Shown in pieces: positions 1 to 64,000 of a stretch of DNA of 64,000 bases (positions within the stretch are counted from its first letter, which is position 1; every line of letters starts with the position of its first letter). This DNA is from Oscillatoriales cyanobacterium. Its GTDB lineage: Bacteria; Cyanobacteriota; Cyanobacteriia; Cyanobacteriales; Laspinemataceae. The notes under the pieces are model-generated. The model was given only the letters and a program-made list of their open reading frames with translations. It searched no databases and had not been told where the DNA came from. The DNA is taken from contig JAABRM010000028.1 of the NCBI GenBank assembly GCA_011390955.1, positions 1 to 64,000 of the forward strand, written 5' to 3'. A program made the position numbers and the translations under genes.

Positions 1-187
1 TTATTGCCGATTCGATGCTATTAAACTCTTCGTAATAGACTAATCGATGAACTCCATATTGTTTCGTGAATCCATCCACGAAATTATTTTTATGTTCGTA
101 CACTCGTTTGAGTAAATCATTGGTGACTCCTATATACAAGGTTCCATTGTATTTACTGGCTAGGATGTAGACAAAATAGTTTTTCAT
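1..187 (-). CDS. GIY-YIG nuclease-family protein (partial, 3' end outside window)
   Basis: The reverse-strand reading frame starts at an ATG at 187 and stays open to the window edge, giving 62 residues. It begins MKNYFVYILASKYNGTLYIG, with the YVYI and GTLYIGVTNDL pattern of the small GIY-YIG domain (YhbQ/UPF0213-like), followed by KRVYEHKN. These short proteins keep the GIY-YIG fold, but most have no proven substrate; DNA binding or cleavage is only an inference here. The C-terminal part, including the usual catalytic Glu, lies outside the window. It sits downstream of the chl operon on the same strand, separated by a palindromic repeat block, so it is probably a separate unit. Confidence 0.85.
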   Translation of the reverse strand, partial: MKNYFVYILASKYNGTLYIGVTNDLLKRVYEHKNNFVDGFTKQYGVHRLVYYEEFNSIESAI

Positions 188-194
188 GGATTTT

Positions 195-480
195 CAATGT
201 GTGAGAGTGGATTCCCGCCTGCGCGGGAATGACAGGTTTAAAAATAGATTCCCGTTTTCACGGTTTTGACAGTTTGGTGATTCGATGTTTGTCAGTGGAT
301 TCCCGCCTGCGCGGGAATGACAGGTTTAAGAATAGATTCCCGTTTTCACGGTTTTGACAGTTTGGTGATTCAATGTGTGAGAGTGGATTCCCGCGCGGGA
401 ATGACAGGTTTAAAAATAGATTCCCGTGAAAGCGGGAATGACAAATTGGTGGGGATTCCGGTGAAAGCGGGAGTAACAAA
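195..480. repeat. Imperfect tandem repeat of a palindromic GGATTCCCGC element
   Basis: About three copies of an ~88-bp unit follow one another. Each holds a hairpin made of GGATTCCCGC and GCGGGAATGACA, then a second half-palindrome (AGATTCCCGTTTTCACGG). The third copy has lost the loop of its hairpin and the last part is degenerate. The same core recurs at 22.1-22.5, 28.5-28.8, 33.9, 37.8, 41.5, 45.5, 49.0 and 60.7 kb. Short ORFs read through it are artefacts. Confidence 0.85.
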
Positions 481-484
481 CTGT

Positions 485-515
485 AAAAAAAATAGCCCGC
501 TTTGGCGAGCTATTT
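485..515 (-). terminator. Rho-independent terminator of the chl operon
   Basis: An 11-bp stem with one mismatch (arms 490-500 and 505-515, loop TTTG) is followed on the minus strand by a run of eight T. It lies about 40 bases past the chlN stop codon and is therefore assigned to the chlL-DUF5331-chlN transcript. Confidence 0.8.
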
Positions 516-553
516 CCTAGGCGCGATCGCCTCTAATTAAACAACAAAAAAAA

Positions 554-1960
<1,407 letters not shown>

Positions 1961-1989
1961 CTATATTTAAATCTGCTGCGGAAAATTAA

Positions 1990-3336
1990 CTACAAACCCT
2001 TCAAAAGATCCGAAGTATCATCATCTGAGTCCATATCCCCACCTAAATCATCTAGATCGAGATCCCCAAGACCATCATCGGCATCATCATCCAGACCACC
2101 CAGATCGAGATCCCCCAGGTCATCATCATCGGCGTCATCATCCAGACCACCCAGATCGAGATTGCCCAGGTCGTCATCATCGGCATCATCATCCAGACCA
2201 CCTAGATCGAGATCGCCCAGGTCATCATCACTGGAATCAGCCCCCAGACCTTCGAGATCCATACCGCCCAGGTCATCATCCTCTCCAGAAGCATCGCCTA
2301 GACCTTCGAGATCCATACCGCCCAGGTCATCATCGGCGGATTCTTCCCCAAGACCTTCGAGATCCATGCCACCGAGGTCATCATCGGCGGATTCTTCCTC
2401 TAAGGCATCAAGGCCCATATCCATTCCCATGTCACCCAGGTCATCATCGGCGGATTCTTCCCCAAGACCTTCGAGATCCATGCCACCGAGGTCATCATCG
2501 GCGGATTCTTCTTCTAAGGCATCGAGTCCCATATCCATTCCCATGTCACCCAGGTCATCATCGGCGGATTCTTCCTCTAAGGCATCGAGACCCATATCCA
2601 TTCCCATGCCACTCAGGTCATCATCGGCGGATTCTTCCTCTAAGGCATCGAGTCCCATGCCACCCAGGTCATCATCGGCGGATTCAGAAAATCCCTCTAA
2701 TTCATCAGTGGTGCTTTCCTCGGTGAGGGACTCGGACTCCTCCCCCCAGACATCTTGTTTCAGGGGATCTTCTTCCTCTTCATCGAGGGCTTCCGCACCA
2801 AAAACTGCCGCTGCGGTCGCCACTGCTGCATCTTCCATGCCAAAAGTTGCTTCCGGTTCGGATTCGACCATGACGACTACAGGGGCAGACTCTTGGAGGA
2901 CTTCCTGGACAGCGAGGGGAGTTGCCGGAGTTTTAGGGGTGGGTGTTGGCGCAACTGCGGCTGGTTCTGGTTTTGGTTCTGGTTTTGGTTCTGGTTTTGC
3001 TGGTTCTGGTTTTTCCGTTGGTGCTAGTCCACGATCCGATGCCTTATCGGTTGCGGCAATTGCATCACTACTGTCTGGGTCAAAGTTGAGACCTAAAACC
3101 TCAATCAGTCTCTCGGCATCAGGATTTAGCTGGGAAAAAGGTAGCATCAATTGCGCTAACTTCGGTTCTAATGTACTCATCACTCCCAGAATGAAGTAGG
3201 CAGGAGGTCGCATTCCCCCATCCGGGGTTTTCACCGCTGCCACCTTCGTATGCAGTACCAGCCAATGCTTATTCTCTTGGTAATACTGCAACCACTTTTG
3301 TTTTAAGACGAGAGTGAAATCTTCAAAAAAAGCCAT
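1990..3336 (-). CDS. DUF5331-like protein with acidic repeat tail, between chlL and chlN
   Basis: This 448-residue protein sits 41 bp upstream of chlN and 129 bp downstream of chlL. Residues 1-95 form a compact domain (MAFFEDFTLVLKQKWLQYYQ at the start, FILGVMSTLEPKLAQLM further on) that I recognise as the cyanobacterial DUF5331 type often found between these genes. Residues ~95-150 are Pro/Glu/Lys-rich. From ~215 to the end there are more than a dozen copies of a short acidic unit, variants of ESADDDLGGMDLEGLG and DDADDDDLGDLDLGGL, which make the protein strongly acidic and probably disordered. No transmembrane segment or catalytic motif is visible. The function is unknown; the gene order suggests a role linked to dark chlorophyll synthesis. 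The DNA repeats make copy-number slippage likely. A long antisense ORF here is a by-product of the repeat. Confidence 0.85.
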   Translation of the reverse strand: MAFFEDFTLVLKQKWLQYYQENKHWLVLHTKVAAVKTPDGGMRPPAYFILGVMSTLEPKLAQLMLPFSQLNPDAERLIEVLGLNFDPDSSDAIAATDKASDRGLAPTEKPEPAKPEPKPEPKPEPAAVAPTPTPKTPATPLAVQEVLQESAPVVVMVESEPEATFGMEDAAVATAAAVFGAEALDEEEEDPLKQDVWGEESESLTEESTTDELEGFSESADDDLGGMGLDALEEESADDDLSGMGMDMGLDALEEESADDDLGDMGMDMGLDALEEESADDDLGGMDLEGLGEESADDDLGDMGMDMGLDALEEESADDDLGGMDLEGLGEESADDDLGGMDLEGLGDASGEDDDLGGMDLEGLGADSSDDDLGDLDLGGLDDDADDDDLGNLDLGGLDDDADDDDLGDLDLGGLDDDADDGLGDLDLDDLGGDMDSDDDTSDLLKGL

Positions 3337-3465
3337 ATACTTCTCCCAAGGGTTGCTGAAATCACATCTAAATTTATTCTTTCAAGACCGAACAAAGTCT
3401 TGTACTGAATCATAACTGCTTTCTCAGTCAACCACTTGAAATCTCAAAATGAATCGTGGTGATTT

Positions 3466-4329
3466 CTAGACCATCATCAAGTCTAGTTCTTCCTCGGCGC
3501 CGATCGCCTCTTTGGTGGGGTTGAGGTAAAAATCTGACAATAAAGAGAATAATTCGCGATCGGGAGAATCATTGGGCACCACACCCTCTGGCAGCGCCAA
3601 GATTTGATCCGCAATATTCAGGTAATAGTCACAAACATAATCTAAGGATGGGTCCGCATCTGCCATTTCAAACAAGGTCTTGCCCTTGACTCGCGACACG
3701 CGGATATCTTCAATCAGAGGCAAGATTTCCAACACGGGCATGGGGACAGATTCCACATATTTGTCAATTAAATCCCGCTTAGAAGTGCGGTTGCCAATCA
3801 GTCCAGCCAGTCGCAGGGGGTGAGTCCGGGCTTTTTCCCGCACCGAGGCGGCAATGCGGTTAGCGGCAAACAAAGCGTCAAAGCCATTGTCCGTGACGAT
3901 TAAGCAGTAGTCTGCATAGTTCAGAGGTGCGGCAAAGCCACCACATACCACGTCACCGAGGACATCAAATAAGATCACATCATATTCATCAAAGGCGTTG
4001 AGTTCTTTGAGCAGTTTGACGGTTTCCCCGACCACATAGCCACCGCAACCGGCACCAGCGGGCGGGCCACCGGCTTCTACGCAGTCTACGCCCCCATAAC
4101 CTTTATAGATCACATCTTCCGGCCAGATGTCTTCATAATGAAAGTCTTTTTCTTGAAGGGTGTCAATAATGGTGGGGATGAGATATCCCGTGAGGGTGAA
4201 GGTGCTGTCATGTTTCGGGTCACAGCCAATTTGCAGCACTTTTTTACCCCGTTTGGCGAGGGCGACGGAGATATTACAGCTTGTTGTAGATTTGCCGATG
4301 CCACCTTTTCCGTAAACTGCGAGTTTCAC
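3466..4329 (-). CDS. chlL: Light-independent protochlorophyllide reductase iron protein ChlL
   Basis: The 287-residue protein is the NifH-like ATP-binding electron donor to ChlN/ChlB. The P-loop is at the N-terminus ([19 protein letters not shown]). The two Cys that bridge the dimer's [4Fe-4S] cluster are visible: one in [17 protein letters not shown] near residue 97 and one in [13 protein letters not shown] near residue 131. The switch regions [12 protein letters not shown] and [10 protein letters not shown] are intact. It is the first gene of chlL-DUF5331-chlN, and its promoter should lie between 4330 and the MITE-like element at 4378. In cyanobacteria this enzyme is oxygen-sensitive and complements the light-dependent POR. 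Confidence 0.98.
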
Positions 4330-4377
4330 TTGGTTATTCTCCTGATTTTTGCGTATTTTTGAGATTTTTTTTATTTT

Positions 4378-4465
4378 AGGACTTACGCAACCACTCTATA
4401 TCTGGGGTATTGGTGCGTTACCGCTCGGAACAACACCCTACAAATAGCGTTTATGCGTAAGTCCT
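4378..4465. repeat. MITE-like element, 88 bp, family A copy 1
   Basis: The ends are the inverted repeats AGGACTTACGCA and TGCGTAAGTCCT. The interior matches the copy at 5034-5121 in reverse orientation, and the ends match the copy at 43118-43201. There is no coding capacity. It lies 48 bp upstream of the chlL start and so may carry or displace promoter sequence. Confidence 0.85.
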
Positions 4466-5033
4466 GTATCTGTAAACCGTGGTTTCTCTGGGTTCTAGTG
4501 ATGAGCCTGTAGTCCACGGTGGTTTTTTATTGCCCTGTTGTTGGCATTATGGTGCGATCGCCTCATGGAAGTAAAGCCCTCCCTGGACTAACTTGGGGCT
4601 TAAATCGCCGCGATAAAATTTCTGGAAAATCAAGGCGGATTAACCTTTGTATGCATCCAGGAATTTAGCTATTTATCCTAAAAAATAATTTTTTAGATAA
4701 AACAATATAAAAAATAGGAACAATAAACAAAATAAAGCCAAGAGAGCCCAGAGCCAAAATACAATGGATCCGATTCAGCCAAATTACTCACCCCTGCTGA
4801 CTATAGACTGATACCCAAAGTCATTTTGACTTTGCCTAGCTATTTGGTCATAGAGTCTGGTTGATGTGAAATCCGATCTGACATCAACGGATCCTTGGCT
4901 ATCATTAGCTACTCCTGGTGAAATCTAGATTGTTGTGAAGAATTATTAATTTTGGGGCGATTTCATGGTTTTACCTCTTGACTGCTGGTTTTCCGCCTGC
5001 CTTAACCGCCCATGAGTCAATAATTATACTTAC
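4466..5033. other. Intergenic spacer between two inverted family A elements
   Basis: These 568 bases between chlL and menB hold no convincing ORF. At 4477-4532 a 7-bp inverted repeat (ACCGTGG and CCACGGT) with a long loop is followed on the plus strand by TGGTTTTTTATT, which could be the 3' end of a small plus-strand RNA; this is weak. The middle (4670-4740) is A/T-rich. Nothing else is recognised. Confidence 0.4.
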
Positions 5034-5121
5034 AGGACTTACGCATAAACGCTATTCGTAGGGTGTGTTAGCGGAGCGTAACGCACCAATACCTCATATA
5101 TAGAGTCGTTGCGTAAGTCCT
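5034..5121. repeat. MITE-like element, 88 bp, family A copy 2
   Basis: This is the inverted partner of 4378-4465, with the same AGGACTTACGCA/TGCGTAAGTCCT ends and an almost identical interior (GTAGGGTGT and GCGTAACGCACC). It ends 121 bp upstream of menB. An 11-bp direct repeat (ACTGTCGATTG twice) follows at about 5130-5153. Confidence 0.85.
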
Positions 5122-5242
5122 AACTTATTTACTGTCGATTGACTGTCGATTGATGAAATTTTTGCGTCGCCCGATTACCGGGAATGGGAAGATAAAAACC
5201 GGGTTCGCTCAAGAAAACTAACCATTCACCATCCCATTCACC

Positions 5243-6079
5243 ATGCAAACAGTCCAATGGCAAACCGTCAAAACTTATGAAGACATCCTCTATCACAAGT
5301 TTGACGGCATGGCTAAAATCACGATTAATCGTCCCGAAAAACGGAATGCTTTTCGCCCGAAAACCGTCTTTGAGTTATACGATGCTTTTTGCGATGCCCG
5401 CGAAGACTCAAAAATCGGCGTGGTTCTGTTTACCGGGGCAGGGCCGCATACCGATGGCAAATATGCCTTTTGTTCCGGGGGCGATCAAAGTGTCCGGGGA
5501 GAAGCCGGTTATATCGATGATGCGGGAGTTCCCCGGCTGAATGTGCTGGATTTACAACGGCTGATTCGATCCATGCCCAAAGTGGTGATTGCTTTGGTCG
5601 CGGGTTATGCGATCGGCGGCGGTCATGTGCTGCATCTGATTTGTGATTTAACCATTGCTGCCGATAATGCCATTTTTGGTCAGACCGGGCCAAAAGTTGG
5701 CAGCTTTGATGGCGGATTTGGTTCGAGTTATTTAGCCCGCATTGTCGGTCAGAAAAAAGCCCGGGAAATCTGGTTTTTGTGTCGTCAATATGATGCTGAC
5801 CAAGCGTTACAAATGGGTTTGGTCAACTGTGTGGTGCCCTTAGATCGGCTAGAAGCGGAAGGCATTCAGTGGGCTACGGAAATTCTGCAAAAAAGCCCGA
5901 TCGCCATTCGTTGTCTGAAAGCGGCTTTTAATGCGGACTGCGACGGTCAAGCGGGACTCCAAGAATTAGCGGGCAATGCCACCTTACTTTATTACATGAC
6001 CGAAGAAGGTCGAGAAGGAAAACAAGCATTCCTGGAAAAACGCCCCCCGGATTTTCGGTCTTTTCCCTGGTTGCCCTAA
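5243..6079 (+). CDS. menB: 1,4-dihydroxy-2-naphthoyl-CoA synthase MenB
   Basis: The 278-residue protein is of normal MenB length. It cyclises o-succinylbenzoyl-CoA to 1,4-dihydroxy-2-naphthoyl-CoA, a step to phylloquinone, the photosystem I quinone. Crotonase-fold features are present: [20 protein letters not shown] at the start, the oxyanion-hole region [15 protein letters not shown] near residue 80, and the MenB-specific [20 protein letters not shown] block near 145-165, whose Asp and Ser-containing loop marks the family. The C-terminus ([16 protein letters not shown]) is typical. It is monocistronic, with a strong hairpin terminator 41 bases after the stop. Confidence 0.96.
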
Positions 6080-6120
6080 TCCCTTGATGCCTTGATGCCG
6101 CTGCAAATTTTCGCCGCCAG

Positions 6121-6155
6121 AAATCGCACCGAGTGATTTAACTCGGTGCGATTTT
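6121..6155 (+). terminator. Terminator of menB
   Basis: A perfect 14-bp stem (arms 6121-6134 and 6141-6154, loop GATTTA) ends in TTTT. It follows the menB stop closely. Confidence 0.8.
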
Positions 6156-6330
6156 AGCTAAAAATTGGTTTTAATTCATCTCAGAAAAAAATGTTAAGTT
6201 TTATCAGCTTTAGAAATCTTAAAATTGACAGAATAATTTACTAATGAATCAACACATAATTTGACATAATTTTGCGTTTGATTAACTTATGTTTTTTTAT
6301 TCGTCAACTATCAGCCGGTGATTCAGCCGA

Positions 6331-6654
6331 TTATACGGAGATTTCCTGAAACTCTGATTGACGGCGATATGATGGACGCGGGGAATCTATATGCTTGAAC
6401 TCAGCAGAATGCCAAGTTTTTGCCAAGGTGAGTTCTTCTTCAACCATGAATGGTTTTGGTTGCCAAGCAATACTTTGTTCCAAGGTTTCCCAAGAAGGTG
6501 CAAACGGAGGCAAAGCTAACATACAAGCTTTCCATTTGCTTTGGACTGGCACACCCAGTTGCTCACAATACCCACCCCGACGACCCTCAGGAGTGAAGTA
6601 CCGACAATAGCGACAAGATTCACAGGTAGATGCCAAGCAATTTGATTTGGGCAT
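6331..6654 (-). CDS. Conserved cyanobacterial Cys-rich small protein
   Basis: This 107-residue protein has no recognised function. Residues 7-50 carry a dense Cys pattern (CESCRYCRYF, then GGYC and KACMLALPPF), five Cys in all, which could bind a metal or Fe-S cluster; that is an inference. The segment TPEGRRGGYCEQLGVPVQ looks strongly conserved in type. The C-terminal half lacks Cys and is hydrophilic. It lies convergent to menB. Similar A/T-rich tracts containing TTAAGTTTT flank it on both sides (about 6190 and 6770), possibly remnants of a duplicated promoter or repeat. Confidence 0.75.
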   Translation of the reverse strand: MPKSNCLASTCESCRYCRYFTPEGRRGGYCEQLGVPVQSKWKACMLALPPFAPSWETLEQSIAWQPKPFMVEEELTLAKTWHSAEFKHIDSPRPSYRRQSEFQEISV

Positions 6655-7364
6655 AAGGGTTATCTTCCAAAACTTTCTTAACTAATTGTGAACCAATGCT
6701 TGAGAGCATATAACAGCCTGAAATCTATTATGCCATGTAGTTTTTAGCGATCCCCACTCTGAAAAAAAGCTTAAGTTTTTCTTTATATTTCGGTAATAAA
6801 TTTACACATAACTTGTTTAAAGCTTATCCTTTGGTGAGATAATATCCATGAATTTGGGGGTAAAGCCAATGGGGATCAAGTGAAACCTGGGATTTTATCA
6901 GACTTTCGACCTCTGATTAATGATGTAATTAAGGGAGCCAAAAATTACGGTATCCCGGAAATTAAAATGATTGGGGATCCACTAAGAAAACTAGAAAATT
7001 CAACTGGATAAAATAGTAATGCTGATTTTTTTGTCTCAGTTTGGATCCGTTGGGCGGGGGGTTTTTGATCTGTTTCTAAACTCGTGATGACTTCGGGTAA
7101 CTTGTGGGGTGCAGATCCTTAAGTCACTCTATATTTACAGCGTTTTTCTTTCTTACTGAACCACGGTAGTGCCCGCGCATTCCGGTAGGGGCGAAGCATT
7201 CCGGCAGTCCATTTAATATTTTCAGCAGTAGGGGCGAAGCATTCCGGCAGTCCATTTCATATTTTAAGCAATAATTTATCTGCCGGAATGCTTCGCCCTT
7301 ACACTGCGGTCATGGTTCGCCCCTAGATATATGTGGTTTACTCGCGGCAGATTTGCGCTGTAAG
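6655..7364. other. Intergenic region with a doubtful small ORF and dispersed repeats
   Basis: These 710 bases hold no strong gene. A GTG-started ORF at 6880-7011 on the plus strand would encode 43 residues (VKPGILSDFRPLINDVIKGA at the start); it may be a gene fragment, but I cannot identify it. From 7186 onwards there are hairpin repeats (separate entry). The promoter of the minus-strand gene ending at 6331 should lie near 6660-6800. Confidence 0.4.
7186..7302. repeat. Dispersed repeat with GCGAAGCATTCCGGCA units
   Basis: Two direct copies of TAGGGGCGAAGCATTCCGGC (7186 and 7230) are followed by one inverted copy (TGCCGGAATGCTTCGCCC, from 7281). Together they can fold into alternative large hairpins. 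Confidence 0.75.
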
Positions 7365-7934
7365 TTATGGTTTCATCTGTTTGACCGCACAAATGCTACA
7401 GACTGTCCAATGTTCGATTTCTCCTGGTGGGGTGGGACATTGGCATTGAGGACAAAGGGGCCAATTTTTTGATTGGTTCTGGATCCGATTTGCCCAGGCT
7501 TGAAAGGCTTGCTGGGGGGTGGCGGTTGGGGTATTTTGATCGGAGATGATTTGCTCCGTGGGGGGATGGATCCGACTGGGATGTTGCTGTAATAAAGTTT
7601 GCGGTTCAGTGAGAGGCGATCGCGGATTACTGGTTTGCGCTTCAGTCCACTTTTGGGCCGAAAAGCGAATATCCCGAACCGGAGTGGTAAGTTGGGGATT
7701 TAATTTGACTAAAATTTGCCGCCGTTTAAAGGTGAGGTCTTGGGCTAAGACGGCAGAAGCGGTGGCAATAGATAAAATGTCTCGGTCAATGGCGATCGGA
7801 CGAGTGACTTTGGCGATCGCTGGGCCAACCGCTTGCTCCCAAGCTTGAAGTAATTGTTGGTGTTCTTTGATTTTTTGGGCGATCGGTAAACCCGCCACAT
7901 TTTTTAATAGTTGATCGAGAGACTGAAAATCCAT
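7365..7934 (-). CDS. DUF721 (DciA-like) protein with C-terminal zinc-finger-like tail
   Basis: The 189-residue protein begins with the DUF721 domain (residues ~1-95: LDQLLKNVAGLPIAQKIKEH, then LLQAWEQAVGPAIAKVTRPI and LTFKRRQILVKLN). DUF721 is the DciA family, ancestral loaders of the replicative helicase DnaB, so a role in replication initiation is plausible. Residues ~95-150 are a Pro/Thr/Gln-rich linker. The last ~25 residues carry a four-Cys pattern (CPQCQCPTPP and later CSIC) that looks like a zinc ribbon; this is not part of classical DciA and may be lineage-specific. Start choice: the ATG at 7934 gives the canonical N-terminus. No operon partner is evident. Confidence 0.8.
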   Translation of the reverse strand: MDFQSLDQLLKNVAGLPIAQKIKEHQQLLQAWEQAVGPAIAKVTRPIAIDRDILSIATASAVLAQDLTFKRRQILVKLNPQLTTPVRDIRFSAQKWTEAQTSNPRSPLTEPQTLLQQHPSRIHPPTEQIISDQNTPTATPQQAFQAWANRIQNQSKNWPLCPQCQCPTPPGEIEHWTVCSICAVKQMKP

Positions 7935-8006
7935 AGCAGAAACCTTTTTTGGGCGATAGTAAACCGCGCCGTGACAGCGATCGCGCCAACGAATGTATTA
8001 CCTATA

Positions 8007-8873
8007 TCAAGAATTTGTTCTAGGGATTAAATTGAGAATTTTTTGACTCCAGAGGTTGCCAAAATGTTGAATTTCTAGGAAATTAGCATTTTGGGGAGCG
8101 GGCTTGTAAGTTTTAAAGGTTCGCATAATTCCTAAAGTGGCGGCACTTTCCAACGGGCCAATAAAGCTGGTATCGCGATCGCCAAAATAGGGTTGTTGCG
8201 CCCAGTAAGCCATTTGTTGAGCATTCAAAAAATAGCAACCGGCATGAGGGTTGCCCGTTCTGCGAAAAGTAACGGGGTTGCCCATGACTGTACCCGTTAA
8301 TTGGGGTTGTTCGCGAATATTCTGGAACCGGGCGGTCAGCTTTTCCGCTAATTCGGGATCGATGTAGGTTTTTTTAATGTAGTCGTTGACAGAAATTTCA
8401 TAGCGGTTGGGTTGCAGAAGATGGCGATCGCCGACTTGTTGATTAAACCATTTCAGTTTTGTAAAAAAATCCGGGTCATGTAAGATTAAATCATCCTCCA
8501 TAAAACAATAATAATCATAAGCCCCTAAACTTTCTCTGAGAATCCTTTGACATTCAAACCCCAACAGCATCGGTTGAACATTTGTCCCATAATGATGCCA
8601 AAGTTTTGTACCCAGAGACAATTGAGGTAAAACATGGTAATCTTGAGTGGTGCAAATCACCAGCGTGACTTCACGAGTTTCACATCGATTTGCCGGTAAA
8701 ATTCGTTGTTCCCCATAGTCGGTAGACTCCTGAAATTTACCAAATAATTGATGAAAAGAGGTGATTTGTTCCCTTAATGCGGAAATCCGAGATTCTGCCC
8801 CGGCTTTTAGGGAGCCATAATCTCCTTGACCTTGCGGATTAAAAAAGTGGGCGATCGCAACGATAATTTTCAT
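8007..8873 (-). CDS. Putative glycosyltransferase-like protein (EDD motif)
   Basis: The 288-residue protein has an N-terminal segment MKIIVAIAHFFNPQGQGDYG and a DxD-type acidic motif in YYCFMEDDLILHDPDFFTKL (about residues 120-139), as in GT-A folds that bind nucleotide-sugars through a metal. NPHAGCYFLNAQQM (near 210) and FIGPLESAATLG (near 239) look like acceptor-side motifs. I do not recognise the exact family and no substrate can be named. It diverges from the glycosyltransferase fusion gene at 9006, with ~130 bp between, suggesting a shared glycan or protein-glycosylation context. No transmembrane segment is visible. Confidence 0.6.
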   Translation of the reverse strand: MKIIVAIAHFFNPQGQGDYGSLKAGAESRISALREQITSFHQLFGKFQESTDYGEQRILPANRCETREVTLVICTTQDYHVLPQLSLGTKLWHHYGTNVQPMLLGFECQRILRESLGAYDYYCFMEDDLILHDPDFFTKLKWFNQQVGDRHLLQPNRYEISVNDYIKKTYIDPELAEKLTARFQNIREQPQLTGTVMGNPVTFRRTGNPHAGCYFLNAQQMAYWAQQPYFGDRDTSFIGPLESAATLGIMRTFKTYKPAPQNANFLEIQHFGNLWSQKILNLIPRTNS

Positions 8874-9005
8874 AACTATTTGTCATTGCTCATTAATAAG
8901 ATAGGAAAGAGAAAAGAGGAAAGAGAAAAATTTGTCGATCTAAGTTTTAGATTTTCAAGTATTATATATTATATTGTGCAGTAATTTTTGTTAACTTTTA
9001 AAAAC

Positions 9006-11603
9006 ATGACCAAACATCTAATTACAATGTCCACTTTTGGGACAAATGGCAGATTTGGCAATCAAATTTTCCAATATGCTTTTCTGAAAATTTACGCCCA
9101 AGAACATGACTTACAGGTGCAAATTCCCCGATGGCCAATCGGAGAATATCTCTTTGGCCATCAGGATCCAGAAATTAGCCAAGTTTTACCCAAAATCGGA
9201 GAATCTACCCAAGAAATTTCTGAAAGTGAAATTCTCCGGGCTAATCCGCCGTTACAAAATATCGATATTGGGGGATACTTTCAATATCATACCAGTTATT
9301 ATGCCCAATATAAACATTATTTTTGTGATTTATTTAAACCGCGAGCCGAAATTGAGCAAAAAATCCAGCAAGCTTGGCACAAATTAGGTTTAAGTCAAAA
9401 AACTGTTGTATGCTTGCATATTCGCCTCAAAGACTATGGATTTTCTTATTTTTTTATTCCGCCATTTGCATGGTATTTAGATTGGTTAAATGAGCTATGG
9501 CCAAGTTTAGAAAATCCGATATTATATATTGCTACCGATGAACCGGAAACGGTGTTGCATCATTTTTCGGCATATCATCCCCTTACGGCTAACGATTTAC
9601 AGATAGAATTACCCGAAGCTGATTTTAATACCGATTTTTATGTCGATTTTTATATTCTGAGTCAAGGCGATCGCGTGGCTATTTCTAACAGTACCTTTTC
9701 CTTTGCCGCTTGTATGCTGAATCAACGGGGCAAAGTGTTTGTGCGTCCCCACTTACCTAGTCAAAAGTTAATTCCCTTTGATCCGTGGCATAGTGAGCCA
9801 ATTTTTCGGGATGTCAAGGTTGCCGCTTTTGAGTCCGGTGATTTGCACACAATTCGCCAACAAATATGCGATCGCTGGCTGAGTTTAACCACCATTGAAC
9901 AGATAAAAATGACTTACTTGGGAGGGGTAGGAACTGACCATAAAAATGTCCTCAAACTGGCAACCCAAGATGAACCTTTAAGCCCAACAGAACAAAAAAT
10001 GTTGGAGCAAATTACGCCCAAATTTGCCACAGGAATCAATCCATCTAATCTTCAGTATTTTCTGGCAGCAATGCTTTACCGTCGGAGTTACCAATTTTCC
10101 TGGTTAATTCAAATAGAACAATGGGCGGAAATTCCTGACTGGTTTTTTGAGGATTTCCTGGAATTTATCTTTGCTGCTCCCAGATATTTTACCCAAATTG
10201 GCGATATTGAAAAATATTCCCAGTATATTCAGGACTTAATTAATCGGATTCATCGGCAAATCTTTGAAATATCAGCGGATAAGTCTGACGATTTATGTAA
10301 AAATCTGGCAATTAAACTGGCAAGTTTATTTGAACGTAAATCTTTAGCTTTTGCCGAAACAGATGTTCGGGATTTGGCCATAAAACAAACTGAAATCATT
10401 GAATTTGCGGTTAGGGCAACCGGGAATCAAGTTGACTATCAGTTTGAACAAACGCCCCATTCGGGGAAAATTCGCTTAGGAATTCTGCAAAGCAACTTTG
10501 GTTACAACTCAGAAACTTTGACTAATTTGCCGATTTTTGAATTTTTGAATCAGGAGGAATTTGAGGTCATATTATATGCAGTTGAAAAGTCCGTTGACCC
10601 TATAGAAAGTTATTGTAAGAGTCGAGTGAGTCGATTGGTGCATTTACCGGAAGGTTTGGCAGCAGCAGTCAACACAATTCGGCGCGATCGCCTGGATATT
10701 TTATTGATTGGCAGTAATGCGATCGGACGAAATAAAAGCATTGAACTTTTAGCCATACATCGACTGGCGAAAATCCAGGTAATTAATAGCGTTTCTTTAA
10801 TTACCACGGGAATGCGGCATATCGACTATTATATAGCAGGAAATTTAACCGCCCCATTGCCCGCAGCCCAGCAATTATATACAGAAGAATTAGTCAATTT
10901 GCCCGGTTCAGGTTTCTGCTTTAAATATCCTTTAACGTTACCGGAACCACAGTTAAAATTTCAGCGTAGCGATTGGGGGACAAACCCAGAAACAGTGGTG
11001 TTTATTTCCGGGGCTAATTTTTATAAAATTATTCCCGAATTAAGAGAAACTTGGGCAAAGATTCTCCAGGCAGTACCGAATTCTATTTTAGTCTTATATC
11101 CTTTTGGGTCAAATTGGGCAAAAGCATATCCCAAACGCTCTTTTGCTAAACAAATGGCACAGGTTTTTGAGCAATATGGCCTTGATTCAGATCGAGTATT
11201 TTTGTATGGTAATTTGCCCAGTCAAGCGGATGTTAATGCTTGTTTGCAGTTAGCAGATATTTATCTGGATGCCTATCCTTATACGGGGGCTTTATCATTA
11301 TTAGCACCGTTACAAGTCGGTTTGCCGGTGGTGGTGCGAGAAGGAGATAGTTTGCGATCGCGCCGTGGGGCAGCCATATTACAAGAAATGGGACATCCTG
11401 AGTTAATTACCAACAGTGAAGCGTCTTATATTCAGTTAGCCATTGCATTGGCTAAAGATCGGGTAAAACGACAGAGTTTGAAACAGCAGCTACAGGATAA
11501 ATTCTGCCAATTACCCCCATTTTTGGATAGTCGGGCTTATGCAGGGGCAATGGGGAAATTGTTAGCAAAATTATTTTTCGGAGCCAATAAACCGGGTTTC
11601 TGA
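9006..11603 (+). CDS. Two-domain glycosyltransferase: GT11-like N-terminus and GT41 (SPY/OGT-like) C-terminus
   Basis: The 865-residue protein (ATG 9006 preferred over an upstream TTG at 8988) joins two glycosyltransferase modules. Residues 1-270 resemble GT11 alpha-1,2-fucosyltransferases: GRFGNQIFQYAFLKIY, the sugar-nucleotide motif region VCLHIRLKDYG (normally HxRRGDY), and ISNSTFSFAACML. Residues ~270-480 are helical and unassigned. Residues ~488-855 resemble the catalytic half of O-GlcNAc transferase/SPINDLY: RLGILQSNFGYNSET, VVFISGANFYKIIPEL, GLDSDRVFLYGNLPSQADVN, DIYLDAYPYTGALSLLAPL and GLPVVVREGDSLRSRRGAAI. No TPR domain precedes the GT41 part. The key Arg of the GT11 motif is changed, so the first domain may be altered or inactive. 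AGAAACCGGGTTTCT-type repeats begin right at the stop codon. Confidence 0.8.
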   Translation: MTKHLITMSTFGTNGRFGNQIFQYAFLKIYAQEHDLQVQIPRWPIGEYLFGHQDPEISQVLPKIGESTQEISESEILRANPPLQNIDIGGYFQYHTSYYAQYKHYFCDLFKPRAEIEQKIQQAWHKLGLSQKTVVCLHIRLKDYGFSYFFIPPFAWYLDWLNELWPSLENPILYIATDEPETVLHHFSAYHPLTANDLQIELPEADFNTDFYVDFYILSQGDRVAISNSTFSFAACMLNQRGKVFVRPHLPSQKLIPFDPWHSEPIFRDVKVAAFESGDLHTIRQQICDRWLSLTTIEQIKMTYLGGVGTDHKNVLKLATQDEPLSPTEQKMLEQITPKFATGINPSNLQYFLAAMLYRRSYQFSWLIQIEQWAEIPDWFFEDFLEFIFAAPRYFTQIGDIEKYSQYIQDLINRIHRQIFEISADKSDDLCKNLAIKLASLFERKSLAFAETDVRDLAIKQTEIIEFAVRATGNQVDYQFEQTPHSGKIRLGILQSNFGYNSETLTNLPIFEFLNQEEFEVILYAVEKSVDPIESYCKSRVSRLVHLPEGLAAAVNTIRRDRLDILLIGSNAIGRNKSIELLAIHRLAKIQVINSVSLITTGMRHIDYYIAGNLTAPLPAAQQLYTEELVNLPGSGFCFKYPLTLPEPQLKFQRSDWGTNPETVVFISGANFYKIIPELRETWAKILQAVPNSILVLYPFGSNWAKAYPKRSFAKQMAQVFEQYGLDSDRVFLYGNLPSQADVNACLQLADIYLDAYPYTGALSLLAPLQVGLPVVVREGDSLRSRRGAAILQEMGHPELITNSEASYIQLAIALAKDRVKRQSLKQQLQDKFCQLPPFLDSRAYAGAMGKLLAKLFFGANKPGF

Positions 11604-11752
11604 GACAATGGAATAATACCGATATTAAGTAAAGAAACCCGGTTTCTGAACAGCGATCGCGCCCCTACCCTAAATCCAAGAAACCGGGTTCCTGAGACAA
11701 GGCAACAATACCGATATTAATTAAGGAAAGAAACCCGGTTTCTCAAACCCCC
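11586..11752. repeat. Cluster of AGAAACCCGGTTTCT palindromes
   Basis: At least four copies of the 15-bp near-palindrome or its trimmed form occur at about 11590, 11633, 11680 and 11732. Parts of the flanks are also repeated (GACAATGGAATAATACCGAT and GACAAGGCAACAATACCGAT, each followed by ATTAAGT/ATTAATT). The cluster fills the gap between two convergent genes and its first copy overlaps the upstream gene's stop codon. Confidence 0.85.
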
Positions 11753-11762
11753 TAGTTGACTA

Positions 11763-12443
11763 TTAAATCAAGCCTTGTTTTTTAAGCTCAGATAGGGCAT
11801 TTTCTGCGGCTTTTTTTTCCGCTTCTTTCTTGCCACAAGCTTTGCCTTTTCCATAGGATTTATCATTGACAAAAACTGTAGACAGGTATTCGGGTGCATG
11901 ATCCGGTCCGCCAATTCGTTCGGTGACATATTTGGGCAGTACAGATCCAAAGGTTGTTTGTACCCACTCTTGAAATCTATTTTTGGAATCGATGTTAGAA
12001 CGGATTTCAACAGTGGTGGCAGGTACAGAATCAAATAACTCTTCGATAATTGGACGAAGTACCTCCATCTTGCGATCGAGATCTAAATAATAGGCGCCAA
12101 CCACTGCCTCAAAAGTGCTACTCAATAAATTAGGACTTTGAAATCCCCCATTTTGAATCATGCCTCTTCCGAGACGCATTCTAAAGTCTAACCCTACTTC
12201 CATCGCAAACTTAGCGAGTTGTTTTTCATCAACTAATGCCGATCGCCGTCGAGTCATTTCATCTTCTGCCATTTCCGGATAACGACAGTAGAGATACTCG
12301 CCACTAATAAAGGTTAATAGAGCATCCCCTAAAAACTCTAGGCGTTCATTATGTAGTTCCCCAAAACTTTCATTAGTATAAGAACGATGAGTCAAAGCCT
12401 GTCGCAAGAGCTTTTCATCTTTAAAATTTAACAATTCATGCAT
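11763..12443 (-). CDS. rnc: Ribonuclease III
   Basis: The 226-residue protein has the typical RNase III architecture. The endonuclease domain occupies residues 1-145, with the signature HNERLEFLGDALLTF (catalytic Glu/Asp) and the second acidic site STFEAVVGAYYLD. A dsRNA-binding domain covers ~150-224, ending SYGKGKACGKKEAEKKAAEN. It cuts double-stranded RNA in rRNA and mRNA maturation. The reading frame extends 38 codons upstream to 12557, but that part does not resemble RNase III and runs antisense into the next gene; the ATG at 12443 (MHELLNFKDEKLLRQALTHR) is the family start. Cyanobacteria often carry several RNase III-type genes, so this may be one of them. Confidence 0.93.
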   Translation of the reverse strand: MHELLNFKDEKLLRQALTHRSYTNESFGELHNERLEFLGDALLTFISGEYLYCRYPEMAEDEMTRRRSALVDEKQLAKFAMEVGLDFRMRLGRGMIQNGGFQSPNLLSSTFEAVVGAYYLDLDRKMEVLRPIIEELFDSVPATTVEIRSNIDSKNRFQEWVQTTFGSVLPKYVTERIGGPDHAPEYLSTVFVNDKSYGKGKACGKKEAEKKAAENALSELKKQGLI

Positions 12444-12508
12444 TTGAGAGGCAATACCATTCAGGAAAGTTTCCCAGCCAAAACCCCAACTGCACCGCCG
12501 ACAAACCG

Positions 12509-12793
12509 ATGAAAACCGACAGCATCTTTTACCAAATATTTCAACAGTTCCCTGCAAGTTTCTTTGAACTAATCAACCGCCCTGCTAGTGAAGCAACGGC
12601 TTATCAGTTTACTTCCGTCGAACTCAAACAACTGGCTTTTCGGATTGATGGGGTTTTTCTGCCCAAACAAGAACAGTCCAACCAACCTTTTTACCTAGTA
12701 GAAGTTCACTTTCAACCGGATGATAGTTTATATTATCGCGTTTTTGGAGAACTGTTTCTATATTTAAGACAGAATCAACCTCCCTATCCTTAG
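12509..12793 (+). pseudogene. Truncated Rpn/DUF2887 nuclease-like gene
   Basis: The 94-residue ORF matches the first third of the intact paralogue at 12921 (MKTDSIFYQIFQQFPASFFE against MRRDSIFYKIFQQAPSLLFD) and keeps the PD-(D/E)XK-like elements FRIDGVFLP and FYLVEVHFQ. It then ends in QNQPPYP where the paralogue continues with ~200 residues. In another frame, 12793-12890 reads as an unrelated tail (SVRHFAFHLLYNLTEGEEQQ), perhaps the residue of a different gene joined by deletion. It is probably a remnant of a duplication. Confidence 0.75.
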
Positions 12794-12920
12794 CGAGTGT
12801 TCGTCATTTTGCTTTCCACCTTCTCTATAATTTGACAGAAGGGGAAGAACAGCAGCTAGAAAATAGCGATCGCCCCTCTGTAGTAAAATAAAAATTGCTC
12901 CATCCGCGAAAAAAAAATCC

Positions 12921-13829
12921 ATGCGGCGAGACTCAATATTTTACAAAATATTCCAACAAGCCCCCAGCCTGTTATTTGACCTCCTGGCAAATCCCCCGGA
13001 AAATGCCAGCGCCTACCGCTTTGACTCCGTAGCAGTCAAAGAACCAAAATTTGAAATTGATGGGGTATTTCTGCCCCCGGATGGCAATCCGGGCATGATT
13101 TATTTTTGCGAGGTACAATTTCAGAAAGATGAACGGTTATACGAGCGTCTATTCGGGGAAGCGTTTCTCTATTTCTATAGAAATCGCGATCGCTACTCCA
13201 ACTGGCAAGCGGTAGTGATTTATCCATCACGCAGTATTGAACAGAGTGATATTCAGCCCTATCAAGCACTGCTCAACTCGCACCAAGTGCATCGAGTTTA
13301 TCTAAATGAACTCGGTGATATTCGACAATCACCGTTAGGAATTGCTTTAATGGTGTTGACGATCTTAAAAGAAGAACAAGCACCCGTTGAAGCCAGATAT
13401 TTGTTAGAACGAGTAAAAACCGAAGTTGCCTCAGCAGAAACAAGTCGCGACATCATAGATACGATCGCGACCATCATGGTCTATAAATTCACTAAACTAA
13501 GTCGGCGGGAGGTAGAAGCCATGCTCGGACTGCGATTAGAAGAAACCCAAGTTTATCGCGAAGCCAAAGAAGAAGGAATTCTTCAAGGTCGCCAAGAAGG
13601 TCGCCAAGAAGGTCGCCAAGAAGGTCGCCAAGAAGGTCGCCAAGAAGGACAACAACAGGAAGCGGCTAATCTAGTTCGGCGTCAGTTGCGGCGTCGTTTG
13701 GGAAATTTATCTGATGCCATGACAAATCGCATTTCCAACCTACCCCTATCGGTGTTGGAAGATTTAAGCGAGGCGTTATTAGATTTTAGCAGTCTGGATG
13801 ATTTATCCGCTTGGTTAGAAAGCCATTAA
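12921..13829 (+). CDS. Rpn-family (DUF2887) PD-(D/E)XK nuclease-like protein
   Basis: The 302-residue protein belongs to the Rpn/DUF2887 group, which is often labelled putative transposase; E. coli Rpn proteins are DNA endonucleases that promote recombination. The catalytic-type core lies at residues ~40-110: FEIDGVFLPPDGNPGMIYFC followed by EVQFQ supplies the D...ExQ signature, and NWQAVVIYPSR completes the fold. Residues ~210-220 are charged and helical, then a perfect five-fold tetrapeptide repeat (GRQE) is encoded by five identical 12-bp units. The C-terminal ~60 residues are Leu/Arg-rich helices. This family is very numerous in filamentous cyanobacteria and its cellular role there is unclear. 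Confidence 0.85.
   Translation: MRRDSIFYKIFQQAPSLLFDLLANPPENASAYRFDSVAVKEPKFEIDGVFLPPDGNPGMIYFCEVQFQKDERLYERLFGEAFLYFYRNRDRYSNWQAVVIYPSRSIEQSDIQPYQALLNSHQVHRVYLNELGDIRQSPLGIALMVLTILKEEQAPVEARYLLERVKTEVASAETSRDIIDTIATIMVYKFTKLSRREVEAMLGLRLEETQVYREAKEEGILQGRQEGRQEGRQEGRQEGRQEGQQQEAANLVRRQLRRRLGNLSDAMTNRISNLPLSVLEDLSEALLDFSSLDDLSAWLESH
13587..13646 (+). repeat. Perfect 12-bp tandem repeat inside the Rpn-like gene
   Basis: There are five identical copies of GGTCGCCAAGAA in frame. Their identity at the DNA level suggests recent expansion and length variation between strains. Confidence 0.95.
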
Positions 13830-13907
13830 TCCCAGATCAAAAAGTATTAAATCAGGGGTTTTTTATCTATAAAAATTCCTGATAAAACTCGATTAATTCA
13901 AAGCAAA

Positions 13908-13940
13908 AACCCGGTTGATTTAATTAACCGGGTTATTTTA
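13908..13940 (+). terminator. Probable terminator of the Rpn-like gene
   Basis: The arms AACCCGGTT and AACCGGGTT flank an A/T-rich loop that can extend the stem with one mismatch, followed by ATTTTA. It shares the CCGG core of the local AGAAACCCGGTTTCT repeats and may derive from one. Confidence 0.6.
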
Positions 13941-14405
13941 TGAAATCCTGAAGCCGCCGCCGATCGCGATTTCGCACCCTCTTCGTTACTGATGTACAGC
14001 GACGGAGCAAAGAGGCAACACTTATGGGTCTGTGGCAAATTAATCAGCCCGTGAAGCAAAGCGCCCCGAAGCGCTACTCTAATCCCTCACTGGGCAAACC
14101 TGTGGAATTTCATTTCTTCCAGAGGTTTGCAATAGAAACCGGATTTCTGGGTTAACTTGAAGTAAGAAAGCAAAGATTGATTTCACAACCCGGTTTCTGG
14201 GTTTTCAGAAACCGGGTTTCTGGGTTAACTTGAAGTAAGAAAGCAAAGATTTATTGAAGCAACCCGGTTTCTGGGTTTTTAGTCTAGTAGATATGGCGTC
14301 AACTCTATCATAAGTTATAAAATCATAGTGACAAGCTGTCCAGCGCCTAGGGGGTGACTACCTGCCAAAACCAAATACCATTGGTGAGGTTATTAGAGGA
14401 GTTAT
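13941..14405. repeat. Intergenic region with repeated CCGGTTTCTGGGTT units
   Basis: No ORF is credible here. Between 14130 and 14283 two copies of a ~75-bp unit occur: GAAACCGGATTTCTGGG or GAAACCGGGTTTCTGGG, then TTAACTTGAAGTAAGAAAGC, then ACCCGGTTTCTGGGTT. A good Shine-Dalgarno (GAGGAG, about 14394-14399) precedes the ATG at 14406. The promoter of the secretion operon probably lies at 14284-14390. Confidence 0.7.
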
Positions 14406-15170
14406 ATGACTGACCTGTTCCAAGTTGGCAATCGAGTGATTCAGGGGGAGCAAATCCCGATGTTGTTAAAGCGGTATCAATTGATGCCGCAATTTTTGCG
14501 TGGCATAGTCCTAGACACCGCGATCGCCGATATCCCCCTGACGGAAGAAGAACGGATGAGGGCGATCGAAGATTTGGCCGTCCAGCAAAAACTCACATCA
14601 CCGGAAGCAAGAGAAGCCTGGTTAAAAAGTCAAGGGCTAACTCCCGCAGAAATGGAAGAGTTAGCCACCCATCCGCTTCGGGTGGAAAAATTTAAGCAAA
14701 CCACTTGGTCATCAAAAGTTGAATCCTATTTTATGGAACGGAAAATGTTCCTCGACCAAGTAATCTACTCCTTAATCCGGGTTCAAGACCAGGGACTAGC
14801 CTACGAACTGTACTTTCGCATTCAAGAAGGGGAAGCCAAATTTGCCGACCTTGCCCGCGAATACTCCAAAGGACCGGAAAGCCGCACCGGAGGATTGCTA
14901 GGCCCAGTTGCGGTCAGTCAACCTCATCCTCGGATTGGTAAACTCTTATCCATTAGTCAACCGGGTCAACTCTGGCCCCCGCAAGTTCTCGCCGAATGGT
15001 TTGTCATTATTAGATTAGAAAAATTTATGCCAGCGCAACTCGACGACGCCATGCGTCGGCGGTTAATCGATGAATTATTTGAAACATGGCTCAAAGAAGA
15101 GGTGCAAAAAGTCATCTCCTTGCAGCCTGTCCAGCCCTCAGCCCAGCCCTCAGCTACTTCCGGATCATGA
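14406..15170 (+). CDS. Parvulin-like peptidyl-prolyl isomerase of a type I secretion operon
   Basis: The 254-residue protein has a helical N-terminal half (residues 1-115, LTEEERMRAIEDLAVQQKLT) and a PpiC/parvulin-like domain around 115-210 (AYELYFRIQEGEAKFADLAR, then EYSKGPESRTGGLLGPV). No signal peptide is present, so it should be cytoplasmic, unlike SurA or PrsA. It overlaps the following ABC exporter gene by ATGA (15167-15170), so the two are translationally coupled. A role in keeping the exported polypeptide transport-competent is inferred from this context. The C-terminus is a Gln/Pro/Ser tail. Confidence 0.82.
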   Translation: MTDLFQVGNRVIQGEQIPMLLKRYQLMPQFLRGIVLDTAIADIPLTEEERMRAIEDLAVQQKLTSPEAREAWLKSQGLTPAEMEELATHPLRVEKFKQTTWSSKVESYFMERKMFLDQVIYSLIRVQDQGLAYELYFRIQEGEAKFADLAREYSKGPESRTGGLLGPVAVSQPHPRIGKLLSISQPGQLWPPQVLAEWFVIIRLEKFMPAQLDDAMRRRLIDELFETWLKEEVQKVISLQPVQPSAQPSATSGS

Positions 15171-18100
15171 CCACAACTATTTCACAAGCTCAAATTCCTG
15201 ACTTCCTGGCTCAAACAACGCCGTTTGAAAGACTCAGCCAGAATCAAATAAACACCCTGTCTTCCAAATGCCAGCTACTACGCTATCGCCCTGGTCAAGC
15301 AGTATTTGAACGGGAAAAAATGCCCACTCAAATAGTGATTATCTACGAGGGCAAAGCAAGACAGTTAGCCTACGACCAACGAAAACAATCCCTGGTCAGC
15401 TTGCGTTTGGTGGGTTCAGGAGAAATCCTGGGCTGGGTTTCCTTAATTCGCGGCGTGGCCTCAGATACGATTATCGCTTCTACGGAAGTGCTTGCCATCA
15501 CCCTGCCAGCGGATGAGTTTTTAGATTTTGTCAAATCTCATCCAACTCTGCGGGAATACTTCCAAACCCACATATCAGAAACCGAAGTTTTTGAACTGCT
15601 GGCGCTGGAATTACAGCGACGAGCAGATAGTCTCACGAATTTAAAAGATTTAACCCTCAAACTTTTGCCAGAAGCCACAGCAGTGAATCTCCCCAACGGG
15701 AATGTGGATCTAGCCAAACTCGATCCAGAATACCTGTGGTTCGTCAGTCAAGGCAACCTGGGAGACTTTAACGCCGGTAAGCTGCTGTTATGCGATCGCA
15801 CTCAGGTAAAAAAACTCCCCAGCAGTGGCGGTACTCGGTTGATCGGTCTGCCATTTGGGCTGATTTCCCAAAGCACAGCCCCAGATGTGGCGGAAATTAC
15901 CGACTCAGAGGTGACAGACCAAGCGGGAGGGGCTTTGGCCCCAGTCGATCGCCCCGTAGAAATTCCTTACGCCCCAGCCCGACCCCCGGAACCGGAATTT
16001 GACCCCAACGCCCCGCGCCCCAAATATCCCTTTGTGCGAGGCAGTGGCAAAATTGACGCCCCCTTAGCTTGCTTTGAAATGCTGGCCAAACAATCCGGCA
16101 TCCGCATCCGTAAAGATTTATTACGCCGCGTCCTCAAAGATCAACTTGCCACCACCGGACGTTTAACCTTGCAAGCTTGTGGCGGGGTTGCCGCCAGCAT
16201 GGGCTTAAACCCGCAACTCGTAGCAATTCCGCCCAACTTAGTCGGCAGACTCAAAGCCCCAGCCATGATTCGCTGGAAAAATAGCTTTGCCCTATTATTT
16301 GACATTAATCAGCGGGAACTGGTGATGGCCATTCCCGAAAAGGGCATCGTCCGCAAAAAACCCGAAAAGTTTGCCGAAGAATGTGACGCTGAAACCGGCC
16401 AAATCCAAGTATTGCTCTTGCAAAAACTGGATACGGAAAACAAAGAAAAATTCAACTTCTGGTGGTTTTTACCAGAGTTAGCCAAATACAAAGGCACGTT
16501 ATTTCAAGTCTTTTTGGCCTCATTTTTCGTGCAGTTGATGGGCTTGGCCAACCCACTGCTGACTCAGGTGATTATTGATAAGGTCATCGGTCAAAGAAGT
16601 TTGGACACCCTGAATGTCTTGGGGGTGTTAATGGTCGGGGTGGCCTTGTTTGAAGGGCTACTCACGGGACTACGCACCTACTTATTTGTCGATACCACCA
16701 ACCGCATTGACCTAAGTCTCAGTTCCCAGGTAATCGATCATTTATTGCGACTGCCGTTAGATTACTTCGACAAACGACGGGTGGGAGAACTTGCCGGTCG
16801 GGTGGGAGAACTGGAAAGAATTCGCCAATTTCTCACCGGCACCGCCTTAACCGTGGTCCTTGATGCGATCTTCTCGGTGATTTATATTGCCGTGATGCTC
16901 TCCTATAACTTATTAATGACCGCAGTGGCCCTGGTGACAGTGCCGTTGTTTACGGTGTTAATTTTGTTGGTTTCCCCCATTGTGCAGCGCTTATTGCGCT
17001 ATCGCGCCGAGCGTTATGCCGATGCTCAGTCCTATTTGGTGGAGGTGCTATCAGGGATTCAAACAGTGAAAGCCCAAACCATTGAGTTAAATTCTCGCTG
17101 GAGTTGGTACGAGCGTTATGCTCGGTATGTGAGTGCGGGGTTTAACACGGTGAAAACCCAAACCACTGCTGGCTCGATTAGTGGCTTTTTGAACAAGCTT
17201 TCGAGTTTGTTGTTGCTGTGGGTGGGCGCAACCTTGGTGTTAAATAACGAGATGACTTTGGGTGAGTTGATCGCTTTCCGCATTATTGCCTCAAACGTGA
17301 CCGGATCCCTGTTGCGATTTGTCCAGGTGTGGCAGACTTTCCAAGAAACCGCCATGTCTGTGGAACGACTGCGAGATATTTTGGAAGCCCATCCAGAAGC
17401 CGATGAAGCCGATCGCCACAATATCCCTCTGCCAGAAATTCAAGGGGCGGTGAGATTTGAGGATATTTCTTTCCGATTTACCCAGAACGGGCCATTAAAC
17501 TTGGTCAACGTGAATCTGGACTTTGAGGCTGGTCAGTTTGTGGGGATTGTCGGTCAGAGTGGTTCCGGGAAAAGTACCTTGATGAAGCTGGTGCAGCGCC
17601 TTTATGCCCCGGCAAGTGGCCGGATTTTTATTGATAGTTACGATATTGCTAAGGTAGAGTTGTATTCTCTGCGCCGCCAAATTGGGGTTGTCCTTCAAGA
17701 TACTTTGCTGTTTAATGGCTCGGTACAGGACAATATTGCCCTAACTAATCCCGATGCCACCACCGATGAAGTGGTGGAAGCGGCAAAAACTGCGGTGGCT
17801 CACGATTTTATTATGAGTTTGCCCAATGGTTATAACACCGTTGTCGGTGAACGGGGTTCATCTTTGTCTGGGGGTCAACGACAACGGATTGCGATCGCCC
17901 GCACAATATTGCAAAATCCTCACCTGCTGATTTTGGACGAAGCCACCAGCGCCCTCGACTATCGCTCCGAAAGAGAAGTTTGTGACAACTTAAGAAAAGC
18001 TTTCAAAGGCCGAACCGTGTTTTTCATCACCCACCGCCTGCAAACCGTGAAAGAAGCCGATGTTATCCTAATGATGGATCAGGGATCGGTGGTTGAACAG

Positions 18101-18175
18101 GGCAAACATGATGAATTAATGGCTCTTAAAGGCTTTTATTACTGTCTCTATCAACAGCAAGAATCACAAATGTAA
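15167..18175 (+). CDS. ABC exporter with N-terminal cNMP-binding domain and C39-like domain
   Basis: The 1002-residue protein starts at ATG 15167 (the ATGA overlap); an upstream ATG in the same frame is antisense to nothing but lies inside the previous gene. Residues ~20-150 form a cyclic-nucleotide-binding-type domain (FERLSQNQINTLSSKCQLLR). Residues ~295-430 form a C39 peptidase-like domain: the Cys position is kept (ACFEML, ~300), but the catalytic His position reads WKNSFALLF (~372), so it is probably a non-cleaving C39-like domain as in HlyB. The membrane domain spans ~440-715. The nucleotide-binding domain shows Walker A GQSGSGKST (~798), signature LSGGQRQRIAIAR (~900), Walker B LLILDEATSALD and an H-loop in FFITHR. 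It forms a type I secretion system with the adjacent HlyD gene. Confidence 0.93.
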   Translation: MTTTISQAQIPDFLAQTTPFERLSQNQINTLSSKCQLLRYRPGQAVFEREKMPTQIVIIYEGKARQLAYDQRKQSLVSLRLVGSGEILGWVSLIRGVASDTIIASTEVLAITLPADEFLDFVKSHPTLREYFQTHISETEVFELLALELQRRADSLTNLKDLTLKLLPEATAVNLPNGNVDLAKLDPEYLWFVSQGNLGDFNAGKLLLCDRTQVKKLPSSGGTRLIGLPFGLISQSTAPDVAEITDSEVTDQAGGALAPVDRPVEIPYAPARPPEPEFDPNAPRPKYPFVRGSGKIDAPLACFEMLAKQSGIRIRKDLLRRVLKDQLATTGRLTLQACGGVAASMGLNPQLVAIPPNLVGRLKAPAMIRWKNSFALLFDINQRELVMAIPEKGIVRKKPEKFAEECDAETGQIQVLLLQKLDTENKEKFNFWWFLPELAKYKGTLFQVFLASFFVQLMGLANPLLTQVIIDKVIGQRSLDTLNVLGVLMVGVALFEGLLTGLRTYLFVDTTNRIDLSLSSQVIDHLLRLPLDYFDKRRVGELAGRVGELERIRQFLTGTALTVVLDAIFSVIYIAVMLSYNLLMTAVALVTVPLFTVLILLVSPIVQRLLRYRAERYADAQSYLVEVLSGIQTVKAQTIELNSRWSWYERYARYVSAGFNTVKTQTTAGSISGFLNKLSSLLLLWVGATLVLNNEMTLGELIAFRIIASNVTGSLLRFVQVWQTFQETAMSVERLRDILEAHPEADEADRHNIPLPEIQGAVRFEDISFRFTQNGPLNLVNVNLDFEAGQFVGIVGQSGSGKSTLMKLVQRLYAPASGRIFIDSYDIAKVELYSLRRQIGVVLQDTLLFNGSVQDNIALTNPDATTDEVVEAAKTAVAHDFIMSLPNGYNTVVGERGSSLSGGQRQRIAIARTILQNPHLLILDEATSALDYRSEREVCDNLRKAFKGRTVFFITHRLQTVKEADVILMMDQGSVVEQGKHDELMALKGFYYCLYQQQESQM

Positions 18176-18180
18176 CCCCT

Positions 18181-18245
18181 GGCTATTTGTTATTGGTTAT
18201 TCGTTCGTTCCAATAACAAATAACAAATAACAAATAACAAATAAA
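18181..18245. repeat. Heptamer repeat array ATAACAA with inverted half
   Basis: TTGTTATTGGTTATT is followed by four to five copies of ATAACAA. It forms a potential hairpin in the 79-bp gap between the exporter and HlyD genes, so the operon probably reads through it. Confidence 0.8.
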
Positions 18246-18254
18246 GATTGACCT

Positions 18255-20213
18255 ATGACCAATGACACGATAAAATCCACCCCAATTTTCGATCAACCTG
18301 TAATCTTAGAACGTCGCCCCTTTTGGTCGAGTATTTTTGTCTGGACAATTATGGGCATGACGGTTTTTGGCGTGGCTTGGGCAGCTTGGGCGAAAATCGA
18401 CCAATCCGTCGCCAGTGCCGGAAAACTGGAACCCGCCGGCGGCGGTGTAGAAGTGAAAGCCCCCACTGGGGGCGTAGTCCGCGAGATTCATGTTAAAGGT
18501 GGCGATTTAGTCAAGCAAGGTGATTTGTTGATTACCTTTGACCCCACCGCCCCGGAAGCGGATGTTGAGTCCTTGCGGCAATTACGAGAATCCTTGATGC
18601 GAGAAAATCAGTTTTATCAGGCGGCCATGAATGGCAACCCGGTGCCCGGCGCTAGTGCCGAGTTGCAAGCACTGGTGAAGCTGCGATCGGATTTGCTCTC
18701 AGAAAATCAGTTCTTGGAAGCATCGGCGAATGGCGTTGCCAGTTTAGGCGGCAGTGGGGCTTTTGATGCCAACCAAGAACAACTCTTAAGAGCCAGCCGT
18801 TCAGAATATGATACTCGTGTGGCGGCGGCTGGGTTCCAAGTTCAAGAACTCCAAGCTCAACTGAGTCAAACGCAACAACAAATCCCCAGTGTCAGAAATC
18901 AATTAAATATTGCCAGGGAACAAGAAACCACCGCCCAAGCGAGTTTAGAAACCGCAAGGCGACAATTGCCTACGGTGCAGTCGCGACTAGAAACCGCACG
19001 GCGACAAATCCCTACGGCGCAAGCGCGAGTCGAAATTGCTCGTCGCCAAATCCCCACAGCGCAAGCGCGAGTCGAAAACGCTCGTCGCCAAATTCCTACC
19101 GCCAAAGCGCAATTGGAAACCGCGCAACAAGCATTGGCTCTCAATGAAGATATTCTCTCCCGCATTGACCCCTTAGTGGATCAAGGGGCATTGTCCAAAT
19201 TGCAGGCACAACGGCAAGAACAAGAAGTTTTAAATCAGGAAGCCCAAGTTTCCACGCGGGAAGCGGAACTGCTCTCGCGGCAAAACGAAATTTCCGCCCT
19301 AGAAGCCGAACTTTTAAATCGGCAAAATGAAGTCTCTGCCTTAGAAGCGGAAGTATTAAATCGGGAAAATGAAGTCTCTGCCTTAGAAACTGAGGTACTG
19401 AACCGCCAAAATGAGGTTTTGGCCAGACAAGCTGAACTGGACAGACGCCGGGAAGAGGTGGTTACTAGGGGCGCGGAACTGACTCGGCTGCAAAATGAGG
19501 TGCAACGTCTTGAGGCAGCGATCGGGCGGTCTGAGCAACAGTTGGAAAATACCCAATTTGCTTCTCAAAAAGATATTAGAACTAAAATTGCTGATAATCA
19601 AAAACGCATCTCTGATATTGACTCACAATTTAGCAAATCGCTCCTGGAAAATCAAAAGCGAATTTCTCAAATTGACGGTCAATTAGCCCGGGCGCAATTA
19701 GAACTGCAATATCAAGAATTACGCGCTCCCGTAGCTGGTGAAGTGTTTGATGTACAACCGAATGCTCCAGGTTTTGTGGTCAGAGAAACTGAACCCCTGT
19801 TAAGATTGGTTCGGGATGCTAAATTAGAAGCATCTGTACTGATTCAAAACCAGGATATTGCTTTAGTTTTAGATGCTTTACGGAAAAGTCAAGCGGAAGG
19901 GAAAAAAGGTGTACCTGTTGAGGTGATGGTTGAAGCATTTCCCGCCACAGAATTTGGTACAGTCAATGGCATTTTAACCAGCATTGGCTCTGATGTGTTG
20001 GAACCAGATCCCCAAAAAGGTCAGAATTTTTATGCGTTTCCGGCGACGATTGAACTGGATAGTGATAAATTTATTCTGGATAATGGGTTACAAGTTCGGT
20101 TGCATTCGGGGATGGCGGTACAAGCTAAAATTAAGATTGGCAAACGCACAGTTTTACAGTTATTTATTAGCCGTTTAACTAACCAAACCAGAGGCTTAGA
20201 AACCGTGAAGTAA
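18255..20213 (+). CDS. HlyD-family periplasmic adaptor of type I secretion
   Basis: The 652-residue protein is longer than ordinary HlyD proteins (about 480). Residues ~24-44 form one inner-membrane helix (FVWTIMGMTVFGVAWAAWAK). A biotinyl-lipoyl-like strand set follows at 55-95 (VEVKAPTGGVVREIHVKGGD). Residues ~170-470 are a very long coiled coil containing tandem units: ETARRQLPT/EIARRQIPT-type repeats at ~228-290 and LLNRQNEVSALEAE-type repeats at ~340-395. The second lipoyl half (YQELRAPVAGEVFDVQPNAP) and beta-barrel lie after 490. It should bridge the ABC exporter to a TolC-type channel. No TolC is adjacent; the TolC-family gene at 54584 is remote. The repeats suggest the hairpin length can vary. 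Confidence 0.92.
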   Translation: MTNDTIKSTPIFDQPVILERRPFWSSIFVWTIMGMTVFGVAWAAWAKIDQSVASAGKLEPAGGGVEVKAPTGGVVREIHVKGGDLVKQGDLLITFDPTAPEADVESLRQLRESLMRENQFYQAAMNGNPVPGASAELQALVKLRSDLLSENQFLEASANGVASLGGSGAFDANQEQLLRASRSEYDTRVAAAGFQVQELQAQLSQTQQQIPSVRNQLNIAREQETTAQASLETARRQLPTVQSRLETARRQIPTAQARVEIARRQIPTAQARVENARRQIPTAKAQLETAQQALALNEDILSRIDPLVDQGALSKLQAQRQEQEVLNQEAQVSTREAELLSRQNEISALEAELLNRQNEVSALEAEVLNRENEVSALETEVLNRQNEVLARQAELDRRREEVVTRGAELTRLQNEVQRLEAAIGRSEQQLENTQFASQKDIRTKIADNQKRISDIDSQFSKSLLENQKRISQIDGQLARAQLELQYQELRAPVAGEVFDVQPNAPGFVVRETEPLLRLVRDAKLEASVLIQNQDIALVLDALRKSQAEGKKGVPVEVMVEAFPATEFGTVNGILTSIGSDVLEPDPQKGQNFYAFPATIELDSDKFILDNGLQVRLHSGMAVQAKIKIGKRTVLQLFISRLTNQTRGLETVK

Positions 20214-20225
20214 ATGCCCAGAACT

Positions 20226-20612
20226 TAGAAACCGGGTTTCTTTAGACCATCTTTGCCACCAACCAACAAATCTTATAGAAACCGGGTTTCTTGTTTGCCG
20301 AAGTGGCCCCAACACCTGAAGCGCTTAGAAACCGGGTTTCCATGTAGGGGCCGGTGGGGTGGCAGACATTTCTCAGAGAAACCCGGTTTCTTGTCCCTGA
20401 GACCCCAGAAACCGGGTTTCTTGCGTTAACCTTTGCCACCAACCAAAAACTGTCAGAGAAACCCGGTTTCTTCGACAGCCGAAGTCAAGTGGCCTCAACA
20501 CCTGAAGCGGGGAGAAACCTGGGGCGGCTAGAAACCGGGTTTCTCTGGAGGGGCCGGTGGGGTGGCAGACATTTCTCAGAGAAACCCGGTTTCTTGTCCC
20601 TGGGGCGCAGAA
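20226..20612. repeat. Dense array of AGAAACCCGGTTTCT palindromes with duplicated ~200-bp unit
   Basis: Eight copies of the 15-mer or its reverse complement lie near 20227, 20277, 20326, 20376, 20407, 20456, 20530 and 20579, with irregular spacing of 30-75 bp. A larger unit containing GGGGCCGGTGGGGTGGCAGA and ATTTCTCAGAGAAACCCGG occurs twice (about 20326-20420 and 20529-20615). No ORF through it is credible. Confidence 0.9.
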
Positions 20613-20649
20613 ACCTTTAAAGTAAAAGAGAAAATCCGATGATAAAAAT

Positions 20650-21333
20650 ATGAGTAACGCAATCGAATCAGCCCAAGGAACTCCTAGCTTTATTTCCCCC
20701 GCATTACCCCCCAATTTTATGGCGGAAAATCCGCCCGTGGATGCTAAGATTAAATTGGGCATGATGGCTTCGGGAAGTGGCACTAATGTGGAGGCGATCG
20801 CATCTGCGATCGCTTCGGGAAAATTGAATGCTGAAATTTCGGTTATCATTTACAATAACCCTGGGGCAAAAGTAGTAGAAAGAGCAAAACGCTATGGAAT
20901 TCCGGCGATTTTACTCAACCACCGCGAGTACAAAAGTCGTCAAGATTTGGATGCTAAAATTGTGGAAACTTTCCGGGAATATGATGTGGAAATGGTGGTC
21001 ATGGCCGGTTGGATGCGAATTATTACCGAAGTGCTATTAGATGCTTTTCCCGACAAAGTAATTAATATTCACCCTAGTTTATTACCCAGTTTTCGCGGCG
21101 CTCATGGGGTAGAAGATGCCCTAAAAGCTGGGGTGAAAATTACTGGTTGTACGGTGCATATTGCTCGGTTGGAAGTAGACAATGGCCCGATTTTAATTCA
21201 AGCAGCGGTGCCTATTTTACCAGAGGATACTGCGGAAACTTTACACGCTCGGATTCAGATCCAAGAGCACCAAATTTTCCCCCAAGCGATCGCGATCGCT
21301 GCGGCAAAAATTAAGCAGGAATCACAGAAATAA
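20650..21333 (+). CDS. purN: Phosphoribosylglycinamide formyltransferase (GART)
   Basis: The 227-residue protein transfers a formyl group from 10-formyl-THF to GAR in de novo purine synthesis. An unusual ~35-residue N-terminal extension precedes the Rossmann core KLGMMASGSGTNVEAIASAI. The catalytic region is present: YNNPGAKVVERAKRYGIPA, GWMRIITEVLLDAFPDKVIN, IHPSLLPSFRGAHGVEDALK (active-site Asn/His motif) and GCTVHIARLEVDNGPILIQA (catalytic Asp). The DNA contains back-to-back GCGATCGC sites near 20795. It is convergent with the next gene. Confidence 0.95.
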   Translation: MSNAIESAQGTPSFISPALPPNFMAENPPVDAKIKLGMMASGSGTNVEAIASAIASGKLNAEISVIIYNNPGAKVVERAKRYGIPAILLNHREYKSRQDLDAKIVETFREYDVEMVVMAGWMRIITEVLLDAFPDKVINIHPSLLPSFRGAHGVEDALKAGVKITGCTVHIARLEVDNGPILIQAAVPILPEDTAETLHARIQIQEHQIFPQAIAIAAAKIKQESQK

Positions 21334-21379
21334 TCCGTAATAATTCCTTCGGCGGGTTTTGATATTCCATTTAATCTTG

Positions 21380-21979
21380 TTAATCTTGGTCAATCTGACC
21401 AAAGCGATTAAATTTCCAAAGGGAACTGGAAATCCAATTAGCGCTGGCATGAGCCACAATGGGCACTAATAAATTCCCGGTTAACAAAGCGCAGACCCCC
21501 AAAACTCCGCCGATGAATATTGCCCACAGCATATAAGGCCATTGTTCTCGACCACTGAGGTGTAAAACGCCGAAAAATACACTAGAAAACATCACCCCGA
21601 TCGCATTTAAGCCAAATGCGGGCAACATAATCCCCCGAAATAATAATTCTTCGCTCATGCCGGGGAGTAATCCTAACCAAATTAAATCCGGCCAAACTAA
21701 AGGTTTGAGGATTAATTCTAAATAGGTGTCTGCACTGCGGCGATATGCTGGCCATAGTCGATAGACGATCGCACTGGCTAGGGTAATTGCCAAGCCGACA
21801 CCAAAGCCAATTGGTAAGGCGATCGGGTTCCATGTAAGCGGGATTTGTTGTACAGAGCTAAAATAGAGCCATAGCTTCGCGATCGCCAGCAAAATCAGGG
21901 CGGTCACGGCGATCGCTACCAGAATCTGGGGTCGGGTGAGAGGTTCTATTCCTGGATTGTTGGGTTCTTGTTCTGACAC
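21380..21979 (-). CDS. CPBP-family intramembrane metalloprotease
   Basis: The 199-residue membrane protein has about five hydrophobic segments, starting with ILVAIAVTALILLAIAKLWL. The CPBP/Abi (Rce1-like) motifs are intact: EELLFRGIMLPAF (diacidic), FGVLHLSG (FxxxH) and LLVPIVAHASANW (HxxxN). Members cleave within membranes or act as immunity and regulatory factors; the substrate here is unknown. It stands alone, convergent with purN. Confidence 0.88.
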   Translation of the reverse strand: MSEQEPNNPGIEPLTRPQILVAIAVTALILLAIAKLWLYFSSVQQIPLTWNPIALPIGFGVGLAITLASAIVYRLWPAYRRSADTYLELILKPLVWPDLIWLGLLPGMSEELLFRGIMLPAFGLNAIGVMFSSVFFGVLHLSGREQWPYMLWAIFIGGVLGVCALLTGNLLVPIVAHASANWISSSLWKFNRFGQIDQD

Positions 21980-22077
21980 GGATATTTATCTTTTCTTTCA
22001 AAAATTGAGACTATCATCTGATACCAAATCCGCTTTTCCAGTAGGGGCGAGCAAGCGAATCGCCCCTACGATAATCC

Positions 22078-22485
22078 CCTAAAATGCTGATGGATTCCCG
22101 CATTCGCGGGAATGACATCTGACTCGAACGGGGGGTTTTGAGAACCGGATTTGGCATGATTCCTTGACCTCTATCCGATCTTACCCCTAAAATGCTGATG
22201 GATTCCCGCATTCGCGGGAATGACATCTGACTCGAACGGGGGTTTTGAGAACCGGATTTGGCATGATTCCTTGACCTCTATCCGATCTTACCCCTAAAAT
22301 GCTGATGGATTCCCGCATTCGCGGGAATGACATCTGACTCGAACGGGGGTTTTGAGAACCGGATTTGGCATGATTCCTTGACCTCTATCCGATCTTACCC
22401 CTAAAATGCTGATGGATTCCCGCATTCGCGGGAATGACATCTGACTCGAACGGGGGGTTTTGAGAACCGGATTTGGTATGATTCC
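22078..22485. repeat. Four tandem copies of a 107-108-bp repeat
   Basis: Copies begin near 22081, 22189, 22296 and 22403 and are almost identical. Each contains the hairpin GGATTCCCGC/GCGGGAATGACA, then CTGACTCGAACGGGG, GAGAACCGGATTTGGCATGA and CCTCTATCCGATCTTACC. The main differences are a run of five or six G and GGCATG/GGTATG. There are no unique spacers, so it is not CRISPR. An incomplete related hairpin (GTAGGGGCGAGCAAGC) lies just before, at 22040. Confidence 0.95.
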
Positions 22486-22525
22486 TGAACCTAGGGGTCA
22501 ACGGCGGTTGACCCCTAGGTTCAGG
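22484..22525. terminator. Perfect 19-bp hairpin at the end of the DUF3326 gene
   Basis: The arms 22484-22502 and 22507-22525 are fully complementary, with a GGCG loop. The stop codon of the minus-strand gene (22521-22523) lies inside the stem. There is no T-tract on either strand, so it is either an atypical terminator or a mobile palindrome. Confidence 0.55.
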
Positions 22526-23600
22526 GGGCAACGGATCCAAGGCAACGGATAGCAGAAATCTGGGGACGGAGAGCATCTGCACTAATTCCGGCGCGATGAG
22601 CCACTAAAACTCCCAAGGCTTCTAAATAAGAGTTGACTTGCACCGCAGGAATGCCAACATCTTCGGGTTTCACCTGCATCAGGGTGCTATTTTCGCCAAC
22701 GGCAATGATTTGCACTCCCCGATATTGGCTGAAACTTAAGACAGCACTGCCACCGGCAGCGGTGGCGGGAATTACTACCGCATCTACTTGGTCTGCCCAA
22801 ATATCTGCGGAGTTCGGCATACTGCTGTTTTGCCCCAGAATAAATTGAGGCGATCGACTCAACCCCGCTAATACACAAGGTAAGAAAGTATAACCTAATT
22901 CTTCCGCCGCCGCACGGGGGGATATTTCTGGATCGAGGGGCAGGGGTAAAAGGGCTGGGGCGTGAGCACAAGGGATTTTAAAGGTACGCACGACCTTATG
23001 ACTAATCACCGCTTCTGCACCGGCAATGGGATCGATGCCCGAACCGTGCCGATACTGTTGCAGGGCTTCCGAGTCAGCATCATCGGGAAACCTCGCCACA
23101 ACAGCGATCGCCTCTGCCCCAGCTTTGGTGATTAACCGTTCTGCCGCCCGCAATAAGCTTTCGGGATGGCCAATCGTCCCCCAACTTGCCCCCCCAGGAG
23201 TCCGGCGTAATTCCACATTTAAGGGCATATCTGTCACCACATAGTCGGTGAGATTTAGTCCTAAAGTGGCTTTGGTGGCATCTGCCGCTTGCAACTGCCG
23301 CCAACGGAGATCCGGTTCGATCGCCGCATCCAAAATCAGACCCACCCGGTTTTGATGTACGGGACGTAATCCCCAATTCATCGCCGCAAATTGATCCAGT
23401 CCATATCCTTCCACATAGAAGCTATTGGACATTGGCCAATATAACTGCGCCCCATTGAGCACATTGGGATGGGTAATCAGGCGATCGGCAATTTGCGCGA
23501 TCGCCCGTGCCACCGGCAATGCATCCCCCGCATAGCCACCAATTGCCGCCCCGACTCCCGTCGGTACGAGCAAAACAACTGTGTAAGGGCGCTGAATCAT
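22521..23600 (-). CDS. DUF3326 domain protein
   Basis: I recognise this 359-residue protein as the DUF3326 family, widely conserved in cyanobacteria but without established function. The N-terminus (VVLLVPTGVGAAIGGYAGDA) is Gly-rich and may bind a nucleotide or phosphate. LNLTDYVVTDMPLNVELR and GGASWGTIGHPESLLRAAER are distinctive, and the C-terminal part (DAVVIPATAAGGSAVLSFSQ) is again Gly/Ala-rich. There is no signal peptide or clear membrane helix, so it is cytoplasmic. It may be co-transcribed with the upstream small gene and ferredoxin, though a 230-bp repeat region separates them. Confidence 0.8.
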   Translation of the reverse strand: MIQRPYTVVLLVPTGVGAAIGGYAGDALPVARAIAQIADRLITHPNVLNGAQLYWPMSNSFYVEGYGLDQFAAMNWGLRPVHQNRVGLILDAAIEPDLRWRQLQAADATKATLGLNLTDYVVTDMPLNVELRRTPGGASWGTIGHPESLLRAAERLITKAGAEAIAVVARFPDDADSEALQQYRHGSGIDPIAGAEAVISHKVVRTFKIPCAHAPALLPLPLDPEISPRAAAEELGYTFLPCVLAGLSRSPQFILGQNSSMPNSADIWADQVDAVVIPATAAGGSAVLSFSQYRGVQIIAVGENSTLMQVKPEDVGIPAVQVNSYLEALGVLVAHRAGISADALRPQISAIRCLGSVAP

Positions 23601-23829
23601 AGTTATTCGTTATTGGTTGGTTGTTGCTGGTTGTTTGTTGCTGGTTGATGGTTGGTTGTTGCTGGTTGGTTGTTGCTGGTTGGTTGTTATTGGTTGATGG
23701 TTCATGGTTCATGGTTCATGGTTGATGATTGAATTTTCACTAACAACAAAGAACAAAGAACAACCAACAACCAACAACCATCAAACAACAAAGAACAAAG
23801 AACAACCAACAAACAACAACCAACAAACA
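23601..23829. repeat. Heptamer-type repeats GTTGCTG/TTGGTTG and their inverted arm
   Basis: 23608-23730 is built from TTGGTTGTTGCTGG-like units plus three copies of GGTTCAT. 23745-23828 carries the complementary ACAACCA and ACAAAGA units. The two arms can form a long hairpin. No gene is present. Confidence 0.85.
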
Positions 23830-24006
23830 TCAATTATCAACTGTCACCACTGCTTCTACCTGAACTTTTTGTTGTTCCTTGTCCACATTGGTTACAGCCC
23901 AACGCAAGGGTTTACCGCGTTTTTCCAGTTCCGCTTCAATTTCTTTTTGTAATTTTACGGGAGACGCTTGAAGGTCAATTTCTGCGGTAATAAAATGTGT
24001 GGTCAT
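23830..24006 (-). CDS. Small conserved cyanobacterial protein next to ferredoxin
   Basis: The 58-residue protein starts at ATG 24006 (MTTHFITAEIDLQASPVKLQ) and ends EAVVTVDN. It has an alternating beta-alpha-beta pattern: a strand, the helix KLQKEIEAELEKRGKPL, then the strands LRWAVTNVD and QKVQVEAVVTV. No Cys or motif suggests catalysis. It follows the ferredoxin gene by 71 bp on the same strand and may be co-transcribed. The longer frame through it (up to 24264) is out of phase with the ferredoxin gene and spurious. Confidence 0.7.
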   Translation of the reverse strand: MTTHFITAEIDLQASPVKLQKEIEAELEKRGKPLRWAVTNVDKEQQKVQVEAVVTVDN

Positions 24007-24077
24007 GGCGTTTCTGTTTCCTAAGTAAGTAATCTGTAATAAGCTAAATGGGGAAAATGAGGGAAATCCGAGGGAAA

Positions 24078-24398
24078 TTATTCCCGACCAAATTGGCGAT
24101 CGTAAACTTCGTCTTCTTTCTCGGTTTCGATCTTCAAATCCGAGCGAGGATAAGCCACGCAAAGTAAAACAAAGCCTTCTGCCTGTAATTCTGGACTCAC
24201 CCCCATGCCCTCGGATTGATCCACAGAGCCTTCCCCGATAATCTTGGCCGCACAAGTAGTGCAAACTCCTGAATTACATGAATTAGGCAAGTTGATTCCG
24301 GCGGCCTCAGCCGCTTCCATAATTTTTTGATCTTCTGCCACTTGCAAAGTGTGGGTTTGACCTTGATGTTTAATTTCAACGGTATAAGTTTTAGTCAT
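24078..24398 (-). CDS. [2Fe-2S] plant-type ferredoxin
   Basis: The 106-residue protein has the ferredoxin ligand pattern Cys41-x4-Cys46-x2-Cys49-x30-Cys80 (NSCNSGVCTTCAAK and VLLCVAYP). The beta-grasp N-terminus TYTVEIKHQGQTHTLQVAED is normal. The C-terminus is extended by an acidic tail (EKEDEVYDRQFGRE) that the main photosynthetic ferredoxin lacks, so this is probably a minor isoform serving a dedicated partner. Its neighbours are two hli genes upstream and a small protein downstream. Confidence 0.93.
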   Translation of the reverse strand: MTKTYTVEIKHQGQTHTLQVAEDQKIMEAAEAAGINLPNSCNSGVCTTCAAKIIGEGSVDQSEGMGVSPELQAEGFVLLCVAYPRSDLKIETEKEDEVYDRQFGRE

Positions 24399-24528
24399 AC
24401 TCCTAATTGGGGTAAATTCTGCTAACGATGAACATAGGACTTGCTTATTCTACCTTTTATGGGAAATTCTAGAATCATTAGATAGATATATGAAGATCGG
24501 ATTAAATGCAGCTTTCTCTGAAATACAA

Positions 24529-24565
24529 AGCTGGCTGGTGGTATCGTTTCTACCACCAGCCAGCT
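24529..24565 (-). terminator. Terminator of the hli gene pair
   Basis: A perfect 15-bp stem (24529-24543 and 24551-24565) with a 7-base loop is followed on the minus strand by TTTGTATTT. It lies 44 bases past the stop of the second hli gene and insulates it from the ferredoxin gene. Confidence 0.82.
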
Positions 24566-24608
24566 AAGGAATGGTTCTGATTTAAGAGTTAACCGAAGTT
24601 AAGAATTA

Positions 24609-24752
24609 TTACATCAGACCGAGTTGAGACAGAATGCCGTGGCCGGTCATATATTCGGTGGCCAGACCGATCGCGAAGCCCAGCATGGCTAAACGGCCAT
24701 TCCAAGTTTCGGCAAAGGCGGTAAATCCGAATTTAGTTTCTTTGGTTTCCAT
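24609..24752 (-). CDS. High-light-inducible protein (one-helix chlorophyll-binding), copy 2
   Basis: The 47-residue protein contains the chlorophyll a/b-binding signature ETWNGRLAMLGFAIGLATEY within one transmembrane helix. It is nearly identical to the upstream copy, differing mainly at YMTGH against LITGQ. Hli proteins (also called SCPs) bind chlorophyll and carotenoid, quench energy and help photosystem II assembly and chlorophyll recycling under light stress. It is too short for ordinary ORF cut-offs. The two copies are probably one transcript. Confidence 0.95.
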   Translation of the reverse strand: METKETKFGFTAFAETWNGRLAMLGFAIGLATEYMTGHGILSQLGLM

Positions 24753-24825
24753 GATTTAAGTTCTCCTGTTTACGCTCTCGATGGTCAGTGTTTCTTTGGT
24801 GGAAAGGTGGTTTCAGAAAAGGTAC

Positions 24826-24969
24826 TTACATCAGGCCAAGTTGAGACAAGATGCCTTGACCTGTGATCAGTTCTGTGGCCAGACCAATGGCAAAGCCAAG
24901 CATCGCCAAGCGACCATTCCAGGTTTCCGCGAACGCAGTAAATCCGAATTTAGTTTCTTTGGTTTCCAT
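24826..24969 (-). CDS. High-light-inducible protein, copy 1
   Basis: This 47-residue protein starts METKETKFGFTAFAETWNGR, with the ExxNGRxAMxGF motif intact, and ends GILSQLGLM exactly like the other copy. It lies 73 bp upstream of copy 2 on the same strand. The upstream region (24970-25100) should carry the light-responsive promoter; I see no specific regulatory motif. Confidence 0.95.
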   Translation of the reverse strand: METKETKFGFTAFAETWNGRLAMLGFAIGLATELITGQGILSQLGLM

Positions 24970-25291
24970 AGTTCAGAGAATTTCTTTTTTGTCAACCCAC
25001 TTACACATAAGTTAACGTAACTTTTCCAAGTTCGCAACATTTTTTTACAATTTTTGGGCAAATTGGTCGGAAATCTTGTCTATGAAAGGATTTCGACGCT
25101 TTAAACTGGGCGATAATTTTGCTACATTTATAACAGATTACCAATAATTTATACACAATAATTAAATATACATAGATATTATTTGCAAAATATCAAGACC
25201 AAAATAAACTTGAATAATCTAAAGACAGAGATAAAATTGAATCGGGTATTCTGGTGAGGGTGACATCCCTACATTCTTGGTTGATGCAATT

Positions 25292-25993
25292 ATGCTCTTA
25301 TTACAACTTTTGTTTCGGACTTTTTTGTATATTGTTAGTACGGTGGGCATTGTGGCGATCGCACTCTATACAAAATTTGTCGCTGAAGTGATTGGGGATG
25401 AAGTTGTTTATAAAATTCCGCTTTTGGGGGATTTACTCCTGAGTATCGAAATTATCGAAATTTTAAATATTTTAGTATTTGCCATTTTGGGACTGGGGTT
25501 TGGGGTAGCGACAATCTTATTACCCAGGGCTTTTGGCAATCGACTCAGTTATCTTCTGTTATTAACGTTAGTGCCGTTGATTTATAGCAGCAGTATATTT
25601 TTCAAGTATCAAACATGGGTGCAACAATTTTCGATTAATGAAAATATTTCTTATGAACAAGCCCAAAAAATGACTAATACATTTTTGCGAGAGCAAACGC
25701 AAAAAGAATCGGTATTTGGTTTTTATTTATATACCGCCAATTTTCCGATTATTCCCGCCAGAGAACAAGAAATGATCGAAGCCGCTGAGTTAATGAACAA
25801 TACTTATCAAAGAATTGCTTATATTTTTGCATATACTAACGAGCTACTTCAAAAGCAATTTTTTACTCCCACCCGCATCGATAGGTTATTTCAATGGCGA
25901 GGCTGGATTTTGAGAATATTTTACTTTTTGATTTCTATTTTTACGGCGATCGTCAACTTTAAAGCCGGGTTAAACACCGTTAGACGGAGCTAA
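25292..25993 (+). CDS. Integral membrane protein of unknown function
   Basis: The 233-residue protein (ATG 25292 chosen; a TTG five codons upstream is possible) has about four hydrophobic segments: LLLQLLFRTFLYIVSTVGIV at the start, EILNILVFAILGLGFGVATI (~55-75), LSYLLLLTLVPLIYSSSIFF (~85-105) and a final one at WILRIFYFLISIFTAIVNF. A soluble helical region (residues ~110-195) lies between the third and fourth. No family is recognised. It stands alone, divergent from the hli genes. Confidence 0.7.
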   Translation: MLLLQLLFRTFLYIVSTVGIVAIALYTKFVAEVIGDEVVYKIPLLGDLLLSIEIIEILNILVFAILGLGFGVATILLPRAFGNRLSYLLLLTLVPLIYSSSIFFKYQTWVQQFSINENISYEQAQKMTNTFLREQTQKESVFGFYLYTANFPIIPAREQEMIEAAELMNNTYQRIAYIFAYTNELLQKQFFTPTRIDRLFQWRGWILRIFYFLISIFTAIVNFKAGLNTVRRS

Positions 25994-26458
25994 TCTATGT
26001 TTAGGTAATATTTCCGGTAGTAGTTCAGTTAAGAAATGCGATCGCCATCAAAGATGGAAATAGATGAAAATAGGTAAAAATCTTATGGTTCCATAATTTT
26101 TAGAGTAAAGGCGATCGCGAATTCGGGGACTTTGACAACTTCCATCGGCAAATTCGATCGGATCCGTTAGACTATTCCGATCCAGGTCAACATAAAGGTG
26201 TTATAAAGAAGTAGGATGAAGCTACTGGCGATCGAGAAGGAAAAATATTTTAGCGGGGCTAATGTGGCAGGTTAGCGGGCCGCATTGGGGCCAAAGTAAT
26301 CCGTAAAAACTTGGAGAATATCCCTCAAACCGCAAATGGATCGATAGTAATCAATGATTTTTTCGTGGCATTTTCCGGTCTATAGGGCAATATATCTCTA
26401 AATATGCGATCGGGAAGTTCAATGCACTCAAGAAAAAACTTACTCACCACTTTCAGTT
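25994..26458. other. Intergenic region upstream of the GT4 gene
   Basis: These 465 bases hold two HIP1 octamers (around 26039 and 26112) and a short direct repeat (GGAAATAGATG/GAAAATAGGTA near 26055-26075). No ORF, RNA or terminator is evident; the GT4 promoter is presumably in the last 100 bases. Confidence 0.4.
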
Positions 26459-27718
26459 ATGAAAATTCTGATTTATTCCTATAACTATCATCCAGAACCA
26501 ATCGGTATCGCACCTTTGATGACAGAATTAGCCGAAGGTCTGGTGACTAGAGGGCATCAAGTGCGAGTTGTCACAGCCATGCCGAACTATCCAGAACGTG
26601 AGATTTATCCTGAATATCAGGGAAAATGGTATTTAACCGAAGAAAGAAATGGTGTGACGATCCAACGTTGCGTAGTTTGGATTCGACCTCGACCTAATTT
26701 ATTGGATCGACTTTTACTTGATGGCACTTTTGTGCTTAATAGTTTACCCCACGCCTTGAGTGGTTGGCGTCCTGACGTAGTGTTAGCCACGGTGCCCCCC
26801 CTGCCAGTTTGCATTGCCGTAACCATCCTCGCTGGGTTGCGCCAAACTCCGGTGGTGTTAAATATCCAAGATATCCAACATGAAGCCGCTTGGGAAGTTG
26901 GCTTGCTGAAAAATAAGTTGCTGTTTAAAGCCTTTGCTAAATTGGAACAATTTGCCTGCGGACAAGCGAATAAAATTAGCGTAATTGCTGATGGGTTTAT
27001 AGAAAATTTGCGACAGAAAAATGTGCCTTGGGAAAAAATTGTGCTGATTCCCAATTGGGTGAATGTGAATTTTATCCGCCCGATGCCCAAGGAAACTAAT
27101 TCATTCCGAGAAAGACATCACCTCCAAGGTAAATTTGTGGTGCTTTATTCAGGAAATATTGCTTTAACTCAACAATTACCGACGGCGATTAAAGCCGCTG
27201 CTAAACTGAGCTATATCCCCGATATTGTGTTTGTGATTGTGGGTGAAACAAAAGCGATTAATCGGGTGAGCGAATATTGCGAAATGTTCGGGGCAAATAA
27301 TGTGAAGTTATTACCCTTTGAACCAAGGGAACAATTACCAGAGATGCTGGCGGCGGCTGATGTGGGATTAGTGGTCCAAAAACATAATGTGATTGGGTTT
27401 AATATGCCGTCGAAAATTCCGGTGTTACTGGCTAGTGGTTGCCCGATCGCGGCTTCAGTTCCCCTCACCGGGACAGCGGCCAAAGCTGTGGAAAAAAGTG
27501 GGGGTGGAGTGGTGATTCCCCCAGAAAATGAAGAGGCTTTAGCGGATGCTATTTTAGATTTGTATAAACACCCAGAAAAACGGGCGGAGTTGAGTGCTAA
27601 AGGTCGCCAATATGCTATAGAAAATTATGCATATGAGCAAGCATTGAATAGTTATGAAAGTCTGTTTGCGGAAATGGTGGCGGAAAATGCCTATAAGGTG
27701 AGGTCGTTGTCTAAATAA
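26459..27718 (+). CDS. WcaI-like GT4 glycosyltransferase
   Basis: The 419-residue protein starts MKILIYSYNYHPEPIGIAPL, the hallmark of WcaI-type (colanic acid cluster) GT4 enzymes. It has a GT-B fold: the N-terminal acceptor domain includes DVVLATVPPLPVCIAVTILA, and the C-terminal donor domain contains FVVLYSGNIALTQQLPTAIK, MLAAADVGLVVQKHNVIGFN (with MPSKIPVLLASGCPI after it) and GGGVVIPPENEEALADAI. It probably builds an extracellular polysaccharide at the inner membrane face. It is a single gene, and no polysaccharide cluster is visible next to it. Confidence 0.88.
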   Translation: MKILIYSYNYHPEPIGIAPLMTELAEGLVTRGHQVRVVTAMPNYPEREIYPEYQGKWYLTEERNGVTIQRCVVWIRPRPNLLDRLLLDGTFVLNSLPHALSGWRPDVVLATVPPLPVCIAVTILAGLRQTPVVLNIQDIQHEAAWEVGLLKNKLLFKAFAKLEQFACGQANKISVIADGFIENLRQKNVPWEKIVLIPNWVNVNFIRPMPKETNSFRERHHLQGKFVVLYSGNIALTQQLPTAIKAAAKLSYIPDIVFVIVGETKAINRVSEYCEMFGANNVKLLPFEPREQLPEMLAAADVGLVVQKHNVIGFNMPSKIPVLLASGCPIAASVPLTGTAAKAVEKSGGGVVIPPENEEALADAILDLYKHPEKRAELSAKGRQYAIENYAYEQALNSYESLFAEMVAENAYKVRSLSK

Positions 27719-27840
27719 GCGCAGATCCACAGGGTGAATCGGGGATTTTCCCCAAAAAATGCTTTTTTTAAGTACGATTATTGCTAGAATTTTGCAGAAT
27801 CCATCCCAGTGAGTTGGCAAAAAAGGAGCAGGTTAGACTA

Positions 27841-28470
27841 ATGCGCGATCGCATTTTAGCTTGGTTAGAAAAAAATGTTCCTCCGTCCCGAATTAACCAT
27901 ATTCTTGGGGTGGAACAGATGTCCTCAGACTTGGCTAGTCATTATCACTTAGATGCGGACAAAGCTGCCCAAGCGGGTTTACTTCACGACCTGGCAAAAT
28001 ACTTTCGCCCGAAACAACTACTGCAAATGGCCATAGCCGAAGGAATTGAAATCGATCCAATTCTGGAAGCAAATCTCCATTTGTTGCACGCTGATGTGAG
28101 TGCGATCGTGGCTAGGGATGAATTTGGGGTCACGGATCCAGAGATTTTAGCGGCGATCCAAAATCATACTCTGGGCCGTCCGAATATGAGTGAACTCAGT
28201 TGTGTGGTGTTTTTGGCGGATACCATTGAACCAGGACGGGGGGACACCCCAGAGTTAAATCAAATTCGGGCTATAAGTCGAGAAAATCTTTATAAAGCGG
28301 TGTGGCTGGCTTCGGATTATGCTTTACAACATTTGCTGTCAAAGCATCGCTTGATTCATCCGCGAACCATTATGACTCGAAATTGGGCGCTGTTGCGGGC
28401 GATTGAAAGTCAATCGGCAAACGTAGAGACCGTTGACCGCGATCGGCCCCGCGATCGCCTGAGGGCCTAA
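27841..28470 (+). CDS. yqeK: YqeK-like HD-domain hydrolase (Ap4A hydrolase type)
   Basis: The 209-residue protein (ATG 27841, with GGAG upstream) carries the HD-domain metal ligands of the YqeK family: NHILGVEQMS (first His), AGLLHDLAKYF (HD pair), LLHADVSAIVA, IQNHTLGRPNMS and FLADTIEPGR. YqeK proteins symmetrically cleave diadenosine tetraphosphate to ADP. It precedes rsfS and a CGLD27 gene, a common cyanobacterial order, but here ~400 bp of MITE-like DNA has been inserted between it and rsfS. The C-terminus DRDRPRDRLRA is encoded across HIP1 sites and may be an extension. Confidence 0.88.
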   Translation: MRDRILAWLEKNVPPSRINHILGVEQMSSDLASHYHLDADKAAQAGLLHDLAKYFRPKQLLQMAIAEGIEIDPILEANLHLLHADVSAIVARDEFGVTDPEILAAIQNHTLGRPNMSELSCVVFLADTIEPGRGDTPELNQIRAISRENLYKAVWLASDYALQHLLSKHRLIHPRTIMTRNWALLRAIESQSANVETVDRDRPRDRLRA

Positions 28471-28503
28471 TCTTTGTTAGCATGGGATGTAATAGGATCA
28501 AAA

Positions 28504-28604
28504 TATAGCGGTTATTGTCCGAATGAAGTACAGAGGTTTTCTGGATTCCCGCCTGCGCGGGAATGACAGGTTTTTTGTACTTCATAACTATGACAATTGC
28601 TATA
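28504..28604. repeat. MITE-like element family B, 101 bp, copy 1
   Basis: The left end TATAGCGGTTATTGTC and right end GACAATTGCTATA are imperfect inverted repeats. Inside, GAAGTACAGAGG and TTTTGTACTTC form an inner inverted repeat around the palindrome GGATTCCCGC/GCGGGAATGACA. Related copies lie at 28700-28796 and, reversed, at 33918-34019. Confidence 0.85.
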
Positions 28605-28699
28605 CAGAGGTTTTCTGGATTCCCGCCTTCGCGGGAATGACAGTTTTTCTTCTAATGAGGGCTGTGGTGCATTTATTTCTGCCCACCTACTTATCAAAA
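28605..28699. repeat. Recombinant B/C element fragment
   Basis: The fragment opens with CAGAGGTTTTCTGGATTCCC of family B and passes at the central palindrome into GACAGTTTTTCTTCTAATG, ending in the right terminal repeat of family C (GTGCATTTATTTCTG to CCTACTTA). It looks like a recombination between the two families at their shared GGATTCCCGC core. Confidence 0.75.
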
Positions 28700-28796
28700 T
28701 ATAGCGGTTATTGTCCGAATGAAGTACAGAGGTTTTCTGGATTCCCGCGCGGGAATGACAGGTTTTTTGTACTTCATAACTATGACAATTGCTATA
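28700..28796. repeat. MITE-like element family B, 97 bp, copy 2
   Basis: This matches 28504-28604 almost base for base, except that the central palindrome is shortened (GGATTCCCGCGCGGGAATG). A further short stretch (AGGTAGGGGCGGTGGG) follows before rsfS. Confidence 0.85.
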
Positions 28797-28873
28797 AGGT
28801 AGGGGCGGTGGGTTTGGCTTGGTGTGCCCGCCCCCTGCTGTAAATCTGTGTGAAATTATTAATGGAATATTGA

Positions 28874-29305
28874 ATGACAGAATATCCCCAAACTAAATCT
28901 TTACCAACGAGTTCCGCTCAGAATAAACCATCTGTGAGTCAGGAGCAAAGTCGCTGGTTGGCTGAAACCATTGCCCGCGCTGCGGACGATCGCAAAGGCG
29001 GTGATATTGTCTTGTTGCACGTCGCCGACATATCTTATCTGGCTGAGTATTTTGTGCTGGTGACTGGGTTCTCCCGGGTACAGGTACGGGCGATCGCTGA
29101 GGCGATTAAACAGACCGCCGCTGAAGAATGCGCCCGTGAACCGTTGCGCCAAGAAGGACAAAATAGCGGCAGTTGGTTAGTCCAGGACTACGGGGATGTG
29201 ATCGTGCATATTTTCATGCCCAAAGAACGAGACTATTACAATTTAGAGGCGTTCTGGAGCCACGCGGAACGGATTCCTTTTGTCCCAGGAGCGATCGCAC
29301 CATGA
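28874..29305 (+). CDS. rsfS: Ribosomal silencing factor RsfS
   Basis: The 143-residue protein has the RsfS (Iojap/DUF143) domain from about residue 25: IARAADDRKGGDIVLLHVAD, YFVLVTGFSRVQVRAIAEAI, then GSWLVQDYGDVIVHIFMPKE and RDYYNLEAFW near the end. RsfS binds ribosomal protein L14 and blocks subunit joining under starvation. The first ~25 residues are a Ser/Gln-rich extension. The gene overlaps the next by ATGA (29302-29305). Confidence 0.95.
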   Translation: MTEYPQTKSLPTSSAQNKPSVSQEQSRWLAETIARAADDRKGGDIVLLHVADISYLAEYFVLVTGFSRVQVRAIAEAIKQTAAEECAREPLRQEGQNSGSWLVQDYGDVIVHIFMPKERDYYNLEAFWSHAERIPFVPGAIAP

Positions 29306-29811
29306 GGGATTCGGGGTTGTCTCCCTGTCCAGTCCCACCAGAACAGCAGCCGATTAATGAGTATGAACAACTAAAAGAGTCATGGTTTTTTGGCTGGACT
29401 GCTGAAGGCTGGCTGGTTTATCTGCGGAAATTGACCTGGGTTTGGGGGATTAGCTGGTTCGTCACCGGGCCGGTGTCGGCAGCGAGTTTCCCTCCGGGCA
29501 AATATCCCGTGGCGTTTTTCCTCGGTGGCGCCGCTGGCGCCATGTTCTTTGTGGCTTTGGTGCTGCTGAGGCTTTATTTAGGCTGGAAATATGTGAGCGA
29601 TCGCCTCCAAAGTCCCACGATCGCCTATGAAGAGTCCGGTTGGTATGATGGTCAATCTTGGACGAAAACTTCAGAAATTTTGACTCGCGATCGGTTGATT
29701 GTGAATTATCAAATTCAACCGATATTAACCCGACTGCAACAAAGCTTCTTGGCGATCGCGCTCTGGTTTCTGATGACAGGAATTATTGCTTATTTCGGCT
29801 CGCGGCATTGA
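29302..29811 (+). CDS. CGLD27/DUF1230 family membrane protein
   Basis: The 169-residue protein starts at the ATG that overlaps the rsfS stop. I recognise it as CGLD27 (conserved in green lineage and diatoms), a protein of cyanobacteria and plastids linked to photosynthetic fitness in plants and algae; its biochemical role is unknown. N-terminal features are CPVPPEQQPINEYEQLKESW and FFGWTAEGWLVYLRKL. Two or three transmembrane helices follow (PVAFFLGGAAGAMFFVALVL, and LAIALWFLMTGIIAYFG at the C-terminus), with YEESGWYDGQSWTK between them. The last 24 bp and the stop are duplicated downstream. Confidence 0.88.
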   Translation: MRDSGLSPCPVPPEQQPINEYEQLKESWFFGWTAEGWLVYLRKLTWVWGISWFVTGPVSAASFPPGKYPVAFFLGGAAGAMFFVALVLLRLYLGWKYVSDRLQSPTIAYEESGWYDGQSWTKTSEILTRDRLIVNYQIQPILTRLQQSFLAIALWFLMTGIIAYFGSRH

Positions 29812-29937
29812 ATATTAGCCCCTAACATTCGTAGGGTGGGCAAAAATATTCACGCCACTCTACCATATATGATCCTACACTTTTGCCCACCCTACAATAT
29901 AAATGCTTATTTCGGCTCGCGGCATTGAACATTGGCC
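29786..29937. repeat. Direct duplication of a gene end flanking a hairpin element
   Basis: The stretch TGCTTATTTCGGCTCGCGGC and its continuation past the stop codon (29787-29820) recur at 29904-29937 with two substitutions. Between them sits an element with inverted ends GTAGGGTGGGCAAAA (29831) and TTTTGCCCACCCTAC (29880-29894). Confidence 0.85.
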
Positions 29938-29951
29938 ACAAAAAATTGGAC

Positions 29952-29995
29952 CATGAACCCCCAGGCTTTTTTGACAAAAACCGGGGGTCTATGGC
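29952..29995. terminator. Possible bidirectional terminator
   Basis: The arms CCATGAACCCCC and GGGGGTCTATGG (two mismatches) enclose TTTTTTGACAAAAA. It lies between the convergent CGLD27 and TPR genes. The T-run is in the loop rather than after the stem, so function is uncertain. Confidence 0.45.
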
Positions 29996-30002
29996 GATCG
30001 GA

Positions 30003-30890
30003 TTAATCGTTATTTAAATTCATCAAAGCGTGAAAGCGATGATCGTCACGAATTTTCGCAAATTTTGCTTCTTTCGCGGCCTGTGTTTGGTAGTAATCAA
30101 AGTCCAGAGATAGACTATTGCGTAAAAACTCCACCACGAGATCGACATAATTGGCAATATTCTCGTCACTCGCGTAACAGCAAGCTATTTGGTAATGAAC
30201 TTTGGCATTGTGCGGTTTGATGGCACTGGCTTTTTTCAAGCAGGCGATCGCTTGTGGGTAGTTTTTGATCTCTTGCCAAGCTAAACCCTGGCGATACCAG
30301 GCCCAGTAATCATCGCCCCTAATTTCCAACGCTTTACGGTAGCTCTCAATAGCTTTTTCATAACCCCGGGCATACCGGAGCACTTCCCCCCGACGATACC
30401 AAGCCCAATAATCATTGGGCTTAATGTCCAAAGCTTTGTCATAGCTGGCGATCGCCTCTTCCGTGCGGCTGAGGTCTTCCAAAACGTTACCCCGCTGATA
30501 CCAAGCCCAATAATCATTCGGTCGTAACTCTAAAGCCCGGTCATAACAGGCGATCGCCTCTTGACTCCGCTTCAGATCGCTCAAAGCATTGCCGCGATGA
30601 TACCAAGCCCAATAATCATCCGGTCGTAACTCTAAAGCCCGGTCATAACTGGCGATGGCCGAAGCGTAGCGCTTTAAAGAAGCCAATACATTGCCGCGAT
30701 GATACCAAGTCCAATAATCATTTGGTCGTAATTCTAAAGTTTTTTCGTAGCTGGCGAGGGCTTCCTCGTATCGTCCGGTATGGCGAAGCACGGTGGCGCG
30801 TTGATACCAGTCTAAATAGTCGTGAGCGGTTTGAGCCAAAGTCGCTCCTGATTCTTCACTGGGTGACGATCCTGCTGGATTTAGGTTCAT
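30003..30890 (-). CDS. TPR repeat protein with DYWAWY-type units
   Basis: The 295-residue protein contains about six 34-residue TPR units from residue ~25 to 235. Each has the unusual start DYWAWYxRGxxL, followed by EEAIASYDKALEIKPN-like sequence. The C-terminal ~60 residues (LSLDFDYYQTQAAKEAKFAK) are a cap seen in other cyanobacterial TPR proteins. It should be a protein-protein scaffold in the cytoplasm; no partner is evident. A second, related TPR gene lies upstream on the same strand, separated by 142 bp. Confidence 0.85.
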   Translation of the reverse strand: MNLNPAGSSPSEESGATLAQTAHDYLDWYQRATVLRHTGRYEEALASYEKTLELRPNDYWTWYHRGNVLASLKRYASAIASYDRALELRPDDYWAWYHRGNALSDLKRSQEAIACYDRALELRPNDYWAWYQRGNVLEDLSRTEEAIASYDKALDIKPNDYWAWYRRGEVLRYARGYEKAIESYRKALEIRGDDYWAWYRQGLAWQEIKNYPQAIACLKKASAIKPHNAKVHYQIACCYASDENIANYVDLVVEFLRNSLSLDFDYYQTQAAKEAKFAKIRDDHRFHALMNLNND

Positions 30891-31032
30891 ACTCTACCTC
30901 CTAGAAAGGGAGGATATTTTTGAACTCAGTATAGAACTGACATCAGAGTTCGTTTGGTTCCTAATGAGCGCTTCGATCGCAAATCACCAATCCGGGCATT
31001 TCTTTCTCAATAAACCTCGATCGGTTCGTCTC

Positions 31033-32043
31033 TCAGTCCGCCTCTTGAATTTCTAGGGCTTGAGCAAAACTCAGTTGGGCGTCTTCCCAGCGACCCAATT
31101 GCTCTAGAACCTCACCCCGTTCTTCCCAGACCCAACAGGCTAAAGATTTTAGTTCGGGCCATTGGTGCCAATCTGGTTGCAAACTAATCGCTTTGTTATA
31201 AATGGAAAGGGCATCTTCATAACAGGCCATATCCTTGAGGACACTTGCCAGTTGATACCAAGCCCAATAGCTATCTGGGTTGAGTTCAATCGACTGTTCG
31301 TAGCATTCTGCCGCTGCGGGGTAATTTTCCAAATCGACTAAAGTTATCCCTCGGTCGTACCAACATAAGGCATCATGGGGATTAATTTCCAAAGAGCGAT
31401 CGTAACAAGCGAGGGCTTCATGGCTTTCACCGAGAATATCCAGCAATTTACCCAGCAGATGCCAACATTCAGCATCACCAGGTTTGAGCACGATCGCCTG
31501 TTCCAAGCATTGCTGGGCTTCTTGGTAAGAACCCGACTCATAGAGGGTTTGTCCCAGACGATACAGCGCCCAATAATCGCGATTATTTCGGCTGTTCAGG
31601 GCTTGGCGATAGTTATCAGCGGCTTCTTCATAGCGATCGCACTCTTTTAAAGTTTCTGCCCGACGATACCAGGCCCAATAGTCCGCCGGTTTAATTTCCA
31701 ACGCCTTGTCAAAGCAGGCGATCGCCTCTGAATAGCAGCCTTGTTGCTGCATCACGCAGGCTTTTTGATACCAGCACCAGTAATCCCCAGGTCTATTCTT
31801 CAGGGCATTCTCAAAACAGGCGATCGCCTCCGCGTAACAGCCCAGGGTGTCAAACACCTGACCCCGTTGATACCAAGCCCAATAATCTGAAGGTTGATAC
31901 TCCAGGGCTTTATTGTAGCTATCCAACGCTTCCCAATGCTTGCCCATATCTCGCAAAGCATTACCTTGCTGATACCACTGCCAGTAGCTATCAGGTCTAC
32001 ATTCAAAAGTTTTATGGTAGATGGAAAACTTATTTGCTCGCAT
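31033..32043 (-). CDS. TPR repeat protein, paralogue of the neighbouring gene
   Basis: The 336-residue protein is composed almost entirely of TPR units (about nine), beginning FECRPDSYWQWYQQGNALRD. Units with YWAWYQRG occur in the first half and near residue 245, while middle units have diverged (AECWHLLGKLLDILGESHEA). It has no signal peptide, enzyme domain or membrane helix. The pair probably arose by duplication and are likely co-transcribed. Confidence 0.85.
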   Translation of the reverse strand: MRANKFSIYHKTFECRPDSYWQWYQQGNALRDMGKHWEALDSYNKALEYQPSDYWAWYQRGQVFDTLGCYAEAIACFENALKNRPGDYWCWYQKACVMQQQGCYSEAIACFDKALEIKPADYWAWYRRAETLKECDRYEEAADNYRQALNSRNNRDYWALYRLGQTLYESGSYQEAQQCLEQAIVLKPGDAECWHLLGKLLDILGESHEALACYDRSLEINPHDALCWYDRGITLVDLENYPAAAECYEQSIELNPDSYWAWYQLASVLKDMACYEDALSIYNKAISLQPDWHQWPELKSLACWVWEERGEVLEQLGRWEDAQLSFAQALEIQEAD

Positions 32044-32506
32044 AAAAATATCTCCTAGAAAGTTTTTGATTTTGAATCCTTACACATAAGCATACTCCCG
32101 ATAACCGCGCTTATTACTGTCAAATTTTCTTGATGTTCCCTAACGAAAATTTAAATTCAATAGTGATTTCCTTCCTCTAAGTGATAGTATTTTCTTGCGA
32201 ACGCGGCTTTTGTGTCACAGAATCCAGACTAATCCTCGGTGACTGTTCAGTTTTTAGTCATTCACCGCCGGTCAAGATCCAGCAAGTTAACCGATCGCCA
32301 AACCATTCTTGAATTCCCTGAGATTTGGCAACTTTCCTTTGTGACCAAAGGTTATAGCCTCGATCGCCTTGGCCTAATCTCGATCGCTAAATACATATAT
32401 TTTAACTATTTATGCCCCAAAATCTTGATTCAAGAATCGGGGATCAAAGATCGTGGTTCGGCAAAGTTAAAGCGTAAAAATTTGTAAACTAAAATGTAAA
32501 ATTTTG
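32044..32506. other. Intergenic region between TPR genes and aspA
   Basis: The 463 bases hold the divergent promoters of the TPR gene and aspA. A plus-strand ORF at 32239-32487 (82 codons) has no recognisable domain, a mixed composition and CGATCG-rich stretches; I do not accept it as a gene. No repeat or terminator stands out. Confidence 0.4.
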
Positions 32507-33913
32507 ATGACAAAAGATTCTGAATATCGGCTCGAAAAAGACTCAATGGGTTCTAGAGAAATTCCCGCCCATGTCTATTATGGCATTCAAACACTCCGAG
32601 CGATGGAAAATTTTCCCATCAGTGGACTGAAGCCCTTATCCACTTATGTAGATGCCTGCTTACTGATTAAAAAAGCAACAGCGAAAGCCAACGGGGAACT
32701 TAACTGTATTTCCTCGGAAATTGCCACAGCAATTATTCAAGCCGTGGACGAAATTCTCCAAGGAAAACTGCGGGATCAATTTGTGGTGGATGTTTACCAA
32801 GCCGGGGCGGGAACCTCTCACCACATGAATATTAATGAAGTATTGGCCAATCGCGCCCTGGAAATTTTGGGGGATACCAAGGGCAACTACCCGCGAGTCA
32901 GCCCCAACGATCATGTGAATTATGGTCAGTCCACCAATGACGTGATCCCTACGGCGATTCGCATTGGCGGGCTATTAGCCCTGGAACATAGCCTGTATCC
33001 CGCTTTGTCAGAGGCGATCGCCACCCTGGAGAAAAAAGCCGAGGAATTTCAAGATATCGTCAAATCCGGCAGAACCCACAACCAAGACGCCGTACCCGTT
33101 CGCCTGGGGGAAAGTTTCCGCGCTTGGGCTTATATTCTCACCGATCACCTCAACCGGATCAAAAAAGCTGAGGAAGATTTAACGATCTTAGGAATTGGCG
33201 GCAGCGCCACTGGGACGGGATTAAATACCCATCCCCAATATCGCTATCGGGTGACAGAAATTCTCTCAGAACTGATCGGCAAACCCTTGCAACCGGCGCC
33301 ACACATGATGGCTGCCATGCAAAGTATGTCACCTTTCGTCCATGTCTCTGGTTGCTTGCGGAATTTAGCCACCGACTGCATTAAAATTTCCCATGATTTG
33401 CGGTTGATGGACTCCGGGCCAAAAACCGGCCTCAAGGAAATCCAACTGCCCCCAGTGCAACCCGGTTCCTCGATTATGCCCGGAAAATATAATCCGGTCA
33501 TGGCGGAAATGACTTCAATGGTCTGTTTTCAAATCATGGGATATGACAGCGCGATCGCCCTGGCATCCCAAGCCGGACAACTAGAACTCAACGTAATGAT
33601 GCCCTTAATTGCCTATAATTTAATTCACAGCATTGAACTGATGGGCAATACCTTGGCCGCCCTAACTCAGCGAGGTCTAGCGGGAATCACCGCCAACCGC
33701 GATCGGTGTTTAGCCTACGCTGAAGGCAGTTTATCCTTGGTTACAGCACTGAACGTGAATATCGGCTATCTCAACGCCGCTGCGGTTGCCAAAGAATCCC
33801 TAGAAACTGGCAAATCCTTGCGAGAAATTGTCCTAGAAAAACAATTAATGAGTGAAGCAGAATTAGCCAAGGTTTTAGACTTAGAAAAAATGAGTGCTAT
33901 GCCTAAAAGTTAA
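32507..33913 (+). CDS. aspA: Aspartate ammonia-lyase
   Basis: The 468-residue protein (ATG 32507; a TTG just upstream is less likely) belongs to the aspartase/fumarase superfamily and converts L-aspartate to fumarate and ammonia. The three conserved regions are present: SGRTHNQDAVPVRLGE, the Thr-Asn block NYGQSTNDVIPTAIR, and the signature loop GSSIMPGKYNPVMAEM, where Tyr replaces the usual Val of GSSxMPxKVNP. Length and the N-terminus (SMGSREIPAHVYYGIQTLRA) favour aspartase over class II fumarase. The gene is monocistronic, with a reversed family B MITE starting 4 bases after the stop. Confidence 0.93.
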   Translation: MTKDSEYRLEKDSMGSREIPAHVYYGIQTLRAMENFPISGLKPLSTYVDACLLIKKATAKANGELNCISSEIATAIIQAVDEILQGKLRDQFVVDVYQAGAGTSHHMNINEVLANRALEILGDTKGNYPRVSPNDHVNYGQSTNDVIPTAIRIGGLLALEHSLYPALSEAIATLEKKAEEFQDIVKSGRTHNQDAVPVRLGESFRAWAYILTDHLNRIKKAEEDLTILGIGGSATGTGLNTHPQYRYRVTEILSELIGKPLQPAPHMMAAMQSMSPFVHVSGCLRNLATDCIKISHDLRLMDSGPKTGLKEIQLPPVQPGSSIMPGKYNPVMAEMTSMVCFQIMGYDSAIALASQAGQLELNVMMPLIAYNLIHSIELMGNTLAALTQRGLAGITANRDRCLAYAEGSLSLVTALNVNIGYLNAAAVAKESLETGKSLREIVLEKQLMSEAELAKVLDLEKMSAMPKS

Positions 33914-33917
33914 CATT

Positions 33918-34019
33918 TAGAGCACTTGTCAGAGTTATGAAGTACAAAAAAACCTGTCATTCCCGCGAATGCGGGAATCCAGAAAACCTCTGTACTTAAT
34001 TCTGACAATAACCGCTATA
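33918..34019. repeat. MITE-like element family B, 102 bp, reversed copy
   Basis: This is the reverse complement of the elements at 28.5-28.8 kb, running from TAGAGCACTTGTC to GACAATAACCGCTATA, with the central hairpin TCATTCCCGC/GCGGGAATCC. Confidence 0.85.
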
Positions 34020-34135
34020 TTAGTTATTAGTTATTGGTTATTGGTCATTATTTATTGGTGGCTTGACATCACCCAAAAAGTAATCACCAACAACCAATAA
34101 CCAACAACTAATAACCAATAACTAATAACCACAAA
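34020..34135. repeat. Heptamer arrays TTATTGG / CCAATAA in inverted arms
   Basis: TTAGTTATTGGTTATTGG-type units (34021-34061) face ATAACCA/ACAACCA units (34086-34130). They can pair into a long hairpin upstream of the small gene at 34157. Confidence 0.85.
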
Positions 34136-34156
34136 AAAAATTAGGAGTCAATCATT

Positions 34157-34477
34157 ATGGTTCGAGGTTCTTTTGCCACCATGCAGGCGGAAAATAGCAC
34201 CGAAGTCACCTTTTATTATGTGGATGGACAATCTGATTCTTATAAAATTCCCATTCCCCCCCAACAATTTCAGCAACAAATCGCCAAATTTTTACAAAAA
34301 CCTTGGTTTATTTTCCATCTCTTCGATCAAACCGTAATGATCGCCAATTCAAGAGTGGTTAAAATTGAAGTCAAACCCAGTATTTCTCAAATTCAAGGAG
34401 AAGGGGTCTTTGCCAATGCGGAAAAGATTACTTCAATGCAACGCGGTGCGACCGGAAGATTAGGCGTTCGAGAATAA
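34157..34477 (+). CDS. Conserved small cyanobacterial protein
   Basis: The 106-residue protein has no recognised function. It begins MVRGSFATMQAENSTEVTFY, then has a beta-rich stretch (DSYKIPIPPQQFQQQIAKFL, WFIFHLFDQTVMIANSRVVK) suggesting a small beta-barrel or PilZ/SH3-like fold, and ends with a basic tail GATGRLGVRE. A Shine-Dalgarno-like TTAGGAG precedes the ATG. It is flanked on both sides by heptamer repeats and looks monocistronic. Confidence 0.7.
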   Translation: MVRGSFATMQAENSTEVTFYYVDGQSDSYKIPIPPQQFQQQIAKFLQKPWFIFHLFDQTVMIANSRVVKIEVKPSISQIQGEGVFANAEKITSMQRGATGRLGVRE

Positions 34478-34487
34478 GTGAACAGAG

Positions 34488-34612
34488 GGTGTGGGGTGTA
34501 GGGCCGCCATCGGGGGGAATAATTAACAATTGATAATTGATAATTGACAATTAAATAAAATTATCAATTATCAATTATCAATTATCAATTATCAATTATT
34601 CCCTACACCCTC
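34488..34612. repeat. Heptamer hairpin: GATAATT / AATTATC arms inside a GGGTGTGGGG palindrome
   Basis: An outer inverted pair GGTGTAGGG and CCCTACACC encloses three ATTGATA-type units and four complementary ATCAATT units. The same composite occurs at 35637-35725 and in part at 50007-50107. Confidence 0.85.
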
Positions 34613-34839
34613 ATCTCCTCGGTTATCGTGCTAATTTCGCGATCGCCGCATATTTCTGGTTAGTGAACCACAAATATTGGTAGCGGCTTTCGCCTGACCG
34701 TAACTTTGTCTCTACAAGCCCTCGTTCAAACTGCCGAATATCTGTAGTCTATGCGATCGAAAACCGCCGTAAACTATCAGAAATCCAATCACACTCACTC
34801 AGTCATCTCACCCCAGATTATCCCAACTAACCAGATGCT

Positions 34840-35478
34840 ATGGAATCCATTATTGTCAACGCCGATCCGCAATTTATCTTTACCATTTTCTTTCTCAGTC
34901 TAGGGCCAGTTAAAATCATTTTTCCCTTTTTCAAGCTGACTCGTAATGCCACCCCAGAATATCGCCGCAATGTCTCGATTATAGCCGCAATTATCGCCAC
35001 AATTGTTGTTTTATTCGTGGCTTTATTTGGGCATCATTTAGTTGCCAAATATCAGCTTTCTCTCGACGCACTCCGCCTTGCCGGAGGATTGGTGCTGCTA
35101 ATGTCTGCCCTGTTTAGTACGTTTCCACATCTTCAGCCTCCCCTGGAAATGCCGAAAACTGAACTCACCGCCATACAGCTTGCAATTCGGCCCATAGTTT
35201 CGCCGATTATTATTCCCCCGATTGGCATCGCGGCAATTCTCATTTTTACCACCTTGTTTCAGGGGAATTGGGAGATGCAATGGATCGTCGTCAAAAGTTT
35301 GCTCACGATTATGGTTTTCAATTTTATGGCGATGCTATTTGCTGATAAAATCATCAAAATTCCAGGACTGACTCAAATTCTGACTTTGGCGGCGGTGGTT
35401 TTAACCTTTATTCAAGTGGCTTTAGCGATTGAAGTAATTTTAATTTCCCTAAACAGTTTAGGCATAATTGTGCGATAG
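34840..35478 (+). CDS. MarC-family integral membrane protein
   Basis: The 212-residue protein has six hydrophobic segments and MarC/UPF0056 features: FFLSLGPVKIIFPFFKLT at the N-terminus, LRLAGGLVLLMSALF near 80, and the conserved PIVSPIIIPPIGIAAILIF in the middle. MarC proteins have no confirmed transport substrate despite the old multidrug label. The usual P-x-x-x-P motif near the start is altered. There is no operon partner; repeats lie on both sides. Confidence 0.85.
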   Translation: MESIIVNADPQFIFTIFFLSLGPVKIIFPFFKLTRNATPEYRRNVSIIAAIIATIVVLFVALFGHHLVAKYQLSLDALRLAGGLVLLMSALFSTFPHLQPPLEMPKTELTAIQLAIRPIVSPIIIPPIGIAAILIFTTLFQGNWEMQWIVVKSLLTIMVFNFMAMLFADKIIKIPGLTQILTLAAVVLTFIQVALAIEVILISLNSLGIIVR

Positions 35479-35599
35479 AAATCGAGGTCATAAATCAGAC
35501 CATTTAAGCAAATTTAAACCATAAATTAAACCATAAAAGTTAAGCACTCAAATGGCTGTTGAATTCGATTTATGTGCCTGGTCATGTAATTAATGGGAA

Positions 35600-35725
35600 G
35601 ATTGGGCGGGGGAGCCGCCATCGAGCCCGCCATCAGCCGCCATCGAGCGGGGGGGAGAGTGAATAATTGATAATTGATAATTATCAATTATCAATTATCA
35701 ATTATCAATTATTCCCTACACCCTA
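35600..35725. repeat. Heptamer hairpin with GCCGCCATCGAGC direct repeats
   Basis: GAGCCGCCATCGAGCCCGCC and related short repeats (35609-35655) are followed by ATTGATA units and their inverse ATCAATT (35660-35713), closing with CCCTACACCC. No coding content lies in 35479-35727. Confidence 0.85.
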
Positions 35726-35727
35726 AA

Positions 35728-36303
35728 TTATTTGCCTATATTTCGTTTCATTTCGCCTAACTCTTCATCCATTTCCCAGCGGCGAAAAGTATCTTCTAAG
35801 GGGTCAGCGCCACTATTAAGATTAAACTTATAATTCTGATTCCAGCTTTTAGTATTTTCGCTTGATGACGGGGTATAGCTAGTCGAGGCTTGTGCTTCTG
35901 TAGCTTTTTTTTGTACTTCCAAGCGTTGGGCTCTAATTTTCCGATATAACTCTTTACCTTTTTCTATTTGTTCTTTGGCGGCTTGCATTTGTCCCCAAAA
36001 TTGATTGCCTTGACGCAATAAAGCGGCTTCCCTTTCTTGTGCCGATTGAGCTAAATCTTCTCTGCCCGATGCTTTGGCTTTACTCACTCGTTCATGCCAC
36101 CGTTGAATATCTTGGGCGGTGGATAAAATCTGCTCTTGTAATTGCCTTTCTTTATTTTGGGCATCGCGAATTAATCGCAAGGTAGCATCTTCTTGCTCTC
36201 GGAGTTGCTCTTCGAGTGCCTGTAACTCCAAATGAGGATGATTGCGGAGAAATTCATCTAATTTGTCTTCAAAAAAACGACTGACATCATCAAACAAACT
36301 CAT
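35728..36303 (-). CDS. PspA-like coiled-coil protein (TIGR04376-type)
   Basis: The 191-residue protein starts MSLFDDVSRFFEDKLDEFLR, like a reduced PspA/Vipp1 relative; I believe it belongs to the cyanobacterial family TIGR04376. Residues ~25-130 are a continuous coiled coil (LEEQLREQEDATLRLIRDAQ, ALLRQGNQFWGQMQAAKEQI). A Ser/Thr-rich linker and a conserved-looking tail (ADPLEDTFRRWEMDEELGEM) follow. A membrane-stress or peripheral membrane role is inferred by analogy with PspA. The gene lies downstream of the single-pass protein gene on the same strand, with 100 bp of heptamer repeats between them. Confidence 0.75.
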   Translation of the reverse strand: MSLFDDVSRFFEDKLDEFLRNHPHLELQALEEQLREQEDATLRLIRDAQNKERQLQEQILSTAQDIQRWHERVSKAKASGREDLAQSAQEREAALLRQGNQFWGQMQAAKEQIEKGKELYRKIRAQRLEVQKKATEAQASTSYTPSSSENTKSWNQNYKFNLNSGADPLEDTFRRWEMDEELGEMKRNIGK

Positions 36304-36403
36304 TATTTGTCACTCCTTATGGTGATTATTGGTTATTAGTGATTAATTATTGGCACCGAATAACCAATCACCAATAACTAATAACCAATAACCGTGAACA
36401 AAA
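36304..36403. repeat. Heptamer repeat spacer
   Basis: GGTTATTAGTGATTAATTAT faces ATAACCA/ATCACCA units (36359-36392), which can form a hairpin between two same-strand genes. Confidence 0.75.
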
Positions 36404-37693
36404 TTAAATGCTTTGCCCCACATAGATGGAACGGACTTCACCATTGCGGCGAATGACGGCTTCTTTGTTTTTGATTTCGCCGAGTGTCCAGCCACTAGAT
36501 CCAATGCTTTCACCAATGTTGATGCGGCGAGATGCCCCATTAATTTCAAATAAGGCAACCGATCGCTCCCCGACTTGGATAATTCCCACCAGTGTATGAA
36601 CCGCTGCGGCGGCTGATTCGGCGGGGGCAGCAGCCGGGGCTGGTTCGGTTTGGGCGGTGGCAGCGGTTTCCGCTGCTTGTTCCGGCAGGGGTGGTGCGGC
36701 TTCCGGTTTGGGAAGGGATGCCACAGGTTGTTCCGGTGCAGCGGGTGCGGGTTTGGGTGCTTCGGCTTGTGGTTTCGGGGAGGGGCTGGGGGCAGGACTG
36801 GGAGCAGGGGCGGCTGGGGTGGCGGGTTTCGCCGCTTGGGTGGCGGCGGGAGCCCCTTGGGTGGCGGCGGGAGCGGGTGCGGGTTTGGGGGCGGCGGCGG
36901 TGGTTTGACCCCCTGGAGGATTGGCCGGAACTTTGACGGTTTGAGTGGGAGGGGCGCCGGTGAGGGTTAGTCTTTCCAGGGCGATCGCAATGCGGTTGAG
37001 GACTTCGGTTAAATTGCCTGAGTCTGGTTGGGCGGCGATCGTGGGATTCACGGTCACGTTAACTGGTGGTGGTGACATGGGAATGGGCAGGGCTGCTTGA
37101 TTTTGTGCCGCTGGTGGCGGTGTGGGAATTGTCGCCTTTGCCCCTTCTCGCTGAATGGTTGCCAGCGATCGCCGCATATACTCCATAAACTTAATATCAG
37201 CTTCGGCTTTAAGCTGTTCGGGGGTTTTTGGCACGACGCGATCGGTTGTTTCTATGGTCTGTCCGCTGACTAGAGTCCAAAAGCGCTGGAGATCCCCTCG
37301 GTTCCACAGCAGTAAACCAACCAAAATCACCAAAGACGCACAAGCCCCACCGAGTAGCAGTTTATCTAGTAACCGCCCAGATTTTTGCTTTTGGGTTTCG
37401 GTGGTTTCAACTTCAGCGGTTTTCACCGGATGGGTTTCCGGTTGGGGGACGAGCATTTGCGGCAAAAAAATTTGCGGCACCTGAATGGATTTTAACGAGA
37501 CTGGATCCGGTGGAGGGGTGGTCTGGGTGGGCAGTCTTCCCCCGTCCAAAATATGCTCCATGTCGTCAAATAACTCATCCATCAGGCGATCGGCCAAGGC
37601 ATCTACGGAAAACGAACCCCGTGGCTGGGGATCCTTAAAGCCTACCACCGGCTCATCGATCGCCGGTTTGGTTGTGACATTTTGCTGAGACAT
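36404..37693 (-). CDS. Single-pass Pro/Ala-rich protein with PilP/GspC-like C-terminus
   Basis: The 429-residue protein has three parts. Residues 1-115 are cytoplasmic and include SVDALADRLMDELFDDMEHI. One membrane helix lies at ~118-135 (LLLGGACASLVILVGLLLW). A long Pro/Ala/Gln-rich region (~195-355) follows. The last ~65 residues form a compact domain (VHTLVGIIQVGERSVALFEI, then RINIGESIGSSGWTLGEIKN) whose beta pattern resembles the PilP/GspC homology-region domain of type IV pilus and type II secretion systems. A role as a bitopic scaffold spanning the periplasm is inferred. No pilus genes adjoin it. Confidence 0.7.
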   Translation of the reverse strand: MSQQNVTTKPAIDEPVVGFKDPQPRGSFSVDALADRLMDELFDDMEHILDGGRLPTQTTPPPDPVSLKSIQVPQIFLPQMLVPQPETHPVKTAEVETTETQKQKSGRLLDKLLLGGACASLVILVGLLLWNRGDLQRFWTLVSGQTIETTDRVVPKTPEQLKAEADIKFMEYMRRSLATIQREGAKATIPTPPPAAQNQAALPIPMSPPPVNVTVNPTIAAQPDSGNLTEVLNRIAIALERLTLTGAPPTQTVKVPANPPGGQTTAAAPKPAPAPAATQGAPAATQAAKPATPAAPAPSPAPSPSPKPQAEAPKPAPAAPEQPVASLPKPEAAPPLPEQAAETAATAQTEPAPAAAPAESAAAAVHTLVGIIQVGERSVALFEINGASRRINIGESIGSSGWTLGEIKNKEAVIRRNGEVRSIYVGQSI

Positions 37694-37735
37694 AATTTTC
37701 TAAACCTGTGATGTGATATTGCCAGCTATATAAAC

Positions 37736-37887
37736 TAAGTAGGTGAACATAATTAATTGCACTTTTCGTTCCCCGCCGATAGGCTTTGGATTCCCGTCGG
37801 AGTTTACCCCCGCGAATGCGTGGGGCGGGAATGACAGTTTTTCTTCTCATGGAGTCTGTGGTGCATTTATTTCTGCCCGTCTACTTA
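37736..37887. repeat. MITE-like element family C, 152 bp, copy 1
   Basis: The 27-bp terminal inverted repeats (37736-37762 and 37861-37887) begin TAAGTAGGTG and agree at about 21 positions. TA at both outer ends would fit a TA target-site duplication. The centre holds GGATTCCCGTCGGAGTTTAC and GGCGGGAATGACAG. Confidence 0.88.
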
Positions 37888-37939
37888 TATTGATTCAGCT
37901 ACAACCAGCGTCATCGATTATCGTATTATATATGGACTT

Positions 37940-38070
37940 TTGGTGACTGGTTGATAGTTGATGGTTATTTGATGCGGACAAATAAGCATCAACCATCAAC
38001 CATCAACCATCAACCATAGAATCCCTACCCATCAACCAATAACCAATAACCAATAACCAATAACCAATAA
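37940..38070. repeat. Heptamer arrays ATCAACC and ATAACCA
   Basis: Short units of GGTTGAT (37950-37966) are followed by four ATCAACC copies (37987-38019) and four ATAACCA copies (38037-38068), reaching to 4 bases before the mnmG stop. Confidence 0.88.
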
Positions 38071-38073
38071 ATT

Positions 38074-39981
38074 TTACTTCATTGCTAATTGACGTTTACT
38101 CACTTCTAAGTAAATCAGCAAAGCATCAATATCCGCTGGATTTACGCCCCCAATTCGGCAAGCTTGGCCAATGGTTAAGGGTTTGACTTTGGCTAATTTT
38201 TCTCTGGCTTCTTTGGACAAAGTATTGATTTGAGCATAGTCTAAATCGGCGGGTAATTTGCGGTTAGCATTGCGACTAATTTGGTCGATTTGGTGTTGCT
38301 GCCGTTCAATATAACCAGAGTATTTAATGTCAATTTCTACTCCTTCTTTTTCCGCTTGATTTAGTTCTAAATTAGCCAAACCATACTTCTGGAAGTCACT
38401 ATAATGAAATCCCGGACGAAGCAGCAGTTCAGCTAAGGTAATTGACCCTTTTATTTTCTGATTCTTGTCTGCAAAGATTGCTTTTCCTATTTCTTCATGT
38501 TCTTTGATTCGAGTGGTTTCTAACCGTTCTTTTTCTGCGGCTATTTTAGCATATTTTTCCGTAAATAAACCATAGCGGCGATCGCAGATTAAGCCAATTT
38601 CTCGACCTAACGGGGTTAAGCGGCGATCGGCATTATCCGATCGCAATAATAACCGATATTCCGACCGACTGGTTAACATTCGATACGGTTCGCGTAATTC
38701 TTTGGTGCAGAGATCGTCAATTAATGTGCCAATATAACTTTGTTCGCGGGGGAAAATAATCATTTCCTGACCGCGCACTAACCGGGCGGCATTAATGCCC
38801 GCCACAAGTCCCAGGGCTGCGGCTTCTTCATAGCCCGTGGTGCCATTAATTTGTCCGGCACAAAATAATCCCGAAACTTTCTTGGTCATCAAGGTGGGAT
38901 AACATTGGGTGGCGGGTAAATAATCGTATTCCACCGCATAAGCTGGACGCAACATGACACATTTTTCTAATCCGGGCAAAGTACGCAACATTTGTAGTTG
39001 CAAATTTTCGGGTAAGCCGGTAGAAAATCCTTGGATATAAAGTTCGGGAATATCTCGCCCTTCCGGTTCAATAAAGATTTGATGACTTTCTTTATCCGCA
39101 AAGCGGACTATTTTATCCTCAATGCTGGGACAATAGCGCGGCCCTTTGGATTCTACCCAACCGCCATAAACCGGAGATAAGTGGATATTTTCTTTAATTA
39201 ACCGGTGAGTTTCGGCGGTGGTTCGAGTTAGATAACAGTTCATTTGTTCCCGTTCGACCCACAATTCCGGGTCAAAACTAAACCACCGCACATCTTCATC
39301 TCCCGGTTGCGGTTCCATTTTGCTATAGTCCACCGATCGCTTATCGACGCGGGCAGGAGTTCCGGTTTTTAGGCGATCGGTTTCAAAGCCTAACCGTTTC
39401 AAGGTTTCCGTTAAGCCCACGGCAGCAAATTCTCCGGCCCGACCGGCAGCCATTGATTTGTTGCCGACCCAAATTATGCCACCTAAAAAAGTGCCGGTGG
39501 TTAAGATTACGGCTTTGCAGGCAAAGGCGACACCAAAATAGGTTTTTACGCCGATAATTTCATCGTGATTATTCAGCACTAAGTCCGTGACCATGCCTTC
39601 GCGCAGAGATAAGTTTTCTTGGTTTTCTACGATTTTTCTCATCACGGCGGCATATTCCCGTTTGTCGGTTTGAGCCCGTAATGCCCAAACCGCAGGGCCA
39701 CGAGAAGCATTGAGGACGCGCTTTTGCAAATAGGTGCGATCGGTCATTTTGCCAATTTCCCCACCCAGGGCATCAACCTCATGGGTCAATTGGGACTTAG
39801 CTGGGCCACCCACTGCCGGGTTGCAGGGTTGCCAAGCGATTTTATCTAAATTTAAGGTCAGCAGCAGGGTGCGACACCCCAACCGGGCGGTGGCTAAGGC
39901 CGCTTCACAACCGGAATGTCCCGCCCCCACCACTACGACATCAAAAGCGTCTTGAAAATCTACGGGCGTTTGCATGGTCAT
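38074..39981 (-). CDS. mnmG: tRNA uridine 5-carboxymethylaminomethyl modification enzyme MnmG
   Basis: The 635-residue protein is the FAD-dependent subunit that, with MnmE, modifies U34 of certain tRNAs. The FAD-binding motif [20 protein letters not shown] is near residue 14. Signature blocks follow: [40 protein letters not shown] (MnmG/GidA signature 1), [15 protein letters not shown], and signature 2 as [20 protein letters not shown]. The C-terminal tRNA-binding helical domain ([17 protein letters not shown]) is intact. The start could be the first or third codon (MTMQTPVD). Confidence 0.97.
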
Positions 39982-40027
39982 GGTTTAGGTCTTCGTTTGG
40001 ATTCTTTATTAATGATAGAGGAAAAAC

Positions 40028-40087
40028 CACAGAGACACGGAGAACCACAGAGAATGCTTTGCTTTGTGTCCTCTGTGTCTCTGTGGT
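40028..40087. repeat. Inverted repeat CCACAGAGACAC / GTGTCTCTGTGG
   Basis: Two arms, each about 25 bp, surround AGAATGCTTTGCTTTG. The same CACAGAG repeat occurs at 41612-41680. It lies between divergent mnmG and the antitoxin gene. Confidence 0.8.
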
Positions 40088-40143
40088 GAATCTTCCCGCT
40101 ATGGGACAATAAAATAATGAGACCATTTAAGGAGATGACGGCA

Positions 40144-40395
40144 ATGAGTCCTTTACTCGAAGCAATCTTAAAACAAGTAGAACAGCTTTCTAATGATGAG
40201 CGGTTGGAGTTAATTCAACAGGTGGCAGAACAGATGAAGTCCCCCCCAGCAGAACCGAAGCGGAAACATAAAATTAGTGAGTTTCGGGGGATGGTGCAGT
40301 ATCCCTTTTTTGGAGAAGATGCCCAGGAATGGGTGACACGAACTCGGCGTGAAGGAGATGAACATCGGGAAAAATTACTCCGAGGAGAAGAATGA
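40144..40395 (+). CDS. Antitoxin-like protein paired with a PIN toxin
   Basis: The 83-residue protein (ATG 40144) has an N-terminal helical part, MSPLLEAILKQVEQLSNDER, typical of small cyanobacterial antitoxins (DUF2281-like logic: EQLSNDERLELIQQVAEQM), and a basic-to-acidic C-terminus (VTRTRREGDEHREKLLRGEE) that would wrap the toxin. No classical ribbon-helix-helix or AbrB motif is evident. It overlaps the PIN-domain gene by ATGA, the usual antitoxin-first arrangement. Confidence 0.8.
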   Translation: MSPLLEAILKQVEQLSNDERLELIQQVAEQMKSPPAEPKRKHKISEFRGMVQYPFFGEDAQEWVTRTRREGDEHREKLLRGEE

Positions 40396-40832
40396 GAATT
40401 AACCAAGCTTTATTAGGGGTATCGCGGCTATTTTTGGATACAGCACCCGTTGTCTATTTCGTGGAGGAAAACCCATATTTTTTACCTCTGGTTAGCCCGA
40501 TTTTTACCCAGATTGAAAATGGTTTTTTGATTGGGGTTGCCAGTCCCGTAACTTTGGCTGAATGCCTGGTTATGCCTTATCGAATCAGTGATTTAATCCT
40601 ACAGCAAAAGTTTATTGATTTACTCAATAATACTGAGAATATCGAGTTTTTTGGAAGCGATCGCCAAGTTGGGCAAAAAGCCGGTGAGTTACGGGCAAAA
40701 TATAACCTTGAATTACCCGATGCTTTGCAAATTGCCACGGCGATCGCGGCTAATTGTCAGGCATTTTTAACTAATGATATTCAACTGCAACGAGTTACTG
40801 ATTTGCGGGTATTGCTGGTTAGTCAATTATAG
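40392..40832 (+). CDS. PIN-domain toxin (VapC-like)
   Basis: The 146-residue protein has the PIN acidic residues: Asp16 in LFLDTAPVVYFVE, Glu57 in TLAECLVMPY, Asp110 in LPDALQIATAI and Asp129 in FLTNDIQLQ. These bind Mg2+ for RNA cleavage, usually of tRNA or rRNA in VapC toxins. All positions are intact, so it may be active. It is translationally coupled to its antitoxin. Confidence 0.87.
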   Translation: MRINQALLGVSRLFLDTAPVVYFVEENPYFLPLVSPIFTQIENGFLIGVASPVTLAECLVMPYRISDLILQQKFIDLLNNTENIEFFGSDRQVGQKAGELRAKYNLELPDALQIATAIAANCQAFLTNDIQLQRVTDLRVLLVSQL

Positions 40833-40985
40833 GTTTAACGAAAGATTAGAATCGTCTTATATAGCGCGTCTAACTCATTTTCTCACAGAGAAAGGAATCA
40901 TCTTGCTTGCACTACAAGACGATCGGGAGTCGGATCCATTGTCGGAATGATTTATGGTCGCTATATATTTAACAAGGAGGCAACG

Positions 40986-41219
40986 ATGAATCTTGCTAAA
41001 ATTGTCCAAAATGGCAATACCCAGAGTCTCATATTGCCCGATGAATTTCATCTCGAAGGGGATGAAGTTTATATTAAAAAAGTTGGCACCGCATTAGTAG
41101 TGATTCCCAAGAATAATCCTTGGCAGCCGTTATTTGACAGTTTAAGTTTATTTTCCGAAGATTTCATGGAAACTAGAGAACAACCGAAACTGGAAACCAG
41201 AGAGGATATTTTTGAGTGA
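40986..41219 (+). CDS. AbrB/VapB-type antitoxin whose toxin is decayed
   Basis: The 77-residue protein starts at ATG 40986, preceded by AAGGAGG. It has the swapped-hairpin AbrB-like N-terminus, MNLAKIVQNGNTQSLILPDE, then GDEVYIKKVGTALVVIPK, and an acidic toxin-binding tail (FMETREQPKLETREDIFE). The following vapC overlaps its stop but is broken, making this an orphan antitoxin. Confidence 0.85.
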   Translation: MNLAKIVQNGNTQSLILPDEFHLEGDEVYIKKVGTALVVIPKNNPWQPLFDSLSLFSEDFMETREQPKLETREDIFE

Positions 41220-41365
41220 ATTTTGTATTAGATACGAATATTTGTATATACATTATTAAACAGAAACCCGCTAAGGTACTGGAGAAATTTCATCGATATT
41301 CTTATTTCTTTTTATTGGGGCGAAAGGACACGGCAATGCCGTGTCCCTACCATCATTCTAATTAA
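41216..41365 (+). pseudogene. Truncated vapC PIN-toxin gene
   Basis: A GTG start overlaps the antitoxin stop and the frame reads VNFVLDTNICIYIIKQKPAK, the first PIN strand and Asp. After FHRY it runs into the palindromic repeat GGACACGGCAATGCCGTGTC and stops after 49 residues, so the remaining catalytic acids are missing. Confidence 0.85.
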
Positions 41366-41431
41366 AGTTTCTTGTTCTGCTTCCGAAAGCTGAGAAACCG
41401 CTTGATAAAGTTCTTCTACTGTATTGGTCAT
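41312..41431 (-). pseudogene. Truncated antitoxin-like fragment, opposite strand
   Basis: Starting at ATG 41431 the frame reads MTNTVEELYQAVSQLSEAEQ, like the first helices of small cyanobacterial antitoxins. After LIRMM it enters the same palindrome at 41326-41346 and stops. Two unrelated toxin-antitoxin fragments are thus joined at one repeat. Confidence 0.65.
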
Positions 41432-41506
41432 CAGGAAAATCTCCTATTATATGCTTGACGGATTAACCTATATCATCTCTATTATAATCCAGATGCTCTA
41501 ATATTT

Positions 41507-41532
41507 GGATTCCCGCCTGCGCGGGAATGACA
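41507..41532. repeat. Solo GGATTCCCGC palindrome
   Basis: GGATTCCCGC, a short CTGC loop, then GCGGGAATGACA; the same core as in MITE families B and C. Confidence 0.8.
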
Positions 41533-41596
41533 TATTAATAGGGTATAATCAAGCTTATGGGCGATATATAATTTAAGGCTTCCAGGTTTTATTTTA

Positions 41597-41815
41597 GGAA
41601 TAATTCCTTTGTGGATCTTTGTGTCTTTGTGGTAAAAAAACAATCCATAAACCACAGAGACACAGAGATACACAGAGAGGAGATAATATCGATAAAAAAA
41701 GCCCCCCTTTTTCAGGGGGGTTGGGGGGATCTTTCAAAAAGCCCCCCTTTTTAAGGGGGGTTGGGGGGATCTTTCAAAAAGCCCCCCTTTTTAAGGGGGG
41801 TTGGGGGAATCTTTT
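41597..41815. repeat. CACAGAG inverted repeat and three tandem 40-bp CCCCCC-rich units
   Basis: An inverted pair at 41612-41680 (TTTGTGTCTTTGTGG and CCACAGAGACACAG) precedes three near-identical 40-bp units at 41701, 41741 and 41781. Each unit is a CCCCCCTTTTTAAGGGGGG hairpin plus TTGGGGGGATC. The last hairpin lies right at the end of sufS and could act as its terminator. Confidence 0.88.
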
Positions 41816-43085
41816 AACCAAAAATGCTGCCAAAAAAGTCGATCGCCTCTTTCAAAGCGACAATAAACACATCAATCTCTGCACGAGTATTATAAAAATA
41901 TAAACTAGCCCGTGCGGTAGACTGAGCATGAATTACCCGGTGTAAAGGTTGAGTGCAATGATGGCCAGCGCGAATCGCCACCCCCGCTTGATCTAAAATA
42001 GTAGATAAATCATGGGGATGAACTGCCCCACAGGTAAAAGAGGCTAACCCAGCCCGACCAGACCCGTCTGCTTTTGGTTGTGGGCCATATAATTTAAGAT
42101 CGGGAATTTGGTTTAATTGCTCAAACAAATAAGCGGTCAATTCATGCTCATAATCCGTAATTTTATCCATACCGATCGCACTTAGATAATCCACCGCAGC
42201 CCCCAGAGAAACTGCCTCCGCGATCGCTGGAGTTCCTGCCTCAAACTTATGGGGTAAATCCGCATAAGTAGAATGGTCTAAATAAACATCAGCAATCATC
42301 TCCCCACCGCCCAAAAATGGTGGCATAGCCCGCAAAACCGCTAACTTACCATAGAGAAAACCAATCCCCGTCGCCGCACACATCTTATGGCCAGAAGCCA
42401 CAAACCAATCGCAATCAATATCCTGCACATCAATCGCCATGTGGGGCGTACTTTGGCAGCCATCTACTAATACTTTAGCCCCATATTCATGGGCTAAAGC
42501 GGCAATTTCTTTCACCGGATTAATACAACCCAAAGTATTAGAAACATGAACCACCCCAACTAATTTAGTTTTATCGGAAAGCAGGGTTTTAAACTGTGCC
42601 ATATTGAACTCTTGGGTTTCCGTGAGTTCCACAAATTTCAACACCGCCCCAGTCCGCTGGGCAATCATTTGCCAAGGCACTAAATTACTGTGGTGTTCCA
42701 TCACCGTGAGAATAATTTCATCTCCGGGCTGTAAACTGTTTAATCCCCAACTGTAGGCAACTAAATTAATCGCTTCACTGGCGTTGCGGGTATAGACAAT
42801 TTCTTGAGAAGAAGCGGCATTAATAAATTTAGCCACTTTTTCTCTAGCCCCTTCATAAGCATCCGTTGCCCGCGAACTTAAAGTATGAACGCCTCGGTGA
42901 ACATTGGCATTACTATGGTAATAATATTCTTCCAAACCTTTGAGTACCTGAACGGGCTTTTGGGATGTAGCGGCATTATCCAGATAAACTAACGGTTTGC
43001 CGTTAACTTCTTCTAGCAAAATAGGGAAGTCACTACGAATTTTTTGAAATTGTTCGGCCAAGCTTTTTTCTTGAATAGCAATCAT
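41814..43085 (-). CDS. sufS: Cysteine desulfurase SufS
   Basis: The 423-residue PLP enzyme takes sulfur from cysteine for Fe-S assembly. The PLP lysine is in [20 protein letters not shown] (about residue 230). The active-site Cys lies in [15 protein letters not shown] (about 371), the class II (SufS) pattern. The N-terminus [20 protein letters not shown] is typical. It is the last gene of the suf cluster, separated from sufD by 188 bp containing a MITE-like element. No sufE gene is in the window. Confidence 0.96.
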
Positions 43086-43117
43086 GGTATTTGGGGGATA
43101 GAAAATAAAATTAAGTC

Positions 43118-43201
43118 AGGACTTACGCAGCTAATCTATATGTAGGGTGGGCATTGCCCACCATATATATAGTGATTAAATCCTAGATTTGCGTAAGTCC
43201 T
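43118..43201. repeat. MITE-like element family A, 84 bp, copy 3
   Basis: The ends are AGGACTTACGCA and TGCGTAAGTCCT, as at 4378 and 5034, but the interior differs: it contains the palindrome GTAGGGTGGGCATTGCCCAC. A further copy of that palindrome follows at 43218-43243. Confidence 0.85.
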
Positions 43202-43273
43202 ATAAGTACCAGTAACAGTAGGGTGGGCATTGCCCACCCTACGAATTAAATCCAATTAATTTGGCTGGCCTAT

Positions 43274-44623
43274 TTAATGACTGGTTAGACAGGCAAGACA
43301 ACGAGATAGCCGGTGTGCCAGAGAAGGTAGGGGCAATTTTTCCAAGATTTCCCCGGCAAAACCGTCAATTAATAAGTTGCGACTGGTGACTGGATCTAAG
43401 CCGCGACTTTGCAAGTAAAAGAGTTCTTCGGCTTCTAACTGGCTGACCGTAGCGCCGTGGGTGCATTTGACATCATCGGCAATAATTTCTAGTTGCGGTT
43501 TGGTGTCTACCCGACCTTTGCGCGATAGGATTAAATTCCGATTCAGTTGGCTGGCATCAGTCAGTTGGGCAGCTTTGGCGACAAAGACCCGACCGTTAAA
43601 CACGCTATGGGCGCGATCTTCTACGATACATTTTTGTAGTTGGGCGACCATCCCATGAGGATAGTTAAGGACTACGTTGCTGTGAGTATCTGCTAGTTGT
43701 TCCCCACCAACGACGGTTAAACCGTTGAGGGTGGTTTGGGTGCCTTCGCCTTTTTGATAAATTTCCAGGTTATGCCGAGAAATTTTACTGCCGGTGTTGA
43801 CTTCAATGCAGGAATAGCGGCTATCTTTGGCTTGGGCGATCGCACTCTTGCCAATATGGAAGCTATTTGCGGCTTCTCGTTGGATGCGGGTATGGTTCAC
43901 TTCCGCATTTTGCCCCAGATAAATTTCCGTGACCGCATTGGTAAAATAGGGCTGAGTTTCCGTGGCACACCATTCGCGATCGGCTACTATATATTCTTCA
44001 ATTACGGTGGCAGCACTGCCCGGTTCCGCAACCACCAAAGTCCGGGGTTGAGTTAAAACCGGAGTTTCTCCCGTGACCGAAACAAATAGCAGATGAATGG
44101 GGGTTTCTACGGCCACATTTTTCCCCAGCCAAATTACTGCCGCATCATTTAACCCCGCAGTGTTCAGGGCGGCGAAAACTTCTTGCGTCCCTTCTTGGTT
44201 GGCTAAATATTCCGGTAGGCGATCGCGCAACTCAGCCGGTAATTGTGCCAAATTGCCGATAAATAATCCTTGAGGTAAACCAGCAACCGCACTTAATTCC
44301 TGGGAATAACGGCCATTGACAAACACCAATCGCCGATCGACTTTAGACAATATCTTAATATTGTCAATTAAATTGCCAAGGGTTCCCTGGGGCAACTCAA
44401 AAGCCGCCGCCCCTTGAAACGGCACTGCTGCCAAGGGTGCCAGGTTGGTAAACCGCCAATCCTCATCTCGCGTCGTCGGCATTCCCAACTCCCGCACCAC
44501 AGCCGCTGCATTATCCCGCAATTGCTGTAACCAAGCATCGGTTGGGGTTGTGCCATTGATTGCTTCCGAAAGCAAGCGATCGATCGCCGAAATTTCTGAT
44601 TTAGTCGCAATTTGCATAGTCAT
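43274..44623 (-). CDS. sufD: Fe-S cluster assembly protein SufD
   Basis: The 449-residue protein is the SufD partner of the SufBC2D scaffold. The beta-helix core is seen in HNLEIYQKGEGTQTTLNGLT and the C-terminal SKGRVDTKPQLEIIADDVKC segment followed by THGATVSQL, which contains the conserved His and Cys region at the SufB-SufD interface. The N-terminus contains TTRDEDWRFTNLAPLAAVPF. The gene overlaps sufC by one base (TAATG), so it is translationally coupled. A second ATG (MQIATKSE) two codons on is an alternative start. Confidence 0.95.
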   Translation of the reverse strand: MTMQIATKSEISAIDRLLSEAINGTTPTDAWLQQLRDNAAAVVRELGMPTTRDEDWRFTNLAPLAAVPFQGAAAFELPQGTLGNLIDNIKILSKVDRRLVFVNGRYSQELSAVAGLPQGLFIGNLAQLPAELRDRLPEYLANQEGTQEVFAALNTAGLNDAAVIWLGKNVAVETPIHLLFVSVTGETPVLTQPRTLVVAEPGSAATVIEEYIVADREWCATETQPYFTNAVTEIYLGQNAEVNHTRIQREAANSFHIGKSAIAQAKDSRYSCIEVNTGSKISRHNLEIYQKGEGTQTTLNGLTVVGGEQLADTHSNVVLNYPHGMVAQLQKCIVEDRAHSVFNGRVFVAKAAQLTDASQLNRNLILSRKGRVDTKPQLEIIADDVKCTHGATVSQLEAEELFYLQSRGLDPVTSRNLLIDGFAGEILEKLPLPSLAHRLSRCLACLTSH

Positions 44624-45411
44624 TACACCCCTACCTTAGCGGTCAATTCTTCACCGATCCAGTCATAGCCGCGACTTTCTAATTCCAGGGCTAATTCCTT
44701 ACCGCCACTGGTAAGAATTCGTCCTGCTTCCATCACATGAACATAGTCCGGCACAATATAATCTAATAAGCGTTGATAGTGGGTAATTACTAACATCGCA
44801 TTCTCAGCATTCGCCAGTTGATTTACCCCATTAGCGACAATCTTCAAAGCATCAATATCTAAACCAGAATCGGTTTCATCTAAAATTGCCAGACTCGGTT
44901 CTAAGATAGCCATTTGCACAATTTCATTGCGCTTTTTCTCCCCACCAGAAAACCCTTGATTCACGCTCCGTTTGAGGAAAGAGGGATTCATTTGCACGAC
45001 TTCCAGTTTTTCCGCAATCACATCTTCAAAATCAAACGCATCTAATTCTGGCAATCCTTGATACTTGCGGCGAGCATTACAAGATGCTTTCAAAAAGTCC
45101 AGATTACTGACTCCAGGAATTTCTACGGGATATTGAAAAGCTAAAAATACTCCAGAACAAGCCCGTTCTTCTGGGTCTAATTCCAGTAAATTTTTGCCTT
45201 TAAAAATCACCTCACCGCCGGTGACTTCATAAGCGGGATGTCCGGCTAATACTTTGGATAATGTACTCTTGCCAGACCCATTTTTACCCATAATGGCGTG
45301 GATTTCACCGGATTTAATTTCTAAATTTACTCCTTTGAGAATTTGCTGCCCATCCACATTAGCGGTCAGATTTTTAATTGACAGAATTACTTCACTATTT
45401 TCAATAATCAT
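44623..45411 (-). CDS. sufC: Fe-S assembly ATPase SufC
   Basis: The 262-residue ABC-type ATPase starts at ATG 45411 ([20 protein letters not shown]); the upstream frame extension lies in repeat DNA. Walker A is [17 protein letters not shown], the signature is [16 protein letters not shown] and Walker B is [14 protein letters not shown]. SufC hydrolysis reshapes the SufB-SufD dimer to build the cluster. A 400-bp gap with repeats separates it from sufB, unlike the tight spacing in most cyanobacteria. Confidence 0.96.
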
Positions 45412-45548
45412 AAGTTGTTTGATTTGATTTCCTGGAACAGATTTTTTGGTCTGAGGCAAAAACCGGGTTGTTAGAAGAAATACGGTTGTCAAGTACGGGC
45501 GAGAAAGCGAATCGCCCCTACTACGATCGTAACCCTAAAACACGCTCT

Positions 45549-45574
45549 GGATTCCCGCCTTCGCGGGAATGACA
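45549..45574. repeat. Solo GGATTCCCGC palindrome
   Basis: GGATTCCCGC, loop CTTC, GCGGGAATGACA. Confidence 0.8.
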
Positions 45575-45616
45575 GATGGCTTTATAAACGGGTTTTGACA
45601 AGCGTATTTGGTATTA

Positions 45617-45694
45617 GTAGGGGCGCAATGCTTGCGCCCCCAAAGCGCCCCAAAAGTGTCCGGCTTGGTCAGGGCGCAAGCATTGCGCCCCTAC
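45617..45694. repeat. Perfect 23-bp-arm hairpin GTAGGGGCGCAATGC...
   Basis: The arms 45617-45639 and 45672-45694 are fully complementary around a 32-base loop. Each arm also contains the inner palindrome GGGCGCAA...TTGCGCCC. As RNA it would be a very stable block within the suf transcript. Confidence 0.88.
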
Positions 45695-45812
45695 ACGAAA
45701 CAACGATCTGAAGAACGATTTTTCGTAGGCGGTTTCCCAACCCTTACAAGATTAGCTTTTTAAGGGGGGTTAGGGGGGATCAAAAAAACCCGGTTTCTTG
45801 GTCTAAGCCAGC

Positions 45813-47252
45813 TTAACCCACCGATCCTTCTAACTTCAGACTTAAGAGGCGATCGGCTTCTACGGCAAATTCCATCGGCAATTGATTAAACACATCTTTG
45901 CAGAAACCGCTAATCATCATGCTGACAGCATCCTCAGCGGAAATACCCCGCTGGGCTAAGTAGAAAAGTTGGTCTTCACCAATCTTAGAAGTAGAAGCTT
46001 CATGTTCTACTCTTGCCCCCGGATTTTGCACTTGAATATAGGGGAAAGTATTCGCTTGAGCATTATCCCCAATCAGCATTGAATCACACTGAGAGTAATT
46101 CCGCGCCCCTTCTGCCCCCGGCCCAATTTTCACCAAACCGCGATAGCTATTTTTGGATTTACCCGCCGAAATACCTTTAGAAATAATGGTGCTGCGAGTG
46201 TTTTTGCCGATATGTACCATTTTGGTGCCGGTGTCTGCTTGTTGACGGTTATTCGTCAGGGCCACAGAGTAGAATTCGCCGACGGAATTATCGCCCACGA
46301 GCACGCAACTGGGATATTTCCAAGTAATTGCCGAACCTGTTTCGACTTGAGTCCAAGAAATTTTAGAGTTTACCCCTTGGCAGAGTCCGCGTTTGGTGAC
46401 GAAATTATAAATCCCGCCTTTGCCGTTTTCATCTCCGGCATACCAGTTTTGCACCGTGGAATATTTAATGTCTGCATTGTCCAGGGCGACCAATTCCACT
46501 ACGGCAGCGTGGAGTTGGTTGGTGTCGAACATGGGGGCGGTGCAACCTTCTAAGTAGGAAACTTGGCTGCCTTCATCGGCAACAATTAAGGTGCGCTCAA
46601 ACTGCCCTGAATCACCATTATTAATTCTGAAGTAGGTGGACAATTCCATCGGGCATTTGACCCCTTTGGGAATGTACACAAAAGACCCGTCGCTGAATAC
46701 GGCGGAGTTGAGGGCGGCGTAGAAGTTGTCACTTACGGGGACGACGCTACCGAGATATTTTTCGATCAGTTCGGGGTATTCGTGGACGGCTTCAGAAATT
46801 GAGCAGAAGATCACCCCTTCTTGGGCGAGTTTTTCCCGAAAGGTGGTGGCAATGGAAACACTGTCAAATACGGCATCGACGGCCACGTTGCTGAGGCGTT
46901 TCTGCTCGGAAAGGGGGATGCCCAGTTTTTCAAAGGTTTCTAGTAAAGCTGGATCTACGTCATTTAAGCTGTTGAGCTTTTCTTTTTTCTGTTTGGGGGC
47001 AGAGTAGTAAATAATGTCTTGATATTTGATCGGCGGATAGCTGACATGAGCCCAGGCTGGTTCCTGCATGGTCAGCCATTTCCGGTAAGCTTTGAGGCGA
47101 AATTCCAGCATGAACTCCGGCTCATTTTTTTTGGCGGAGATCAGACGAACTACGTCTTCACTTATTCCGGGAGGCAAAGTGTCAGATTCGATGTTGGTCA
47201 CGAACCCATATTTGTAGGGTTGGTTGACTAGGGTTTTTACTGAGGCGCTCAT
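45813..47252 (-). CDS. sufB: Fe-S cluster assembly protein SufB
   Basis: The 479-residue scaffold protein is typical Suf[40 protein letters not shown], the core Cys in [20 protein letters not shown], and the beta-helix with [20 protein letters not shown]. The C-terminal cluster-assembly His and interface region ([20 protein letters not shown]) is intact. It is the first suf structural gene, 136 bp downstream of ftrC. Confidence 0.97.
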
Positions 47253-47388
47253 GGTGTGTGTTCTCTTTGTCTAGAAGGTGGTAGATCGGCTTTATCAGCT
47301 TAAGATTACTGCTTAATTGGGTATTTATGATGACCAATGGCGGATGATGGTGAAATCACCAAGCCATGACGATCGATCTAAGGTGATT

Positions 47389-47751
47389 TTAAGCTGGATT
47401 GGTGGTGGTACGAATTTGCTCAAAGGAAATTTGTTGTCGATCCCCGGCAAAATCGTTGTCGGGAGTTAAAAACAACATACAGTGACATTCTTTCCGTTCC
47501 CTCATGGGGACGCAAGGGCAGTTCCAGTAAGCGGCTTTCGCTTCCGCTGCTTTGTCTTCGTAATGGCGACAAGGACATAGGGGCGAACCTAGGTCTTCTT
47601 TGTGTTTGGCCAAGCCTTCGATGACTACAGCGGTGACGCCGAGATCGGCACAGAAGTATGTGCCGGTGCGTTTGGCGTATTGTTCGGCAAATTGCCGCAT
47701 GGCTTCTAGGTTTTTGTCTGTAGCTGGTAAATTTTGTGTAGTTTGGTTCAT
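47389..47751 (-). CDS. ftrC: Ferredoxin:thioredoxin reductase, catalytic chain
   Basis: The 120-residue protein (start ATG 47751, MNQTTQNLPATDKNLEAMRQ) has the complete Cys set of FTR catalytic chains: Cys59, Cys78, Cys80 and Cys89 would hold the [4Fe-4S] cluster, and Cys61 and Cys91 form the redox disulfide (LCPCRHYED, WNCPCVPMRERKECHC). FTR passes electrons from ferredoxin to thioredoxin. It lies between sufR and sufB, so it is probably under SufR control here. The reading frame upstream of 47751 crosses the regulatory region and is not coding. Confidence 0.95.
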   Translation of the reverse strand: MNQTTQNLPATDKNLEAMRQFAEQYAKRTGTYFCADLGVTAVVIEGLAKHKEDLGSPLCPCRHYEDKAAEAKAAYWNCPCVPMRERKECHCMLFLTPDNDFAGDRQQISFEQIRTTTNPA

Positions 47752-47835
47752 TCGCTGACTGGTATAAAGAGCTTTTTTGGTTGGCGGACGTTGTTGTCCA
47801 CCGTGGTTCATCTGTATATATATAATGAGATTAAA

Positions 47836-47849
47836 CAACAGCCTTGTTG
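47836..47849. promoter_or_regulatory. SufR operator 1 (CAAC-N6-GTTG)
   Basis: CAACAGCCTTGTTG matches the perfect inverted repeat known as the SufR site in cyanobacteria. It lies in the 198-bp divergent region between ftrC and sufR. Confidence 0.85.
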
Positions 47850-47876
47850 CTTAACTTTTATTCTAGGGTACTTTAG

Positions 47877-47890
47877 CAACATTACTGTTG
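47877..47890. promoter_or_regulatory. SufR operator 2 (CAAC-N6-GTTG)
   Basis: CAACATTACTGTTG is the second match to the same motif, 41 bp centre to centre from the first. Two sites in the shared promoter region fit repression of both the suf side and sufR itself. Confidence 0.85.
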
Positions 47891-47949
47891 TCAAAGTTCC
47901 CGCGAGATTTTTTTATTGGACATTTTGGTCAGCGAGAACAGGTAAGAGG

Positions 47950-48609
47950 ATGACACCCAGCCAGCAGCAATCCACCAAAGACGATATCCTGCAATTTTTA
48001 AGAAAGCAGGGTCAAGCAACGGCGCAAGATTTGGCAGAACAGTTAAATCTTAGTCCCCAAGCGATTCGACGCCATTTGAAGGATTTAGAGGCGAATCACT
48101 TGATTTCCCATGAGTTGATTCAGGAGCGAATGGGGCGCCCGCAGTATCTTTACCAGTTGACCGAGAAAGGACGCGATCGCTTTCCCCATCGTTATGATGA
48201 TTTTGCGGTTTCCCTGCTGGATGTTTTGGCGGAAACCGTGGGGCCCGAACAGGTGAACTTGATTTTGCAGAAGCAGTGGGAACGCAAAGCGATTGATTAT
48301 CGCGATCGCTTGGGTCAAGGCCCTTTAGAAAAGCGGGTGGCAGCTTTGGTAGAACTGCGTAAAATTGAGGGCTATATGGCGGAGTGGCATCCGGTCGAAC
48401 AGAATGGCACCAGCAAGGGCGATCGCTTTCTGATTACGGAACATAATTGCGCGATTTCCAATGTAGCCGCTTCTTTCCCTAGGGTTTGCGATCATGAATT
48501 AGAAATGTTTGCCAGTGTTTTGCCAGACTGCACGGTAGAACGGACTTTTTGGATGATTAATGGTGAGCATCGCTGTGGCTATTTAGTTCAGTCTCGCGAG
48601 TTGGATTAA
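47950..48609 (+). CDS. sufR: SufR, Fe-S-sensing repressor of the suf operon
   Basis: The 219-residue protein (ATG 47950) has a DeoR-type winged helix at residues 8-75 (ATAQDLAEQLNLSPQAIRRH) and four C-terminal Cys that ligate a [4Fe-4S] cluster: Cys167 (EHNCAISN), Cys180 (RVCDHELEMF), Cys194 (LPDCTVERTFW) and Cys209 (EHRCGY). With cluster bound it represses sufBCDS and itself; under Fe limitation or oxidative stress repression is lifted. It diverges from ftrC-sufB. The upstream in-frame extension runs through the operators and is not used. Confidence 0.96.
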   Translation: MTPSQQQSTKDDILQFLRKQGQATAQDLAEQLNLSPQAIRRHLKDLEANHLISHELIQERMGRPQYLYQLTEKGRDRFPHRYDDFAVSLLDVLAETVGPEQVNLILQKQWERKAIDYRDRLGQGPLEKRVAALVELRKIEGYMAEWHPVEQNGTSKGDRFLITEHNCAISNVAASFPRVCDHELEMFASVLPDCTVERTFWMINGEHRCGYLVQSRELD

Positions 48610-48681
48610 GGATGGGATTTTCCCCGGATCGCGCCACCGCGATCGCTCAAGGCTAATCTTTAAAATAACTAACAAAATAAC

Positions 48682-48707
48682 TAACCGCTTAAACGGTTAT
48701 ATTTTAT
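48682..48707 (+). terminator. Weak terminator of sufR
   Basis: TAACCG, loop CTTAAA, CGGTTA, then TATTTTAT, 72 bases after the sufR stop. The stem is only 6 bp. Confidence 0.5.
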
Positions 48708-48739
48708 GTTGTCAATATGAAATATTACGAAATATTCCT

Positions 48740-48997
48740 ATGATACCCGAATCACAATCTAGCCCACAATTTTTAACTCCGGAAGAGTCTAGCGCGGTGG
48801 ATGGGGCTTTGCTGGCATCCCATGAGAAGTTTTTAACCCGGTTGACGATTTCTTCTTTGAAGTTGCTGAAACATATTGCCCAAGATACTGGGGTGGCGAT
48901 GGAGGATTTGACCCCCCAGCAGGTGATTGCTTGGTTTGAACAAGATGGTAAGATTCGCCGGGAACAAGGGGTTGAGGCGGCGTTTTTGAAGTGGTAA
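48740..48997 (+). CDS. Conserved small cyanobacterial protein of unknown function
   Basis: The 85-residue protein is soluble and helical: LTPEESSAVDGALLASHEKF, LTRLTISSLKLLKHIAQDTG, LTPQQVIAWFEQDGKIRREQ, ending GVEAAFLKW. No known domain is recognised. It follows sufR on the same strand, 130 bp away; whether it is co-transcribed is unknown. A solo GGATTCCCGC palindrome lies 19 bases after its stop. Confidence 0.72.
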   Translation: MIPESQSSPQFLTPEESSAVDGALLASHEKFLTRLTISSLKLLKHIAQDTGVAMEDLTPQQVIAWFEQDGKIRREQGVEAAFLKW

Positions 48998-49015
48998 GAC
49001 CAAATTCGGTTCTGA

Positions 49016-49041
49016 TGTCATTCCCGCGAAAGCGGGAATCC
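49016..49041. repeat. Solo GGATTCCCGC palindrome
   Basis: TGTCATTCCCGC, loop GAAA, GCGGGAATCC. Confidence 0.8.
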
Positions 49042-49244
49042 ATCAGCGCTTTAGGGGATTATAGTACGGGCGATTCGCTGTCATTTATATTAACTAATCG
49101 ATATCAGTAGGAATTATTGCTGATTAGCCCCAGAAATCCTCTCAGTCAAAGGGATTTAATATTTAAGATTTACTTAATTATTTACTTAACTTAATAATTA
49201 GATGAGTCACTACTAGCAAAACAGTTAACTTTGGTGTCAAAGTC

Positions 49245-49272
49245 TTGTAATTTTATGCCAAAGTGCTTAAAG
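49245..49272 (+). promoter_or_regulatory. Promoter of RNA gene copy 1
   Basis: TTGTAA (-35 like), 16-bp spacer, TTAAAG (-10 like) preceded by GTGC. The pattern GTGCT, an A/T-rich stretch, then TTGAAGC is shared with copies 2 and 3, and the RNA would start within 7-9 bases. Confidence 0.6.
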
Positions 49273-49280
49273 TAAAAATT

Positions 49281-49533
49281 GAAGCAAGTAAAGCTTCCCT
49301 GGCAGATACATCAGCGCCAAGTTACAAGTAGTTTCGTCAAAGAGGTACAACGACGCTGTTTAAACTATCGTCTGTCTCGTCAACTCCAAACAGCACCCAA
49401 CTTGAAGTCTCAAACTTCCTATTTTTGTGAACTGGGAGCACCGTGCTTGAGAATACTCAAGATTCGCCTCCAGATATGCTCAAAAAATGGTAGGAATTCA
49501 CTGAGTGAGTAAAGGCTGGGTGCTGTTTTTGTT
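49281..49533 (+). ncRNA. Structured RNA, tandem family copy 1
   Basis: This ~253-nt unit starts GAAGC and ends in GCTGGGTGCTGTTTTTG. Helices conserved with the other copies are: GAAGC/GCTTC at the 5' end; GGCAGA (49311) with TCTGTC; CAGCG with CGCTG inside it; a small hairpin GAAGT/ACTTC; and a long-range stem AAACAGCACCCA with TGGGTGCTGTTT that ends in a T-run and acts as terminator. Segments such as CTGTCTCGT and ACTTCCT are invariant or nearly so. A 77-codon ORF crosses it, but its frame is not kept in copies 2 and 3, so the gene product is RNA. Confidence 0.82.
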
Positions 49534-49622
49534 TGGGATTTTTTGATGGATTCAAGGTTGCGGAAATTAATTAGTCCCTCAAAAGATAATTTCGGCAAAA
49601 TGTAAAGTTTAGTTGCAATTTC

Positions 49623-49650
49623 TTGCCATTCAAAAAAAAGGTGCTACATT
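49623..49650 (+). promoter_or_regulatory. Promoter of RNA gene copy 2
   Basis: TTGCCA, 16-bp spacer, TACATT preceded by GGTGC. The upstream stretch GTAAAGTTTAGTTGCAATT is almost the same in copy 3. Confidence 0.65.
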
Positions 49651-49657
49651 ATAAATT

Positions 49658-49906
49658 GAAGCTATGAAGTAAGCTTCCCTGACAGATACTTCAGCGCGAT
49701 GTCCATGTTAGTTGAGAGGTAAACCACGCTGTTTCACTACAAATCTGTCTCGTCCACCGAAAACAAAACCCAGCATCTGGTCTGATGCTTCCTAGATTGG
49801 TAACGCGGAAATTATGCAGAGAAAACTGGTAGGTATCTGTATATCCGCTGTAGCTCCAACGGAAAAGGAAGTGAGGACATCTAAGGATGCTGGGTTTTGT
49901 TTTTTG
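49658..49906 (+). ncRNA. Structured RNA, tandem family copy 2
   Basis: This ~249-nt unit shares the plan of copy 1, with compensatory changes. GACAGAT pairs perfectly with ATCTGTC (copies 1 and 3 have G-U here). The terminator stem is AACAAAACCCAGC with GCTGGGTTTTGTT, so both sides changed together relative to AACAGCACCCA/TGGGTGCTGTT. The local hairpin is GCATC/GATGC rather than GAAGT/ACTTC. It is followed by a long T-rich tract. The middle third (49790-49880) has diverged most. No ORF is conserved. Confidence 0.82.
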
Positions 49907-50107
49907 TTGGTTGTTGTTTGTTGTTTGTTGATTGTTGATTGTTGATTGTTGATTGTTGGTTGTTGATTGTTGATTGTTGATTGTTGATTGTTGGTTGTTG
50001 GGTTGTAATTGATAATTGATAATTGATAATTGATAATTGATAATTGATCATGGTATTTAATTGTCAATTGTCAATTATCAATTATTAATTGTTTTCCCCC
50101 ACACCCC
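49907..50107. repeat. Heptamer arrays TTGATTG, ATTGATA and inverse
   Basis: TTGTTTGTTGATTGTTGATT-type units run to 50000, then about six ATTGATA units (50007-50048) and the inverse CAATTAT units (50058-50092), ending with CCCACACCCC. It separates RNA copies 2 and 3. Confidence 0.9.
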
Positions 50108-50176
50108 TTTCCCTTAACTAATAACTCATAAATTAAAGTGTTCACTCATTAGAGTGTAAAGTTTACTTGCAATTGC

Positions 50177-50204
50177 TGGTAATTTATCAAAAAAGTGCTA
50201 GATT
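50177..50204 (+). promoter_or_regulatory. Promoter of RNA gene copy 3
   Basis: TGGTAA (weak -35), 16-bp spacer, TAGATT preceded by AGTGC; GTAAAGTTTACTTGCAATT lies upstream as in copy 2. Confidence 0.65.
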
Positions 50205-50211
50205 AAATATT

Positions 50212-50468
50212 GAAGCTAATTGATGAGCTTCCCTGGCAGATAGCACAGCGCGATGTCCATGTTTGTAATAGAAAAGAGGTAAAACACGCTGTTTAATTTT
50301 TCATCTGTCTCGTTAACCAAAAACAGTACCCAACTTGAAGTCTGATACTTCCTCCTCTAGGAAAAAGGGAGCCCTGCAAATTAGCCCGAAGGGGCAAAAG
50401 CAACTCCAGATAATATCCATTAAAAAGAGGCAGTCACTCAGCGAGTAAAGGCTGGGTGCTGTTTTTTT
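50212..50468 (+). ncRNA. Structured RNA, tandem family copy 3
   Basis: This ~257-nt unit has GAAGC/GCTTC, GGCAGAT/ATCTGTC, CAGCG/CGCTG and the hairpin GAAGT/ACTTC. The closing stem is ACAGTACCCA/TGGGTGCTGT with a T-G wobble where copy 1 has C-G. It ends in T7. The 5' third resembles copy 2 (CGCGATGTCCATGTT) while the 3' end resembles copy 1 (ACTCAG/GAGTAAAGGCTGGGTGC), as if segments had been exchanged. It contains an extra G/C-rich stretch GCCCGAAGGGGC (50381-50396). Confidence 0.82.
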
Positions 50469-50901
50469 GTGTGTTAAAGCAAAAGTAATTCATAGACCGG
50501 TTCAAATACTAAACGCTGTGGATGCATTAGATCGAGAGCAAATTGTCCGGCGCGATTCCGCTTCATCGGCTCCTGGAGTCAAAGACCCATGATAATTAGG
50601 CGATTTACTGGCTCAAAATTGAATATTTTGTGAAAAGCTGCTCCTAACTAATCATCAGATTGATAGGATAGTAATTAGCTCAGAGTCATGGCAAAAATGC
50701 GATCGCCATAGCATATCGGCTAAAAGCTGAAAAAAATTAGGTATAATTACGGAGAAAAATTAACTATGAATTTAGATCAATTTTAGATAAGTTGCGGACA
50801 CCCAAATAAGCAACAATAAATTTTAGATTTTGCTAATTTTATTCAACAAAAAATAGTCCTAAACAACCCCTAAAAAGTGTTAAAGTGATTCGGAGTTTTT
50901 C
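50469..50901. other. Intergenic region before the VapBC-like pair
   Basis: The 433 bases hold no ORF of note, one HIP1-related site (50700) and A/T-rich DNA. I see no tRNA and no fourth RNA copy. The promoter for the toxin-antitoxin pair should be near 50840-50890. Confidence 0.4.
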
Positions 50902-51171
50902 ATGCTGAGTATAGAATTGGACAAGGAAACGGAAGCGTATTTAGTGGAAATTTTGGGCAGGGAAAAAACTACTAGCGATGAGTTGATTAAACGCTTGGTG
51001 AAAGAACGTTGGTTGAGTTGGCAACCGCGCCAAACTATTGTCGAAAGATTGGGGGGACATCCCGAACATCTGTTAGAAGATGCGCCACCTGATTTATCAG
51101 AACGAGCAAATCGAAAAAAGGCGATCGCTAATTATTTGCAGAAAAAATATCCTCAATACGATCCGCAATGA
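50902..51171 (+). CDS. Antitoxin of a PIN-domain toxin pair
   Basis: The 89-residue protein begins MLSIELDKETEAYLVEILGR, a ribbon-helix-helix-like N-terminus (strand, then EKTTSDELIKRLVKERWLSW), followed by a flexible, charged C-terminus (LLEDAPPDLSERANRKKAIA). This fits DNA binding at its own promoter and toxin neutralisation. It overlaps the toxin gene by ATGA. Confidence 0.82.
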   Translation: MLSIELDKETEAYLVEILGREKTTSDELIKRLVKERWLSWQPRQTIVERLGGHPEHLLEDAPPDLSERANRKKAIANYLQKKYPQYDPQ

Positions 51172-51596
51172 CTTATCATCCCGTAATTATTGTCGATAGT
51201 GGAATTCTAGTAGCTTACTACAGTGTAAAAGATCGCTACCATCAACAGGTGCGAGTTTTCTTTGAGAGATGTACCAGTAACCTAGTAACTACCACTGCTT
51301 GCGTTACTGAAGTGGTATGGCTTTTAAGTCCTAATTGGCGAATACAAAATCAGTTTTTACAGGGAGTTGCCAGGGGAGTTTTTGAACCTATTCCACTGAT
51401 TCCTGAAGATTTTTCCCGTATGGCTGAACTGAATGAACAGTATGCAGATTTACCGGGAGATTTTGCAGATTTGTCTCTGATTGCTATTTCTGAACGGGTG
51501 AATATTCCGGCTATTGCTACTTTGGATAGTGATTTCGATGTTTATCGACGTTATCGAAAGCAAGCTTTTGAGCGGGTGTTTTTACCTGAAGACTGA
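51168..51596 (+). CDS. PIN-domain toxin (VapC-like)
   Basis: The 142-residue protein carries the PIN acids: Asp10 in VIIVDSGILVAYYS, Glu48 in ACVTEVVWLLS, Asp98/Asp101 in GDFADLSLIAI and Asp120/122 in ATLDSDFDVYRRY. It should be a Mg2+-dependent ribonuclease. All catalytic positions look intact. Confidence 0.87.
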   Translation: MTYHPVIIVDSGILVAYYSVKDRYHQQVRVFFERCTSNLVTTTACVTEVVWLLSPNWRIQNQFLQGVARGVFEPIPLIPEDFSRMAELNEQYADLPGDFADLSLIAISERVNIPAIATLDSDFDVYRRYRKQAFERVFLPED

Positions 51597-51653
51597 AGCG
51601 GTTTTTATTTATATAAAACTGAGCATATATAAGAATATTGGAGGGAATACCCA

Positions 51654-51854
51654 ATGGATGAAAATCGGATCCAAGATTATCGAAATCTGATTCAACAACT
51701 GCTGCATTGTCCTAGCGGTGAAGAACCAGCGATTTTACAGGCAAACTCGGATTTGCTGGATTTGGGTTTTGTGCAAGTCTGCGAGGCAGAAATGGTTTCA
51801 CCACCGCCACCCACTCTCAGTCCAAACCTCCGACAATGCGATCGCCGGTATTAG
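51654..51854 (+). pseudogene. Remnant of a TPR/CHAT-protein leader
   Basis: The 66-residue ORF reads MDENRIQDYRNLIQQLLHCP and ILQANSDLLDLGFVQV. I recognise this as the stereotyped N-terminus of large filamentous-cyanobacterial TPR-CHAT proteins (LIQQLLxCPSGEEPxILQAN). The rest (TPR and CHAT protease-like domains) is missing; the frame ends in PPPPTLSPNLRQCDRRY at a CGATCG site. It is likely the stump of a deleted gene, though a short regulatory leader peptide is possible. Confidence 0.65.
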
Positions 51855-51971
51855 GGGGCTGGAGAAAAACTGATTCCTCAATTAGTATTTATCTTGTTTC
51901 GAGGCAGCTTACTTGACAAATTTGTGTTAAAATTCAACTAACGATTTAGTTCTAACCAAGAAAATCGCCGT

Positions 51972-54122
51972 ATGCCTTCTCAAGACTTTGCCAAAACACA
52001 TACTGACCTTTACACTAAGGCGACAAAACTTTTGCAGTATTTGCGAGAGATTAGAGCAAGTCGTTGGCTCGAAGGTGATGCCGCCAGTGAGTTAAGGAAA
52101 GTTGAGACAGATATCAGTCAAGCTTTAGCTGATTTACAGGCTCAAAAGTATCAAGCAGCAGCAATTTCGGTTCAGCGTGTAGGTAAAAGTACCTTTCTAA
52201 ATGCTGTTATTGGCGAGGATATACTGGCAACTGACACAGAATCTTGTACTGTCTGCCGTACCGATATCCGACACATTCCAGTCGGACAAATTCCTCGACT
52301 TTTGGAGTATCGGCAGGGGCAACAGCAACCAATTGTCATTGCACAAGGGGATGCCCAGAGAATTCGACAGAAGTTTTTAGAATATACCCGCGAGATTCGA
52401 CAAAAAAACAACCCCTATCAAACTCTTCGCTTTGAACTAGAACATCCTATCGAAGTTGCTAGTACCATTCCCTTTCTGGCTGGTTTTACTTTAGTTGACA
52501 CGCCTGGTTCTAACGAGTGGAAGTCTTCAAACTTTGACACAACTCCACTCAAGCAAGCTTCTCTGGAAGCATTACACAACAGTGATGTAATTTTGTTTAT
52601 CTTAGATTACAACAATTACAAAACGAATGAAGTAGCTGAATTGTTCAGGGAACTAGGAAAAACCCGTCAAGATTTCTTATTAAAAAGCTGGCATAAGGTT
52701 TTCTTTATTCTGAATAAGGTGGATATGAAAGAGGAGCATTCTCGTAAAATCGAGGATGCGATCGTGGACTTGAAACAAACATTGATGAATGATTTTCGCT
52801 TTCCTGAGCCAATTATTTATCCTGCTAGTGCTAAACAAGGACTGCTGGCTAAACTCATTTTAAAAGGGATAGCGACTGAAAGTCATCATAAAGAATTTAG
52901 AAAAATTATTGGTCAGACTTACAGTAGAGTTGATGCCTACGGTGGCTCTTACACACCGCCATTGTCAGAGATTGCGCCATCAGCTTTAATAGATAGTGGT
53001 ATTTCTAATCTTGAAGAAACGGCGATTAAAAGTATTCTTAAGAATTCTGGCTATAATCTTATTGTTAAAGTTTTATTAATTCTAGACATCAAGGTAGAAG
53101 ATACTCAAAAAATCCTGATAAACCAGTCTAATATAACAAAAATTTATATCCAGTCTCAGAAAGCCAAAATAACTGAATGGATGGAAAAGATAGAATTTAT
53201 TTCTAATCAATATAAACAGCTTCGGGATATTTTACAAAGCCATAAAGAGGCTTTATTTGATGCACTTAATCAGCAGATAGATAGTTTCTGTGCTTCAGCA
53301 AAATCAAGTATAGAGTCAGAAATTGAAAAAATGAAAAGAGAGAAAGGAGGTCGTTGGTACACATCATATTATAGCCCAGATTGGTATAGTTCTTATATTG
53401 CCCCACGAACACGAAATTCATCTAATCTTAACGACAGCAGAATCTTCCTGGAAGCAAGCTCATCTAGAGCAAAAATGGTAGAGATTGCACAAGAAGCTGA
53501 ATCGCTGATTTATAGTAGTTGCAATTCTGTTTATAAAAACCAAATTAGTTTTTTGCAAAAGCAGCTTGATTTAGAAGCGACAAACGTTAGAAAAAACTTA
53601 TTGGCTCTTTTGCCGATAAGAATTGAACAATTATCACAAATGTTCTCCCTATACATAGGCTCTAAAATAGAATTAAAGTTACAAGAGAAATATGATATGG
53701 AGATAGGTGATTTTCAATTAACAGGAATTGAAATTCCCATTAAAGAATACGACTATATTCAGGAAGGCTGTATTGGTGATGGTGAGTGGGTAGACTTTTA
53801 CTACATGGGACATGAAATGGATTTTAACAAAATCTTAAGTCAATTTAATAGTCAAATAAACCAGCATAGAGAGCAGATGAAGCAAATAATTTATGGTTCT
53901 CTAGAACAAAATTTTTTCCAATTTATTTGCGTTTTAGATAAAATTAATGAGTTTAAGAGCCTATTTCAAGTGAAGTTGAATAACTTGTGGAACGAAATTC
54001 AGCAGAAAGAAGCTGAAAATAAGCTAATTATTGAAAGTCTTGATTATCACAGGAGTAAACTTAATGATTATCGGAGAGAGTTAGCCGCTATTCGGGGTTG
54101 TATCGAAGCTTGGAAGCCATAG
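51972..54122 (+). CDS. Dynamin-like GTPase
   Basis: The 716-residue protein has a dynamin-type GTPase domain: P-loop region ISVQRVGKSTFLNAVIG (GKS at 71-73), G2-like Thr in TDTESCTVCRTD, G3 VDTPGSNE (176-179), G4 FFILNKVD (248-251) and a G5-like SAK near 282. In the P-loop the first Gly of GxxxxGKS is Ser66, an unusual change. The rest is helical coiled coil, interrupted by a Tyr/Ser-rich loop (RWYTSYYSPDWYSSYIAPRT, near 457). Bacterial dynamins fuse or stabilise membranes, and some protect against phage. It lies after toxin-antitoxin genes and a CHAT remnant. Its codon use is more A/T-rich than its neighbours, suggesting transfer. Confidence 0.87.
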   Translation: MPSQDFAKTHTDLYTKATKLLQYLREIRASRWLEGDAASELRKVETDISQALADLQAQKYQAAAISVQRVGKSTFLNAVIGEDILATDTESCTVCRTDIRHIPVGQIPRLLEYRQGQQQPIVIAQGDAQRIRQKFLEYTREIRQKNNPYQTLRFELEHPIEVASTIPFLAGFTLVDTPGSNEWKSSNFDTTPLKQASLEALHNSDVILFILDYNNYKTNEVAELFRELGKTRQDFLLKSWHKVFFILNKVDMKEEHSRKIEDAIVDLKQTLMNDFRFPEPIIYPASAKQGLLAKLILKGIATESHHKEFRKIIGQTYSRVDAYGGSYTPPLSEIAPSALIDSGISNLEETAIKSILKNSGYNLIVKVLLILDIKVEDTQKILINQSNITKIYIQSQKAKITEWMEKIEFISNQYKQLRDILQSHKEALFDALNQQIDSFCASAKSSIESEIEKMKREKGGRWYTSYYSPDWYSSYIAPRTRNSSNLNDSRIFLEASSSRAKMVEIAQEAESLIYSSCNSVYKNQISFLQKQLDLEATNVRKNLLALLPIRIEQLSQMFSLYIGSKIELKLQEKYDMEIGDFQLTGIEIPIKEYDYIQEGCIGDGEWVDFYYMGHEMDFNKILSQFNSQINQHREQMKQIIYGSLEQNFFQFICVLDKINEFKSLFQVKLNNLWNEIQQKEAENKLIIESLDYHRSKLNDYRRELAAIRGCIEAWKP

Positions 54123-54254
54123 TATATTTATTTCGACTTCATTTCCTCACTTATTCCCCAACGCCGCCACCTCTCCACAGAGCATCCCATTTGCCTATTA
54201 CCAAATTATCACCAGGGTGAATGGAATAGGCATCAAAAGCCTAATCACGACTAA

Positions 54255-54467
54255 TCAAAACTTTAAATCTTTCAGAGGTTCATCAAAATCATCAGAAATC
54301 CAGATTTTACCCTGCCAAATCCCCATTCCGCCTCGCTTGGGTGCTTTTGCTGTTTTAGGAGCATCCGCCCCATATCGGTTTACCAAAAATTTTTTATAGT
54401 CAAAAACTGCCTGTTTCACCGATTCTGGCAATTTTTCCACATTTTTTAGAATCGCATTTTCTATCAT
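54255..54467 (-). CDS. DUF2281-type antitoxin (orphan)
   Basis: The 70-residue protein (ATG 54467; another ATG three codons upstream) has the DUF2281 pattern: MIENAILKNVEKLPESVKQA, VFDYKKFLVNRYG, then a short Gly-rich and acidic tail (GMGIWQGKIWISDDFDEPLK). DUF2281 proteins are usually antitoxins for PIN toxins. No toxin gene follows: the next minus-strand gene ends at 54122 on the other strand, and nothing PIN-like lies between. Confidence 0.8.
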   Translation of the reverse strand: MIENAILKNVEKLPESVKQAVFDYKKFLVNRYGADAPKTAKAPKRGGMGIWQGKIWISDDFDEPLKDLKF

Positions 54468-54583
54468 TTTTTTCACTTAAATATCTGCTTATATAAGCAG
54501 TCATGCTAAATAAATTGCACATTATACTTCGTGATGGGCAAAAGAAAACCGGGCAAATTAGCCCAAAACAGCATTTGCTATCT

Positions 54584-56752
54584 CTAATTTTCTGGTTCAA
54601 TGGTGATATCCCATCGGTCTAAAGTAATTCCCAAGGTGGCATATAAATCCGTCAAAGCATTGAGATAATCTATGGTCGCATTGAGTTCCTGGTTTTTGGC
54701 ACTGACTAAATCTTCTTCAAAATTTAGCACATCAATTAATCGAGTGTTGCCTACCCCTAATCTTAATTTTTCTCGTTCGTTTTCTAGCTGCTGTTCTGAT
54801 AGTTCTCTGGCTCTTTGGGCTTGTTCCACCTGCTTCAGACTAAATTCAACATCCCTGAGACTATTGATGACACTAATTTCTAAGTTTTCCCGTTGTTCTT
54901 CCAGGTTGTTTTGCACAATTTCTAGTTGGATTTGGCTACGTTCTACTTGGCTTTCTAAGTCGCGATCGCCGAATGTCCGTCTGAGGGAAATCCCCGCTCT
55001 TAAATCATTGTTGTTTTCAGCGGTGTTACTTAAATTATTGATATAAGTGGCATTTAAACCTAAGTCCCATTTTTGACTATCTTCAGCCAGCAATAAGTCA
55101 ATTTTGGCTCGCTCAATGTTAATCAGCGCTTGTAAATAGTCGATGTTATTTTCTAAGGAAATCTTCTGAGCAGATTCCCGCGACCATGAGATTAATTCCA
55201 GGTCATCGGTTGCCGGTTGTTCAATGGCCACTACCTGGATATTTTTGTCAATATCTAGAATCGATATCAGGTTAAGTCTTGCTTCTTCCAGCCGATTTGA
55301 TGCCGCTAGTAAGTCGACTTGACGATTGGCTAACTTGGTTTCCGCTTGGATGCGATCGATTCTAGCCCTTCTTCCGGCTTCAATTAAAGCGTCAATAGAT
55401 TTTAATTGAGTTTTGGCACTTTTTAGGGCAATTTCTTGAATTTTTAACGCTTCTTGCGATCGCAGTAAATTTCGGTAAGCGCGTAAGGTGGTGGTAATGT
55501 TGCTAATTAATGTATTTTTCAGACTTAAAATATTGGCTGCTTCATTCAGTCGGGCAATTTCAATGGAGGCGCGATTGACATCACTGCCAAATCCTCTTAA
55601 TAAAGGTTGAGTGAAATTGAGTGAGATATTTTGTCCCAGCCGATTTTCATCTGTAATTGTGCTAGAACCGAGGGTATTTTGTGCCTGTCTATCCGCCGCC
55701 CAACGTGCCGAAATTTCCGCCCCGGTGGGAATTTTTACCACTAGGTTTGCCCCTAGGTTTAAGTTGCCCCGATTGGCAGCGATCGCCCCTAGTTGATTCC
55801 AATTATAAACCAGTTCAACGCTGGGGGTAAAGTTGGGGGTAAATTTATCTTCGGCAATGGCTAAATCCTGGCGTTCGATGATTCTTTGTAAATAGGCATT
55901 TTTGATGTCTCGATTATTTTGCAAAGATAAGATAATGGCATCTTGACTGGTTAATTCTAATGTTTGAGATGCCGGTCTTGGTGTTGACAGTTGTTCGGCG
56001 GGGTTAGGAGACTCATTAGGTTTATTTTCTTGTTTATTTTCTTGTTTATTTTCTTGTTTATTTTGGTGGACGGTTGTGATCTCTTGTAGCCAATGTTTGC
56101 CGGTGAATCTGACAGCGGTTTTTAAGATAGGAAGTAGGGGTTGATTTTGGCTTATGGTGGCAGCGGATCTGGCAGCGGATTTGGCAGCGGATGTGGCAGC
56201 GGATGTGGCAGCGAATGTGGCAGGGGATGGGGCAGCGGATGATAACTCAATGTCCCCCTTTTTATGAGGATTTGGGGGGATGTCTTCGGATCTGGCAGCG
56301 GATGGAGATTCAATGCCCCCCTTGGGAAGGGGGGTTGGGGGGATCTCTTCGGATCTGGCAGGGGATGGGGCAGCGGATGATGACTCAACGCCCCCCTTGG
56401 GAAGGGGGGTTGGGGGGATCTCTTCAACGATCGCCGCTTGTTTTTTGATACCTGTTTGGTGAGATAAATTATTAGTCGATCGGCGGTGTGATTTCGAGTA
56501 ATTTGCGTTGAGATTATCCTGGATGATTTTGTCAATATCATCCAAGGTTACAGGAGTGGTTTTGCTGGTTACGTTATTGGCATTTGCCGGTTGTTTGGGA
56601 ACATATTTAATTACCAGGGCTAGGCTGAGGAATAACCCCACAGTGGTTGACAAAATTACCGCGATCGCGAAATTTCCCTCATCGGGTAAAAACAGCGATC
56701 GCCCTAATTTTTTCTGAGATTTTGAATTAATTTCTGGCTTGGGTTCTATCAT
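54584..56752 (-). CDS. TolC-family outer membrane efflux protein with repeat-derived insert
   Basis: The 722-residue protein (ATG 56752, MIEPKPEINSKSQKKLGRSL) has an N-terminal membrane segment (FAIAVILSTTVGLFLSLALV) and ends in the outer membrane efflux (OEP) repeat pair from ~275: SQDAIILSLQNNRDIKNAYL, LLRGFGSDVNRASIEIARLN, and LGVGNTRLIDVLNFEEDLVS near the C-terminus. Residues ~110-200 are low-complexity: three copies of EEIPPTPLPKGG or its variants plus AATSAA repeats. The DNA of these copies is the same as the CCCCCCTT-AAGGGGGG intergenic repeats. The gene is last in a cluster with a permease and a HlyD-type adaptor. Confidence 0.87.
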   Translation of the reverse strand: MIEPKPEINSKSQKKLGRSLFLPDEGNFAIAVILSTTVGLFLSLALVIKYVPKQPANANNVTSKTTPVTLDDIDKIIQDNLNANYSKSHRRSTNNLSHQTGIKKQAAIVEEIPPTPLPKGGVESSSAAPSPARSEEIPPTPLPKGGIESPSAARSEDIPPNPHKKGDIELSSAAPSPATFAATSAATSAAKSAARSAATISQNQPLLPILKTAVRFTGKHWLQEITTVHQNKQENKQENKQENKPNESPNPAEQLSTPRPASQTLELTSQDAIILSLQNNRDIKNAYLQRIIERQDLAIAEDKFTPNFTPSVELVYNWNQLGAIAANRGNLNLGANLVVKIPTGAEISARWAADRQAQNTLGSSTITDENRLGQNISLNFTQPLLRGFGSDVNRASIEIARLNEAANILSLKNTLISNITTTLRAYRNLLRSQEALKIQEIALKSAKTQLKSIDALIEAGRRARIDRIQAETKLANRQVDLLAASNRLEEARLNLISILDIDKNIQVVAIEQPATDDLELISWSRESAQKISLENNIDYLQALINIERAKIDLLLAEDSQKWDLGLNATYINNLSNTAENNNDLRAGISLRRTFGDRDLESQVERSQIQLEIVQNNLEEQRENLEISVINSLRDVEFSLKQVEQAQRARELSEQQLENEREKLRLGVGNTRLIDVLNFEEDLVSAKNQELNATIDYLNALTDLYATLGITLDRWDITIEPEN
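56156..56425. repeat. Intergenic-type G-rich repeat embedded in the tolC-family CDS
   Basis: Three units of TTGGGGGGATCTCTTC or TTTGGGGGGATGTCTTC with CCCCCCTTGGGAAGGGGGG hairpins (about 56254, 56319 and 56390) and GGCAGCGGAT direct repeats (56158-56240) lie in frame. Confidence 0.85.
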
Positions 56753-56819
56753 AGTATTAGTTAACAAAAAAATCAATAATTATGGAAATAATCGGTTTTG
56801 TGAAAAATAAAAAAAATAA

Positions 56820-56945
56820 GCTTATCGTATCAATAACAATCAACCATCAACAATCAACCATCAACAATTAACAATCAACCATCAACAATCAACCATCAAC
56901 AATCAACAATCAACCATCAACCATCAACCATCAACCATCAACCAG
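56820..56945. repeat. Heptamer array ATCAACC/ATCAACA
   Basis: About sixteen ATCAACM units run from 56831 to 56944. The array overlaps the stop codon of the permease gene. Confidence 0.92.
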
Positions 56946-58125
56946 AACGTAAAGCTTTGACTGGATCGAGTTGACTGGCTTGTAAGGCAGGAAAAAATCC
57001 GGCACCAACCCCTACCAATAAAGCGGATCCTAATGCTAAACCGGCAGTGGGCGGATCGAATTCGTAGGGTAATTCAAAGGTATCAGCTACCACAATTGTG
57101 ATACCATGTACCGTGCCGATCGCGAATATTCCACCAATTAAACTCAGTAAAGCAGCTTCTAGGATAAATTGAAGCATAATATCGGCTTGGGTGGCACCAA
57201 TAGCCCGCCGTAAACCAATTTCTGTGGTGCGTTCCATCACCGTGGCAATGGTAATATTAGCAATGCCCACCCCACCCACTAATAAGGCGATCGCTCCCAC
57301 CGCTAAAAGCGATCTAGATACCATAAGTAAGGTGTCTTGCTGTTCTTTGATATCGCGAATATTATTCCAGGTATGTAATTCTTTGCCGGAAAATCTCTGT
57401 TTTAACAATTGATTAACTTGTTCATTCACCGGGTCGATTTCTTCCAGGCTTTCCGGTCGAATTAATATCCGCTCAATACGGCGATCGCCGGTGAGGGCAC
57501 TGTAGATAGAAAGTGGCATAATCATCGCACCATTTCCCCGATCCCAACGACCTGTGAGTTTTGTTTCCATCACCCCACGAACAAAATAAGGGCGGCCATC
57601 AATATTAATCCGTTCTCCGATGGGATTACTATCTAGAAATAAAACCTCAACTAGCGCTTCATCAATCACCACTACGGGGCGATATTTGTCAAAATCAGCT
57701 TGGGTGAAAAAGCTGCCTGAGATCATTCTGCGTCCAGAGGTTTCTAGGAAATCTTGAGAAACTGCTGCGATTTCCGGACTGGCTTGGCGATCGCGAAAAC
57801 TGGTTTCCTCCGCATATACCCCGATCATCGTCGCGATCGCCTGCGAACCTACTAATCTTTTTCTTAAAAATGCGATATCTTCGCGTTTAACGTCAACTGG
57901 TTCCCACCCGTTAGAACGATCGTAAGGAATTACAATAATTTGTGGTGCTTCTCTTTCTGCTAATTGTTTCGCGACCACAGCCCGACTAATTGTGCCTACT
58001 TGCAAGGTGGCACTGACGGCGGCAACTCCCATAAAAACCCCCACAGAAGTTAAGGCCGATCGCAATAGATTGCCGCTTAAAGATAAATAGGTTAATTTTA
58101 GTAAATCAATGGGTGTTAAGCTCAT
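56938..58125 (-). CDS. MacB-like ABC transporter permease without ATPase domain
   Basis: The 395-residue protein has four transmembrane helices in the MacB/FtsX layout: one at the N-terminus (SALTSVGVFMGVAAVSATLQ), a periplasmic MacB-core-like domain (~45-265), then three at the C-terminus (LLAVGAIALLVGGVGIANIT, ALLSLIGGIFAIGTVHGITI, LALGSALLVGVGAGFFPAL). TTEIGLRRAIGATQADIMLQ is the cytoplasmic coupling helix. It needs a separate ATPase, which is absent here. The stop codon is inside a heptamer array. Confidence 0.9.
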   Translation of the reverse strand: MSLTPIDLLKLTYLSLSGNLLRSALTSVGVFMGVAAVSATLQVGTISRAVVAKQLAEREAPQIIVIPYDRSNGWEPVDVKREDIAFLRKRLVGSQAIATMIGVYAEETSFRDRQASPEIAAVSQDFLETSGRRMISGSFFTQADFDKYRPVVVIDEALVEVLFLDSNPIGERINIDGRPYFVRGVMETKLTGRWDRGNGAMIMPLSIYSALTGDRRIERILIRPESLEEIDPVNEQVNQLLKQRFSGKELHTWNNIRDIKEQQDTLLMVSRSLLAVGAIALLVGGVGIANITIATVMERTTEIGLRRAIGATQADIMLQFILEAALLSLIGGIFAIGTVHGITIVVADTFELPYEFDPPTAGLALGSALLVGVGAGFFPALQASQLDPVKALRSG

Positions 58126-58319
58126 TTTTCTATAATTATGGGTTATTGGTTGGTGGTTATTGGTTGTTGGTTAAAAATAATCACCCTAATTTATCTGATA
58201 AATTCTATCATATTCAGCATTTTCCTCGTAATTCATGTCACGGTTTTTCGCTAATAACTATTATAGCTTATCAGAAAAATATTTACTTAAATTTAGTTTA
58301 TAAAATGTGTTTATTCTCA

Positions 58320-60227
58320 TTAATTACGTCTTCTGCCTCGCCGGGTTGGTCTACTTGCTGGCCGGGAATTTTCGCTTGGTTGGTTAGTATTTTCTGGCTT
58401 AAATTCTTTGACGATCGTTCCTTCGGTTAATTCTCGATCCACTGGAGGCAAAATGACTTCATCCCCTGCTTCTAAACCAGAGGTGACTTCAACTAAGCCA
58501 TTGGTTAAATCTTCTAGTCCTAACTTGACAGACTTTTTTTGGGCTTTTCCCTCAGCATTTCTTACCCAAACAAACGGCTCGGAACCTGAATTGTCCACGA
58601 CACTTGTTTCAACCGCAATGACATTTTCTCGTTGTTCTAAAATAATATCTACACTGACCCGACTACCGGGAATAAAACTCCCAGAAGGACTGTCTAGTCG
58701 CACCGTTGCCGCTACGGTGGCATTGCCAGAACTACTGCTCGATCCACTACTTTGACTGCTGCCACTATTGGCTACCAAAGAGACGGTTTCTACATATCCT
58801 GTAAAGATTTCTTCGTCAGGTCCAGCGAGACTAATTCGGGCTAATTGATTGGGTTTTACTTTCGCCGCATTCAGGGTAGAAATTTGCAGTTTTACCACTT
58901 CTCGATTCGGATCGCCAATGATGAGTAATTCTTTACTGCGATCGACCACATCTCCTGGTTCAACGGCAATATTTAAGACTTTACCACTAATCGGAGCCGT
59001 GACGATCCTGGCGATAATTTCTTGTTCAATCTTTTGTCTTTCTAGTTGATGTTTATCTAGGGCAATGATCGAGTTACTCAGGTCTAATTTAGCATCCCGA
59101 AGCTTTATTTCCGCTTGCGCGACTTCTTCGCGAGCGTTTGAAACAGTATCTTCTAATTCTTGCTCAATTTTTTGTGCGGAAATTGATAAACTATTGAGTG
59201 TATTTTCCTGATTTTTGATTTGGATATTGGCAGTTTCTAGATTTGACTGTTTTTCCTTGACATTCATTTGGAGGGTGACAAGTTCTTCAGAGAGTTTTTT
59301 TTCTAAGTTTTGTAAATCTAACTGACTATTGTTTAAATCAATTTGGAAGGTGGTTAGGGTCAGTTGAGCATCCCGAAGAATGGCCAGATTGCTACGGACT
59401 TCTTGGCGGTCTCTTTGCAGTTCATTTTCGGCGATAAACCCTCTTTCGTAAAGGTCTTCCGCTTGTTGCATTTGTTCTTGGGATTCCGTTACATTGAGTT
59501 CAGCTTCCCTGACTTTTTCCGCCAAGTTTTCTAAGTTGAGTTGTTGTTTTTGGATATCTAACTTTTTTTGCCGGATTTGGGTTTGAATGTCGCTGGATTG
59601 TTCTTTGATAAATTGCTGAAGTTTTTCGTTGGCTTGTTTGAAGTTTTCTTGAGCTAAAATGACGACTTGGCGTTGATTTTGGATGGACAGTTGTTGATTT
59701 TGAATTTCTAGTTGTTTTTGTTGCCGTTGCGTTTCGCTGTTACTGCGATATTCGGTTAATAAGTCTTGGAGTTTTTCTTGTTTCAGGGCAAGTTCGGCTT
59801 CAGCGTCTTGGATTTTTTGCCGTTGTTGCACCAGGGCTAATTCTTTTTCCTGGGTATTATATTGATGCTCTAGTAGTTTGGTTTCTCGATCTGGCGATCG
59901 CAGCAGGATTAATTCATCCCCAATGGCAATGCGATCGCCCATCTTGACTAAGACTTTTTCTACTATGCCATTATCCGGAGATTTGAGTATTCTTTGATCG
60001 CCGATTTCTAGGATACCCGATTCATTAATTGGTTCTTCAAGGGTATCGGTTTTGACCGTAATTAATCGCACTTCAACCACGTTACTGGATTGTTTTAAGG
60101 TACGACTATAAAGCCACCACCCCCCCAATGAGGCGATCGCTAACACTGCGGAAAGAGTTAGCCACCGCATCCCTTGTTTGAGTTTCTTGGTGGCATTTTC
60201 TTTCGTTAAAGTTTCATTTGCTGACAT
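58320..60227 (-). CDS. HlyD/MacA-like periplasmic adaptor
   Basis: The 635-residue protein (ATG 60227; a longer frame is antisense-free but overlaps the upstream gene) has one N-terminal membrane helix (WLTLSAVLAIASLGGWWLYS, ~30-50), a lipoyl-like half (ILKSPDNGIVEKVLVKMGD), a long coiled coil (~120-410; REKQ/L-rich), a second lipoyl half (IVTAPISGKVLNIAVEPGDV) and beta-barrel domains. A Ser-rich insert (SGSSQSSGSSSSSGNATVAA) lies near 515. The C-terminus is Arg/Pro-rich (RPASRPTRRGRRRN). It should link the MacB-like permease with the TolC-family protein. Confidence 0.9.
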   Translation of the reverse strand: MSANETLTKENATKKLKQGMRWLTLSAVLAIASLGGWWLYSRTLKQSSNVVEVRLITVKTDTLEEPINESGILEIGDQRILKSPDNGIVEKVLVKMGDRIAIGDELILLRSPDRETKLLEHQYNTQEKELALVQQRQKIQDAEAELALKQEKLQDLLTEYRSNSETQRQQKQLEIQNQQLSIQNQRQVVILAQENFKQANEKLQQFIKEQSSDIQTQIRQKKLDIQKQQLNLENLAEKVREAELNVTESQEQMQQAEDLYERGFIAENELQRDRQEVRSNLAILRDAQLTLTTFQIDLNNSQLDLQNLEKKLSEELVTLQMNVKEKQSNLETANIQIKNQENTLNSLSISAQKIEQELEDTVSNAREEVAQAEIKLRDAKLDLSNSIIALDKHQLERQKIEQEIIARIVTAPISGKVLNIAVEPGDVVDRSKELLIIGDPNREVVKLQISTLNAAKVKPNQLARISLAGPDEEIFTGYVETVSLVANSGSSQSSGSSSSSGNATVAATVRLDSPSGSFIPGSRVSVDIILEQRENVIAVETSVVDNSGSEPFVWVRNAEGKAQKKSVKLGLEDLTNGLVEVTSGLEAGDEVILPPVDRELTEGTIVKEFKPENTNQPSENSRPASRPTRRGRRRN

Positions 60228-60637
60228 AGAGATTCTTCTAATCGATGCAATAAAGTTTCCACATCTTCTCCCACTTCTTGAAAACAAACCGGAGGAGGAG
60301 GTTCAATTTTAAACTGAATTAATTTAATTTGACCTTTGGCAATGCCAATCAGCAGCACTTCAGTTTCGGGATTATGATGATCCACAATCCCCAAAATTTC
60401 TTGTAACTTATTATGGACATTCTGATTAAGAGTAGCGATCGCCTCTTTAGGACAAGAGACAAAATGGGGTCGAGGTTCCAGATCGATGCCCAAAGTATCG
60501 TCACTTTTGCCCCATTCTTGCCACAAGCCCCAAGCAAGGGCCGCTAAATCTTTTTGATTCGCTTTGACAAAATCGGCCAGATGTTCTCGCCATTCATTGT
60601 CGGCGGGATTACTTTGAGGCTGAATAGATCCAAACAT
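60206..60637 (-). CDS. Small cyanobacterial protein upstream of the adaptor gene
   Basis: The 143-residue protein (ATG 60637, MFGSIQPQSNPADNEWREHL) has no recognised domain. It is soluble, with a helical start (FVKANQKDLAALAWGLWQEW) and a beta-rich middle (TEVLLIGIAKGQIKLIQFKI), and ends EESLCQQMKL. It overlaps the adaptor start by 22 bp, which indicates translational coupling. The frame upstream of 60637 crosses a MITE-like element and is not coding. Confidence 0.75.
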   Translation of the reverse strand: MFGSIQPQSNPADNEWREHLADFVKANQKDLAALAWGLWQEWGKSDDTLGIDLEPRPHFVSCPKEAIATLNQNVHNKLQEILGIVDHHNPETEVLLIGIAKGQIKLIQFKIEPPPPVCFQEVGEDVETLLHRLEESLCQQMKL

Positions 60638-60685
60638 GATTCTTGATGGTTCTGATAAATTTAAAATGGAATATGGAATAATGGC

Positions 60686-60840
60686 TAAGTAGGTGGGCAG
60701 AAATAAATGCACCATAGACCCCATTAAAAGAAAAACTGTCATTCCCGCCGATGGCGGCCTTCGCGGGGGTAAACTCCGACGGGAATCCACGGATTTACGG
60801 CGGGGAACGAAAAGTGCAATTAATTATCTTCACCTACTTA
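60686..60840. repeat. MITE-like element family C, 155 bp, copy 2
   Basis: The 27-bp inverted terminal repeats (60686-60712 and 60814-60840) start TAAGTAGGTG and end CACCTACTTA. The interior is the reverse complement of 37736-37887 with small indels, including GGGGGTAAACTCCGACGGGA. Confidence 0.88.
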
Positions 60841-60954
60841 TTTTATCAAACATTTCTGCTCGATTGTGGGTTCTGACCCCACATTAACCAATTTTGCTGA
60901 CAAATTGCCAGTCCCTAGGTTTATTCAACCCCCCCAAAAGGGGGGATTTCGAGA

Positions 60955-62190
60955 TTAAACCTTAAATTTTTCTGTAATTCGCCGCATAGCCTCTTCTACA
61001 TTTTCCCGACTATTAAATGCGGAAATGCGGAAATAACCCTCTCCCGCAGCGCCAAAACCAGACCCCGGAGTTCCCACTACATTGACCTGGGAAAGTAAGC
61101 GATCGAAAAACTCCCAACTGGATAAACCATTAGGGGTTTTCACCCAAACATAAGGGGCATTGACTCCGCCATAAACTGTTAAGCCCGCAGCGGTTAATTT
61201 TTCACAAATTATTTTGGCATTTTCCATATAGAAACTGACCAATTTTTTCACTTGGGCTTGCCCCGCTTCGGAGTAGACCGCTTCGGCCCCCCGTTGCACA
61301 ATATAAGACACGCCATTAAATTTAGTAGATTGGCGCCGATTCCACAGTTTATGTAGTTCTACTTTTGTCCCATCACTGGTTTTTGCCGTGAGGGTTTTGG
61401 GGACGACGGTTAAAGCACAACGAGTCCCGGTAAATCCCGCATTTTTCGAGAAGGAACGAAACTCGATCGCGCAATCTCTTGCCCCGTCAATTTCATAAAT
61501 TGAATGGGGTAATTTGAGATCGCTAATAAAGGCTTCGTAAGCCGCATCAAAGAAAATAATCGCATCATGGGATTTGGCATAATCTACCCATGCTTTTAAA
61601 TGGTCTTTTGTGGCGGTAGCGCCGGTAGGATTGTTGGGAAAACATAGATAGATTAAATCTACTTTTTCCGAGGGGATTTCGGCGGTAAAATTATTCTCAG
61701 CAGTGATGGGTAAATATAATAGTCCTTCATATTTTCCCGACTCGGTAGCCTGCCCCGTATGACCGGCCATGACGTTGGTATCCACATAAACTGGATAGAC
61801 CGGATCGGTGACGGCAATGGTGTTATTGTCGCCAAAAATATCCAGGATATTTCCCGTGTCGCATTTGGAACCATCAGAGATAAAAATTTCTGATGCATCG
61901 ATATCACATCCCCGGGCTTGGAAATCTAATGCGGCAATTTTTTCCCGTAACCAAGAATAGCCTTGTTCGGGGCCGTAGCCTTTGAATTTTGCCCGATCGC
62001 CCATATCTTCTACTGCTTGAATCATTGCCGTGCGGCAAGCTTCTGGTAATGGTTCAGTTACATCACCAATGCCCAATTTAATTATCGGTGCCTGGGGATT
62101 TTCTTGGGCAAAAGCATTCACCCGACGGGCAATTTCCGGAAATAAGTAGCCCGCTTTTAGCTTGAGGTAGTTTTCGTTAACTGTTGCCAT
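60955..62190 (-). CDS. dapL: LL-diaminopimelate aminotransferase
   Basis: The 411-residue PLP enzyme converts tetrahydrodipicolinate directly to LL-diaminopimelate in the lysine/peptidoglycan route used by cyanobacteria and plants. Family features include [60 protein letters not shown], the PLP lysine in [17 protein letters not shown], and [19 protein letters not shown]. The length is typical. A run of CCCCCCAAAAGGGGGGATT (60931-60949) just after the stop may serve as terminator. Confidence 0.96.
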
Positions 62191-62380
62191 TTTTTTAGTT
62201 TACAACTAAACAATTACAATTTTATTTTATCATAAGTTGGCTAATAATCAGCAAAAAAATCATAATTTTTTCAAGGTGTTTGACTAAATCAAATATCACT
62301 GTCCGCGCCCGCGCATTTTTATAGGGAATAACTCCTGACTGCTGTATGATATTGAATGTTAGTGTTTTTCCCTGGATGAT

Positions 62381-63565
62381 ATGACCAGAGTAATTGGTTT
62401 AATGAGTGGGACATCAGTAGATGGAATTGATGCCGCTTTAGTTGAGATTACGGGTGAGGAATTTGACCTAAAAATAGAACTACTTCAGGCCAAAACTTAT
62501 CCCTATCCTACGGCACTTCAATCAGAAATTTTAGCAGTTTGTGCAGGCGATCGCCGATCGATGGCAGAATTTGCCGCCCTAGATGATGCGATCGCCCAAG
62601 TTTTTGCCCAAGCAGCGATCGCGATTCAAACCAATCAACCTGCTGCTGAATCGATCGGATCTCACGGACAAACGATTTACCATCGTCCTCCCGGAACCGC
62701 GATCGACCGGGGCAAAATTCCGGGAATTAATCCTCATGTCCCATTAGGTTATACTACACAACTTGGTCGCGGGGCATTGATTGCCCAGCTAACCGGAATT
62801 CCCACGGTGAGTAATTTTCGCATAGCAGATATTGCTGCTGGAGGACAAGGGGCGCCGTTGGTGACAAAAGTTGATGCTTGTTTAGTTAGTGACGAGCAAA
62901 AATATCGTTGTATTCAAAATATCGGCGGCATTGGCAATGTGACTTATTTGCCCCCAAGAAATCACCCAAAAATTAACCCAGTAAATTGGCTAGAAAGCAT
63001 TCAAGGATGGGATACTGGGCCGGGAAATAGTTTAATTAATTTAGCGGTCGAATATTTGACTGGAGGTGAGCAAAACTACGATCGCAATGGGGCATGGGCA
63101 GCCCAAGGAACGCCCCACTTAGACTTAGTAGAAACTTGGTTAAACCAGCCATTTTTTCACCAAAAACCCCCGAAGTCTACGGGACGGGAATTGTTTGGGG
63201 TTGATTATTTTAACCAATGTTTAGTTGCTGCCGGTGATTTAGCCCCAGCAGATTTATTAGCCACCATTACGGAATTAACCGTGATGTCAATTGTCCGGGG
63301 ATATCGGCAGTTTTTGCCAGTGCAACCGGATGAAGTTTTTCTATGTGGAGGTGGCAGTCATAACGATTATTTACGGCAACGGTTAGCCCAAGAATTAAAA
63401 TTACCTGTATTGACTACCGATGACTTGGGTTTGAATGCGGATTTTAAAGAGGCGATCGCGTTTGCCGTATTAGCTTATTGGCGAAAAATTGGGATTCCGG
63501 GAAATATTCCCACCTGTACCGGAGCCCGTCAACGGATGTTACTTGGTGAAATTAACTCTATTTAA
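62381..63565 (+). CDS. anmK: Anhydro-N-acetylmuramic acid kinase
   Basis: The 394-residue protein phosphorylates and opens 1,6-anhydroMurNAc from peptidoglycan turnover. The ATP-binding motif [20 protein letters not shown] is at the N-terminus. [45 protein letters not shown] and [20 protein letters not shown] are all present, and [20 protein letters not shown] carries the C-terminal lobe. It diverges from dapL, with which it shares a cell-wall theme. Confidence 0.96.
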
Positions 63566-63672
63566 AGGAAAGTAAAAAATCACCGATTCGGGCTGATGAC
63601 TACTTATCAATAAGTAGATATTCAGCCATTAAACGCCGGAATTGGTAATTTTTATTCAGACAATAATTATTT

Positions 63673-64000
63673 TTATTTTTCCTTCGATCTTTGCCGGATG
63701 GGAATTTCTATTTGAAACGTTGTCCCAGAACCAGGTTCAGAAAAACACTCTAATTTACCCTGATGTTTTTCTACGATAATTTGATAACTAATGGATAATC
63801 CTAATCCGGTGCCTTTGCCCACTGGTTTGGTTGTAAAAAATGGATCGAAAATTTTGGATTTAATTTGTTCTGGAATGCCACAGCCATTATCAGAAATAGA
63901 AATTAATACGGATGTAGGATTAACCCTGGATAAATTTTCTGGATGGTTTGTGGCATTTTCTGGCAAATTAGAGTCAAATTTACTCTCCGTAGTAATCGTA
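63673..64000 (-). CDS. Histidine kinase, C-terminal ATPase domain (partial)
   Basis: The frame is open from the stop at 63673 to the window edge, giving 108 residues. It shows the HATPase_c G1 box [17 protein letters not shown], the F box and G2 in [19 protein letters not shown], and the final strand [11 protein letters not shown]. The His phosphorylation domain and any sensor lie outside. [14 protein letters not shown] is typical of NtrB-like or hybrid kinases of cyanobacteria. Confidence 0.9.

Follow-up and report, generated by a model that had tools for sequence, protein, structure and literature searches.

Comparison of cyanobacterial genomes revealed a family of predicted RNA genes, ~260 nt in length, that share a two-domain architecture and a conserved promoter. 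Three members stand in tandem in the 64,000-nucleotide stretch of an Oscillatoriales cyanobacterium contig analyzed here (the window), where an earlier reading of these bases (the original prediction) had proposed an undescribed-looking structured RNA gene in three copies. As judged from this comparison, the family is a real, selected, and widespread structured RNA of cyanobacteria. It has been retained in 83 of the 144 cyanobacterial genera sampled, has its own conserved promoter, and has no match in Rfam 15. Standalone RNA genes as such are familiar, but neither this family nor its architecture is represented in the databases consulted. The best overall explanation, to which we assign a probability of about 50%, is a regulated, activator-driven, trans-acting RNA whose 5′ loop would dock on a conserved partner, perhaps the 16S rRNA end of the 30S subunit.

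The three units, each ~250 to 260 bases long and on the + strand, carry the features listed in the original prediction, which can be seen directly in the sequence (Table 1). Each starts with TTGAAGC...GCTTC at its first base, downstream of a −35-like/−10-like pair at 16-base spacing, each contains the paired segments GRCAGAT/(A/G)TCTGTC and CAGCG/CGCTG, and each has a closing stem running into T; the T-G wobble claimed for the closing stem of copy 3 is present (T50327). A repeat search of the window recovered these repeat families as well as the closing stems of copies 1 and 2, the latter exactly. Single-sequence folding was unremarkable for copies 1 and 3 (z scores of −1.38 and −1.77) and gave −4.35 for copy 2. 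Chance as the source of the repeats is excluded because a wider family exists with the same fold. A terminator for each unit is well supported for the window copies; this part of the original prediction is weaker for the family, in which the 3′ U-tract is often interrupted (for example, GUUGUUGUUUU). By sequence, then, the units look like standalone genes, with their own promoter and terminator and no conserved open reading frame (ORF).

Table 1. Positions of the three RNA units and their elements in the window
Feature	Position	Strand	Remarks
Copy 1 variant of conserved upstream promoter element (GTTAACTTTGGTGTCA)	49224..49239	+	
Copy 1 −10-like hexamer TTAAAG after TGC	49267..49272	+	−35-like TTGTAA
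Copy 1 structured RNA gene (predicted)	49279..49535	+	Repeats; profile and covariance-model matches
Copy 1 P2 5′ arm GGCAGAT	49301..49307	+	Pairs with 49370-49376
Copy 1 Shine-Dalgarno-like loop motif AAGAGGTA	49340..49347	+	
Copy 1 P2 3′ arm GTCTGTC	49370..49376	+	Sequence; P2 pairing in family alignment
Copy 1 closing stem 5′ arm	49388..49399	+	3′ arm 49517-49528, then T-run; covarying helix in family
Copy 2 upstream promoter element GTAAAGTTTAGTTGCA	49602..49617	+	
Copy 2 −10-like hexamer TACATT after TGC	49645..49650	+	−35-like TTGCCA
Copy 2 structured RNA gene (predicted)	49656..49906	+	Closing stem 49760-49777/49886-49903
Copy 2 Shine-Dalgarno-like loop motif AGAGGTA	49715..49721	+	
Copy 3 upstream promoter element GTAAAGTTTACTTGCA	50156..50171	+	
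Copy 3 −10-like hexamer TAGATT after TGC	50199..50204	+	−35-like TGGTAA
Copy 3 structured RNA gene (predicted)	50210..50470	+	Closing stem 50321-50332/50453-50464 with T-G wobble
Copy 3 Shine-Dalgarno-like loop motif AAGAGGTA	50274..50281	+	

The view that three copies are retained was borne out by the array of a sister species (G002), in which each copy is conserved relative to its counterpart while three of the four spacers diverge. The RNA units are 97 to 99% identical between the two arrays, with 7/257, 3/251, and 7/261 mismatches for copies 1, 2, and 3, respectively (1.2 to 2.7%), and the promoters are 94 to 100% identical (4/63, 0/65, and 0/64). Divergence reaches 30% in the spacer preceding copy 1, 47% in the one separating copies 2 and 3, and 53% in the one following copy 3; the 55 bases that separate copies 1 and 2 are conserved, with one mismatch. 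The mismatch rate of the RNA units is comparable to that of the neighboring 85-amino-acid (aa) reading frame (6/258, or 2.3%, in an alignment that also has 25 inserted bases). Since the copies of the array are at least 0.7 substitutions per site apart on the copy tree, the array is old. Two further copies on another contig of the source genome (G000:C92:86852-87106 and 87202-87456) are 0.022 substitutions per site apart on the same tree. The spacer at 49905-50090, between copies 2 and 3, consists of low-complexity heptamer repeats, TTGATTG and then AATTGAT with an inverted counterpart, which are not conserved in the sister species.

The family extends well beyond this genome. A BLASTN search with copy 3 found it in 34 of 59 genomes, the source genome included. 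A first profile search gave 114 matches, antisense and duplicate rows among them, from which 46 distinct copies were aligned; 27 were kept after removal of three poor rows and of sequences at least 87% alike, and a covariance model was built from these 27 relatives (alignment A2). The search with this model produced matches in 151 of 338 Cyanobacteriia genomes, representing 83 of 144 genera and again including the source, and the matches listed all span the whole model. By hand count, 63 of the 151 genomes have at least two matches. These copy numbers are lower bounds, as up to six candidates were scored per genome; three genomes reach six matches and so have at least six copies each. An exact-pattern scan of named genomes found at least 115 stretches, all with cyanobacterial titles, including Nostoc, Calothrix, Fischerella, Scytonema, Laspinema, Oscillatoria, Leptolyngbya, Acaryochloris, and Crocosphaera. 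A second search with laxer filters covered 24 genomes, of which 20 had no listed match in the first covariance search; 15 of these 20 gave nothing at E values up to 1, and five gave weak matches. A virus-borne element was rejected, there being no exact-pattern match in viral contigs and no BLASTN match in phages. Partial matches to the RNA occur in three Nostoc plasmid records; two of these (L246:4001-4151 and L247:4001-4098) lie where no gene is listed, in tables that list no RNA genes. For the analyses below, a larger set of 188 distinct copies was drawn from 279 matches (score of at least 80, near full length), of which 165 passed a 96% identity filter and were used for covariation.

The predicted fold has two domains. 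The 5′ domain consists of the P1 hairpin (GAAGC/GCUUC) followed by P2 and P3, nested around a purine-rich loop; P2 is GRCAGAU/AUCUGUC plus a pair that covaries from C-G to U-A, and P3 is ACAG/CUGU. The 3′ domain is a rod composed of the closing stem, a short helix (CUGA/UCAG), UUUCCUC/GAGGAAA, an internal loop, and GGAG/CUCC; it ends in a terminal hairpin of variable length, and its base closes into the 3′ end. The 5′ domain is more conserved in sequence, whereas the 3′ rod is conserved mainly in structure: of the 38 columns with at least 97% identity, 28 fall in the first 100 of 256.

The comparative evidence argues that this predicted fold is real. First, in a model-guided alignment of 115 rows (A4; 111 distinct, including three low-scoring rows, two antisense), 93.2% of 5,338 cells form standard pairs, compared to 38.5 to 49.9% when the partners were slid by 1 to 3 columns and 86.4% in shuffles. 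Changes on both sides occur in 34 of the 49 pairs, with 381 double-change cells against a shuffled mean of 106, and the closing-stem covariation first noticed among the three window copies holds across this wide alignment. The fitting of A4 was guided by P2, P3, and the closing and second stems; the two terminal helices, which are outside the model, pair in 99.3% and 82.5% of cells. P2 is 98.6% paired and almost invariant, and it speaks neither for nor against the proposed pairing. The inner part of P1 is paired in 73.3% of A4 cells, which we attribute to misalignment, because P1 is 98 to 99% paired in a MAFFT alignment. Second, in a sequence-only alignment of the 165 copies, the top covarying pair, 150-193, is A-U in 89 copies, G-C in 73, and G-U in 3. 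Eight of the 12 best covarying pairs in this alignment belong to one nested structure, and 13 of the 49 structure pairs lie above the 99.9th percentile of other pairs, the tested structure having been drawn with these same sequences in view. Weighing against these results, only the top pair was significant over all pairs under a stringent null preserving both the tree and the rates of the sites, and only three, all within the structure, were significant under an R-scape-like null.

No reading frame is shared, as had been proposed. This holds for frames opened by ATG, GTG, or TTG, none of which is conserved. The longest ORF has a median of 29 codons, and the commonest start column (94 of 188 copies) sits in the 5′ hairpin; among the 175 copies measured, the loop lengths of this hairpin include every residue modulo 3. 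A coding RNA was rejected on the lack of a common ATG, GTG, or TTG frame and on these loop lengths. In many copies, a CUG codon in the P3 arm comes after the GAGG/GGAG core of the loop; one-base gaps between this CUG and the P2 arm in some A2 copies argue against a CUG frame.

The RNA also matched no known family. No Rfam 15 family reached its gathering score in the window, and within the array region, no 6S, tmRNA, RNase P, or Yfr family appeared among the matches at E values up to 10. The nine subthreshold matches there include a best one (E = 0.05) in an AT-rich spacer repeat, rspL (E = 4.2) and Fibro-purF (E = 9.7), which touch units, and mir-16 (E = 9), which touches a promoter. Twenty relatives compared to Rfam gave nothing at E values up to 0.05. 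The absence of an Rfam family, the wide covariation, and the conservation of the copies between species together support the description as an undescribed-looking structured RNA gene. A Y RNA of a Ro60 RNP was rejected: no Ro60 (TROVE) match was found in the source genome, which is 95% complete, and Ro60 is present in 59 of 338 genomes.

In the literature, the family was likewise absent from what was searched. Six short stretches of the conserved core, looked for in the full texts accessible, retrieved only two unrelated papers, and the accessible portions of PMC3610870, PMC2662882, and PMC6202907 make no mention of such a family. Among the closest known systems are NsiR1 (PMC3610870) and Yfr2, which is also a cyanobacterial small RNA (sRNA) family with several copies per genome. 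Two of the Synechocystis Yfr2 copies have a start site in common with genes downstream of them, and this linkage is not conserved (PMC2662882). Yfr2a, however, is ~80 nt long and has a conserved loop other than that of the array RNA (PMC2662882). A transcript that deserves attention is the sRNA 2462444f of Nostoc sp. PCC 7120, which is 258 nt long, was represented by 151,091 reads, was verified by Northern blotting, and responds to nitrogen step-down with an induction that needs neither NtcA nor HetR (Brenes-Alvarez et al. 2016, PMC4734099). In that paper, it is assigned neither a name nor a function, and homologues are reported from 24 of 27 heterocystous genomes and, by BLASTN criteria, exclusively from such strains (PMC4734099). 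Measured from GAAGC through the last base of the 3′ arm, 16 Nostoc/Trichormus-type copies are 259 to 270 nt long, just above the 258 nt of 2462444f, whereas the array family is spread far wider than the heterocystous strains in which that sRNA was reported. By its size, 2462444f is a lead to a possible member of the family; its reported restriction to heterocystous strains agrees less well. Since a Nostoc 7120 transcript of similar size has been published, the RNA may have been seen before, unnamed.

The promoter is the second conserved feature of the family. In 183 copies, GAAGC could be located and the sequence available upstream was long enough; with these anchored on GAAGC, an extended −10 (TGnTA) is present in 147. 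A 16-base element, GTAAAGTTTAGTTGCA, with variants such as GTAAACTTTGGTTTCA, scores above 10 bits in 127 of the 183 copies and starts at −58 to −55 in 126 of them. A degenerate pattern of this element had 11 exact sites in 9 of 17 genomes, 7 of them at promoters of the RNA, and no exact match in the other 8 genomes; the reversed control had no site at RNA promoters in the 17 genomes. We infer from this placement that the element is a dedicated activator site. The element GTAAAGTTTAGTTGCA also precedes another reading frame in two species of the genus, in what appears to be the corresponding position (G000:C5:96378 and G002:C1:4587814; loci L220 and L219, respectively), which is possibly a second regulon member.

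The third feature is a Shine-Dalgarno-like motif in the purine-rich loop. The 3′ arm of P2 was found in 183 of the 188 copies, and the stretch scanned in these began at base 35 and ran up to that arm, with a median length of 49 nt. GAGG or GGAG is present in 183 of the 183 scored copies, compared to a mean of 42.7 and a maximum of 57 in shuffles, which ignore the relatedness of the copies. The motif is mostly AAGAGGU; it is AAGGAG in 15 copies and AGGAGGU in a few, and the AAGGAG form requires 9 parsimony changes on the copy tree. In 147 of the 183 scored copies, no ATG, GTG, or TTG lies 3 to 13 nt downstream of the core. The two columns that switch between GAGG and GGAG covary with each other (score of 72.5; next column, 17.7), and an internal partner for the switch was rejected since they covary with no other column of the RNA. 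This points to a partner outside the RNA and suggests that the loop is under selection to pair with it. Special accessibility of the core was rejected as well; in predicted folds, its median unpaired probability is 0.50, compared to 0.59 for other windows of the same region. The 3′ end of 16S rRNA reads GGATCACCTCCTTT in four of five genomes searched and was not found in the source assembly; both forms of the motif can pair with its CCUCC. The anti-Shine-Dalgarno end of 16S rRNA is therefore the foremost candidate partner, albeit a tentative one; the motif pattern would be accounted for equally well by a protein with affinity for purine-rich loops.

The location of the RNA bears on whether it acts in cis or in trans. 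At 57 loci, a gene for a conserved 256-aa protein (for example, L076:3183-3950) follows the RNA on the same strand, no more than 4 kb downstream. Of the 164 copies out of 188 that could be classed by location, 55 are attached, with this gene beginning less than 150 nt after them on the same strand (one distance, −174, is negative, an artifact of the protein match), 11 are further from it within 1.5 kb, and 4 are at contig ends. The remaining class, with no match to the 256-aa protein in 1.5 kb, or at least 400 nt, downstream, comprises 94 copies. The arrangement raises the alternative that the RNA is a cis-acting leader or attenuator of the 256-aa gene, perhaps an orphan riboswitch, that was later freed and duplicated in some lineages. 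The attached copies fit this idea, and 20 of them stand 11 to 34 nt before the gene, leaving little room for a promoter in between, so that the two may be cotranscribed in lineages with close spacing; the RNA core is also conserved like an aptamer. A remnant search with filters off in 20 regions upstream of the 256-aa gene, in genomes not listed as RNA positive, gave one chance-level match and two plausible weak remnants at the same place (G066 and G343).

However, a leader would be expected at a constant position, and the detached copies outnumber the attached ones. The 256-aa gene is present in 205 of 338 genomes, usually as one match, and many of these genomes lack the RNA. Conversely, 14 genomes with the RNA, two of them with only weak RNA matches, have no match to the gene at an E value of 1e−15 among the matches listed. 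In the source genome, the gene is on a contig other than that of the array. A leaky terminator in attached copies was rejected because their U-tract is no different from that of detached copies (P = 0.09 and 0.39), and a pairing of GCUGUU with a closing-stem arm, a potential antiterminator, is not kept, the base facing C being A in at least 95 of 163 copies. The varying location and the 14 genomes argue for trans action, which we regard as probable; a cis-only role is unlikely on the same genomic comparison, and the leader scenario as a whole is rather improbable. In two Trichormus-type genomes, the RNA instead lies between two other genes, read as a short-chain dehydrogenase and a methyltransferase. 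In one Trichormus-type genome (L079:99-3088), it adjoins a flavodoxin gene, a photosystem II (PSII)-type (CP43-like)-PsaL fusion, and another PSII-type protein, a group that we read as an iron-stress type cluster. The 256-aa protein has no sequence match in Pfam, NCBIfam, PHROG, or PDB; its AlphaFold model (mean pLDDT of 70) has a Rossmann-like C-terminal half with weak fold matches to TIR, DNPH1, and PurE structures. With no sequence matches and weak fold matches only, it was set aside as a key to the RNA.

A trans-acting RNA could also be a base-pairing sRNA that regulates mRNAs through its conserved loop and linker, like most trans-encoded sRNAs. Its own promoter, conserved unpaired stretches, and multiple copies are in keeping with this, as is the Nostoc 7120 sRNA induced on nitrogen step-down (PMC4734099), which may be related to it, judging by size. 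On the other hand, the loop is itself Shine-Dalgarno-like and so is unsuited to masking ribosome binding sites, and conservation is strongest in the paired P2 and P3 strands, which is unusual for an sRNA acting through a seed only. We consider this account unlikely. A second 6S-like RNA, in which the central bubble of the 3′ rod would mimic an open promoter and bind RNA polymerase, is very improbable: 6S RNA, too, is structured, stands alone, is similar in size, and has a long rod with bulges, and the rod of the array RNA has a closing stem, a large internal loop, and a terminal stem, but the 6S model (RF00013) does not match the array even at E values up to 10 and matches elsewhere in the source genome (82.6 bits), so that a normal 6S RNA is already present as a separate gene with a different 5′ domain, and sequence conservation in the array family peaks in the 5′ domain rather than the rod.

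Under the favored reading of a regulated trans-acting RNA, the upstream 16-base element would recruit an activator, the 3′ rod would fold the molecule and end transcription, and the 5′ domain would dock on a conserved partner via its loop. The leading candidate for this partner would be the anti-Shine-Dalgarno end of 16S rRNA in the 30S subunit, which the loop would meet without the usual start codon. The docked RNA might then tune translation or park subunits under stress, and tandem copies could raise the dosage. The specific form of this idea, a Shine-Dalgarno mimic lacking the usual start codon that serves as a dedicated, promoter-controlled regulator of translation by docking on 30S, is doubtful as it stands. 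If it were true, cyanobacteria would possess a ribosome-directed regulatory RNA; to our knowledge, one of this sort is not known from other bacteria. Even if it were false, the conserved 100-nt core would still call for a partner, which is directly testable.

Several genes surround the array. Upstream, 45813-48609 contains a SufB-type gene (SUFBD_core) and a winged-helix regulator, which we take to be SufR; relatives of both are found near the array in L181 (Oscillatoriaceae M33_DOE_052) and L083 (G002). The 85-aa reading frame just upstream of copy 1 (48740-48997) also has relatives at L083 and L181, and it had no match in Pfam or NCBIfam. Downstream of copy 3, 50902-51596 encodes a PIN-domain protein (PF01850) preceded by a small ORF, the two resembling a VapBC toxin-antitoxin pair; an 89-aa ORF downstream of copy 3 is not conserved at the same place in the sister species (55%). 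Further downstream, 51972-54122 encodes a 716-aa dynamin-family GTPase (PF00350).
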